Source: a virus
Virus record (IMG/VR): IMGVR_UViG_3300044844_000872
Coordinates: 1 to 36,541 of that record
Length of the DNA: 36,541 nucleotides
Reading direction: 5' to 3' (one strand)
Every line of letters begins with the position of its first letter. Positions within the stretch are counted from its first letter, which is position 1. Under the pieces are notes generated by a model, which ran no database searches, was not told where the DNA came from, and saw only the letters and a program-made list of their open reading frames with translations. The position numbers and the translations under genes are program-made. Of this stretch, positions 1 through 36,541 are shown piece after piece.

Positions 1-164
1 GGTTGCGGGGTGTCTGTTGGCTCGATCACATCCAGGTATTCTGCAACGCGGCAGTCGTTGACTAAATGCGCGGCGAAATCGTCTGACACGTTGATGATGT
101 CGCCGGTTTCTAGCGCTCCGTGGGTGGCCGTGATGGCAGTGCCTAAAATTTTGACTCTGGGCAT
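1..164 (-). CDS. Capsid decoration-like protein, 5' part (continues at 36541)
   Basis: This is the first 54 codons of a small head protein whose remainder is at 36178-36541, because the contig ends join into a circle. It starts at ATG 162-164, just downstream of the major capsid gene. The N-terminal pattern (MPRVKIL, then ALETGDIINVSDDFAAHLV) resembles small phage head-decoration or head-fibre proteins, which commonly read hydrophobic-K-hydrophobic, then a GD, then an A..L. segment. Closed across the junction the gene would be 151 residues, with a 53-residue tandem duplication; without the duplication it would be 98. The tail is rich in P, T, E, D and K and probably disordered. The head role is inferred from position and N-terminal pattern only. 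Confidence 0.6.
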   Translation of the reverse strand, partial: MPRVKILGTAITATHGALETGDIINVSDDFAAHLVNDCRVAEYLDVIEPTDTPQ

Positions 165-185
165 GAGGTAACCTATTTAAAAATG

Positions 186-206
186 GTGGCCCATCCGTGG
201 GCCGGT
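186..206 (-). terminator. Stem-loop between capsid and decoration genes
   Basis: GGCCCA (188-193) and TGGGCC (198-203) form a 6-bp GC-only stem with a 4-nt loop. On the minus strand it is followed by ACC and then five T. It may attenuate transcription after the very highly expressed capsid gene or protect the capsid mRNA. It is weaker than the other terminators in this genome. Confidence 0.4.
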
Positions 207-223
207 GAGGATTGCCGGGTAAA

Positions 224-1552
224 TTAAGCCGGTGTCAAATCGCCATAACGGACGGCGGCGGGACGTTCGACAGCCAGCGCACAGCGGCGGGACGCCAATA
301 CCGTTACCAATTGCTTGGTAAAGTTGTCGTCGTCTGAGTCGCTCAGCTGGATCATGACGTTTTCACGGTTGTAGAATGTCGCAGCCTGGGCCAAGCTGGC
401 TACCATGACGTTATCCGCTGTGACAGCCGCAGACGGCACGACCAAGCGACCGAACAGGCGTTGATTTCCGCCTGCGTCGATGCTGAACGGTACTTGACCG
501 GCGGCGACGGTAAACATGTCGATCTCAATTTGTGCCCAATCGGAGTGGTTAAGCACAATCGCATCGGCTGGGTAGCCTGCCGCGTCCAGATCGCCAATGA
601 TTTTGCGGATCAACACCAGTTTTTTCAGGGTGGCGCCTAAGTTGGCGTCGGCGTAACCGTGGGCGGTAAAGTTACCCGCTTTGGTAAAGCCGGACATATT
701 CGGCGCAACGCCGTTGCCGGCCATGATCTGGTTTTCTACGCGCAGATTGACACCGTAAATCATGCGGGTGTCGATATACGCGGCCAGGGCGGCGTTATCG
801 GCAGCCAATTGGCGTGAGATTTTTAACCAGTGGGCGACGGTCGCTACGGATTCAGTGACTGCGGTGTAGGTAATGCTGGATTCTGCAGAATCCGAACCCT
901 CGGTAACCTCTGCCGCGCTGTTGGTGAATACGTTTTCGCGTACATAATCAATGGCGTTTGAGCTGGCTGGCAGTGTGTTTAACAACGATTCCAGCGTCAA
1001 AGGACGGAACGCACCGCCAACAATGCCGGGTTTGCGGTCTGAAAAGGTGCTGCCGACGGTGTTGGTGATGGTGTTTTTCACCTCTAACGCCATGGAGCCA
1101 ATCCGACCGCCGACGCGCATTTTTTGCGCTAAGCCTTCAAATTCTGCGGACTTAGTGAACAGCTCGCCGGTGGTTTCTTCGCCTTTTGGTTTTTCACCAG
1201 TGGAAACGGCTTTTTGTTTGATCAATAGAATTTCGTCGGCCAGTTCTTTCTGTTTTAAGCCTAACGCATCGATGGCGTTTTTAGTTTCCGTGGAAACTTC
1301 GCCCATTTTGCTTTCCAGATCGGCTTTTTTGGCATACTTCTCCAATGTCGGCTCAATATTATCCAAAGCTTTCATAATGGCGTCTGTATCGACGGTGCCA
1401 GCCATGGCGAGACCGAATAGTGCCGCCGGATCAATGGCAGGCATGGCTGCGGCTACGTGGTTAAATTCAATCGGCAATGCGAATGCCTGGAATGCCACCA
1501 ACATCATTCCGAATACCGCGATGAAGGCGGCGATGTGTTTCATAATTTTCAT
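224..1552 (-). CDS. Major capsid protein, HK97 fold
   Basis: Major head protein of about 442 residues. ATG 1552 is chosen because AGGA lies 7 nt upstream on the minus strand; a longer frame reaching back to 1636 overlaps the protease gene and is not needed. Residues about 1-22 are hydrophobic and end in an AFA motif like a signal peptide, which is unusual for a capsid protein. Residues about 55-115 are charged and coiled-coil-like (LEKYAKKADLESK), matching the HK97 delta/scaffold domain that the prohead protease removes. The remainder carries HK97-capsid features, such as a serine/threonine-rich E-loop region and a C-terminal part with many short beta segments. It directly follows the protease gene, the canonical portal-protease-capsid order. 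Confidence 0.92.
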   Translation of the reverse strand: MKIMKHIAAFIAVFGMMLVAFQAFALPIEFNHVAAAMPAIDPAALFGLAMAGTVDTDAIMKALDNIEPTLEKYAKKADLESKMGEVSTETKNAIDALGLKQKELADEILLIKQKAVSTGEKPKGEETTGELFTKSAEFEGLAQKMRVGGRIGSMALEVKNTITNTVGSTFSDRKPGIVGGAFRPLTLESLLNTLPASSNAIDYVRENVFTNSAAEVTEGSDSAESSITYTAVTESVATVAHWLKISRQLAADNAALAAYIDTRMIYGVNLRVENQIMAGNGVAPNMSGFTKAGNFTAHGYADANLGATLKKLVLIRKIIGDLDAAGYPADAIVLNHSDWAQIEIDMFTVAAGQVPFSIDAGGNQRLFGRLVVPSAAVTADNVMVASLAQAATFYNRENVMIQLSDSDDDNFTKQLVTVLASRRCALAVERPAAVRYGDLTPA

Positions 1553-1560
1553 GGTTTTTC

Positions 1561-2259
1561 CTATTTTGCGAGGTTTTGAATACGTTTGAGAATGGGTGAC
1601 AGATCGACATCTGGCTGATGATCCCCAGCAGCCCAAATCGATTTGAATTTGGCAATGAGAGCCATTGCCCGCGATTTTGAATATTGGCCTGAATCCCTCA
1701 GAAAATATTCCAAGTCGCGTTCTGTTTTGACGGCTTCCAGTTCGTCGTCAAAACTAAAATCTGCGCTTTTTATGCTGGTAATGCGCGCCAGATCGTTGGC
1801 CGGATCGGTGACAATCGATATTTCTTTCAACATTTTGATGCTGTGAATATCGCGGCCACCGTCTTTTCTGATCTCTACGCCGGATTTGTCGACTTTAAAG
1901 CCGATGGAAAGGCCGTTGACAAGCCCGCCTTTAACGGCCCAGTAGGCATCCAACGCTTTGGGCATGCGGGTTTCTAATCCGGCGCGGCCAATCAGGCCGG
2001 CTTGATCTTGTTTTAAGTCGTTCCACTCGCCGACCGGCAGAGCACCACTTAGCCAGTCGTGATTTACGTAGACTTTGACGGGATCGCCAGACTTAATGAC
2101 CTCATCAAATGCGCCTGGCATAATGACATCGCCATAGCTGTCTTTAACGCTGAAAACCGAACCGTAGCCGGTGAACTCTCCGACGGTTTCCGAGAATTTA
2201 AGCTCTGTAGCGGTGATTGCGACACCTGCGCCGGCTATTTTTTGCGTTATTTGGTACAT
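1561..2259 (-). CDS. HK97-family prohead protease
   Basis: Prohead maturation protease (U35/HK97 gp4 class), 232 residues. It processes the capsid delta domain after assembly. Family features visible are the N-terminal GYGSVFSVKDSYGDVIMPGA segment, the catalytic-type VNHD in the middle (VYVNHDWLSGALPVG) and the SIGF motif (NGLSIGFKV), followed by an ISIVTDPAND segment typical of this family. It lies 11 bp after the portal gene and 9 bp before the capsid start, so the three are probably cotranscribed and partly coupled. The C-terminal 50 residues are charged and may act as a scaffold-interacting tail. Confidence 0.9.
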   Translation of the reverse strand: MYQITQKIAGAGVAITATELKFSETVGEFTGYGSVFSVKDSYGDVIMPGAFDEVIKSGDPVKVYVNHDWLSGALPVGEWNDLKQDQAGLIGRAGLETRMPKALDAYWAVKGGLVNGLSIGFKVDKSGVEIRKDGGRDIHSIKMLKEISIVTDPANDLARITSIKSADFSFDDELEAVKTERDLEYFLRDSGQYSKSRAMALIAKFKSIWAAGDHQPDVDLSPILKRIQNLAK

Positions 2260-2269
2260 ATTGGCCTCT

Positions 2270-3508
2270 TTACTGGGCTAAATCGCTGATCGATGCGCCG
2301 GACTGCGGCGCGGTTTGCTGCCCAAGTTTGTCAATGGGCAGCAGGTTGGATTGGGCTGTGTATATTTCGCCGCCTGAAAACGGTGGCAAATTCTCGTATT
2401 GTCGGCAGTCGTTGCGGTTATAAATGCCGTTTTGGGCGGCTTTGGCGTAGATTTCCATCCGATCTTTTAAGCTGGATCGCAACAGGGCATCCATGTTGAA
2501 TTCTGCGGTTAATCTTGATTTCTGACTGATGGCCATCACGCGCTTTCTGATCGCCTGTTCGATGTTGACCACGTCCGGACGAATGGTGACTTTGTAAAAG
2601 CTGTCGATAATTTGCTCAGAACTGGCGCCCAGCGTGGTGGTGCCTTCTGTCTGGTTCATCAGCACGGCCGGCACGCCGAACCAGCGTCCGATCTCCTGCA
2701 CGGTGAATTGTCGAGTGGTCAGCAGCTCAATATCCTGTGGCGTGAGGTTTATCGGGGTAAATTTGGCGTCAAACGGCAGCACGGCAATGGTGCGGCCACC
2801 GTTGGCGACTTCGTCCATGCGTTCGCCTGCGGCCTGCCATTGCTCTGCCTTGAGCGTTGACGCGCCGACGCCGACTAATCCGGTGGTTCTGCCGCCTTTT
2901 TTAAACAAAGTATTGGCCGCGCCTTGGGTGTTTCTGGCTTCCGCCAGCGTGCTACGCATAAATTCTGACCGCGATATGCCGACCAATCCGCCGCCCATTT
3001 CTTTAATGTGCAGCATGTTTTCGGCGGGAATATCGCGTGTGGTGCCCGTGCCGTCTTTGACTTTGTAAATGTCTCCGCCACCGTCGATAAAGTTGGGCTC
3101 TACGTCATCAGCTGACAGCGGGTTGATGGCGTAAGCTGTTCCGTTTGGGTTGCGTTTTATTTCTGCATAGGCGTTGCCGCGTAGCAGATAATTGACCATC
3201 ATCGACACCCAAAACTCGTAGGGCGTTTGCCGTGCGTTTGGGCTTTCGTGCAGCAAGGCCCACAACGATTCGTCGCGGGCATCGGTGCGGATGCCGTTGT
3301 TATTGCTGTACACCATCAAAGGCATACTGGCGACGGTTTTTGCGCGGATTTCGACAGCCCGCCAGACAGCGGCGATTTGCATCGCGGCATCAATGCCGAC
3401 CGGGGCTGTATCGAACACCAGCGGCTCGACCGGTGCCATCACTTGCTTGCCGTAGCGGTTGCGCAGCGTGGCGGATCGGCTAAAGCCTAAAAATTGCAGT
3501 ATGCCCAT
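2270..3508 (-). CDS. HK97-family portal protein
   Basis: Portal protein of 412 residues, forming the dodecameric ring at the single portal vertex through which DNA enters and the tail attaches. Recognisable family segments include AVWRAVEIRAKTVASMPL near residue 50, LLHESPNARQTPYEFW near residue 85, LLRGNAYAEI at about 110, and the wing/stem region RQFTVQEIGRWFGVPAVLM near 265. Its length is normal for the HK97/phage_portal family. The start overlaps the stop of the terminase nuclease gene as TGATG, implying translational coupling. Confidence 0.93.
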   Translation of the reverse strand: MGILQFLGFSRSATLRNRYGKQVMAPVEPLVFDTAPVGIDAAMQIAAVWRAVEIRAKTVASMPLMVYSNNNGIRTDARDESLWALLHESPNARQTPYEFWVSMMVNYLLRGNAYAEIKRNPNGTAYAINPLSADDVEPNFIDGGGDIYKVKDGTGTTRDIPAENMLHIKEMGGGLVGISRSEFMRSTLAEARNTQGAANTLFKKGGRTTGLVGVGASTLKAEQWQAAGERMDEVANGGRTIAVLPFDAKFTPINLTPQDIELLTTRQFTVQEIGRWFGVPAVLMNQTEGTTTLGASSEQIIDSFYKVTIRPDVVNIEQAIRKRVMAISQKSRLTAEFNMDALLRSSLKDRMEIYAKAAQNGIYNRNDCRQYENLPPFSGGEIYTAQSNLLPIDKLGQQTAPQSGASISDLAQ

Positions 3509-4134
3509 CAGATGCCTATGGGGTTTGATAAAAAGAAATCCAGATCTGGCGAGGTATCCGCCAACATGGCGCGACCGACGGCCATCATTAAGGCGACAGC
3601 CGGGTCGATTTTTTCGCTGCTTTTGTTTTTGGCGGGCTTGATGTTGCCTGCCGGGTCTTGATCCGCGACGACGTTGGACATCGCCCAGTTTAAAACCGGG
3701 TCGTTCGCGTGTTGGATCTGGCCGGTTAAGTAGCGGCGTTCCAGTTCTTTCATGGCCGGCGACATGGATAAGTAGCCCTGGCCATAGCTGACCATCGGCG
3801 CGCCTTGTTCCAGCATGTCGTTGACCAGCTGACTCGAGTTGTAGCGGTCGAACACGATTTCTTTAACTGGCAGGGTTTCTAGCCAGTGGTCGAGGTCGTG
3901 TTTGATCCAGTTGTAATCGGTGACGCTGCCGGGTGTCAGCGTCAGCCAGCCTTGTTCGTGCCATTGCCGAAACGGGACGGCGGTTTTGCGGTAGATGTTG
4001 TCAATCGCGTCTTCCGGCAGATAGTGTTTACCGAAGACTCGCCACGTGCCGTCGGCCATGATGGCTACGCCGGTGGCGCTGGCAATGTCTGAGATTTGGG
4101 CTAGGTCGAGGCCGATGTAGACTTCGGCAATCAC
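3508..4134 (-). CDS. Terminase large subunit, separate nuclease (C-terminal) part
   Basis: This 208-residue protein corresponds to the RNase H-like headful nuclease half of an HK97-type large terminase. It begins right before the first catalytic acidic strand (YIGLDLA, D10). Further family acids are visible at D96 (EIVFDRYNS) and D177 (KIDPAVALMMA). In relatives this domain is fused behind the ATPase in one protein; here the ATPase is encoded separately at 4358-5488 with a small gene in between. The GTG start overlaps the stop of that small gene (GTGA), so it should be translated by coupling. All three nuclease acids are kept, so the domain looks functional rather than decaying. Whether the two halves reassemble as subunits is inference. 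Confidence 0.85.
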   Translation of the reverse strand: MIAEVYIGLDLAQISDIASATGVAIMADGTWRVFGKHYLPEDAIDNIYRKTAVPFRQWHEQGWLTLTPGSVTDYNWIKHDLDHWLETLPVKEIVFDRYNSSQLVNDMLEQGAPMVSYGQGYLSMSPAMKELERRYLTGQIQHANDPVLNWAMSNVVADQDPAGNIKPAKNKSSEKIDPAVALMMAVGRAMLADTSPDLDFFLSNPIGI

Positions 4135-4355
4135 GCCTTTTCAGTTAATTCTTTAACAATTTTCAAAACAACGGAATGTCTTAATCCGCAGTTGATAACA
4201 GACAGCCAGTCAACCCTTGCTGGCTGTTCAATATAAACTGTAATTTCAGCTCTTGGTGCCTTTCCATGCTCTAGCCTAATGACACAATTAGCCATATTTT
4301 TAATGTCAGAAAGTCCAAGTGCGTTCAAAACTTCTTGGTTTGTTGCAATTTGCAT
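4131..4355 (-). CDS. Small AT-rich gene inserted inside the large terminase
   Basis: I do not recognise this 74-residue protein. ATG 4355 is preferred: GGAG lies 8 nt upstream and the start is 2 nt after the stop of the ATPase half. An upstream GTG at 4364 is an alternative. It has an amphipathic N-terminal helix (NQEVLNALGL), a likely beta-hairpin (AEITVYIEQP) and a basic C-terminal helix. The segment is about 36% GC against about 57% in the flanking terminase halves, a clear sign of recent acquisition. The start and stop are interlocked with both neighbours (a stop/ATG gap of 2 nt and a GTGA overlap), so translation of the operon continues through it. Function unknown; it could bridge or regulate the two terminase halves, or simply be a moron. 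Confidence 0.7.
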   Translation of the reverse strand: MQIATNQEVLNALGLSDIKNMANCVIRLEHGKAPRAEITVYIEQPARVDWLSVINCGLRHSVVLKIVKELTEKA

Positions 4356-4357
4356 AT

Positions 4358-5488
4358 TTACCACTCCGCAGGATCACGACTAAACTCACCCGCACACGCC
4401 AGCCATCGCTCAACGTTGCACCACAACGACTCGCCGGTGACCCACACATTAAGGTGTTTGGTTAAAAAATTGACTTTGGCCGTCGGCATGATGGCGGCCT
4501 GGCGGGCTTGTTCCCGCAAGTAGTCCATGCCGACCGACACGCCCAGGTTTGGGTTGGCCTTAATCCAGTTGGCTTCGTCTTGCCAGTCGTCGCCGTCGTC
4601 CAGGGTGTAGATGACAGCAAAGAAGGCGTCGTCATCGATGACGCCAGTCAATACTTTGATCGCGTAGTCGCGGACCTCGTAACAGATGCCGTTTTTGTTA
4701 AATCCTGCGGTGGTGATCGCCCAGATCAACGGTTGACGTCGCGCACCCAAGGCGGATTTTAAAACGTCCCACACTTCCGGCGTTTTGTGTGCGTGTAGCT
4801 CATCGACCAGCGCCATGTGCGGATTTAAGCCGTCCATGCTGTTGGCGTCGGCGGATAGCGGTTCTATCTTGCCGAAGCCCCGCACGTTGATGATCTTGTG
4901 CTGTTGCACGTCCAAGCGGGTTCGGAGCGCTTTCGACTGCTTGACCATCCGCGCGGCTTCGTCAAACAGGATGCGGGCCTGATCGCGTTTGGTTGCGGCG
5001 GCGTAGATTTCCGGGCCGCCTTCATCGTCCTTGGTTAATCCTTTGAGGCCGATGCCGGCCAGCTTGGTCGTCTTGCCGTTCTTGCGGGCGATTTCTTCAT
5101 ACACCGTGCGGAAGCGGCGCTTGCCGGTGTCTTCGTGAACCCAGCCAAACACGGTGGAGATAATCCATGATTGCCATGGCTCCAGCTCAACGGTTTGGCC
5201 CGCCCACTCCCCTTTTGAGTGCTTTAAGTAACTGAAAAAATGCAGCGCTCGGGCGGCTTGGTCTTCGTCAAAAAAAAAGCCGCGAGTAGCGGCCTTTTCT
5301 AAGTCGTTGGCATGGCGTTCGACGGCCAGCCGGGTGAATCGCCCGGTGCGTATTCGCCCGTTTAAAACGTCGCGCTGGTATTGCGCGGCTTTGTCGAGCG
5401 GGTTAGAAGCTGTCAAAGTCGTCGAAGATGTCCGATTGACCAGATTGGACGCCGCGCTCTGCTGCCGGCGCAAGGCCGAACTCGCCAA
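4358..5488 (-). CDS. Terminase large subunit, separate ATPase (N-terminal) part
   Basis: ATP-driven DNA-packaging motor, ATPase half. From the long start the Walker A-like box RKNGKT is at residues 135-140 and the Walker B ALVDE at 226-230, followed by the LHAHK motif typical of HK97/Terminase_1 proteins. The adaptor-type AAATKRDQA segment is at about 163. The protein stops (TAA at 4358-4360) after the conserved LNVWV and W.ACAGEF region, exactly where relatives continue into the nuclease. Start choice is uncertain: 5488 overlaps the small terminase gene by 86 bp, while a TTG at 5416, near the small subunit's end, gives an N-terminus (LTASNPLDKAAQY) more like the family. Confidence 0.88.
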   Translation of the reverse strand: MASSALRRQQSAASNLVNRTSSTTLTASNPLDKAAQYQRDVLNGRIRTGRFTRLAVERHANDLEKAATRGFFFDEDQAARALHFFSYLKHSKGEWAGQTVELEPWQSWIISTVFGWVHEDTGKRRFRTVYEEIARKNGKTTKLAGIGLKGLTKDDEGGPEIYAAATKRDQARILFDEAARMVKQSKALRTRLDVQQHKIINVRGFGKIEPLSADANSMDGLNPHMALVDELHAHKTPEVWDVLKSALGARRQPLIWAITTAGFNKNGICYEVRDYAIKVLTGVIDDDAFFAVIYTLDDGDDWQDEANWIKANPNLGVSVGMDYLREQARQAAIMPTAKVNFLTKHLNVWVTGESLWCNVERWLACAGEFSRDPAEW

Positions 5489-5846
5489 CTAATGATCGCC
5501 ATTTCCGCCAGTCGTCGTTCAGTTGTGCGACGGCTGGGCGGGCTTTGAATTGAGTGCCGTTTCGGCCGCCTGTGACATAGTGCCACTCTTTTTCGTCCAG
5601 CTCTTTGCGGGCGTTTACCAGGCGAACCCGGACGACGCAGTATTCGCCAAGCGTGTCGGCAAAATGGGGTTTTAGTCTGCCGAGCATGACCAGCTCTGGC
5701 GCGATTTTGTCCCAGACTTTGATTTCATCGTCGCTTAGCCATTCCGGGCGGATCGCGGCTGCTTTGGCAATGTGAACCGCTTGCGGTTCATCGTGTAGCG
5801 GCATGGCTACAACGTTTGATAAATCCGGTTTTCGTCCTCTACTCAT
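5403..5846 (-). CDS. Terminase small subunit, P27 family
   Basis: DNA-recognition subunit of the packaging terminase, about 147 residues. The N-terminus MSRGRKPDLSNVVAMP is typical of P27/TerS proteins, as is the central helical segment (EWLSDDEIKVWDKIAPEL, then LGRLKPHFADTLGEYC). It ends in an acidic tail (FDDFDSF), which in this family often contacts the large subunit. ATG 5846 is preferred because AGGAG sits 9 nt upstream. It lies between the HNH nuclease and the large terminase, a standard cassette in HK97-like phages. Confidence 0.88.
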   Translation of the reverse strand: MSRGRKPDLSNVVAMPLHDEPQAVHIAKAAAIRPEWLSDDEIKVWDKIAPELVMLGRLKPHFADTLGEYCVVRVRLVNARKELDEKEWHYVTGGRNGTQFKARPAVAQLNDDWRKWRSLVGEFGLAPAAERGVQSGQSDIFDDFDSF

Positions 5847-5937
5847 AATCACCCACTCCTACAAGCCATGGGCTTTTTCTATTTAATTCAATTTCCGCGC
5901 AAGAAAAGAAGGGGCAACGCACGGCGGCGGGAAAGGC

Positions 5938-6312
5938 CTAGACTTTCGACCCGCCCCCGGTCTCTTTGAATGTCTTGCTGTTGTGGCATGACTTGCATAA
6001 CGATTGCAGATTGCAATCATCCAACTCCGCGCCGCCTTGCTTGACTGGCACGATATGATCCACAACCCGCGCTTCAACCAGCCTGCCTTGCGCACGACAG
6101 CTGCGGCACAATGGCTCAGACTTAAGATGCAATGCCCTGACACGCTTCCAAGCCGCAGAGTCATAAAGCCTGACCCGCTGTCCCGTTGCCTGCCTGACTT
6201 GATTGTACGTTTGATGCGACTGCTTTCTGTGCGCATCACAGAACCCGTAACGACCATGCACCAACTCACGGCAACCACCGTGCCGACAAGGACGCGGCGC
6301 TGCAACCGGCAC
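5938..6312 (-). CDS. HNH endonuclease of the packaging cassette
   Basis: HNH nuclease of 124 residues. The catalytic beta-beta-alpha metal fold is visible at about 88-118: VDHIVPVKQGG, then DDCNLQSLC and KSCHNSKTF (H90, N103, H113 region). The fold is framed by zinc-binding pairs CRSC and CKSC. A second Cys/His cluster sits at the N-terminus (CRHGGC, YGFCDAH). HNH genes adjacent to terS/terL are common, and in HK97-like phages (gp74) they assist terminase cleavage and packaging. GTG 6312 overlaps the stop of the preceding gene (TAGTG). Confidence 0.88.
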   Translation of the reverse strand: MPVAAPRPCRHGGCRELVHGRYGFCDAHRKQSHQTYNQVRQATGQRVRLYDSAAWKRVRALHLKSEPLCRSCRAQGRLVEARVVDHIVPVKQGGAELDDCNLQSLCKSCHNSKTFKETGGGSKV

Positions 6313-6554
6313 TAATCGCCAGCCCTTCGCCTGTCGTTCTGCGCACGGACTACCGCGACCAACTCACGCATCACTGTGTTTGTCTCTTGCGCCCGTTCAT
6401 CTGCTATCTTCACACTGTCGCGATAGGCTTGCAGCCACTCCTGCCGCTCGGCCCGATGCTCCTTGATCAGAAAAACAAGATAGGCGAACAGCGCAGCAAT
6501 CACTAAACCAGACAGCCCAAACTGTGACCATGAATTAACGTTCTCAATCGGCAT
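6312..6554 (-). CDS. Small one-TM protein, probable holin
   Basis: An 80-residue protein with a single hydrophobic segment at about 12-30 (LSGLVIAALFAYLVFLI), followed by a highly charged, helical cytoplasmic tail (KEHRAERQEW onward). It is the first gene after the late promoter and terminator, the place of the lambda holin gene S. The one-TM plus charged-helix design resembles BhlA/UviB-type holins. The endolysin is not beside it but in the plus-strand operon at 15080, so the lysis assignment rests on topology and position only. ATG 6554 is used; the longer upstream frame runs through the terminator hairpin and is rejected. Confidence 0.5.
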   Translation of the reverse strand: MPIENVNSWSQFGLSGLVIAALFAYLVFLIKEHRAERQEWLQAYRDSVKIADERAQETNTVMRELVAVVRAQNDRRRAGD

Positions 6555-6576
6555 CCAAACCCCAAACGACAGACAT

Positions 6577-6611
6577 AAAAAAGGCCTGCTCGGTTTCCGG
6601 GCAAGCCTTTT
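6577..6611 (-). terminator. Intrinsic terminator between Q and the late genes (tR'-like)
   Basis: The arms at 6579-6593 and 6597-6611 form a 15-position stem with one mismatch and one G-U pair around a TTT loop. On the minus strand it is followed by six T (6577-6582). It lies directly downstream of the late promoter and upstream of the first late gene, as expected for a terminator that Q modifies RNA polymerase to ignore. Confidence 0.85.
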
Positions 6612-6624
6612 GCAATTATGGGAA

Positions 6625-6653
6625 ATTACACCCCACAACTGTCACACTGTCAA
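6625..6653 (-). promoter_or_regulatory. Late promoter pR'-like (sigma-70)
   Basis: On the minus strand a perfect -35 TTGACA (6648-6653) is separated by exactly 17 bp from the -10 TGTAAT (6625-6630, 5 of 6 consensus bases). It begins 7 bp after the stop of Q and fires into the terminator at 6577-6611. This is the lambda pR'-tR' logic: a constitutive promoter whose transcripts are extended only when Q is present. Confidence 0.85.
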
Positions 6654-6659
6654 ACGTTT

Positions 6660-7214
6660 TTAAAAACCTATCGCCATGTCAGCACACACCTGCCGACTCA
6701 CCGCGCGAGAAATATCCGCATCCAGTGCCTGAACCATCGACAACACCCGACCATACCGATCACGCCAACGCCGCCTGAAAGCCTCCGGATGCAAATCCAG
6801 CTGACTGGCAACCGATCGATCAGACATCAACACATGACCCGAACCGCCGCACTTGGTGCACACCTTATGCGTGACAAACCCAACCCCGGAACACCGCTTG
6901 CAAACCATCGGTGACAAAACCTCAGTCACCGGCAGATCAGCCATCAACCTCCTAACCCGATCATCATCACCACCAAACCAACCCTCACGCATCGACACGC
7001 CATTTACCCAGGTCCGCACATAACCCCGCAACCGGATCAAGGAATCATCATCGCCCATATACTTCGCCAACGCCAACCACGTAGCCGGTTGATTCAGCCC
7101 GGACAAATACCCGGCCAGCTCAACGCCCTGCAGCGCACCCACGCCAGACCCACGTACACCGCCATAATTCACCGACGCACCGCACAACGCCCCCAAAATC
7201 TCAACCCTAGCCAC
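6660..7214 (-). CDS. Late antitermination protein Q-like
   Basis: Protein of 184 residues starting at GTG 7214, with a perfect AGGAGG (7221-7226) 6 nt upstream. It carries a zinc-ribbon of DnaJ-like type, CKRCSGVGF...CTKCGGSGH (C105, C108, C119, C122), followed by a helical DNA-binding part (LDLHPEAFRRRWRDRY) as in phage antiterm_Q proteins. Q proteins load on RNA polymerase paused at pR' and make it resistant to terminators. The consensus promoter and hairpin terminator immediately downstream strongly support this role. A longer frame starting near 7313 would overlap the previous gene and lacks a ribosome site. Confidence 0.82.
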   Translation of the reverse strand: MARVEILGALCGASVNYGGVRGSGVGALQGVELAGYLSGLNQPATWLALAKYMGDDDSLIRLRGYVRTWVNGVSMREGWFGGDDDRVRRLMADLPVTEVLSPMVCKRCSGVGFVTHKVCTKCGGSGHVLMSDRSVASQLDLHPEAFRRRWRDRYGRVLSMVQALDADISRAVSRQVCADMAIGF

Positions 7215-7401
7215 GCTCAACCTCCTGATAGTCCACACACCGCCGGCCATGCTGCCGACCCCGCCCGCAATACGCCGCATTAAACGCCACGGCCACCCAA
7301 ACACATCCCGCACACGTCCGGCTCTCCTGCCGAATCAACACCTCCAAAGGATCGCGATAATCACACCGCAACAATGCCCGACTCTCATCACGACCGGCCA
7401 T
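7207..7401 (-). CDS. Small cysteine-containing protein upstream of Q
   Basis: A 64-residue protein with the pattern CAGC...YC...RRC, probably a small zinc-binding protein. The ATG overlaps the upstream stop (TGATG), and its end overlaps the Q start, so it belongs to the same translationally coupled early operon. Similar small Cys-rich proteins are frequent just before Q in lambdoid phages, but their role is unknown and I cannot name a family. Confidence 0.65.
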   Translation of the reverse strand: MAGRDESRALLRCDYRDPLEVLIRQESRTCAGCVWVAVAFNAAYCGRGRQHGRRCVDYQEVERG

Positions 7402-7808
7402 CACACCAACCCAGCCCGCAAACCCGCCAAACCAGAACGCCCAACCGGCGCAGCTGTCGAAACCACCGGAGCAGCCGACACGCTCCCCGTCAGCAATCCC
7501 ACTTTCCGCAAATGCTCAATGCCACGCTCCGTGATGCGATACGTGTGCGCATCCTTACCCGTGCAGCGACACTCCCGATTGCCGACCATGGTCAAATACT
7601 GCAACTTATCCGACGCCAGATCCGTCGCCCGTTTGGGTGCGTCAGCGTACTTCTCGTATTTCCAGTCGAAATGCTCTTTTGCCACCTCTTTGGCCGTGCT
7701 ATCCGGCATTCTTAAAAACCCCAACAGCAACTGATCCTGATGCTGATACCGTGACTTGCTTCGGCTCAGCTCATTAATCGCCGACCCACTCCCGCCATAC
7801 TCGTTCAT
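7401..7808 (-). CDS. Early operon protein, probable winged helix
   Basis: A 135-residue protein. The C-terminal half has YRITERGIEHLRKVGLL, a typical last helix and wing of a winged-helix domain, preceded by KLQYLTMVGNRECRC. The last about 25 residues are Ala/Val/Gly-rich and low in complexity. ATG overlaps the stop of the replication organiser (TGATG). It probably binds DNA or RNA in replication or early regulation; the family is not identified. Confidence 0.65.
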   Translation of the reverse strand: MNEYGGSGSAINELSRSKSRYQHQDQLLLGFLRMPDSTAKEVAKEHFDWKYEKYADAPKRATDLASDKLQYLTMVGNRECRCTGKDAHTYRITERGIEHLRKVGLLTGSVSAAPVVSTAAPVGRSGLAGLRAGLV

Positions 7809-8785
7809 CACCAACTCACCTTGGCCAGCCCATCAGCCGCCAGCCGTCTGTTAATCTTGATTTTCAATTTCGCCCGAAACTCCTGCCAACCATCCCCGCT
7901 ATCCGCATCGCCGTAACCATGGCGACGCGACCAGCCAATCAGCTCATCATCTGACTTAGGCAACCTAGCCCAATCCGGCAGAGACTTACTCCCTACATCC
8001 ACCGCCCGCTTTTCGCCCTTGGCAGCAGAACCCGCCCCGCCAAACTTACGCGCCGCAAACTCAGGATCACGCACATAGCGGATCACATCCTGTGCGAAGC
8101 GCATAGTCCATTGCGACTGCGAATACTGTCGCCCGATGTTGCTCGACCAATACGCCACAAAATCCGCTATCCAGGCCGGATCGAGCGCCTCAACCGAAGT
8201 CTGACCACCCACAGCCCTAAACAAAATCGCCCGTAGTTCCGATTCAGTCGGTTGCCAATCCAGAGTCATCGAAAACTGGCCGCCGTCAGTAGTAGTAGAA
8301 GATATATATCTAGTTCGGGGAACCTCACCCGTTCCAACCGGGGAAGCTGGTGGTTTATATTCTTCTAACTTATTGTTTGCGTTAATAATTTCGCTTTCAG
8401 ATTCGGGTAACTTGTCGGGGAACCTCTGGGGAACCTCTTTTTTGACGGACCTATCCCGTTGCAGCCATTTCTCAAAAAAAACGCGCGACACGACTAAAGC
8501 CGACTTCTTTTTTGCTTCCGAATGCGGCCTTAACAATCCAGCTTTGACCAGCCTTAGTATCGAATCCTTAACCTGGTCAGACGTAATCACCCACAACGGC
8601 CTAACACCACGCCCAGGCTCAGGCCGTTCCGACAAATCCAGCGCAATGCCAGACCGAGAGACGCGTGTTTTAATCCCAATAAAACCCGTCTCTTTATCCG
8701 TGCGCTGACACAGATAAAAGAAAACCTCCCGATCAATCACCTGCATATTCCGCAGGTTTTCATACTCATCCATCAGCACAATCAC
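7808..8785 (-). CDS. Replication organiser with DnaT-like domain (O/P analogue)
   Basis: A 325-residue replication initiator. The N-terminal region of about 110 residues is a winged-helix type domain (VIDREVFFYLCQRTD, then DQVKDSILRLVKAGLL) that probably binds the phage origin. Residues about 170-235 match the DnaT-like ssDNA-binding domain (DWQPTESELRAILFRAV, then IADFVAYWSSNIGRQYSQSQW). The context next to dnaB fits an initiator that recruits helicase. The GTG at 8785 overlaps the helicase stop (GTGA); ATG 8773 is an alternative start. Iterons marking the origin were not found inside the gene by eye. Confidence 0.82.
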   Translation of the reverse strand: MIVLMDEYENLRNMQVIDREVFFYLCQRTDKETGFIGIKTRVSRSGIALDLSERPEPGRGVRPLWVITSDQVKDSILRLVKAGLLRPHSEAKKKSALVVSRVFFEKWLQRDRSVKKEVPQRFPDKLPESESEIINANNKLEEYKPPASPVGTGEVPRTRYISSTTTDGGQFSMTLDWQPTESELRAILFRAVGGQTSVEALDPAWIADFVAYWSSNIGRQYSQSQWTMRFAQDVIRYVRDPEFAARKFGGAGSAAKGEKRAVDVGSKSLPDWARLPKSDDELIGWSRRHGYGDADSGDGWQEFRAKLKIKINRRLAADGLAKVSW

Positions 8786-10164
8786 TCGTAACCCCCCGCA
8801 TAATGCGCAAAATTACGGAACCGCGCGCAGCTGCCATCAAACACCAACCGCACCGTGCCCAGCGGGCCGTTACGCTGCTTGCCAATGATCAGCTCAGCCG
8901 TGCCGACATCCACGCTCTCTTTGTTGTAAACCTCATCACGATACGGAAACAGGATTAAATCCGCGTCCTGCTCCAACGAGCCAGAATCCCGCAAATCCGA
9001 CATCACCGGACGCTTGTTCGGCCTGCTTTCCAGATTGCGGTTTAACTGACTCAACGCCAAAACCGGACAACCCAGCTCTTTGGCCAGCTGCTTTAACCCG
9101 CGGGAAATCACCTCGATCTGCCCGTTGCGGTTTTCCGTGGCCGCAGAACCCTCCACACCCATCAACTGAATGTAATCGACCACCACCAGACCAATCCCAT
9201 CAGGAAACTCATCCGACAGCTCAGACGCTAACCGTAAAGCCCGGCTCCGCAATCCCCCAATCGTCAACCCTGCGGAATCATCGATAAACAGCGGGGATTT
9301 GCTTAAGCGGGAAATACCGGCATTGAGCAACGTCCACTCATCATCCTGAATCGTCCAGCTCTCGCGGATTTTCCGCAAACCCGCACCCGATACAGACGAC
9401 AAACAGCGCTGGGCAATCGCTTCCCGCTCCATTTCCATAGAAAAAACCGCGACTGGCTTGTTTTTCACCATCGCCACATGTTCCGCGATATTCATCGCCA
9501 GAGCCGTTTTACCCATGGATGGCCGTGCAGCCAACAACACCAAGTCACCCGGCCCAAAACCGCCCGTCAGCGCGTCAAGATCATCAAATCCAGACGACAA
9601 CCCGCGCACCCCATCTTTCGGCGGCGCATCGAAATTGCGCTCCATCTCATCCACAACCGCGCCCAATGCCTCACGGATGCGCACAAAGCCGCGCTTGCCA
9701 CGCAGGCCTTGCTGCCCCAATGCAAAAATCTTATGTTCAGCATCGGAAATGATGCTTTTCGCATCGCCCGCCGCCGACATGGCCAGCTCCAGCATTTGCT
9801 GTGCAGTATCGATCACCTGCCGCAAAATGGACTTTTCCCGCACAATGCCCGCATAGTGGCTAATGTTCGCCGCCGCGGGCGTATTCATCGCTAGACTGCC
9901 CAAATAACCAAGCCCGCCCACATTTTCAGACAAGCCTTTGCCTTGCAGGTAATCATCCACCAGCAGAATATCCACCGCCGATCCGGCAGACACCAGCTCG
10001 GCAATGGCGTTAAAAATAATCTTGTGCCGGTGGTCGTAAAAATCTTCGACCTTCACCAGCCCATTCACCCGGCCATACCCTACCGAATCAATCAAACAGC
10101 CACCGATCACAGACTGTTCCGCCTGCAGGTTTTGCGGCGGCACCGGCAAATGATTAACGTCCAT
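8782..10164 (-). CDS. Replicative DNA helicase, DnaB family
   Basis: A 460-residue hexameric replicative helicase. The N-terminal DnaB domain begins NLQAEQSVIGGCLID, and the RecA-like motor has Walker A ARPSMGKTALA at about 213-223. The H2/Walker B region is LVVVDYIQLM, and SQLNRNLESRPNKRPVMSDLRDSG covers the arginine-finger and H4 region. The length is normal for a complete DnaB. It is the phage's own helicase, recruited by the neighbouring DnaT-like organiser. A good ribosome site (GAGGTG) precedes ATG 10164, and the gene overlaps the gene upstream by 11 bp. Confidence 0.95.
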   Translation of the reverse strand: MDVNHLPVPPQNLQAEQSVIGGCLIDSVGYGRVNGLVKVEDFYDHRHKIIFNAIAELVSAGSAVDILLVDDYLQGKGLSENVGGLGYLGSLAMNTPAAANISHYAGIVREKSILRQVIDTAQQMLELAMSAAGDAKSIISDAEHKIFALGQQGLRGKRGFVRIREALGAVVDEMERNFDAPPKDGVRGLSSGFDDLDALTGGFGPGDLVLLAARPSMGKTALAMNIAEHVAMVKNKPVAVFSMEMEREAIAQRCLSSVSGAGLRKIRESWTIQDDEWTLLNAGISRLSKSPLFIDDSAGLTIGGLRSRALRLASELSDEFPDGIGLVVVDYIQLMGVEGSAATENRNGQIEVISRGLKQLAKELGCPVLALSQLNRNLESRPNKRPVMSDLRDSGSLEQDADLILFPYRDEVYNKESVDVGTAELIIGKQRNGPLGTVRLVFDGSCARFRNFAHYAGGYE

Positions 10165-10399
10165 GCATCACCTCGTAATACGCAGGACTGCCGGACACCT
10201 TTGCCATAAACAGCCGCTTCTCAATCGCCTGGCCAACCTCACGCAGCGGAGTCTTGGCTAAAGACTCAGCCGCCGCACGATTAGGCAACTTCACCCGCCG
10301 CAACCTGTCAGCGTCCTTAGCACTGGCAAAACACTCGGCCCCGCGACGGTAAATCTTGTACTTGCCGTAATCCAAAAAACCGAATACCTCACGACTCAT
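10154..10399 (-). CDS. Unknown early protein upstream of dnaB
   Basis: An 81-residue basic protein, not recognised. It begins at ATG 10399, inside the end of the preceding gene, and overlaps the helicase start by 11 bp. The sequence has a KYKIYRRGAECFASAKDADRLRR segment, suggesting a small alpha/beta nucleic-acid-binding fold. Operon position suggests a replication accessory protein, but there is no motif to confirm this. Confidence 0.6.
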   Translation of the reverse strand: MSREVFGFLDYGKYKIYRRGAECFASAKDADRLRRVKLPNRAAAESLAKTPLREVGQAIEKRLFMAKVSGSPAYYEVMHGR

Positions 10400-10706
10400 C
10401 GCCAATCCTCAGCAAAAATAACAAGCAACACGCCGCATGCGCCAAATGGTGCAAACCGCTTTCAGGATCGTTACGTTCACCCTCGGAAAATGCCGTCATG
10501 TGCCGAAAGGCTGCCGCCAGATACCGACGACGCGCATCAGGCACCAATTTCCAGCCGCCGCGCGAATACTTCGCCGCGCCAAACTCTAATACCCTCACAA
10601 CCTCAACCAATCCCATCCACGGCATCAGCGTCCAATCGGGCTTTCCTGCGTCATATTTGACACCTGCAGTCGTGTTGCTGCCGTCAGCCTCATCAACGAT
10701 CATCAC
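10389..10706 (-). CDS. dATP/dGTP diphosphohydrolase-like protein
   Basis: A 105-residue protein with the pattern VKYDAGKPDWTLMPW, FGAAKYSRGGW, RRYLAAAFRHMTAF and GERNDPESGLHHLAHA. This is characteristic of the phage family annotated as dATP/dGTP diphosphohydrolase (all-alpha, MazG-like metal site with E, D and H residues). The expected reaction is dNTP to dNMP plus pyrophosphate. In a replication operon this could shift the nucleotide pool or prevent incorporation of unwanted nucleotides. The preferred substrate cannot be told from sequence. It overlaps both neighbours by 4-11 bp. Confidence 0.72.
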   Translation of the reverse strand: MMIVDEADGSNTTAGVKYDAGKPDWTLMPWMGLVEVVRVLEFGAAKYSRGGWKLVPDARRRYLAAAFRHMTAFSEGERNDPESGLHHLAHAACCLLFLLRIGDES

Positions 10707-10882
10707 AACCCCTCAAACAATTTATTAATCCGGGCATCAACCCGGCGTTGCAGTTGGCCATTTGCCCAGGACAGCAGGGCATAAACGGCAAAAGCCCCGC
10801 AGAACAACAGCAACCCGGCTACACCTACCACCGCAAACGGCACGACTAGCGCCAGTTCCACAAAACACATTGCTGTTTTCAT
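10703..10882 (-). CDS. Small membrane protein of the early operon
   Basis: A 59-residue protein starting at ATG 10882. One long or two closely spaced hydrophobic helices (VELALVVPFAVVGVAGLLLF, then FAVYALLSW) are followed by an amphipathic basic tail (QLQRRVDARINKLFE). It may be involved in superinfection exclusion or membrane attachment of replication; no family is recognised. Its stop overlaps the start of the next gene. Confidence 0.6.
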   Translation of the reverse strand: MKTAMCFVELALVVPFAVVGVAGLLLFCGAFAVYALLSWANGQLQRRVDARINKLFEGL

Positions 10883-10889
10883 TGCTGCC

Positions 10890-10952
10890 CCAAAAAACAA
10901 AAACCCTGCGTGTTAGAATCAAAAATCTCACTCTCATCAACAAACACGCAGG
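10890..10952 (-). terminator. Intrinsic terminator upstream of the replication genes
   Basis: A 10-bp stem joins CCTGCGTGTT (10905-10914) and AACACGCAGG (10943-10952) with a 28-nt loop. On the minus strand it is followed by five and then six T interrupted by a single G. It should stop leftward early transcription before the replication genes unless the polymerase is antiterminated. On the plus strand the right arm includes the ribosome site of the gene at 10961. Confidence 0.65.
10911..10919 (+). promoter_or_regulatory. Extended -10 promoter for the lone plus-strand gene
   Basis: TG-T-TAGAAT forms an extended -10 (hexamer 10914-10919, 5 of 6 consensus bases) with no clear -35. It would give a leader of about 35 nt before the ATG at 10961. 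This would be a separate transcript opposing the leftward early operon. Seen by eye only. Confidence 0.4.
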
Positions 10953-10960
10953 TAAAACCC

Positions 10961-11206
10961 ATGACAGATACCATTCAAGCCCCCATCGTTTACAAAGTAG
11001 CCACCGGCCCAAATCAAAATTACGGCCTTGTAATCATGTCGCTGACTTGTCTTGACGCAAACGGAGAGCTAGCGCCTCAAAATCAAACGGCGGCGTTTTA
11101 TTCGCTGCCGCCAGCTGTCGCACGTCATCTTGCGATAGAACTAATGGCTGCCTGTGATCAACTTGATAAGTCGTCGTCGTCAACCCCGCCAGGTCAGCAG
11201 CATTAA
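10961..11206 (+). CDS. Unknown small protein on the plus strand
   Basis: An 81-residue protein (MTDTIQAPIVYKV...), not recognised. It starts at ATG 10961, with AGGT 8 nt upstream. The C-terminal part, LPPAVARHLAIELMAACDQL, looks like a conserved amphipathic helix pair, and the end is Ser/Pro-rich. It is the only plus-strand gene inside the leftward early operon. A competing minus-strand frame (11034-11228) has a good GGAGG and GTG start, but its composition looks less natural. Confidence 0.5.
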   Translation: MTDTIQAPIVYKVATGPNQNYGLVIMSLTCLDANGELAPQNQTAAFYSLPPAVARHLAIELMAACDQLDKSSSSTPPGQQH

Positions 11207-11230
11207 GCGTCAAACCCACCCATTCCACCG

Positions 11231-11419
11231 TTAAACCTCCGATGCTTCGCGGGTATCGTTGAGGCGTTGCTTGCGCATAAACTCATCCCCAACCTGGTGC
11301 AAACACAGCCGCAACATGGCCGATTTGGACAGCCCATAAAACCCCGCCAACTCCCGCAACAGCGCAAACTCGGCGGCATTCAAAAACGTTTCTTCGCGGT
11401 AATCGCGCTTGTCAGTCAT
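11231..11419 (-). CDS. Ribbon-helix-helix-like small protein
   Basis: A 62-residue protein starting at ATG 11419, with a G-rich ribosome site about 5 nt upstream. The pattern YREETFLNAAEFALLRELAGFYGLSKSAMLRLCL reads as a beta strand, an N-cap, then helix-turn-helix, as in RHH/Arc-type DNA-binding proteins. It is the first gene after the terminator that follows the HTH gene. An early regulator or N-like function is possible but not shown. Confidence 0.55.
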   Translation of the reverse strand: MTDKRDYREETFLNAAEFALLRELAGFYGLSKSAMLRLCLHQVGDEFMRKQRLNDTREASEV

Positions 11420-11429
11420 GACACCCCCC

Positions 11430-11466
11430 AAAAAAACGCCCCGCCACGGCGCATCCATGACGGGGC
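11430..11466 (-). terminator. Intrinsic terminator after the HTH gene (tR1-like)
   Basis: GCCCCG (11438-11443) pairs with CGGGGC (11461-11466). On the minus strand the stem is followed by one G and seven T (11430-11436). It separates the first two leftward genes from the remaining early operon, as tR1 follows cro in lambda. Confidence 0.8.
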
Positions 11467-11557
11467 AAGCTGGGCAAAATGCCCTACTGACTTAACAACA
11501 ACGAGAGTGGCAGACTTAACCGGTCTGCTGGCGGCTGGAAATGGGAGAGAGGTTATG

Positions 11558-11761
11558 TTAGGCAGCATCCCGATCATCACTAGCTTCAAAAAAGAATGCT
11601 TCAAGTTTTGCAACGTTCTTTACGTTTGGGTTTTCGATAGAACCGATCGCAAATTTTTGCAACCAATGAAAGCTAAGCCCGCTTTTTTCTGCGACAAGCC
11701 GATAGTTGCCGTACTCAAACGCCATTTTTTTTAACTGTTCAACACGATCAATTATCTTCAT
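11558..11761 (-). CDS. Cro/C1-type helix-turn-helix regulator
   Basis: A 67-residue protein consisting of one HTH domain. The recognition region reads YRLVAEKSGLSFHWLQKFAIG and is followed by NPNVKNVAKLEAFF, the usual helix 4 and 5 of XRE/Cro-type proteins. ATG 11761 is preferred, with AGGA 7 nt upstream. By position (promoter-proximal in the leftward early operon and followed by a terminator) it is the Cro analogue. It could also be the only prophage repressor, since no larger CI-like protein is visible. Candidate binding sites are the palindromes at 12121-12136 and 12152-12167. Confidence 0.75.
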   Translation of the reverse strand: MKIIDRVEQLKKMAFEYGNYRLVAEKSGLSFHWLQKFAIGSIENPNVKNVAKLEAFFFEASDDRDAA

Positions 11762-11770
11762 GGGCATATC

Positions 11771-12067
11771 CTAGCCACAAAGCGGATGTTGGTCAACTTG
11801 AGATGCCTCCGATCCGTCATTCGCTAATTCCAGAAATTTAATACCCTCATTGAGCAAATTGAACACAAACTCATATTGTTCAGGTTCTTCAATCGCAAAC
11901 ACAACCGCATTGACAAAACACGCCACGGTGGGCGCATGCTTGGCCTGCAAGCCTCGGCTTTCTAAATAACGCACCAATTCACTACCGCCATGCGCAGCAA
12001 TTATTGCGGCCATATCGGCCTTGTTACGCTCCACCACCCTTTCAAACTCTGTTTTTAACAGGTTCAT
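11771..12067 (-). CDS. Unknown first gene of the leftward early operon
   Basis: A 98-residue, mainly helical protein (MNLLKTEFERVVERNKADMAAIIAAHGG...), acidic overall. It starts 24 bp from the edge of the control region, with AGGT about 9 nt upstream. A helix pair EPEQYEFVFNLLNEGIKFLEL is near the C-terminus. I do not recognise it. It ends 10 bp before the HTH gene, so the two probably act together, for example as regulator and partner. Confidence 0.65.
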   Translation of the reverse strand: MNLLKTEFERVVERNKADMAAIIAAHGGSELVRYLESRGLQAKHAPTVACFVNAVVFAIEEPEQYEFVFNLLNEGIKFLELANDGSEASQVDQHPLCG

Positions 12068-12120
12068 TTTGACTAACCTACTTAAATCTCAATATCGCAC
12101 AAAGATAATTTTCACATGCT

Positions 12121-12167
12121 TAGCAATTCTTTGCTTGACTTTGATTCAAATTAGCAATAAATTGCTA
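12121..12167 (+). promoter_or_regulatory. Operator pair and rightward early promoter
   Basis: Two related 16-bp palindromes lie 31 bp apart centre to centre, about three helical turns. The right one, 12152-12167, is perfect (TAGCAAT-AA-ATTGCTA). The left one, 12121-12136, is imperfect (TAGCAAT-TC-TTTGCTT). A plus-strand promoter lies across them: -35 TTGACT (12135-12140), a 17-bp spacer and -10 TAAATT (12158-12163). A repressor bound at either site would cover a promoter element. A weak leftward extended -10 (TGCGATATT on the minus strand, plus positions 12091-12099) may drive the 12067 gene. Confidence 0.65.
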
Positions 12168-12212
12168 CCCAACAGAGCAACAGCCCTGTTGATGCGTTCC
12201 TCTCCTATACCT

Positions 12213-12240
12213 AGCCCGGTTAGCACAACGGGCTTTTTTT
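12213..12240 (+). terminator. Early rightward terminator/attenuator
   Basis: AGCCCG (12213-12218) pairs with CGGGCT (12229-12234), and two more pairs are possible towards the loop. Seven T follow (12234-12240). It lies about 50 bp after the expected start of the rightward transcript, so downstream expression should require antitermination or readthrough. Confidence 0.75.
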
Positions 12241-12255
12241 AACCGGAGCTACACC

Positions 12256-12453
12256 ATGACACTGAACGGCGTATTGACCAGATCACAGGTCAGACAGATT
12301 GAGAACATTGATCACGTAATGGGTCACCCACTGGCTCAAGCGATACATACCAAACAGCAGGCTTGCCAGACTCAGGATCAGCAAAACGATACCAGCGTCT
12401 TGTCACGCGCCAAGCGATGCCTCCTGATGCTGATACCAGGTCGCCAACCATAA
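12256..12453 (+). CDS. Doubtful small leader gene
   Basis: A 65-codon frame starting at ATG 12256, with GGAG 7 nt upstream and directly after the early terminator. The product is rich in Q and H (QAIHTKQQACQTQDQQND), which is what the reverse strand of a leucine-rich membrane segment would give. Small frames on the opposite strand (12403-12543 and 12283-12413) compete with it. No family is recognised. Confidence 0.25.
   Translation: MTLNGVLTRSQVRQIENIDHVMGHPLAQAIHTKQQACQTQDQQNDTSVLSRAKRCLLMLIPGRQP
12283..12413 (-). pseudogene. Possible frameshifted small membrane protein
   Basis: On the minus strand a TTG start (12411-12413) has a perfect AGGAGG 6 nt upstream but reads only 11 codons (MARDKTLVSFC) before a stop. 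In the -1 frame from the TTTT tract the reading continues LILSLASLLFGMYRLSQW and on to 12283, a clear transmembrane segment. This looks like a small membrane gene broken by a one-base change in a T run, or one needing frameshifting. It could also be chance. Confidence 0.3.
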
Positions 12454-12543
12454 ACGGGCAACCATCAATGACATCGCCCGTTGAAAATTAAAGGTTTTTG
12501 CTAACGCCGTATGTTCATCATCAACCAAAAATTGTATGGCCAC
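12403..12543 (-). CDS. Possible small minus-strand gene in the leader region
   Basis: A 46-residue frame starting at GTG 12543, with GGAG 7 nt upstream. The product (MAIQFLVDDEHTALAK, then AMSLMVARLWLATWYQ) looks like a real helical protein. It ends just inside the possible membrane gene at 12283-12413. If real, this pair would be transcribed against the rightward leader. Not recognised. Confidence 0.35.
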   Translation of the reverse strand: MAIQFLVDDEHTALAKTFNFQRAMSLMVARLWLATWYQHQEASLGA

Positions 12544-12578
12544 GGGAGAACTCCATAGATAAAGCATTAAGCATAGCT

Positions 12579-12651
12579 CATCACGAAAAGCCCTGTGCCG
12601 CCTTGAAACAGTTGGCACTCTCCAGCAACAGGCGCGGGGCTTTTCGTGATG
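12579..12651 (+). repeat. Stem-loop 1 of a related pair (partner 12868-12910)
   Basis: The outer arms 12579-12599 and 12631-12651 match at 19 of 21 positions and contain GAAAAGCCC and GGGGCTTTTCGTG. An inner GTGCC/GGCAC pair (12595-12599, 12614-12618) gives an alternative fold. The loop contains CTCTCCAGCAACA, almost identical to CTCTCCAGTAACA in the stem-loop at 12868-12910, which is also closed by an AAAGCCC/GGGCTTT stem. The two look like copies of one RNA element. Confidence 0.55.
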
Positions 12652-12867
12652 GTCTGGCCGGTGTCCTAGAGACCGGAAAAAGGTCTAGCAGTGCGGGTTT
12701 GTTTTTTTAAACATTGATTTCGTTCCCGCGTGGCGCGGCAGTGCACAAACACCCGCGCGCCAGATCATCAAAACCAGTCAATTTTTCTACTACGGATTGG
12801 CTGGGGAGCTGTGAAAAGTGACTTACGCCGGGTGGAACAGTAACCCGGCAACCTTGAACACCGACGA

Positions 12868-12910
12868 AAAGCCCGTGACAGCGCTCTCCAGTAACACCGG
12901 CACGGGCTTT
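12868..12910 (+). repeat. Stem-loop 2 of a related pair (partner 12579-12651)
   Basis: A perfect 10-bp stem, AAAGCCCGTG with CACGGGCTTT, encloses a 23-nt loop containing CTCTCCAGTAACA. It shares stem ends and loop motif with the element at 12579-12651. Confidence 0.55.
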
Positions 12911-13082
12911 CCGTGGCTGCTCAAGCCGGTCCACTGGGATGACCGAAAAAACTGAACCACTGCTTAAAAAGGCTTGCAGGCGGCCAGAGGAATATCCGCA
13001 CTGCAAGCCGCCGGTGTCGCCTGGCTCATAAAAAACCGGCAAACAGCTTGAGCAGCTTTAACGTAACCAAATGAGGTGATTT

Positions 13083-13415
13083 ATGCGAAAAATCAGACAA
13101 GCCATTCCGTTTGAAGAACTGGCCGCCAACATGAAAAACCAGCCGCGCTCGGTGCGGTCTAGCCGTTACAGTCGGAAAAGCACCTTTATCAGCGAACAGG
13201 AATCAGATGCCCGCGTAGCGGCTGTTGGCCTGACATTCGGCAGCCTGGCAATACTGGCCACCGCATTAGGATTATGGGGCATCTGGCACTCAGTCAGCAC
13301 CGCCCAGGCACAACCCGCGCCGATCTACGCAAAGTCAGAAATGACCCGCGCGCAAATAAAGCAACTGCATATCATGCCCAGCCGGAGCGAAAAGCATGCA
13401 CCAAAACATAAATAG
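13083..13415 (+). CDS. Membrane protein, first gene of the rightward operon
   Basis: A 110-residue protein with a basic, Ser/Arg-rich N-terminal third (RSVRSSRYSRKS) and one transmembrane helix at about 55-75 (VAAVGLTFGSLAILATALGL). A periplasmic or cytoplasmic tail of about 35 residues follows. AGGTGA is just upstream of ATG 13083. Family not recognised. It heads a run of a dozen genes whose starts and stops overlap by a few bases. Confidence 0.65.
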   Translation: MRKIRQAIPFEELAANMKNQPRSVRSSRYSRKSTFISEQESDARVAAVGLTFGSLAILATALGLWGIWHSVSTAQAQPAPIYAKSEMTRAQIKQLHIMPSRSEKHAPKHK

Positions 13416-13611
13416 ACACATTCACGCGGAAAACCAGATTGCCGCCATTCATAGCGCGATGGCTTATCTGGACGCAGCCAGGCATAAACTCACCGACCGC
13501 ATTTTTGACCGCATCCCCGCCGGACGCTTGGAGCAGATTCAGCGAGAGGTTGATGCCAACATCCACAACGCCATCGGCGACTTGCAACGAGCCGCAAAGG
13601 AGACAGCATGA
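13396..13611 (+). CDS. Small helical protein, unknown
   Basis: A 71-residue protein, almost entirely helical (AENQIAAIHSAMAYLDAARHKL, then RLEQIQREVDANIHNAIGDLQRA) and probably a coiled coil or a two-helix bundle. It overlaps the previous gene by 20 bp and the next by 4 bp (ATGA). Not recognised. Confidence 0.6.
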   Translation: MHQNINRHIHAENQIAAIHSAMAYLDAARHKLTDRIFDRIPAGRLEQIQREVDANIHNAIGDLQRAAKETA

Positions 13612-13970
13612 TTCCCGCAGGATGCTCCCAAAAAAGCCAGCTCAGCGGCCATATAAACATTTCGCATACACGTATCTATGACTTCGCCACCCTGCCGGAC
13701 TTTCCGAAACCGGCAGGCTATTACACTTACAAAAACAAAAAGCAGCAACAGGCCCCGTACTTCAACATCGCCGAAGTAAAAGCCTTTGCCGAAAAAATCT
13801 ACGGCAACAAAGTGGGCCAGCCAAAGGTATTTATAAACCGGGCGAAAAAATTCACAGACGAAAATCAACCGTATGTGATCCCGGCATTCAGCGACCAAGA
13901 GCGCGAAAACTGCCGTATACACAGACACTTCATCAACTTGATGCGACCATCCATCCAGCGGGCCCCATGA
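13608..13970 (+). CDS. Unknown rightward operon protein
   Basis: A 120-residue basic protein without a family I recognise. It contains GYYTYKNKKQQQAPYFNIAEV and a C-terminal RIHRHFINLMRPS. It is coupled to both neighbours by ATGA overlaps. Confidence 0.6.
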   Translation: MIPAGCSQKSQLSGHINISHTRIYDFATLPDFPKPAGYYTYKNKKQQQAPYFNIAEVKAFAEKIYGNKVGQPKVFINRAKKFTDENQPYVIPAFSDQERENCRIHRHFINLMRPSIQRAP

Positions 13971-14194
13971 GCACACAGCACACCAAAACCGGTGATTACA
14001 TCATCACCTTTTACAACAAATACGGCGCGATCTTAAAAGACCTCTCAGAAACTGCCAAAACCCTTGAACAAGCCAAAGACATGGGCGAACGCCGCCAGTT
14101 TAACGTCGACGACATCAGCCAGGACGAAACCCACCACCTACCGGTCGCCTTTTCCGTCGACCGCAGAATCTACAACTCGGGAGATGCCAAATGA
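13967..14194 (+). CDS. Unknown small rightward operon protein
   Basis: A 75-residue acidic protein. DYIITFYNKYGAILKDLSETAKTLEQAKDMGE reads as beta, beta, then helix, and a second beta pair (HLPVAFSVDRRIY) follows. This is compatible with a small alpha/beta fold that could mimic or bind another protein, but no family is recognised. ATGA overlaps on both sides. Confidence 0.6.
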   Translation: MSTQHTKTGDYIITFYNKYGAILKDLSETAKTLEQAKDMGERRQFNVDDISQDETHHLPVAFSVDRRIYNSGDAK

Positions 14195-14880
14195 CCATCA
14201 AAGAACGCATCGCAAAAGCCTTGATGCGCTCACGCACCGGCCTGACGCGCAAAGAGCTGTTTGACAAGATTGATCCGACAAACACTATCAGGATCGACAG
14301 CATCAGCGACGCGCTGACATTACTCAAAAAATCCGGCCACGCAGAAAAAACCGGACAAGATCACGGCGCCCGCTGGCAAATCACCCCGCAAGGCCGAGCG
14401 TACTATAGCGAGTTAAACGACGATGAAACCGACAATAAAACACAGCAAGATAGCATTCAATCGATACAGCAACACGAGCCATTGGCACTGGATAGTGGGC
14501 AGAGACCCGAAAGACAATCCAACACACTCATGGCTAAGGGGAATGAAAATCCCATTGATGACAATAATACTCAACCGGAGCAGATGGAAAGCCTACAAAA
14601 CCAACTGGCGCAAACTGAGAACGATCAGCAGTTTCAAAGTGATGAAATTCCACACACTCCCATAACCTACGACCCATTCGGCGACATATACACCCAGCTG
14701 CAGCAAGCCCAGCAAATGCTGCAAAACATCAAACTGCCCGAATCGCCGCGGATACAAAACAAACAAGAAAAACTCGCCACACTGCGCCTGGTACAACAAA
14801 CAATCGGCCTATTTAACGGCGACGTGGAAGACATTCTGCAACAAATCTACCAAGACATAAATCAAATGGAGGCTGCGTGA
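14191..14880 (+). CDS. Winged-helix protein with Gln-rich linker
   Basis: A 229-residue protein. Residues 1-70 form a winged-helix domain (IKERIAKALMRSRTGLTRKELFDKI, then ISDALTLLKKSGHAEK and ARWQITPQGRAYY). Residues 75-150 are a low-complexity N/Q/D-rich linker, and 155-225 are helical coiled coil (YTQLQQAQQMLQNI, VQQTIGLFNGDVEDILQQI). It is the largest DNA-binding candidate on the plus strand and could control the rightward operon. It is not a CI/LexA-type repressor because it lacks a cleavable peptidase domain. Confidence 0.62.
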   Translation: MTIKERIAKALMRSRTGLTRKELFDKIDPTNTIRIDSISDALTLLKKSGHAEKTGQDHGARWQITPQGRAYYSELNDDETDNKTQQDSIQSIQQHEPLALDSGQRPERQSNTLMAKGNENPIDDNNTQPEQMESLQNQLAQTENDQQFQSDEIPHTPITYDPFGDIYTQLQQAQQMLQNIKLPESPRIQNKQEKLATLRLVQQTIGLFNGDVEDILQQIYQDINQMEAA

Positions 14881-15083
14881 AAGAACGCATTTACTGGATA
14901 CCAGCATCCGCCAAGCTGCCCGACGACGAAATGACCGTCATGGTTTACCACCCAACATTAAACGAACCGGTCTGGCTTGGCTATCACAACCAAGGCTTTT
15001 GGTACACGCCAAGCGGCGAACCATTGCCAGAAAACACCGTTACTCACTGGGCAGAAATGCCAGAAGGACCAGTTAAAAAATGA
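14877..15083 (+). CDS. DUF551-like small protein
   Basis: A 68-residue protein with the DUF551 pattern: an N-terminal YWIPASAKLPDDEMTVMVY (the family reads W-I-x-V-x-x-x-L-P), aromatic repeats in the middle, and a C-terminal VTHWAEMPEGP (family VTHW.PLP.PP). DUF551 proteins are common in phage accessory operons and their function is unknown. It is coupled by ATGA overlaps to the gene before and to the endolysin after. Confidence 0.75.
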   Translation: MKERIYWIPASAKLPDDEMTVMVYHPTLNEPVWLGYHNQGFWYTPSGEPLPENTVTHWAEMPEGPVKK

Positions 15084-15409
15084 GCCTAATCAACAAACAA
15101 TCACAATTCTCCACCGCAGTCGGCAAACTGCTGACCTGGTGCGCAGAAAACAATTACACCGTCACATTCGGCGACGCCTACCGAGACCCGCGCGTGCACG
15201 GTGCATGGGGCGAGAAAAAAGCCTACGGCGAACGCAACAGCCTGCACAAACTACGCCTAGCCGTCGATCTTAACCTCATCGTCAACGGCAAACTGGCCCA
15301 ACCAGCCGACTACGCCCCATTGCACGACTACTGGGACACCATCGGCGGCGCCAAACGCATCGCCGACGACATGAACCATTTTTCATTCGAGCACGAAGGC
15401 TTCCGATGA
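15080..15409 (+). CDS. M15-type peptidase, probable endolysin
   Basis: A 109-residue protein of the VanY/L-Ala-D-Glu peptidase type. It shows GDAYRDPRVHG, the SLHKLRLAVDLNL zinc motif (H56, D63) and a C-terminal HFSFEHEG (E104, H105), the expected metal ligands and catalytic acid. It would cut the peptide stem of peptidoglycan. No signal peptide is visible, so export would need a holin. It is far from the holin-like gene (6312-6554), on the opposite strand and in the integrase operon, which is unusual. Confidence 0.8.
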   Translation: MSLINKQSQFSTAVGKLLTWCAENNYTVTFGDAYRDPRVHGAWGEKKAYGERNSLHKLRLAVDLNLIVNGKLAQPADYAPLHDYWDTIGGAKRIADDMNHFSFEHEGFR

Positions 15410-15549
15410 CCAAGCCAAAACCCAAATCAAACTGGATGCGCGGCTTCGTCCTGCCACCCAAAACACCCGAAGCGGATAAAGTGCGGATTGAAACAGCATT
15501 GGACTACCGGGATTACATCAACAAGCAGCGCAAGCGGGGCCGAACCTAA
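15406..15549 (+). CDS. Very small basic protein after the endolysin
   Basis: A 47-residue frame beginning at an ATG that overlaps the endolysin stop (ATGA) and ending in TAATG, which starts the next gene. The product (MTKPKPKSNWMRGFVLPPKT, then a helix DYINKQRKRG) is basic. The coupling on both sides is the main evidence. Function unknown. Confidence 0.6.
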   Translation: MTKPKPKSNWMRGFVLPPKTPEADKVRIETALDYRDYINKQRKRGRT

Positions 15550-15791
15550 TGCCATACCTGTTTAACCCAGCCATGCCTATGACAAATTTAAACTTAGAAC
15601 ATTTGAAAAGCCGGATAAATCCTGCTTATGCCAATACACCAGGCACAGAAAGCTATGAAAGACGGCTGTGTGTCGAAGAAATAGAGCGTCTACGCGATGC
15701 AATCTGGAAAACCATAAACGAAAACCTGCATCTATGCGACGGCGAACAATGCACGTTAATCCACTTAAAAAAGGCTGTTGGTTGTGAGTGA
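15549..15791 (+). CDS. Unknown small protein
   Basis: An 80-residue protein, mostly helical, with ERRLCVEEIERLRDAIWKTI and a C-terminal CDGEQCTL pair of cysteines. Its ATG shares a base with the previous stop (TAATG). If the second Met (MTNLNLEHLKS) is used it would be 10 residues shorter. Not recognised. Confidence 0.55.
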   Translation: MPYLFNPAMPMTNLNLEHLKSRINPAYANTPGTESYERRLCVEEIERLRDAIWKTINENLHLCDGEQCTLIHLKKAVGCE

Positions 15792-15981
15792 GTTAATTTC
15801 AACTATGATCGAAGTCGGCATCGCCATCCACGGCGGCGGAGACCCATACCACCGCCTGCGCATTGCCAAAAACCAAGCGACAAACGGCACACCCGCGCGG
15901 CGCATGTATGAAGCACTGCTCAAAGAAAACCGCGACTATCTGACAAAAGCCGCTGACAAAGCGCGTGATTGCTACCCGTGA
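15784..15981 (+). CDS. Unknown small protein
   Basis: A 65-residue protein starting at GTG 15784, inside the end of the previous gene. It contains MIEVGIAIHGGGDPYHRLRIAKNQ and a helical C-terminus. It is part of the coupled operon. No family recognised. Confidence 0.5.
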   Translation: MSELISTMIEVGIAIHGGGDPYHRLRIAKNQATNGTPARRMYEALLKENRDYLTKAADKARDCYP

Positions 15982-15988
15982 AACCCAA

Positions 15989-16213
15989 ATGTATCAAATT
16001 GAATTGTTTGAAACGCCGTCAGCCGCTGTAGCTAAAAATAAAAAATGCAGAGACGTAAACGCAGAAGCAAAACATTTACTAGACAAACATGGCATCAGCG
16101 ATGCGCCACGCGAATTAAAAGCATTGATTGCAGCAAAACTGATGTCTGAACACTTTCCAGAAATGCATACACTGCTTATGCAATCATTGGCAACAACGAT
16201 GATAAAACCATGA
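15989..16213 (+). CDS. Unknown small protein before the excisionase
   Basis: A 74-residue protein beginning MYQIELFETPSAAV. A GTG at 15965 is an alternative start that would overlap the previous gene. It contains a helix-rich part (AEAKHLLDKHGI, ELKALIAAKLMSEHF). It overlaps the excisionase-like gene by ATGA. Not recognised. Confidence 0.5.
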   Translation: MYQIELFETPSAAVAKNKKCRDVNAEAKHLLDKHGISDAPRELKALIAAKLMSEHFPEMHTLLMQSLATTMIKP

Positions 16214-16575
16214 AAACCATTGACCTCCACGCCGCCGCCGCCTTACTGCACATGCACCCAAGCACCGTACTGGCCAAAGCGCGCGCTGGCATAATCCCCG
16301 CCGCAAAACCCGGAAAAGCCTGGGTGTTTATAGATGAAGATTTGATTGCCTACCTGCGAGGCCTATACAATCAACCCCAGCAGGATGCAAGCGACACAGA
16401 AAAACAGGAGGCCACATGGTCAAGCTCTTTAAAAAATCAGGCTCAGGTTGCTGGTATTACAAATTCGGCATCCGTGGCAAAACAATATACCAATCTACTG
16501 GAACCAAAAACAAAGCCGAAGCCCAAGAAATTGCAGACAAAGCCCGAGCAGAAGCGTACAACGTCATTGCACTAG
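16210..16575 (+). CDS. Excisionase-like HTH protein
   Basis: A 121-residue protein whose first 55 residues form a MerR/AlpA-type winged helix (LHAAAALLHMHPSTVLAKARAG, then GKAWVFIDEDLIAYLR), the HTH_17/excisionase family. The C-terminal half is low-complexity and Lys/Pro/Thr-rich, and its last 160 bp overlap the integrase start in another frame. Position directly before the integrase suggests it directs excision, and perhaps transcription. The functional protein may need only the N-terminal domain. Confidence 0.7.
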   Translation: MKTIDLHAAAALLHMHPSTVLAKARAGIIPAAKPGKAWVFIDEDLIAYLRGLYNQPQQDASDTEKQEATWSSSLKNQAQVAGITNSASVAKQYTNLLEPKTKPKPKKLQTKPEQKRTTSLH

Positions 16576-17450
16576 GCCAACGTCCGCGTAGAACATGGCA
16601 AGAGGCCGTCGTTAAATGGCTAACGGAATCTGAAAAAAAGTCACTGGACACAGACCGCTATCACTTCAAATGGCTGGACAGTTATTTGGGTGACTTGTAT
16701 CTGGATGAAATCGACGAAACAAAAATCGATGAAATTATTCAGGCTAAGCTGAAAGTGGCCGGCAAAGTGCGCGTCAACCGAACTACGGAACTGGTCCGCG
16801 CGGTATTGCGTAAAGCCATGAGCGAATGGAAATGGATCGACAGCGTTCCGCACATTCCGCGCTTTAAAGAACGTACTGGCAGACTGCGCTGGTTAACGCA
16901 CGACGAAGCCGCGCGATTGATGGACGAATTGCAACCGCACACCAAAGCGATGGCATTGTTTACGCTGGCCACTGGCCTGCGAAAATCCAATGTCACACAT
17001 TTGGAATGGTCACAAATCGACATGCAACGCAAAATCGCTTGGATACATGCCGATCAGGCCAAATCTGAAAAAACGATTCGGGTACCGCTTAACCAGGACG
17101 CCATCAACGTCCTACGCGAACAGATAGGTAAACACACCACGCGCGTGTTTACCTATCGCGGCAAACCCATCGAAAAAGCAGGGACAAAGTTTTGGAGATT
17201 GGCACTCAAACGCGCCGGGATTGAAAATTTTACTTGGCACGGTTTGCGACACACATGGGCCAGCTGGCACATTCAAAACGGCACACCTTTAAACGTGTTG
17301 CAGGAATTGGGGGGTTGGGCGAGTTACGATATGGTGCTGCGCTATGCACATCTAGCGCCTGACCATTTGCAGGAATATGCTGGCAATATTAACGGGATCG
17401 TTGCAAATGAGTTGCAGCCCAGAACTGCAACGATCACGAAAATACGCTAA
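16416..17450 (+). CDS. int: Tyrosine integrase
   Basis: A site-specific recombinase of 344 residues. The N-terminal arm-binding region of about 60 residues is followed by a core-binding domain and a catalytic domain. The catalytic residues are visible: R189 (ATGLRKSN), H275 and R278 (WHGLRHTW) and nucleophile Y310 (RYAHLAP). A strong AGGAGG lies a few bases before ATG 16416. It is the last gene of the rightward operon, directly followed by the attachment region with a tRNA 3' fragment at 17465. Its reading frame contains arm-type motif copies near its end. Confidence 0.95.
   Translation: MVKLFKKSGSGCWYYKFGIRGKTIYQSTGTKNKAEAQEIADKARAEAYNVIALGQRPRRTWQEAVVKWLTESEKKSLDTDRYHFKWLDSYLGDLYLDEIDETKIDEIIQAKLKVAGKVRVNRTTELVRAVLRKAMSEWKWIDSVPHIPRFKERTGRLRWLTHDEAARLMDELQPHTKAMALFTLATGLRKSNVTHLEWSQIDMQRKIAWIHADQAKSEKTIRVPLNQDAINVLREQIGKHTTRVFTYRGKPIEKAGTKFWRLALKRAGIENFTWHGLRHTWASWHIQNGTPLNVLQELGGWASYDMVLRYAHLAPDHLQEYAGNINGIVANELQPRTATITKIR
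17396..17435 (+). promoter_or_regulatory. Candidate integrase arm-type sites, left set
   Basis: GATCGTTGCA (17396-17405) and its inverse TGCAACGATC (17426-17435) flank GAGTTGCAG (17409-17417). The same 9-mers ATCGTTGCA and GAGTTGCAG recur at 19598-19616 on the far side of the tRNA-Met fragment and the IS. Repeats on both sides of a core are what arm-type integrase sites look like. The inverted pair could alternatively serve as a hairpin after int. Confidence 0.5.
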
Positions 17451-17464
17451 GTCTTTGAATTAAA

Positions 17465-17508
17465 TGGTGGCGACACCGGGAATTGAACCTGGAACCTCGG
17501 GGTTATGA
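17465..17508 (-). other. tRNA-Met(CAU)-like 3' half, candidate attP core
   Basis: Read on the minus strand this is the 3' part of a tRNA: anticodon loop TTCATAA, a CCCCG stem half, a T-arm with TTCAATT, then the acceptor 3' strand TGTCGCC-A-CCA. No 5' half is present upstream, so it is a fragment. It begins 14 bp after the integrase stop, the classic place of an attP core that restores a host tRNA gene on integration. Confidence 0.7.
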
Positions 17509-17533
17509 ATCCTACTGGTTTATAAATCGCCTT

Positions 17534-17541
17534 TAAAAATC
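17534..17541. repeat. Target site duplication, left copy
   Basis: TAAAAATC directly outside the left inverted repeat. It is identical to 19518-19525 outside the right inverted repeat, the 8-bp duplication expected of ISL3-family elements. Confidence 0.9.
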
Positions 17542-17565
17542 GGCTTTTCGGAACATAGTGTGTTT
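17542..17565. repeat. IS left inverted repeat
   Basis: Begins GGCTTTTCGGA and ends TAGTGTGTTT. It matches the reverse complement of 19494-19517 at 20 of 24 positions. The transposase stop lies only 6 bp inside it. Confidence 0.9.
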
Positions 17566-17571
17566 GCACGG

Positions 17572-18864
17572 TTAAAATTCTCCATCTTCTTCCATCTCGA
17601 TCAGTGTGGGCATGTGGGTGCCGTAGTTGAGAGATTCATCCCGCATAAAGCTCATATGATTTCTATCGCCTCGATCTGATAACAGAGACCTGATCGACTT
17701 GGATTCTCTTTTGTGCGCCTTCTCGGCGAATAGCATTTTCGCTCTGAGGGCATTAAACGAGTAACCCCTGCCGTTCCTATTCATGATCTTGATAATGCCG
17801 TTCAAGCTCTCTGTGTAAGCGTTGGTGACGGGGTGGTCGAAGTAGTTGAATATCTGTGTTCTCCAGTTTTTCATGGCCCTGGTTAGCTTGGTGAAATGTG
17901 GCTTGATTTCATCTTCAATCCCGTCACGCCAGCAGTCGTAAAGGTCTTTAGCCTTCTGCTTCTCGCCAGCTTCCCAGATGCCGTAATATGCTTCTTTGGC
18001 AACATACGCTTTCTCAAGAAGCGGGTAGTTGCTGATAATGCCAGAAAGCTTTAAATACTCTTCCTGGTCAAGCTCCTTGCCATGTTTAAGCATGACGAAC
18101 CTATCGCCAAGCATGGCTTTTCGTCCTTCAGCGGTTAACTCTGTTCTGATAGCTTTCCGCGCCGATTCCATACCATCTCCGGCCAGCCTGACTACATGGA
18201 ACTTATCGATAACGATCTTGGCATTGGGAAACATCTTTCTGGCGACATGCGCATAAGGTCGCCACATATCCATAGTCACCAGTTCAACCTTATCCCGATC
18301 TGGCATACTGTAAAGGGCGCTGATAACCTTGTCCTGCTTTCTGAACTCGAACATTTCGACAATGGTGTTATGCTCAACATTGGTGACAACGCACCGCATT
18401 TTCTTGTTGAGATGAACTTCATCGATCCCAAGCCAGCGCGGGGTAACGACCTTAAATTGCTTGTTAAGGCCGGTTGCATAATCCTCGAATATGTTGCGCA
18501 CGGTCTTCTCATTTAAGCCCGTATCGTGCGCTACGCTCGTGAATGTGTGGTCTATGGCCCGTTTGCTAACCCATTCAACCAATCGCTTAGTAGCAAGCCT
18601 CTTGTCGTCAATATCGGGCAATTCTTCCATGAATGTCTTGCCACAATCCTTGCAGCGAAAACGCTTTCTAAGCACTCTGATAACTACCTTTTTGCCGTGC
18701 ATTGGCGTATCGTTCACAAGCTGCTTTTTGATGCCGTGACCGATGAAATTGAACTTGAAACAGTGATGGCAGAACAGCGTTTCCCTAATTGATTCGGCTA
18801 TGACTTCATAGCCAACATCGTGATTAATAACCTCAACCTCTTTTAACCAATCAAGATTGAGCAT
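17572..18864 (-). CDS. tnpA: ISL3-family transposase
   Basis: A 430-residue transposase. An N-terminal zinc-binding region has C32-x2-C35 and C71-x2-C74, followed by an HTH (HTFTSVAHDTGLNEKTVRNIF). The DDE catalytic core has D148 (WLGIDEVHL), D220 (IVIDKFHVV; D199 in VTMDMW lies in the same region) and E352 (NAYTESLNGIIK). Length and motifs are normal for an intact ISL3 transposase. Its ATG lies 14 bp inside the end of the Lar-like gene, so it is translated as the last gene of a three-gene IS operon. Confidence 0.95.
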   Translation of the reverse strand: MLNLDWLKEVEVINHDVGYEVIAESIRETLFCHHCFKFNFIGHGIKKQLVNDTPMHGKKVVIRVLRKRFRCKDCGKTFMEELPDIDDKRLATKRLVEWVSKRAIDHTFTSVAHDTGLNEKTVRNIFEDYATGLNKQFKVVTPRWLGIDEVHLNKKMRCVVTNVEHNTIVEMFEFRKQDKVISALYSMPDRDKVELVTMDMWRPYAHVARKMFPNAKIVIDKFHVVRLAGDGMESARKAIRTELTAEGRKAMLGDRFVMLKHGKELDQEEYLKLSGIISNYPLLEKAYVAKEAYYGIWEAGEKQKAKDLYDCWRDGIEDEIKPHFTKLTRAMKNWRTQIFNYFDHPVTNAYTESLNGIIKIMNRNGRGYSFNALRAKMLFAEKAHKRESKSIRSLLSDRGDRNHMSFMRDESLNYGTHMPTLIEMEEDGEF

Positions 18865-19054
18865 TTGTAACTCCAGTCCGGCGATTCCATATGCCCAACA
18901 AGACAGGGCCAGGCGGCTCTCCGCATGAAAACACTAAAGGTGTAGAGCAGTGGCATTTTGAGCAAGCTATGAAATATCCATAGCTTTGCTTGTCTAAGTC
19001 GTAATCGGCTTTGCTGCCACAAAACGGGCATGGTTTGATGAAGTCGTCTTTCAT
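18851..19054 (-). CDS. Lar-like zinc-ribbon protein carried by the IS
   Basis: A 67-residue protein with the layout of Lar-family restriction alleviation proteins: N-terminal PCPFCGSKADY, a second pair CSKCHC, and a C-terminal GIWNRR (family W-N-R). In Rac prophage, Lar reduces type I restriction by stimulating modification. The family is broad and often only a structural match. It is linked by ATGA to the gene upstream and overlaps the transposase start. Such genes normally live in phage early operons, so its presence inside an IS is unusual. Confidence 0.75.
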   Translation of the reverse strand: MKDDFIKPCPFCGSKADYDLDKQSYGYFIACSKCHCSTPLVFSCGEPPGPVLLGIWNRRTGVTNAQS

Positions 19055-19437
19055 GACTTGCTTCTCTCGTCTGCTAAAGCGTTTACTGTTGCAGAATGAA
19101 GTGAAGATAACTGTTTAAGCTGGTATTCAAGTGACTGCACTTTACGCTCAAGCCCTTTTGCATAGTTCATCATCCCAATCACCGTCCAGCCACCGTCAAT
19201 TGCATCTTGTGTCACGCCAGCACAAATGCGCTCAAGCATTTGCCATCTTTCCCTTTCTGTCGATGTAAAAGCATCAGTAAATAGCGGCTTTATTTCAGCA
19301 TCCTGTATATCAAGATCGGCCTCGATTTGGGCGAGCTCAATCTCAACTCTCCTTACTGCGTAGGCAATTCCAGATGGCATAATTTCCTTGCTAAACAGCG
19401 CCCATGCTACCGGCTTTCGAACAACATTCTCACTCAT
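19051..19437 (-). CDS. Unknown phage-like protein carried by the IS
   Basis: A 128-residue protein starting at ATG 19437, with GAGG 7 nt upstream (19445-19448). It has helical segments YAVRRVEIELAQIEADLDIQ and a C-terminal coiled coil (KGLERKVQSLEYQLKQLSSLH). I do not recognise it; it resembles accessory proteins of phage early regions. It is the first gene of the IS operon, and its promoter should lie within 19449-19517, partly in the inverted repeat. Confidence 0.7.
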   Translation of the reverse strand: MSENVVRKPVAWALFSKEIMPSGIAYAVRRVEIELAQIEADLDIQDAEIKPLFTDAFTSTERERWQMLERICAGVTQDAIDGGWTVIGMMNYAKGLERKVQSLEYQLKQLSSLHSATVNALADERSKS

Positions 19438-19493
19438 AAACACACCTCAATCCGATTTTAGACAATCTGTTATCCTAACACGTTTTCTCAGGT

Positions 19494-19517
19494 AAACACA
19501 CTAAAATCCGAATAGCC
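19494..19517. repeat. IS right inverted repeat
   Basis: Read from outside it begins GGCTATTCGGA and ends TAGTGTGTTT, the partner of 17542-17565. Confidence 0.9.
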
Positions 19518-19525
19518 TAAAAATC
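19518..19525. repeat. Target site duplication, right copy
   Basis: TAAAAATC, identical to 17534-17541. Confidence 0.9.
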
Positions 19526-19597
19526 AATCGCTTGCATTTTGCTATTTATTTGATTCAGCGTTACATAGCGCGATTTATGCGGGCATTGCTTTATGCA

Positions 19598-19617
19598 GAG
19601 TTGCAGAATCGTTGCAG
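19598..19617 (+). promoter_or_regulatory. Candidate integrase arm-type sites, right set
   Basis: GAGTTGCAG (19598-19606) and AATCGTTGCAG (19607-19617) sit in tandem, repeating the two 9-mers found at 17397-17417. Without the IS they would lie about 90 bp from the tRNA-Met fragment; with it they are about 2.1 kb away. Confidence 0.5.
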
Positions 19618-19631
19618 CTCTTTAATAACAG

Positions 19632-19697
19632 CAACGGTCTTGAAAACCGTTGAGGGCTAATACCCCTCCTGGGGTTCGAATCCCTAGCTCTCCGCCA
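19632..19697 (+). other. tRNA-Ser(UGA) 3' fragment, second attachment-like sequence
   Basis: The fragment carries a full anticodon arm (CAACGGT-CTTGAAA-ACCGTTG, anticodon TGA), the long variable arm typical of tRNA-Ser, a T-arm with TTCGAAT and the acceptor end GCTCTCC-G-CCA. No matching 5' acceptor and D-arm lies upstream, so it is not a whole gene. 66-bp tRNA 3' ends like this are typical attachment cores of integrating elements. Confidence 0.8.
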
Positions 19698-19717
19698 TTA
19701 TTCAATGACTTACGTCG

Positions 19718-19747
19718 AAAAGCCCCGGTTTTAATGCCGGGGTTTTT
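19718..19747. terminator. Bidirectional terminator at the end of the late operon
   Basis: CCCCGG (19723-19728) pairs with CCGGGG (19737-19742), with AAAA before and five T after the stem. It therefore works in both directions. It closes the leftward-transcribed late operon and could also block rightward readthrough into it. Confidence 0.85.
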
Positions 19748-19754
19748 GTTTGCA

Positions 19755-19776
19755 AATGGGGAAACGTTTCCCCATT
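19755..19776. promoter_or_regulatory. Perfect 22-bp palindrome
   Basis: AATGGGGAAAC followed by GTTTCCCCATT is its own reverse complement over 22 bp without any loop. The centre GAAACGTTTC resembles LacI-family operators. It lies between the last late gene and its terminator. With no loop it suits protein binding better than an RNA hairpin. Confidence 0.6.
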
Positions 19777-19792
19777 CAACTCATAAGCACAC

Positions 19793-20101
19793 TTAACCGT
19801 TCGCTTGATCGATCAAGCTTGCAGCTTCCGTTCCTTCGATTGTTGCGTTGACCAACGCGTCCGAATTGGCTTTGACGTCGTTCAATAACGCTTCCAATTC
19901 TTCGGTGTTACCTGCTTGCAGCAGTTTTAAACCTTCGTCCGCCAACGCATGAATGGTTGATACCGCGCCGGCGATCAGCGATTGTTGCTGTTTAACAGAC
20001 TCGATTACTTCTTGCACAGTTGCCATTTGATTACCTAATTGGTTAATGGATTGTTGAATGCTGGCCAGCTGTTTGGACTGACCAAATGAAATACTAAACA
20101 T
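19793..20101 (-). CDS. Last late gene, coiled-coil protein
   Basis: A 102-residue, almost fully helical protein (KQLASIQQSINQLGNQMATVQEVIESVKQQQ, read as heptads, and EELEALLNDVKANSDALV). The N-terminus is MFSISFGQ. It follows the tail-tip genes and precedes the terminator, where relatives often carry small tail or lysis-related proteins. It is not recognised; a structural or chaperone role in the tail tip is possible. Confidence 0.6.
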   Translation of the reverse strand: MFSISFGQSKQLASIQQSINQLGNQMATVQEVIESVKQQQSLIAGAVSTIHALADEGLKLLQAGNTEELEALLNDVKANSDALVNATIEGTEAASLIDQANG

Positions 20102-20111
20102 TGAATGCTCC

Positions 20112-20393
20112 CTAAAATGTCACCGTGTCGAGAGCGTCCACGGTGGATTTGCTGTGATGTGTCCAGCAAATTTTTTTTACCCCAGCCGCTTGCAGCTGGC
20201 GTTTAATCGATTTGTAATCCGCCGGCGTGACATTGCTATGACACATGCCCAGCAGCTCGGCTTGATGATTCTTTACCCTGGCGGCGACAGTAAATTTGTA
20301 AGGATTGGGCGCGACAGGCTCGACATCGTCGGCATACACGCGGATGAGATAGATTGCGTCGCCGTCCAGTTTTTCCAGCGAAACTTTAGCCAT
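20112..20393 (-). CDS. Unknown late protein downstream of the tail genes
   Basis: A 93-residue alpha/beta protein (AIYLIRVYADDVEP, YKFTVAARVKNHQAELLGMCHS, then KSIKRQLQAAGVKKICWTHH). Its start overlaps the stop of the small membrane gene upstream. The pattern resembles a half-GNAT-like small protein found after tail genes in some phages, but I cannot assign a function. Confidence 0.6.
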   Translation of the reverse strand: MAKVSLEKLDGDAIYLIRVYADDVEPVAPNPYKFTVAARVKNHQAELLGMCHSNVTPADYKSIKRQLQAAGVKKICWTHHSKSTVDALDTVTF

Positions 20394-20481
20394 GCCATTG
20401 CAGCATCAAGCCATAAGTCCAAGCAAATCCGCACAACATTAAAAGCAACGCCAACAAGGCCACAAAAGCGGGGTTGCTCAT
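20386..20481 (-). CDS. Tiny membrane peptide
   Basis: A 31-residue peptide, MSNPAFVALLALLLMLCG..., almost wholly one transmembrane helix. Its ATG overlaps the stop of the gene upstream (ATGA), and its end overlaps the next start. The perfect coupling on both sides supports expression. A lysis or membrane role is possible. Confidence 0.55.
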   Translation of the reverse strand: MSNPAFVALLALLLMLCGFAWTYGLMLQWHG

Positions 20482-21092
20482 ATCGCCGCCAATGCATCGT
20501 TGAACGCTTGCACAGCGGCCGTGACATCTGCTACATCCTGCCCCGCATTGATAGCCTGCTTCGCCCCTTGTCTTGCACCTTCGATTTGCGCACCTACGGC
20601 CGACCAAAGACCAGCTGTAACAATAATAAAATCGGCGGTTTGCTGGGCTGTTGACCCCGTTGCGGTTGCTTCGGCATGGATCCAAACAAACGGCGTTGAA
20701 TCCTGCGGGTATCCGGCGGCGACATAGGCGCGGGCATCTTCCAGCTTGGCTAAATAGGTGACATCCTGCCCGGGCGATGTAGTGATGTATTGCATGCGCT
20801 TTTTGCCGGCCAGCGCGTCGACTTCACTGATCGCCGCCGCTTTGGCATCATTTAGACTGATCGTGACGGGTAGCCGGTCGATTTGGTATTTGATCAAATC
20901 CTCGGTATCGCCTGCCCAGGGTTGTGACAGCGTCAGCTGGTGGTGGTCGTCGACGCTGGCAATCGTGATCATCAGCGCATCGTACATAAACACATCGCCG
21001 GGTTTGATGTAGTTTAGCCAGCGGGTGCCTGATCCTGTGACAATGGCTGATCCATTCGTGACATTGGCGCGGCCTGCGCGGTGTGTGGTCAT
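20478..21092 (-). CDS. Tail-associated protein after J
   Basis: A 204-residue protein. The N-terminal about 75 residues carry the common tail-fibre module (ANVTNGSAIVTGSGTRWLNYIKPGDVFMY, then LTLSQPWAG), seen in proteins attached to phage tail tips. The C-terminal half is helical (AVGAQIEGARQGAKQAI). It lies right after the host-specificity gene. It is probably a tail-tip accessory or fibre-anchoring protein. Confidence 0.7.
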   Translation of the reverse strand: MTTHRAGRANVTNGSAIVTGSGTRWLNYIKPGDVFMYDALMITIASVDDHHQLTLSQPWAGDTEDLIKYQIDRLPVTISLNDAKAAAISEVDALAGKKRMQYITTSPGQDVTYLAKLEDARAYVAAGYPQDSTPFVWIHAEATATGSTAQQTADFIIVTAGLWSAVGAQIEGARQGAKQAINAGQDVADVTAAVQAFNDALAAI

Positions 21093-21096
21093 GCGT

Positions 21097-24000
21097 TTAG
21101 TCTCCTATTGCCATCCAGTTAAGCGCGCCGATTGTGATGGCCGAGCTGCCAGCAACGTTCCAAGAGTAGGATTGAAATGAAAATTCATTGTCTGGAGTGG
21201 ATGAATTGGCTTGCAGCTGTCTGATCTTTACGCTTGCAGCAGGATTCGCCAGGTATCCATCAGCGGCAGCATCAAATCCTGATTTGCTTGTATAAATAGA
21301 CCAATAACTAGCGTTGAATGATGTTGCATTAAAATATCCGGTAGAAAATGTTGCATATCCGCCTCCAGCCGGTAACTCATAATTAAAATTATTCCAAGCA
21401 GCAACATGACTTAACTTGGTTACTCCACCACCATACAATATGAATGTTGCCGACCAAGCACCTGATTCTGGCGCTATCGGTTGAAAGCTGTAGTCAATGT
21501 TGTAACTGATTTGCTCTATCTCCCATCCAGGCGGCGGAGAATATGAGTTTCCAGTGATAGTCCTTGATTGCGGGGTGTGACCCTCATAAGAGTCGGCGTG
21601 AACAGACGCCCCGTTACTTAAAACTGATACTGTTGAATACTCGTAAACATTGTTGCCCTGTGAGTATTGCGCCGTCGACGTATCACTCGCCACAAAATTG
21701 AGCCTGAGCTTGGTATAGCCCGACGTGCTGACTGTCTGCTCATCGGTGACCAGCGTATTATGTTCGGCCTGCGTCAACACGCGGGTCTTTGTCGCCAGGT
21801 CAACCCACAAAGACCCATCCCAGCCCTGCACTTTCCAGGTCACAGACCGATAAAAATACCCGTAAGTTGATAAGCCATTGCCGCGCACGGAACTCAGCCG
21901 CGCGGTTACGGTGGCGCTGATGGTGCCGGTTGGCAGGATTGATTCGCCTGATGTCCAGCCGTTGACAGTCAAAGCCCCTGAATTGCTGGCGACGGTTTTC
22001 TCGCCTGCGGCATCGGTGTAGTTAAGCTCTGCGACTGCGTCAAATTCCCACACGCCCGATCCCGGCGTCGGTTCATTGAGGTTTTCCGCGCGGATGGTCC
22101 ATGTTTGCGAGCTTTCAACATTGTCCGCATTGAATGACTGCAAACTGGCAGGCGAGACTATCAGCCGCGGCTGGGCATCCCAATAACCGGGCAGCGTGAC
22201 CGTATCACCGCTGTTTGCTTGGCCATATTCGATGCGGCGGACGGATTTATATTCCCGATATGCCCCGCCGCGATAACGTTGAAACGTCAGCGTGCCAGCG
22301 CTGAGCATGGCAAAATCGCGGTTGGTTTCGGTCGATGGACCGTCATAAACAATTATCGAGCCGTCGCCGTTGATGACCGCGTTGCCGTTGCCGATGGCGA
22401 TGGATTCCGTTGCGCCAATAGTGCCGCTGACGATTTGACTGGCTGACAGGGTGCCAGTGATGCCGACATCCGCATCCAGCAGGATCGCCGGCGAACCTTC
22501 GATGGTACCGATGATAAACGGGGGTTTATCGGTACCGAGCAGGTTGATGGCGAACGCGTCGGTATTGAATACCAACGGATCGACAGCAGCATCCAACGCA
22601 GTTTGCAAGCCGGTTTTGATTTCGGCGGGCGTCATTGCGGCCGAAACGCTGTTGACAGTGGCTGTAAATTCCGTGGCCGTCAGCGCGTAGTCGGTACCGG
22701 TACCGTTCACATCATAAAACGCATCATAGGCGGCGATTCTAAAATAATAGGTCGTGCCCTCGGTCAGTCCGGTAATCGTGATCGAGGTATCCGCACCGAT
22801 AAACACCTGATTCGTCGCCCGCGCGGGTGTAAAGCCGCTGGTGGTTGACATAAACACAATCACGCCTAGCCAATCGTTATCGGCAGGCCGTTTGTAGCTG
22901 ATGATAACGGATTGATAACCGTGGTTAATATCCACATCGGCAGCCAGCACGGCGGCGGTTTGCGGGTTGTTGACCTGGATTGTATCGGCGATGCTATAGC
23001 GACCGAACGCATCCCGAGCCCGCACTACCAGCGCTACGGACCGACGCGGCCCGCCGTCCTCTAGGTTTTTTTCGTAGGTGTAGTTGTAGGCATGTTCCGT
23101 GCAGAAATCTGTACGAATAGGTGTGATGCTTCCGCCGACCAGTAAATAGTTGGCATAGGCTGGACCGTCGTAAACATCGACTTGAAAATCTCGAAACCAA
23201 GGCGATTGACCACCCGCGCCGGTACCGTAGCTGTCTGAGTAGCCCAGCACGGTTAAGGCATCATCCGACCAAACAAACTCGGCGGATTTGCCGCTGAATG
23301 TCGTGCCACCTGTTTTGAGTGCAAGGCCGGTGATGCTTACCGATTCAATGGCGTAGACTTCCGCCAACGTGTACAGCACGCTGATCGATGGCGACAGCAC
23401 ACCGAACAGCGACACGGCATACAACTGAATGTCATACTCGCCTTCAATCGGGTTGAGAATGCGGTAACTGGTTTCGGGGAGCGTGATGGACGTGGCTTCG
23501 CCACTGTCACGCCGCCAGGTTAAAACGTAATGCGATAAAAATTTATCGGTTGACGCACTCCAGCTCACATCCAGATACCGGCGGATTCCTTCCAAGCCCA
23601 TGAACACACCTGGCTGAATGATCAGACCTGAAGGTGCCAATGTGCCGGTTGAGATATACGGGTTTTCCGGTAGCGGCGGCAGATCGCCAATGCTGTCCAG
23701 CAGGTCGTATTTTTCAGGCGCGTATTGCACGGCGCTGAGGCTGTAAAAACCGTCATTGGTGTCGTTGTTTTCAGCAACTGTCAGCACGCGGTATAACTTG
23801 CCAGCAGCATTCGGATCATAGACGATGAACGGCATATCCTGTGCAGGCGCTGCCGGGAAGCCTGAACTGACGGTGACGGTTTGCACAGTGCCGGCGGCGG
23901 TGGTTATGGTGCGCTCGATAACATTGCCATTCGCATCAATCACCGCCAGTTTGTAACTGATACCCGTTTGCAGCACGACAGGTGCATCTAGGTTAATCAC

Positions 24001-25587
24001 TGTTGTCGTGTTGCCAGATGACAACCGGCCACCATAACGACTGCCACCGGCCCGCAAGGGATCGGCCACGCGGATAATATCGCCGGGTTTGCTGGCCATG
24101 CCGGTTAAGCCGACGCTGAATGTTACGCTGTCGGTTTCCAAACGACTGGTCAATAAAATACGCTTACCGGCTCGGTGCGCTTGCCCGCGCGAGGTACATC
24201 CCACGGCGGCGATTTGTTTTTCCCGGTATCCGTAACGTTCAATGCCTTCCAAATCTTCCACGTATTCCGTGGCGATGCGGTAATTGTCGGCCGGGTCGTT
24301 CCATTGCACCAGGGCCACGGTATAACGCACCTGCCGCGCTGAGCCGGCATAATTGAATTTACCGTTGACCACGTTCCCGGGTACATACAACGCAGCCACG
24401 GCTTTGGGTGCGTCTTGCGTGGTGTACACCGCCCCGCCGGCCCAATAGGCCATCGCATCAAAGGCGCTGGCCAGATCCAGAATGACTTTTTTGGCGTCGT
24501 CGTCTTGCTGCAGGTATAAATCCAGGCTGTAGCGGTGCTCCTGCCCGCCAAAACCATCGTCGATCAAGGCATCACAACGCTGGGCAATGGTGTAGAGGTT
24601 CCATTTGTCCATCAGCGCTGGGTTGACCAGCTCACCCAGGCCGTAACGGGGATTTGTCACCAGATCGTAAAAAATCCACGCAGGGTTTCGCGTCCAGGCG
24701 GTGACAAACGTGCCATCCCAATCCGCACCGGTATAGATGCGGGTAACCGGGTTATACACCGCCGCATTCGGCACACGGACTTTCAGGCCTTTGACTTTGT
24801 AGCCGCGGCTTGGCATCTTGCTGAAATACTGCGCGTCAAACGTGGTGCGCACGACGACCGTGTTGGGGTAGCGTAATTTGGCGTAGCTGAGTTTGGTATA
24901 GGTTGACCAGCGCACGGTTGAAAAATAGCCGCTGCCGGTGGCTGGATCAGCGGTAATGCGCGTCACCCGCACGTCGTAACTGGTCACCCCAGGGCCGCCG
25001 CCGGAAAAATCAGACCAGCGGATATGGTAACTGCGTTCGTATGGCGATTCAGTTTTGCCGCGAATAATCTCCCGGCCATTCAAAACCGCTTCTTGCCAAC
25101 TGCTGCCCAGTGGCTTGACCTCTACTTTAATTTGTACAGCTGTGGGCGAACGATCCCCGGTATCCGGGTTGGCATAAAATAATGAGTCGACCTGAATGGT
25201 TAAGCGGATGGCATCGGTTGAGGCGTCGTCAATCGTGCGAATTACCGGCCCAGCCTGCTCGATCACCACATCCACCGCCACTGGCGCGGCGGCGGCATCG
25301 TCTACCGTGCCGGGTATGTAGGTTTGATTTTGGGTGCCTAACCGGTAATCAACCGACACCGCGCTAAAATTGTCCGTGCTGCCGGACTTTAACGGGGTGT
25401 CGTCCAGGTAAACCGATTCCATTGCATCGACAGTGGCGAATCCTTCAATCTCCCCTTCGCAAATCGCCTCTACGACTTCCGCGATGGCTTGTGAGCGTAA
25501 CGAGTCCGGCGCAATAACGGGCTTAGGCGGTGCAGAACCACCACCGCCACCGCCACCCATGCTGCCACCGATTAATAATTGACTCAT
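21097..25587 (-). CDS. J: Tail tip / host specificity protein J
   Basis: A 1496-residue central tail-tip protein, the largest in the genome. The N-terminus has a glycine-rich tract and the J-type start (SLRSQAIAEVVEAICEGEIEGF). The first 650 residues match the hub region of lambda J/gp27-like proteins. Fibronectin-type III repeats follow (ESVSITGL, then ITITGLTEGTTYYFRIAAYD near 960). A DUF1983-like segment comes next (LLDADVGITGTLSASQIVSG), then about 350 residues of beta-rich receptor-binding C-terminus. It recognises the host surface and opens the tail tube. It overlaps gene I by 4 bp. Confidence 0.93.
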   Translation of the reverse strand: MSQLLIGGSMGGGGGGGSAPPKPVIAPDSLRSQAIAEVVEAICEGEIEGFATVDAMESVYLDDTPLKSGSTDNFSAVSVDYRLGTQNQTYIPGTVDDAAAAPVAVDVVIEQAGPVIRTIDDASTDAIRLTIQVDSLFYANPDTGDRSPTAVQIKVEVKPLGSSWQEAVLNGREIIRGKTESPYERSYHIRWSDFSGGGPGVTSYDVRVTRITADPATGSGYFSTVRWSTYTKLSYAKLRYPNTVVVRTTFDAQYFSKMPSRGYKVKGLKVRVPNAAVYNPVTRIYTGADWDGTFVTAWTRNPAWIFYDLVTNPRYGLGELVNPALMDKWNLYTIAQRCDALIDDGFGGQEHRYSLDLYLQQDDDAKKVILDLASAFDAMAYWAGGAVYTTQDAPKAVAALYVPGNVVNGKFNYAGSARQVRYTVALVQWNDPADNYRIATEYVEDLEGIERYGYREKQIAAVGCTSRGQAHRAGKRILLTSRLETDSVTFSVGLTGMASKPGDIIRVADPLRAGGSRYGGRLSSGNTTTVINLDAPVVLQTGISYKLAVIDANGNVIERTITTAAGTVQTVTVSSGFPAAPAQDMPFIVYDPNAAGKLYRVLTVAENNDTNDGFYSLSAVQYAPEKYDLLDSIGDLPPLPENPYISTGTLAPSGLIIQPGVFMGLEGIRRYLDVSWSASTDKFLSHYVLTWRRDSGEATSITLPETSYRILNPIEGEYDIQLYAVSLFGVLSPSISVLYTLAEVYAIESVSITGLALKTGGTTFSGKSAEFVWSDDALTVLGYSDSYGTGAGGQSPWFRDFQVDVYDGPAYANYLLVGGSITPIRTDFCTEHAYNYTYEKNLEDGGPRRSVALVVRARDAFGRYSIADTIQVNNPQTAAVLAADVDINHGYQSVIISYKRPADNDWLGVIVFMSTTSGFTPARATNQVFIGADTSITITGLTEGTTYYFRIAAYDAFYDVNGTGTDYALTATEFTATVNSVSAAMTPAEIKTGLQTALDAAVDPLVFNTDAFAINLLGTDKPPFIIGTIEGSPAILLDADVGITGTLSASQIVSGTIGATESIAIGNGNAVINGDGSIIVYDGPSTETNRDFAMLSAGTLTFQRYRGGAYREYKSVRRIEYGQANSGDTVTLPGYWDAQPRLIVSPASLQSFNADNVESSQTWTIRAENLNEPTPGSGVWEFDAVAELNYTDAAGEKTVASNSGALTVNGWTSGESILPTGTISATVTARLSSVRGNGLSTYGYFYRSVTWKVQGWDGSLWVDLATKTRVLTQAEHNTLVTDEQTVSTSGYTKLRLNFVASDTSTAQYSQGNNVYEYSTVSVLSNGASVHADSYEGHTPQSRTITGNSYSPPPGWEIEQISYNIDYSFQPIAPESGAWSATFILYGGGVTKLSHVAAWNNFNYELPAGGGYATFSTGYFNATSFNASYWSIYTSKSGFDAAADGYLANPAASVKIRQLQANSSTPDNEFSFQSYSWNVAGSSAITIGALNWMAIGD

Positions 25588-26186
25588 GCAGGAATGTCCT
25601 TAACGTGGATCTGACTGGATAACACCATGCTACCGACCAGCAACGGCCCGCCGTATAACAGCGGCATGCGGTGGCCTTGACGGGTTGTGTTGACGACGCC
25701 GTTGAATAGGTAGCTTGGTTTGTTTTCGTAGGGTTCGGCTTCGCTGGCTTTCATGCCGTCATTAGTCCCGCTGATTAAGCTGGCAATCATTGAAACCGCC
25801 ATGGACAATGCGATACTGACAAGCAGGTTCAAGGCGGTGGCCATCATGGCGGCAACACCCGCAGACATGACAATAGTGCCGGTTACAGCAATACTGGCTC
25901 CCATAATAGCCGTGGCTGAAAACGGCTCATCACCACCCACACGCGGCACGACAAACAACACTTCATCCGCCCACGGATACAACGCATTGTCTGCCGTCAC
26001 CTGCCGGCATAAATCCGGGTTTTCCCGATCCATCAGCAATAACACATAATCCCCTGCATCAGCGGCATGTAAAAACCCTGGACGGTTGGCATTGATGGCC
26101 CGCAAGGCTTCCGCCACGCTGGACACATCCAATGACCACTCAGATTTGAACGCCTGCAAATCACCCAATAATCGAATTTCTTTCAT
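25584..26186 (-). CDS. I: Tail assembly protein I
   Basis: A 200-residue lambda gpI-type protein. The N-terminal beta-grasp part (MKEIRLLGDLQAF, VAEALRAINANRPGF) is followed by a hydrophobic, glycine/alanine-rich segment with two or three helices (TAIMGASIAVTGTIVMSAG, LLVSIALSMAVSMI) and a C-terminal conserved LLYGGPLLVGSMVLSSQ. It is needed for tail-tip assembly and is not thought to remain in the virion. ATG 26186 overlaps the stop of K (ATGA). Confidence 0.88.
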   Translation of the reverse strand: MKEIRLLGDLQAFKSEWSLDVSSVAEALRAINANRPGFLHAADAGDYVLLLMDRENPDLCRQVTADNALYPWADEVLFVVPRVGGDEPFSATAIMGASIAVTGTIVMSAGVAAMMATALNLLVSIALSMAVSMIASLISGTNDGMKASEAEPYENKPSYLFNGVVNTTRQGHRMPLLYGGPLLVGSMVLSSQIHVKDIPA

Positions 26187-26887
26187 GCGTTGGGATGCCT
26201 CAAAATACACGCAGTACGCTGCCGCCAGTAATGGCCGTACATTTCCGCGCGGGATAGATTGTTCTGGCCCGGATGGTGCAATATGCGGTTATCGCCCAGA
26301 TAAATAGCAGCGTGGTTTGGGCAGGCGCCCTGCAATTGCATGATGATCACATCCCCCGGCAGCGGGGCTTCAACTTGTACAAAGCCGCGTTGTTTAAAGC
26401 CCTCGACAAACGCGGTCTGGTTAGCCGGGTCTTGCCACCAGTTCCAGCACTTGCGTTCGCCGTCCTGAATATCTAGGTTGAATTCCTGCCGGTAATAATC
26501 CGCGACCAGATTCAAACAATCCAGCACGCCATAGACAAAAGGCCTGCCCTCATACGGTGCAGGCAATACCCCGCGCGGCATGTAGCTGTGCAGATCACCG
26601 CCCGGATAACTGATGATCACAAACGGTAGATTGCACCGCTCCGCGCTGGCAATATCTGCCGTGCTGGGTAATGGGCTGGCGTTTGGGTGGCTGTGATACA
26701 CCGCCATGATGCGGCCTGATTGCTGCATGAAGGCCAGCGGATCAATAAGGAATGATTGTTGCGGATTGTGGTGAATGTTTTCCTGCGGTAACAGTTCGCC
26801 ATCATGGGTGATAAAGCCGCAGGCCTCATTGGGGAAATGCACGGCAGCCTGATAGGTCAGTGCTTCAATTAATACATCGGTCATCAT
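26183..26887 (-). CDS. K: Tail assembly protein K, JAMM plus NlpC/P60 peptidase
   Basis: A 234-residue lambda gpK-type protein with two enzymatic domains. Counting from the upstream in-frame codon at 26899, the JAMM metalloprotease has E25 and the motif H69-S-H71 with following S and D residues (HSHPNASPLPSTADIASAE). The NlpC/P60 part has the catalytic C128 (GVLDCLNLV) and H196 (NHAAIYLGD). It probably processes tail-tip components and cuts peptidoglycan on DNA entry. Its ATG overlaps the methyltransferase stop, which separates it from gene L. Confidence 0.9.
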   Translation of the reverse strand: MMTDVLIEALTYQAAVHFPNEACGFITHDGELLPQENIHHNPQQSFLIDPLAFMQQSGRIMAVYHSHPNASPLPSTADIASAERCNLPFVIISYPGGDLHSYMPRGVLPAPYEGRPFVYGVLDCLNLVADYYRQEFNLDIQDGERKCWNWWQDPANQTAFVEGFKQRGFVQVEAPLPGDVIIMQLQGACPNHAAIYLGDNRILHHPGQNNLSRAEMYGHYWRQRTACILRHPNA

Positions 26888-27561
26888 CCGTTTGCACACT
26901 CCAAATCAAACAGCGTTGTTTGTGCTGTAGCCAGCTCGAACCGTTTGCAGGCGGCATCGTAATAATCTTTATCCAATTCCGTGCCGACAAAATCGACGCC
27001 GAAATAATGCGCGGCAATGGCACTGCTACCGCTGCCTAGATGGGTATCCAGTATTTTTTGGCCGGGTTTGGCGTAGTTTTCGAGTAGCCATTGATAGAGT
27101 TTTATGGGTTTTTGGGTTGGGTGGATCCTGACTTCTTTGTTTTTCATGTCGCCTTGCAACATGCCATTCCATGTATAAAAAAACTTTCGCAATGCAACAT
27201 CAAACGAACTAAAAGCCAATTCACAATCAGAAAATTTTGTCGTCCCATTATCTTTATCCCAAACAATCCAGCCCATTGACGGCGGTAGATAATGAGACAT
27301 GTAATTAGCGCCCCACACAATTTGATTTTTTGAAATACGGATAAGCTCATCGAAATAGTTTTTATCGGGGATAGATTTATCCCACCCTTTTTTTTCAAAA
27401 GCTGATTTTAATGCCGCGCCTTTTCCGCTTTTGCGCAACTCACCACTAAACGCATTGCCAGCGTCAATCCCATAAGGCGGATCCACAATAGCCAAATCAA
27501 ACGCCTTGTCCGGCAAACCGCGCATGTAATCCATGCAATCCATGTTCAGCAACTCAATCAT
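26884..27561 (-). CDS. DNA methyltransferase (N6-adenine/N4-cytosine class)
   Basis: A 225-residue amino-methyltransferase. Catalytic motif IV DPPYG (27-31) precedes the SAM-binding motif I (LDTHLGSGSS, 171-180), the beta-class order. HPTQKP (147-152) is the usual motif X region. It has no partner nuclease, so it is an orphan modification enzyme that probably protects phage DNA or alters host expression. It is wedged between tail genes L and K with 4-bp overlaps on both sides, so it is made with the tail proteins, late in infection. Confidence 0.9.
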   Translation of the reverse strand: MIELLNMDCMDYMRGLPDKAFDLAIVDPPYGIDAGNAFSGELRKSGKGAALKSAFEKKGWDKSIPDKNYFDELIRISKNQIVWGANYMSHYLPPSMGWIVWDKDNGTTKFSDCELAFSSFDVALRKFFYTWNGMLQGDMKNKEVRIHPTQKPIKLYQWLLENYAKPGQKILDTHLGSGSSAIAAHYFGVDFVGTELDKDYYDAACKRFELATAQTTLFDLECANG

Positions 27562-28241
27562 CCGTTACGCCCCAACGACGGAAAACCGCCGAAATCCAAT
27601 TCAGCATTGGCGCCAAATCTTAATTTGCAATCTGATAACCGCTTGCCGCATTGATCTTCGCCTGCCGTTAAAACCGCATTGCCTTGACGGTCAAACCATT
27701 TGGCCGGATTGGTTCCCGGCCAACTGCAGCCCGAGCCATTGGCAGTGGATTTATAGCGCCATGGGCAAGCATTGGCGACCGCGATGCGGCCCGGTAATCG
27801 CTTGTCGATAAAATCCAAGGCGCTGGACAGTTCAAACTCCACCACCAGCGAATTTTCGACGGTTTTCTGTTCGATAAAATAGATTTCTTCGGCGTATTCC
27901 GCCACGTTGGCAATCACATAACTTTGCAGCGTGCGGCGGCGTTTGAGCTGAGCGCCGATTAAATCGTCATAGAGTTGCAACTGTTGGGTGATTTCGCCGT
28001 TGATATTGCTGATTGACGCCTTTGGCCGGGACTCTGATCCCGTGCCACGCTTTTCAAAACCGCTCATACTGACAGGCCACGGCTGGTAGGTATTGCCCAG
28101 GTATTCAACCGGCGTGCTGTCGGCATCTGTGCCAGGGTAGAAATACAACACGCTGGCGACGTTGATCGAGTTGAGATCGAGAATGTACAGATCGACCAGC
28201 GCCGGCGTGGCTTGCTTTTGAATGTCGACGTTTAATGTCAC
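27558..28241 (-). CDS. L: Minor tail protein L
   Basis: A 227-residue lambda gpL-type tail-tip protein. The N-terminal domain includes VEYLGNTYQPWPVSMSGFEKRGTGSESRPKASISN (as separate strands), and the C-terminal cysteine region has NACPWRY, GCSW, CGKRLSDCKLRFG. Four such cysteines hold an Fe-S cluster in lambda gpL. It forms part of the distal tail complex with M, K, I and J. Confidence 0.92.
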   Translation of the reverse strand: MTLNVDIQKQATPALVDLYILDLNSINVASVLYFYPGTDADSTPVEYLGNTYQPWPVSMSGFEKRGTGSESRPKASISNINGEITQQLQLYDDLIGAQLKRRRTLQSYVIANVAEYAEEIYFIEQKTVENSLVVEFELSSALDFIDKRLPGRIAVANACPWRYKSTANGSGCSWPGTNPAKWFDRQGNAVLTAGEDQCGKRLSDCKLRFGANAELDFGGFPSLGRNG

Positions 28242-28588
28242 GGCTCAAATACCTGCTGCAACGTGGCACTGATGGAATACAGCCCGCGCCCGTGGTGCAT
28301 AACGCTGTAACCGTCTGGCGTAAGCACGTATTTTTTAACGGTGCTATCGCCGGGTGGCGTCCAGGTTAACGCCGTGGCCGCGCCTGCGGCATCTAGCGTG
28401 CTGATAACGGTTTGGTAGTCGGCTTCGTTGAGCGCCGGCCAGCTGATGGACCAGCTTTCCACGCGGCTATTAATGCCATCCGGCACGCGCTGACTGTAGC
28501 CATCGCCAAACTGCGCGATACGGGTGCGATGCTTGACAGTTTTTTGGCCGCTGACGTGGATGCGGGTTGAGAGTGGTAGCGCGGTCAT
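28238..28588 (-). CDS. M: Minor tail protein M
   Basis: A 116-residue lambda gpM-type distal tail protein. Visible family segments are RIAQFGDGYSQRVPDGIN near residue 25, WSISWPALNEADYQTV in the middle and the C-terminal SATLQQVFEP. It sits between the tape measure and gene L with 4-bp overlaps, in canonical order. Confidence 0.92.
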   Translation of the reverse strand: MTALPLSTRIHVSGQKTVKHRTRIAQFGDGYSQRVPDGINSRVESWSISWPALNEADYQTVISTLDAAGAATALTWTPPGDSTVKKYVLTPDGYSVMHHGRGLYSISATLQQVFEP

Positions 28589-30792
28589 GCCAACAATCCC
28601 CCAGGCCGTTTTTCGGTCGTAATCACTTCACGCACGCGGGCGTTGATCAGGTTGCCGAGCTTTTGCATGTTGTCGGTGTTGCTGCTGTTGCCTGACACGT
28701 TGACAGTGGTATTGACTTGCACGTCACCCATGCCACCACTGCCCATCGCAGCTACCTGTTTGCGACTCAACACCATTTCGCCGGTTTGCAAAATGGCCGG
28801 CACTTCATCGGGTTTTAAATAGCCGCCACTGTGTAAACGTGGCGCACCGGCAAACACGCCCATCGGCACTGAAACCGTGCTGCCACCGCTGCCTACCACG
28901 CCGCCGTCGTGAAAGTAGCTGGCAATGCCATCGAATGCAGCGCCCAGCCAGCCGCCGGAAAAATCCCGGTTTCCGCCGCTGCCGGCTTTTCCGAATAGGG
29001 TATCCATGATTTGTGCGGAGGCAGCCTCAGCAGCCATACGGCGGATAACATTCGTAAAAGATTCCAACATGCCATCTGCCCCCTGCTCGAACGGATCGAA
29101 CAGGAAGTCAGCAAACGCGGTTTGCATGTTTCGCGCGGCTTGCACGGCAAACTCACTCATCTGGTCGGTTGACTCTTGCGCCTTTCCGGTGACGACATCA
29201 AAGCCCTGGCTGATGTTTTCCAATGACCTGGCCAGCTGCTGATCGTCGATGATGCCAAGTCCTTTGGCTTTAAAGGCATCGTCAAACTGGCTGTACATGC
29301 TTTGGTTTTCGCCGCTGAACATTTGCGTCAGGCGCTGATAATCGGCGGCCATGGCTTCGCGTTGCCGGCTGGCGAGTTCGTTGCCTTGCTCGATGATGTC
29401 GTCGTATTCTTTGTATGACTCGATCAGCGTGTTGACGTAATCCTTTTCAGCAGCCAGATTCAGCAGCTTGATTTTCTGCGCATCGTTCAACTGCTTATAC
29501 GCGCCAAACTCCACTTCGAATTCCATCTCGGCTGCGGCACTGACTTCGCCGCGCAGGGCTATTTGTTTTTGCAGGCCGAGCTCAGTAGATTGATACAGTT
29601 GATTTAACTGCTCGGCTGCCGATTGCGCCTGTTTTGCGGATTGCTCGGATTGCGTGGCCAGCTCATCAATGCGGTCGCGGTTTTGTTTCCATAGCCGTTC
29701 TTGTGCGTCGGCCTGTCCCTTGTTGAGTAATGCCTGGGTATCGGCGAATTTTTGCCCTTGCCCGATGATGTCGTCATATTCATCGTAAATGGCCTGCATG
29801 CCGCCGCCGCGCATGGATAACCGCTGTTGTGCCTGCCATTTTCGATCCAAGGTATCTAGCTCTTTGCCAATGCCTTGCAACTCTTTTTTATACTCGCCGG
29901 CATCAACGCCGAAAAATTCCCGCCTTGAAATCAGACTTTTTAGCGTGTTTTGCCGCGCCTGCAGATCGGTATAGGGGTTGGTGGCCTCTGGCGTGACGGC
30001 ATCGGCGACGGTTTTTAACAGCACCTCCAATTTGATAGCCTTGCCGCTGGCAGCCAGCAGCCGATCCCAGGCATTACCGATGCGGTTCAAGCTGCTGCTG
30101 ATACCGTCCATTTTGGCGTTGTTGTAAGCTTTATCCAGCTCTGCGGCGAATTTCGGTAGCACTTCAATACCGACTTTGCCCTGTTCTAACAGCTTGGACA
30201 GTTCCGCCGTTGTTACATTCATGGATCTGGCCATGATGTTAAACGCACCCGGCAAGCGTTCGCCCAACTGGCCGCGCAATTCTTCGGCGCTGACCGTGCC
30301 CTTGCTCATCATCTGCCCGATGGCCAGCAACGCGCCCTCGGTATCCGCGGATGATTTGCCCAGGGCGGCCATGGCTTGCGACACCGCCGAAAACATATCG
30401 CGGGTGGCTTGGCCTTGTAACACCGTGCCCTGTGCCGATGCCTGCAGATCGGCAAAGGCTTTGGCGCTGCTGGTTAAATCCGTGCCCAACTTGTTAGACG
30501 TTTGGCTCAAAAAATCCATGTCAGCGGCCGCATTCTTGGCGCTGCCTGAGGTAATCGTCAATGATCGCTCGATGCTGTCCATCGCTTTGCTGACATCCGC
30601 GCTGGACTTTATAAACGCGGCCATGCCAGCAGCAGAAATCCCCACACCCAGCCCGCCCAGCACGTTATTGACGCGCATGGTGACGGTTTCGGTTTTGGCC
30701 TGGAATTTATCCAGCTGCGTAGCCATCTTGTCCATCTGGCCAGAGAATTTCGCCAGATTGGCGTTGAAATCGACGGTGATGCCTAGTGCCAT
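28585..30792 (-). CDS. H: Tape measure protein
   Basis: A 735-residue protein that sets tail length and is ejected with DNA. The conserved tape_meas_nterm region is at residues about 70-230 (FLSQTSNKLGTDLTSSAKAF, MMSKGTVSAEELRGQLGERLPGAF). Coiled coil follows (330-560), then a C-terminal tail domain with glycine-rich FHDGGVVGSGG and PAILQTGEMVLSRKQ. At roughly 1.5 angstrom per residue the tail would be about 110 nm. It follows the GT chaperone and accessory genes as in lambda. Confidence 0.93.
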   Translation of the reverse strand: MALGITVDFNANLAKFSGQMDKMATQLDKFQAKTETVTMRVNNVLGGLGVGISAAGMAAFIKSSADVSKAMDSIERSLTITSGSAKNAAADMDFLSQTSNKLGTDLTSSAKAFADLQASAQGTVLQGQATRDMFSAVSQAMAALGKSSADTEGALLAIGQMMSKGTVSAEELRGQLGERLPGAFNIMARSMNVTTAELSKLLEQGKVGIEVLPKFAAELDKAYNNAKMDGISSSLNRIGNAWDRLLAASGKAIKLEVLLKTVADAVTPEATNPYTDLQARQNTLKSLISRREFFGVDAGEYKKELQGIGKELDTLDRKWQAQQRLSMRGGGMQAIYDEYDDIIGQGQKFADTQALLNKGQADAQERLWKQNRDRIDELATQSEQSAKQAQSAAEQLNQLYQSTELGLQKQIALRGEVSAAAEMEFEVEFGAYKQLNDAQKIKLLNLAAEKDYVNTLIESYKEYDDIIEQGNELASRQREAMAADYQRLTQMFSGENQSMYSQFDDAFKAKGLGIIDDQQLARSLENISQGFDVVTGKAQESTDQMSEFAVQAARNMQTAFADFLFDPFEQGADGMLESFTNVIRRMAAEAASAQIMDTLFGKAGSGGNRDFSGGWLGAAFDGIASYFHDGGVVGSGGSTVSVPMGVFAGAPRLHSGGYLKPDEVPAILQTGEMVLSRKQVAAMGSGGMGDVQVNTTVNVSGNSSNTDNMQKLGNLINARVREVITTEKRPGGLLA

Positions 30793-30796
30793 GGCG

Positions 30797-31063
30797 TTAC
30801 TCGTGTGGTGGGGTTATGCGGGTTTTTAGGGATGGCGGCGCTGGCAAGGCTGCCCAGGCTGTAATTTCTTTCGGCTGCGCGTATTCATTGACAAAACTGG
30901 TGTCGTCCCAGATGCCCATGAATAAATCAATATCCAGCCTGGCATAAACAAACTGGTTTTCCGGGCGATTCCAGGCAGCGACCACTGCCCACGGCCAGCC
31001 GACATCGGCCAGAAATGCCGAGCCGTCTTTGGGTGGCGGCCGGTCGGTGATCCAGTCCGTCAT
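30797..31063 (-). CDS. Small DUF551-related protein
   Basis: An 88-residue protein with TDRPPPKDGSAFLADVGWPW at the N-terminus, aromatic repeats, and ITAWAALPAPPS at the end. This is the same general layout as DUF551 (W-x..LP.PP), which is also present at 14877. It lies between the gp10-like gene and the tape measure. Function unknown. Confidence 0.6.
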   Translation of the reverse strand: MTDWITDRPPPKDGSAFLADVGWPWAVVAAWNRPENQFVYARLDIDLFMGIWDDTSFVNEYAQPKEITAWAALPAPPSLKTRITPPHE

Positions 31064-31650
31064 TTCAGGTTCAGCTCTTTAGCGATGCGGTTGGCTGCAA
31101 TCTCTGATGCGTCGATGATGGTTTCCAATGCCGCTTGTTTGGTGGCGTTGAATGTGTCGCGCAGAAAGTGTTTGCCGGGTATGGCAACACCGCCACCGCG
31201 CTTGTGATAGCGCAGCTGTTTGGCTGTTTGAATTCGCCCGCCCGATTTGTTGTATTGCTTGCCAAGGTCTCTAAATACCTTAAATTTTGACCCACCTTCC
31301 TCAAGATATTTTTCACCGTTTCGCCACGTGCCCGTGTTGTAGCCATGCTCAATAAACTGGCCATACCAAGCGCCCTTCAAATCTTTGCGGCTTTTGCCGG
31401 GCGATATGGTCAAAAACAAGCCGACTTTGCCATTTTTATTGATGCGGTTGATCTTGCTGTTTTTGATCTTGATCGCCCTTTTCAAACGCCCGGTTTTCAC
31501 AGGCGCGGCAGCGCGGACTTGCTTGAGCATGAGATTTGCGCCCTGGCGTAATGCAACGCGCGTGACACGCTCGCCCAGCTTGGCGTTATAGACATACAGC
31601 GCCCGCTTGACTTCGGCAATGCCTTTTATTTTTGCTTCAAATGCGGCCAT
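31060..31650 (-). CDS. HK97 gp10-like tail completion protein
   Basis: A 196-residue protein starting at ATG 31650, with AGGGGG upstream. It has AEVKRALYVYNAKLGERVTRVALRQGANLMLKQVRAAAPVKTGRLKRAI, the typical start of HK97 gp10-like/minor tail Z-type proteins, and the late PGKHFLRDTFN motif. It is very basic (many K and R). An in-frame extension upstream to 31725 lacks a ribosome site and is rejected. It helps finish the head-to-tail interface or tail. Confidence 0.82.
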   Translation of the reverse strand: MAAFEAKIKGIAEVKRALYVYNAKLGERVTRVALRQGANLMLKQVRAAAPVKTGRLKRAIKIKNSKINRINKNGKVGLFLTISPGKSRKDLKGAWYGQFIEHGYNTGTWRNGEKYLEEGGSKFKVFRDLGKQYNKSGGRIQTAKQLRYHKRGGGVAIPGKHFLRDTFNATKQAALETIIDASEIAANRIAKELNLK

Positions 31651-31666
31651 GGTGCCCCCTGTTTTA

Positions 31667-31927
31667 TTAACGCTGCGTCGCATCCAGCACGGGCACGACA
31701 GCAACACAGGCAAATTCGCCGCCACTTGCTACCACATCCGCCCTGACATAATACGTGACACCTGACACGCCGCCGTCCAGCCATTGCTGCACTCGCAGCG
31801 ACGCCGGATCAATGACAGCACTACCCAACAGCAAATCAGATGCCGATTCATCAATGCCGGTTTTTATGCTGACACTGACCGCCGCACTGGTGATGCCATC
31901 CGCAATCATTGAAAAATCAAACGTCAA
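31667..31927 (-). CDS. Small beta-rich tail-region protein
   Basis: An 86-residue protein with the pattern FDFSMIADGITSAAVSVSIKTGI, QQWLDGGVSGVTYYVRADVVAS. This resembles a common phage tail-region family of immunoglobulin-like small proteins. The start is uncertain: a TTG at 31927 is used here, but the in-frame reading is open upstream to an ATT overlapping the stop of the GT product (31950). Role unknown, probably tail-associated. Confidence 0.6.
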   Translation of the reverse strand: MTFDFSMIADGITSAAVSVSIKTGIDESASDLLLGSAVIDPASLRVQQWLDGGVSGVTYYVRADVVASGGEFACVAVVPVLDATQR

Positions 31928-31949
31928 CGGGATGATTTCAGCTTTTTGA

Positions 31950-32569
31950 TTAATGAGTATTTTTTCGATCGCGTATTAAAACCAGCTGATAAATCAATCG
32001 CTCAATGTCTGCCACGCCCAGCAGCTCCGCCACGATTGGCAGGCCGGTGTAGTCGATCACGCCGCCGAGCAGGTTCCAGGCCTGGACGGCCAGGCCCAAT
32101 TCTGTCGGCGGCGGATCGGCACGGATTAGGCCGCCGGATTGCTCGGCAATGGCTCGGCTGTTGAACCACTCGGCGGCTTTTTTTCGTCACTCTCCAATTG
32201 CTGCAGATGCGCAAGCCAGAGTGAGAAAATCTCGACGGCCAGGCGGTTGAGCGTGGACGGATGGTCGCGCAGGTATTCTTCAAACACGTCTAACGTGAAT
32301 GCTGCCGGCTTGGCATCACCGCCGGAGTAAATGTCCAGCTCGGTTAAATCCCAGCCGTCTACAAAATGCAGCACGGCATACCAGGCGGCCTTACGCCAGG
32401 TGGCCGATTTGAGATTAAAGTGCTGCTCGAACCAGCGCTGTGTTTCGGCGGTGTTGACGTTGCCCAGCCATTCCATCGCATCCATAGGCGTGGGCCGGCG
32501 GATTGTGTAGGCGTGGCCGTCGATGTTGACCACGCTTTGCCGGGATTTTTTGATTTTTTCCAGCAACAT
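31950..32569 (-). CDS. GT: Tail assembly chaperone GT, made by -1 frameshift
   Basis: The second, longer product of the chaperone gene. Translation of G shifts -1 at A-AAA-AAG (32177-32183), and reading continues as KAAEWFNSRAIAEQSGGLIRADP (shown here as adjoining pieces) to the TAA at 31950. This gives about 206 residues: 131 from G and 75 from the T frame, which contains ELGLAVQAWNLLGGVIDYTG. In lambda, gpG and gpGT bind the tape measure during tail assembly in a fixed ratio. No ribosome site is seen for T alone. Confidence 0.85.
32126..32569 (-). CDS. G: Tail assembly chaperone G
   Basis: A 147-residue protein starting at ATG 32569, right after the tail tube stop. The family pattern is YTIRRPTPMDAMEWLGN, WRKAAWYAVLHFVDGWDLTELD, EIFSLWLAHLQQLE. 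It ends with KKPPSGSTAEPLPSNPAA after the slippery site when no shift occurs. It keeps the tape measure soluble during tail assembly. Confidence 0.85.
   Translation of the reverse strand: MLLEKIKKSRQSVVNIDGHAYTIRRPTPMDAMEWLGNVNTAETQRWFEQHFNLKSATWRKAAWYAVLHFVDGWDLTELDIYSGGDAKPAAFTLDVFEEYLRDHPSTLNRLAVEIFSLWLAHLQQLESDEKKPPSGSTAEPLPSNPAA
32177..32183 (-). promoter_or_regulatory. -1 programmed frameshift site A AAA AAG
   Basis: On the minus strand the in-frame heptamer A-AAA-AAG occurs near the end of G (codons GAA AAA AAG), one of the most slippery sites known in bacteria. The -1 frame is then open for 75 codons with good tail-chaperone sequence. Confidence 0.88.
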
Positions 32570-32570
32570 A

Positions 32571-33230
32571 TTACGCGCTGTAATAAGTTGGAGAACCAAA
32601 GGCGGTCACGGTGGCCGGGCTGGTGATTTTGTCTTGCGCGTTGCCGACCGGTGCACCGGTAAAGCCGACATAGCCGACGAATACCATGATCGTGCCGCCC
32701 GTGCCGAAGGTGAACTTGAACGCGCGCTGCGCCTGGGTATCTGATGCGGCTTTGAGGGCAATCTGGCCAGCGTCGGTGATGTCCCACAATTGATCCATGC
32801 TCATGCTGATCGGGTTGGCCGCGCCGGGGATTTGCGACTTTTGATTCGAGTGGATGGTGGTAGTGTCGATAAAATCGAAATCGCCACCGCTGATGCTGAT
32901 CGATGCCGCAGTGGTGATCGATGTGCCAAAGGTGATTTTTTTGGCCGTGCCGCTGCTGAAGGTGTCGAAATCGGTGGTATTGATGCCCGTGCCGCCGGTC
33001 ACGTCTTCCAGCTTGAACGAATCGGTGGCAACGCCAATAACGCGGAATACGCGGGCGTTGACTTGCGACATGCCCTGCACTTCTAAAAAGACATAGTCGC
33101 CGTTGCTGTAACCGTGTCCGGCGGCGGTGACGACGCCTTCTGCGGCCTTGGTGATACCGGTAATATTTTTGGCGGCGGCCAATGCGGACTGCATTGACAC
33201 AGACACGTTTGACATTTTTCTGACTGTCAT
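32571..33230 (-). CDS. V: Major tail tube protein
   Basis: A 219-residue tail tube subunit (lambda V/phage tail tube class). It is beta-rich with few charges: MSNVSVSMQSALAAAKNITGITKA, YSNGDYVFLEVQGMSQVN, QIPGAANPISMSMDQLWDITDAGQ. A good ribosome site (AGGAAACCACC) precedes the ATG. It is highly expressed, lies between the tail terminator and the chaperone genes, and forms the stacked rings of the tail. Confidence 0.9.
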   Translation of the reverse strand: MTVRKMSNVSVSMQSALAAAKNITGITKAAEGVVTAAGHGYSNGDYVFLEVQGMSQVNARVFRVIGVATDSFKLEDVTGGTGINTTDFDTFSSGTAKKITFGTSITTAASISISGGDFDFIDTTTIHSNQKSQIPGAANPISMSMDQLWDITDAGQIALKAASDTQAQRAFKFTFGTGGTIMVFVGYVGFTGAPVGNAQDKITSPATVTAFGSPTYYSA

Positions 33231-33251
33231 GGTGGTTTCCTGATGTGAGTG

Positions 33252-33674
33252 TTAAACGGGGTTTGATTCGGTGGTGGTGTAGCTGAGTTGGTACGTTAAA
33301 ACGAGTTGATGGATCTCGGGTTCTTCTTCTCCCACGCGAAAATCGGTGGCGATGAGCTGGCAGGTATCCGCGCCGAAGTCACTGTTCATGGCCTGCTCGA
33401 TCAGCACGGCGGCGGCGTCCATGTCTGACTCGACCTTTTCGTCGTCTGGTGTGCCGCGTATCCAGCAATTGATTGAAACGGTGATGATGCGGTCCTGCTG
33501 CCGGGGCTGCGCGTGTATGGTCAAGGTTTCGATGGCTTCGTTATCGGCGGCCAGTGTTAAACAGGGCCACATCGTCCGCGTGGGCGGCACGCGCTGAATC
33601 CACACGCCACCCATGCCTGGAATGGTTTTTAGCTGGGTGCGGATGGCTTGCAGAATGGCGCGGCGGGCGTGCAT
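33252..33674 (-). CDS. Tail terminator / minor tail protein U-like
   Basis: A 140-residue protein with ARRAILQAIRTQLKTIPG, WPCLTLAADNEAIE and VLIEQAMNSDFG...LIATDFRVGEEEPEIHQLVLTYQLSYTT. This is the layout of gpU-like/tail terminator proteins that cap the tail tube and join it to the head. It is immediately before the tail tube gene. GTG/ATG at 33674 overlaps the connector stop. Confidence 0.82.
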   Translation of the reverse strand: MHARRAILQAIRTQLKTIPGMGGVWIQRVPPTRTMWPCLTLAADNEAIETLTIHAQPRQQDRIITVSINCWIRGTPDDEKVESDMDAAAVLIEQAMNSDFGADTCQLIATDFRVGEEEPEIHQLVLTYQLSYTTTESNPV

Positions 33675-34264
33675 TACAGGCCACCGCGATAATCAATAAA
33701 GGGGGTTAGCAGCTCCTTGGCTGCGTTTGGGATCGTGAATGGCCGCACGACGCCTTCTATGCTGCTTTGAAACACTTCCCATTGCGAGACGATGAACATA
33801 ATCGCCTCTTTGATGCCCTGCGGCACGGCGGCGGCATTGCCATAGCCGCAAACGTATTGAATCTGCACGGCGTCTAACTGGTTTCTGGCATCCGGCCAAG
33901 CTTTGCCGTATTCCGGCATGACAGCGGCGGTGTAGCTGCCGACCAGATACTCGGTTGACGGCAGCACGGTCAACACGCCGGCGGTGTTGATATAACGAAT
34001 CTCGGTGACTGATTGCAGCGGCGACAACAGGTTAATCGGCTCACTCACCCAGCCCGCATCAAATGCCCCGCAGACGGCGGTCACGGTTTGCGTGATCAGG
34101 CGGCGATTGATGAAACTCTCGGCAAACTCCCGCGCGGCCACGATCCGGGCGGTGATGACTGAATCCCGCGCGGTGTCGTCAATCTGACCGATACCCAAAT
34201 GCAGGCGCATGTCAGCCAGTGAAACCGGCTCTGTCGCGGGCGGCGTGGTGGTGATGTGTTTCAT
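33674..34264 (-). CDS. Head-tail connector, HK97 gp6-like
   Basis: A 196-residue adaptor protein (phage_gp6/QLRR class). It begins EPVSLADMRLHLGI and continues with AREFAESFINRRLITQTVTAV, IQYVCGYGNAAAVPQGIKEAIMFIVSQW and a C-terminal LTPFIDYRGG. Twelve copies bind under the portal. It is the first gene after the terminator that ends the capsid unit, so it probably relies on antitermination. Confidence 0.9.
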   Translation of the reverse strand: MKHITTTPPATEPVSLADMRLHLGIGQIDDTARDSVITARIVAAREFAESFINRRLITQTVTAVCGAFDAGWVSEPINLLSPLQSVTEIRYINTAGVLTVLPSTEYLVGSYTAAVMPEYGKAWPDARNQLDAVQIQYVCGYGNAAAVPQGIKEAIMFIVSQWEVFQSSIEGVVRPFTIPNAAKELLTPFIDYRGGL

Positions 34265-34282
34265 GGGCGAATTTTGGGCATT

Positions 34283-34304
34283 AAAAAACCCGCCGAAGCG
34301 GGTT
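34283..34304 (-). terminator. Intrinsic terminator between head and connector genes
   Basis: AACCCGC (34287-34293) pairs with GCGGGTT (34298-34304) around a CGAA loop, followed on the minus strand by six T (34283-34288). It would stop late transcription before the connector unless Q-modified polymerase reads through, or it could set lower tail-gene levels. Confidence 0.85.
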
Positions 34305-34320
34305 TGGTGGGTGAGTGTGT

Positions 34321-34497
34321 TTAGCCTGGCTGCAGCTCAGCGCACTGTTTGGCGCGTTCCAGTTCCTGATCAGACAGCGGATAGACTACGTATCCCTGCT
34401 GCCACATTTGTTCGCACTGCTCACGTGTGGCGGCATGCTCCTCGTAGATGCCGAACAAAAATAGAATGGCCTGGATGATGGCTTCGATGACTTCCAT
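34321..34497 (-). CDS. Small protein with N-terminal membrane segment
   Basis: A 58-residue protein starting at ATG 34497, which overlaps the stop of the tiny membrane ORF upstream (TGATGG). It has a hydrophobic helix EVIEAIIQAILFLFGIY, then a polar, Cys- and Glu-rich tail (REQCEQMWQQGYV). Together with the upstream peptide it may form a small lysis or membrane-anchoring pair. A longer reading from 34533 is less likely. Confidence 0.5.
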   Translation of the reverse strand: MEVIEAIIQAILFLFGIYEEHAATREQCEQMWQQGYVVYPLSDQELERAKQCAELQPG

Positions 34498-34571
34498 CAA
34501 CCCACCAGCCACAAAAGCAGCGTAAACAGGCACGCGACGAGAAAGTATTTCCAGATGTGGGCGGTCATCAT
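34497..34571 (-). CDS. Tiny membrane peptide after SGNH hydrolase
   Basis: A 24-residue peptide (MMTAHIWKYFLVACLFTLLL...), one transmembrane helix. Its ATG overlaps the SGNH stop (ATGA), and its stop overlaps the next start. It is too short to be certain, but the interlocked starts and stops on both sides argue that it is translated. Confidence 0.45.
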   Translation of the reverse strand: MMTAHIWKYFLVACLFTLLLWLVG

Positions 34572-36181
34572 CCTATTTTCTCAAATGAAATACGGCCAAA
34601 TTCAAAAGTACCTGCGCCCGACGCTTTAAATACAACCCAGATATTGAGAGCGTTCATCAGCGTTTGCCAGTCGCCCCACAATATCGGCTTACTGCCTATG
34701 GTTAATTCAACATCATCTGTAATCGCATCAAATCCAGAGCCAGGATCAGCGCCTTGATTGTTTGCATTCCAATATGTCGATGAATTAAATAACCCTATTT
34801 GCACAGCTCTTAAATTTGCCGCACCTGTGCGTTTGCATGACATGCTAAACCGTACAATGTCACCATTCACAAACGCCGCTTTATCAATGGTCGGACGGAT
34901 AAATATGCGGTCGTTATCATTAGTAGTGCCGCCAATTAATGCGACAATATTTTGACCATAACCGTCTGAACGATTAGCAACAGAAAACGTCACTGTTCCA
35001 GTCCCTGCTCTTGTATCCCATCCAGCCGCGCAGTTTGTAGGGATGTTGCCAGAAACGCCTGTGCCTGATGCCACTTGAGTGCCAAGCATTAACGGGTTTC
35101 TGACGGCCTGCTTGCTGGCGTTATCGTAGTTATAAGACAAGTTGCCATCAGTAATCAGTGGAGATGCAACAGGATACTGGCTTGCAAAGGCGGCAAGCAG
35201 CAATTTGTAAATCTGGTGCATACCGTTGGCATTTGGATGAATACCTGTGGCATCACTCCAATAGCTTGTCACGCCAACACCAGTGCTTTTGTTTGTTAAT
35301 GCCGCATTTGCCGGGATTAAAACAAAATTTGGATAAATATCAGCCAACCTGCGAATGGCTTGATTGATTCTAAGAATTTGTTTTTTCTTAGCCAAACTGT
35401 AGCTTGAGCCGGTTTCTAAAATTGGCGTTATTTCAGCCCGCCAGTACTTAATGCCGTTGCTAGCAGCAAGGGCGGCCATCGCAGTTATGTTTGCAATTGT
35501 ATCGGCTTCGGTTACAGTGCCAGAGTTAACGTCATTGATTCCGCAGTTGTCATAAATAACAGCCGGATTCAATGACAAAACATGAGTTGTAAAATTAGCT
35601 AACGTTTCTGCGCTGGTAGTGCCTGACACTGAGCGATTTCTAATGTCGTAGAAATTACCGATGGCTGCATTAAAATTGTGTAAAAAAGCCCGTTGATTTG
35701 TGAAGTTATCAACTAGCACATTGATAGTCATGCCAGCTTTTGCGGTTGGGCTTGCAGTCAATGTCGTGCTGTTTATAAATGTTATCGTGCTGGTTGCTGA
35801 GTCATACGTCGAAACTATTTTTTCACCGTTCCACTCCTCTTGCGCGACACCCGATATAAAAATCGTTTGTCCTGGAACGGTGTTCCCGCCAAACGTGCCA
35901 ATTGTGCCGATATTGCCGGAGCCCGATAGCGTGACTGCTGAATCAATATAATTTTGACCGGCGTTAATGCTGTCGCCGATTACGACTAAAACAGGTTTAT
36001 TTAAAAAACTACCGACCCGCACACCTGCTGAAATTTCGTCTATAGTAAATCCTGATTTGATAGGTTTTATTTGATAAGTTGCAATCCCTAAATTTACCAA
36101 TCGATATTCCTCGTTAGCCGACAACGACGCAATGTCCTGATCACAATACCCATTCCACTGCCGTAAAAATCGAATCGTCAT
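34568..36181 (-). CDS. SGNH-hydrolase with head-decoration-like N-terminus
   Basis: A 537-residue protein in three parts. Residues 1-40 (MTIRFLRQWNGYCDQDIASL and LVNLGIATYQ) resemble small capsid-decoration proteins. Residues about 60-335 are an SGNH/GDSL esterase with GDS (69-71), GIND (214-217) and IHPN with H315; the preceding Asp is D310, so the spacing is slightly unusual. Residues 345-537 are a beta-sandwich-like module (GYGQNIVALIGG, VRFSMSCKRTGAANLRAVQIGLF). The esterase could deacetylate surface polysaccharide. Its start overlaps the decoration gene stop (ATGA), and it lies between head genes, not tail genes. Confidence 0.8.
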   Translation of the reverse strand: MTIRFLRQWNGYCDQDIASLSANEEYRLVNLGIATYQIKPIKSGFTIDEISAGVRVGSFLNKPVLVVIGDSINAGQNYIDSAVTLSGSGNIGTIGTFGGNTVPGQTIFISGVAQEEWNGEKIVSTYDSATSTITFINSTTLTASPTAKAGMTINVLVDNFTNQRAFLHNFNAAIGNFYDIRNRSVSGTTSAETLANFTTHVLSLNPAVIYDNCGINDVNSGTVTEADTIANITAMAALAASNGIKYWRAEITPILETGSSYSLAKKKQILRINQAIRRLADIYPNFVLIPANAALTNKSTGVGVTSYWSDATGIHPNANGMHQIYKLLLAAFASQYPVASPLITDGNLSYNYDNASKQAVRNPLMLGTQVASGTGVSGNIPTNCAAGWDTRAGTGTVTFSVANRSDGYGQNIVALIGGTTNDNDRIFIRPTIDKAAFVNGDIVRFSMSCKRTGAANLRAVQIGLFNSSTYWNANNQGADPGSGFDAITDDVELTIGSKPILWGDWQTLMNALNIWVVFKASGAGTFEFGRISFEKIG

Positions 36182-36541
36182 ACTGCTGTCTCCGTGTCAA
36201 TCGCATCATCGACCGGCGCTTGCTGTGCTGCGGTTTGCTCCGCGTCGTCAAACGCTTGTTTCTGCGTTTTGCGGGTGGTTTTTTTTGCTTCCGGTGTTTC
36301 TGGTGCGTCCGGTTGCGGGGTGTCTGTTGGCTCGATCACATCCAGGTATTCTGCAACGCGGCAGTCGTTGACTAAATGCGCGGCGAAATCGTCTGACACG
36401 TTGATGATGTCGCCGGTTTCTAGCGCTCCGTGGGTGGTTTTTTTTGCTTCCGGTGTTTCTGGTGCGTCCGGTTGCGGGGTGTCTGTTGGCTCGATCACAT
36501 CCAGGTATTCTGCAACGCGGCAGTCGTTGACTAAATGCGCG
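36178..36541 (-). CDS. Capsid decoration-like protein, 3' part (continues from 1-164)
   Basis: The second portion of the gene that starts at 164. The reading frame is open from the contig end to TGA 36178-36180 and holds the segment THGALETGDIIN to EAKK twice when the ends are joined (a 53-residue tandem repeat). The C-terminus is charged and flexible (RKTQKQAFDDAEQ, then a D/E/T-rich end). Stop and SGNH start overlap (ATGA). Confidence 0.6.
   Translation of the reverse strand, partial: AHLVNDCRVAEYLDVIEPTDTPQPDAPETPEAKKTTHGALETGDIINVSDDFAAHLVNDCRVAEYLDVIEPTDTPQPDAPETPEAKKTTRKTQKQAFDDAEQTAAQQAPVDDAIDTETAV
36273..36541. repeat. 159-bp tandem duplication and 72-bp terminal overlap
   Basis: Bases from 36273 onward repeat at 36432 onward with a 159-bp period (53 codons, in frame). 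The last 72 bases (36470-36541) equal bases 1-72, and bases 1-127 equal 36311-36437. The junctions share GGGTGG. This is either a real in-frame duplication or an assembly artefact where a circular contig was closed. Confidence 0.9.

What the first reader, a model, noticed from the sequence alone, without database searches (positions are those of the whole stretch)
3508..5488. Large terminase split into separate ATPase and nuclease genes by an AT-rich insert
Seen: the ATPase half stops after the conserved W.ACAGEF region, and the nuclease half starts at the first catalytic strand (YIGLDLA). A 229-bp insert (4132-4360) of about 36% GC, against about 57% around it, carries a 74-codon gene interlocked with both halves (a 2-nt gap to its ATG, a GTGA overlap at its end). 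Joining the last Trp of the first half to the second residue of the other gives a continuous family-like sequence. Known: HK97-type TerL is normally one polypeptide. Inference: a recent insertion turned it into a two-subunit motor, with the small protein possibly bridging or regulating the subunits. Every catalytic residue is retained, so this does not look like decay.
Basis: partly seen in the sequence, partly recalled or inferred. Interest (0 to 1): 0.75.

Follow-up and report, generated by a model that had tools for sequence, protein, structure and literature searches.

The report
Two-gene phage terminase with swappable insert
A small lineage of freshwater phages, probably infecting methane-eating bacteria, makes its DNA-packaging motor protein as two separate proteins with a small, exchangeable accessory gene between their genes, although separating these two parts in the well-studied phage T4 abolished packaging.

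Summary
On the minus strand an HK97-type TerL is encoded as an ATPase gene (4358-5488), a 74-codon AT-rich ORF (4131-4355) and a nuclease gene (3508-4134), with all catalytic motifs kept. The interpretation needs revising. Two related phages from other metagenomes (L003, L058; 82-89% TerL identity) are split at the same point, each with a different, unrelated AT-rich small gene in the gap. The nearest fused relative (L059) lacks the 229 bp. The split is therefore probably older than the present insert, and both halves show strong purifying selection (dN/dS about 0.03-0.13). Relatives of the inserts occur elsewhere in other phages and prophages: beside a tail-tube gene (insert A, tentative), in an early region, upstream of a terS. 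The gap is best read as an exchangeable slot for accessory genes; a terminase-bridging subunit is unlikely. I found no intron, intein, homing endonuclease or assembly error. The halves most likely associate non-covalently and are translationally coupled through the cargo ORF (inferred). T4 gp17 cut at its linker loses DNA translocation, so a natural split TerL under selection makes the linkage requirement testable. I found no report of an intron-less, HEG-less split TerL. Packaging function is not shown.

The parts
4358..5488 (-). TerL ATPase half (376 aa from TTG; the true start may be further downstream, near residue 25). Walker A IARKNGKTT, Walker B LVDELH; ends ...WLACAGEFSRDPAEW*. Carries the lid/linker region that Pfam counts as the first 82 positions of TerL_nuclease.
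   Evidence: PF03354 4.9e-38 and PF20441 2-82; phrog_9 2e-117; HK97 TerL 6z6d to chain residue 307
4131..4355 (-). Cargo ORF A, 74 aa, no known family; ATG 2 nt after the ATPase stop; GGAG Shine-Dalgarno inside the last ATPase codons; stop overlaps the nuclease start
   Evidence: tentative homologue L277:5835-6113(-) in another genome of the same bacterial family
3508..4134 (-). TerL nuclease half (208 aa, GTG start): RNase H-like fold with aspartates in YIGLDLA, VFDRYN and EKIDPAVALMMA
   Evidence: PF20441 94-283, 1.2e-30; HK97 TerL 6z6d chain 308-512, 1.1e-28
4132..4360 (.). 229-bp AT-rich segment (37% GC) absent from the nearest fused relative L059
5403..5852 (-). Small terminase TerS
   Evidence: PF05119 2e-14
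5938..6312 (-). HNH endonuclease directly upstream of TerS, placed like HK97 gp74
   Evidence: PF01844 8e-12; the position and cooperation of gp74 with the terminase are described in PMC10448857
2270..3508 (-). Portal protein, start overlapping the end of the nuclease half
   Evidence: PF04860 4e-81; its tree groups the three split phages at 100/99

Best explanation
This is an HK97-type (cos-like) large terminase that an ancestor of this phage lineage split into two genes, in the coil between the ATPase lid/linker helix and the first strand of the RNase H nuclease. The ATPase and nuclease proteins most likely re-associate non-covalently on the portal through the normal interdomain surface and work as a two-subunit TerL. 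The junction between the two genes is a tolerated slot in which small AT-rich accessory phage genes have been exchanged (A in the window, B in L003, C in L058). The cargo has no detectable promoter or terminator of its own. It is translated from a Shine-Dalgarno site in the last ATPase codons, and its stop overlaps or abuts the nuclease start, so the nuclease is probably made by translational coupling through the cargo ORF. Shown: split, shared site, different cargoes, selection on both halves, cargo relatives elsewhere. Inferred: physical association, packaging activity, coupling, a single ancestral split, and that the cargo is dispensable for packaging.
For: Same split point and junction motifs (DPxxW, then stop; M-(P)I(A/S)EVYIG) in the window/L001, L003 and L058, with unrelated inserts of 74, 75 and 92 aa and 38-41% GC. 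L059, 78/85% identical, is fused; the other fetched TerL loci show no split at this junction once start-site artefacts are removed. Purifying selection: dN/dS 0.09-0.13 in the nuclease and 0.03-0.08 in the ATPase among split phages. The portal tree groups the split phages at 100/99. Cargo relatives: B in L139 (64% identity, early region) and Stenotrophomonas phage S72 (40%); C in three genomes of the Methylococcales family group, one directly upstream of terS-terL, with 18 invariant columns; A tentatively beside a tail-tube gene. Junction maps to HK97 TerL chain residues 307/308 and to a coil between helix 335-340 and strand 353-361 in the L059 model (pLDDT 88-93). Shine-Dalgarno GGAG for A and B, weaker for C. 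No promoter-like site upstream of the cargo and no terminator. The genome closes as a circle across its ends and has head, tail and integrase genes. Precedents for functional split phage enzymes: NrdA of Aeh1, gp43A/B (PMC2988022).
Against: T4 gp17 split at its linker kept ATPase and nuclease activity but lost DNA translocation (PMC3012670). The nuclease-only tree places fused L059 among the split phages with weak support (log-likelihood difference 1.1, p-AU 0.04), so independent splits or a re-fusion are not excluded; the capsid tree also breaks the group, as recombination would. Only three distinct split phages are known, all metagenomic; there is no isolate, proteome or transcript. Cargo A's homology is weak (E 2.8e-4 for one genome of 237). 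The split clade shows few private substitutions, none an obvious interface compensation.
Confidence: 0.72

Rival explanations
1. One reading: a recent insertion of the 74-aa gene created the split, and its product bridges or regulates the two TerL subunits.
For: The insert is AT-rich and looks recently acquired, and its start and stop are tightly interlocked with both halves.
Against: The same split exists with two unrelated proteins in L003 and L058; relatives of the cargo families live elsewhere in other phages.
Confidence: 0.1
2. The slot is an insertion hotspot: unrelated small genes inserted independently three times at the same linker, each time splitting a fused TerL.
For: Fused L059 falls weakly inside the split group in the nuclease tree; the inserts share no sequence.
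Against: Shared ATPase C-terminus (DPxxW) and nuclease start across the three; the adjacent portal gene groups them at 100/99; synonymous differences group A, B and C in the nuclease (pS 0.49-0.53 against 0.72-0.83 to L059).
Confidence: 0.15
3. The halves are rejoined after transcription or translation, by an undescribed intron, ribosome bypassing, or trans protein splicing.
For: TerL genes interrupted by introns or inteins are known: Jug phages, ICP1, Bastillevirinae, Mic1, IBB_35; two relatives fetched here carry apparent inteins at Walker A.
Against: The inserts are 225-279-bp ORFs with no Rfam intron (tested in the window only), unrelated to each other; no intein residues lie at either end; upstream of the nuclease start its frame carries close stops in the window and in L058 (sequence).
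Confidence: 0.05
4. Defective prophage or assembly error: TerL is broken and the phage is dead or helper-dependent.
For: All sequences are metagenomic; an ISL3 transposase lies at 17572-18864; contig L035 breaks 23 bp from the insert.
Against: Identical insert in another assembly; split conserved in two divergent relatives with strong purifying selection; circular closure and structural genes with intact domain matches.
Confidence: 0.04

Closest known systems
HK97 TerL (PDB 6z6d; PF03354 + PF20441)
   Same: Same domains, catalytic motifs and gene neighbourhood (HNH, TerS, TerL, portal); the two halves align end to end on the HK97 chain (residues 28-307 and 308-512).
   Different: HK97 TerL is one polypeptide; here it is two, with a cargo gene between.
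Genes-in-pieces phage enzymes: Aeh1 split NrdA (mobE), T4 topoisomerase gene 60 (mobA), split DNA polymerase 43A/43B of Aeromonas phages (PMC2988022)
   Same: An essential enzyme split into separate ORFs; in NrdA and 43A/B the reassembled enzyme is active.
   Different: There the intruder is a homing endonuclease gene or an untranslated sequence. Here it is one of several unrelated small genes without nuclease homology, and the enzyme is TerL.
Intron- or intein-interrupted terL (Jug phages, ICP1, Bastillevirinae, Mic1, IBB_35)
   Same: terL reading frame interrupted.
   Different: Those are rejoined by RNA or protein splicing; no intron or intein is found here.
T4 gp17 split at its linker in the laboratory (Kanamaru 2004, as cited in PMC3012670)
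   Same: Cut between the ATPase and nuclease domains.
   Different: The artificial split lost DNA translocation; this natural split persists under purifying selection.

Membership tests
HK97-type large terminase | ATPase domain with Walker A and Walker B motifs | tested here: met
   PF03354 4.9e-38; IARKNGKTT and LVDELH present
HK97-type large terminase | RNase H-like nuclease with three catalytic aspartates (HK97 D302, D388, D471) | tested here: met
   PF20441 1.2e-30; aspartates in GLDLA, FDRYN and KIDPA aligned to 6z6d
HK97-type large terminase | Both domains on one polypeptide | tested here: not met
   Separate ORFs in three phages
HK97-type large terminase | TerS upstream and portal downstream | tested here: met
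   PF05119 and PF04860
HK97-type large terminase | DNA packaging activity | not testable with these tools
   Needs biochemistry
Intron-interrupted gene | Group I or II intron in the insert | tested here: not met
   No Rfam intron family at E<=1 in window 3500-5500
Intein or split intein | Intein blocks at the ends of the two halves | tested here: not met
   Halves end at DPAEW and start at (V)IAEVYIG, with no extra sequence
Genes-in-pieces split by a homing endonuclease | Homing endonuclease gene in the gap | tested here: not met
   No significant Pfam, PHROG, NCBIfam or PADLOC hit for cargoes A, B, C
Genes-in-pieces split by a homing endonuclease | Both fragments kept as intact ORFs under selection | tested here: met
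   dN/dS 0.03-0.13 among split phages
Phage moron | Extra gene, different in composition, between elements contiguous in relatives | tested here: met
   37% against 56-57% GC; absent from L059
Phage moron | Own promoter and terminator | tested here: not met
   No terminator-like site and no promoter-like site upstream of the cargo

The most novel reading that the evidence does not exclude
A natural packaging motor in which the ATPase and nuclease are separate, non-covalently associated subunits that still translocate and cut DNA, showing that covalent linkage of the TerL domains is not obligatory, with the gene junction serving as a translationally coupled docking slot for exchangeable accessory genes.
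Probability: 0.6. Interest if true: 0.75.

Novelty: new variant of a known kind. Interest (0 to 1): 0.62.

Why it matters
TerL is usually treated as one polypeptide whose domains must be linked for force transmission, and the T4 split lost translocation. A lineage that has kept both halves under purifying selection after the split offers a natural system to test whether ATPase-nuclease linkage is needed, how the two activities are coupled, and how stoichiometry is set by translation. It also shows an essential gene's junction used as an exchangeable slot for accessory genes, and warns that TerL-based phage surveys can mis-call such genomes as fragmented.

Tried and rejected
Assembly error: rejected. 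Intron: no Rfam family. Intein or trans-splicing: no intein residues at the ends. Other splits at this site: a viral-contig scan for ATGA just before the catalytic strand gave 119 loci; only 4 scored as TerL and all are fused, but only ATGA-type junctions with this strand motif were tested. Five loci first flagged as split are fused, their stop lying upstream of the start. Cargo A fold: single-sequence model too poor to search (pLDDT 55.5). Weak cargo A hits in 330-355-aa reading frames, like the Pfam tRNA-synthetase hit (E 0.14), were taken as chance. Defence families: none. No complex prediction was available. Idea considered but not tested: splitting TerL to escape Avs-type sensing of terminase (an Avs3-terminase structure appears in the fold search).

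Full report
What is there. On the minus strand the window carries an HK97-type packaging module: HNH endonuclease (5938-6312), TerS (5403-5852), TerL in two genes, portal (2270-3508) and prohead protease (1561-2259). The ATPase gene (4358-5488) ends ...WLACAGEFSRDPAEW-stop; the nuclease gene (3508-4134) starts at a GTG, VIAEVYIGLDLA. Between them lies a 74-codon ORF (4131-4355) whose ATG is 2 nt after the ATPase stop and whose stop overlaps the nuclease start. Pfam TerL_nuclease is shared between the halves (positions 2-82 and 94-283). On HK97 TerL (6z6d) the ATPase half aligns to chain residues 28-307 and the nuclease half to 308-512, so no domain is missing. The insert has 37% GC against 56-57% in its flanks, and only one other stretch of the genome is as AT-rich.

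Not an artefact. L001, another IMG/VR contig, is identical over 5.9 kb including the insert. The window ends share a 72-bp repeat, and L001 and L035 run across them, so the DNA exists as a circle or concatemer. Portal, protease, tape measure, tail tip, DnaB and integrase genes are present.

The split is shared and the cargo differs. L003 (85/89% identical in the ATPase and nuclease halves) and L058 (same contig as L031, L069 and L140; 82% over the 67 ATPase residues available, 86% in the nuclease) are split at the same point. Their gaps hold unrelated AT-rich ORFs of 75 and 92 codons. Junctions: A ...SRDPAEW-stop, (V)IAEVYIG; B ...SRDPAEWL-stop, MISEVYIG; C ...NPDPTTWE-stop, MPISEVYIG. In B, ATGA overlaps occur at both ends of the cargo. 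Flanking DNA of the window and L003 is about 78-79% identical on both sides, with no match across the insert. L059, from a Lake Erken metagenome-assembled genome, is the nearest fused relative (78/85%) and lacks the 229 bp. All other TerL loci fetched that cover the junction are fused there.

One split or several. The adjacent portal gene groups the three split phages apart from L059 at 100/99, and the ATPase tree groups the two usable ones at 89/92. The nuclease tree does not resolve the question (L059 weakly inside; log-likelihood difference 1.1), and the capsid tree conflicts strongly, as recombination would. Synonymous differences in the nuclease group A, B and C. A single ancestral split followed by cargo exchange is most economical; repeated insertion is not excluded.

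Function kept. Among split phages dN/dS is 0.09-0.13 in the nuclease and 0.03-0.08 in the ATPase, at dS around 0.8 or more. This speaks for function of both halves after the split if the split is ancestral.

What the cargo is. None of A, B, C matches Pfam, PHROGs, NCBIfam or PADLOC significantly. B has relatives in an early region with a NinB-like gene and an apparent DNA methylase gene (L139, 64%; these two gene names are by eye from the translations) and in Stenotrophomonas phage S72 (40%, among small hypothetical genes). C has relatives in three genomes of the family of the Methylococcales metagenome genome G002, sharing 18 invariant columns; one (L274) lies just upstream of terS-terL and another (L275) near tail genes. 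A has a tentative relative (32% over 64 residues, E 2.8e-4) beside a major tail protein gene in another genome of that family (L277). The genome holding L059 falls in the same family group, so the hosts are probably Methylococcales (inference). The cargoes look like accessory phage genes that move between slots.

How it probably works. In an AlphaFold model of fused L059 (mean pLDDT 85.9) the junction lies in the coil 343-352 between helix 335-340 and the first nuclease strand 353-361 (closest PDB match HK97 TerL). HK97 TerL has a strand between ATPase lid and nuclease that pairs with the nuclease hairpin (PMC9410871); by position this strand is probably retained in the ATPase half, which would give a ready non-covalent contact (inference). 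A GGAG Shine-Dalgarno inside the last ATPase codons serves cargoes A and B, while the nuclease starts have weak sites and overlap or abut the cargo stop. No promoter-like site upstream of the cargo and no terminator was found. Reinitiation through the cargo would therefore supply the nuclease (inference).

Against known systems. terL interrupted by introns or inteins is known, and functional split NrdA and DNA polymerase are known (PMC2988022). In the held library I found no TerL kept as two separate proteins without an intron, intein or homing endonuclease; subscription literature is largely not covered. T4 gp17 divided at its linker lost translocation (PMC3012670), which is the main reason for interest and the main argument against easy function.

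Limits. Three distinct split phages, all metagenomic. No isolate, RNA or protein data. Cargo A homology is weak. No complex prediction was possible.

Noticed in passing
L026:1960-3310 and L013 (= L040):90-1480: TerL relatives interrupted at Walker A by ~1-kb in-frame segments that look like inteins (CLPTHN-S at the exit in L026).
   Followed up: partly
window 17572-18864 (-): ISL3-family transposase gene next to the integrase (16416-17450) inside the phage genome.
   Followed up: no
window 1-72 and 36470-36541; also 36178-36498: 72-bp terminal direct repeat; L001 and L035 cross the ends. A 106-codon minus-strand ORF near this end lies over internally repeated DNA, and L035 differs from the window there, perhaps in repeat number.
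   Followed up: partly
L035 start = window 4108: A nearly identical contig from another IMG/VR dataset breaks 23 bp from the insert edge, which could mean several cargoes in one population.
   Followed up: no
window 27129-27424: The only other stretch as AT-rich as the insert, in the tail gene region; possibly another acquired segment.
   Followed up: no
L274:6371-6640, L275:6154-6423, L276:5905-6183, L058:9893-10171: An unnamed small-protein family (RHFIL...WA.PG) in genomes and phages of the Methylococcales family, found in several different gene contexts.
   Followed up: partly
window 34568-36181 (-): Gene with a GDSL-lipase domain (PF13472) near the end of the structural region.
   Followed up: no
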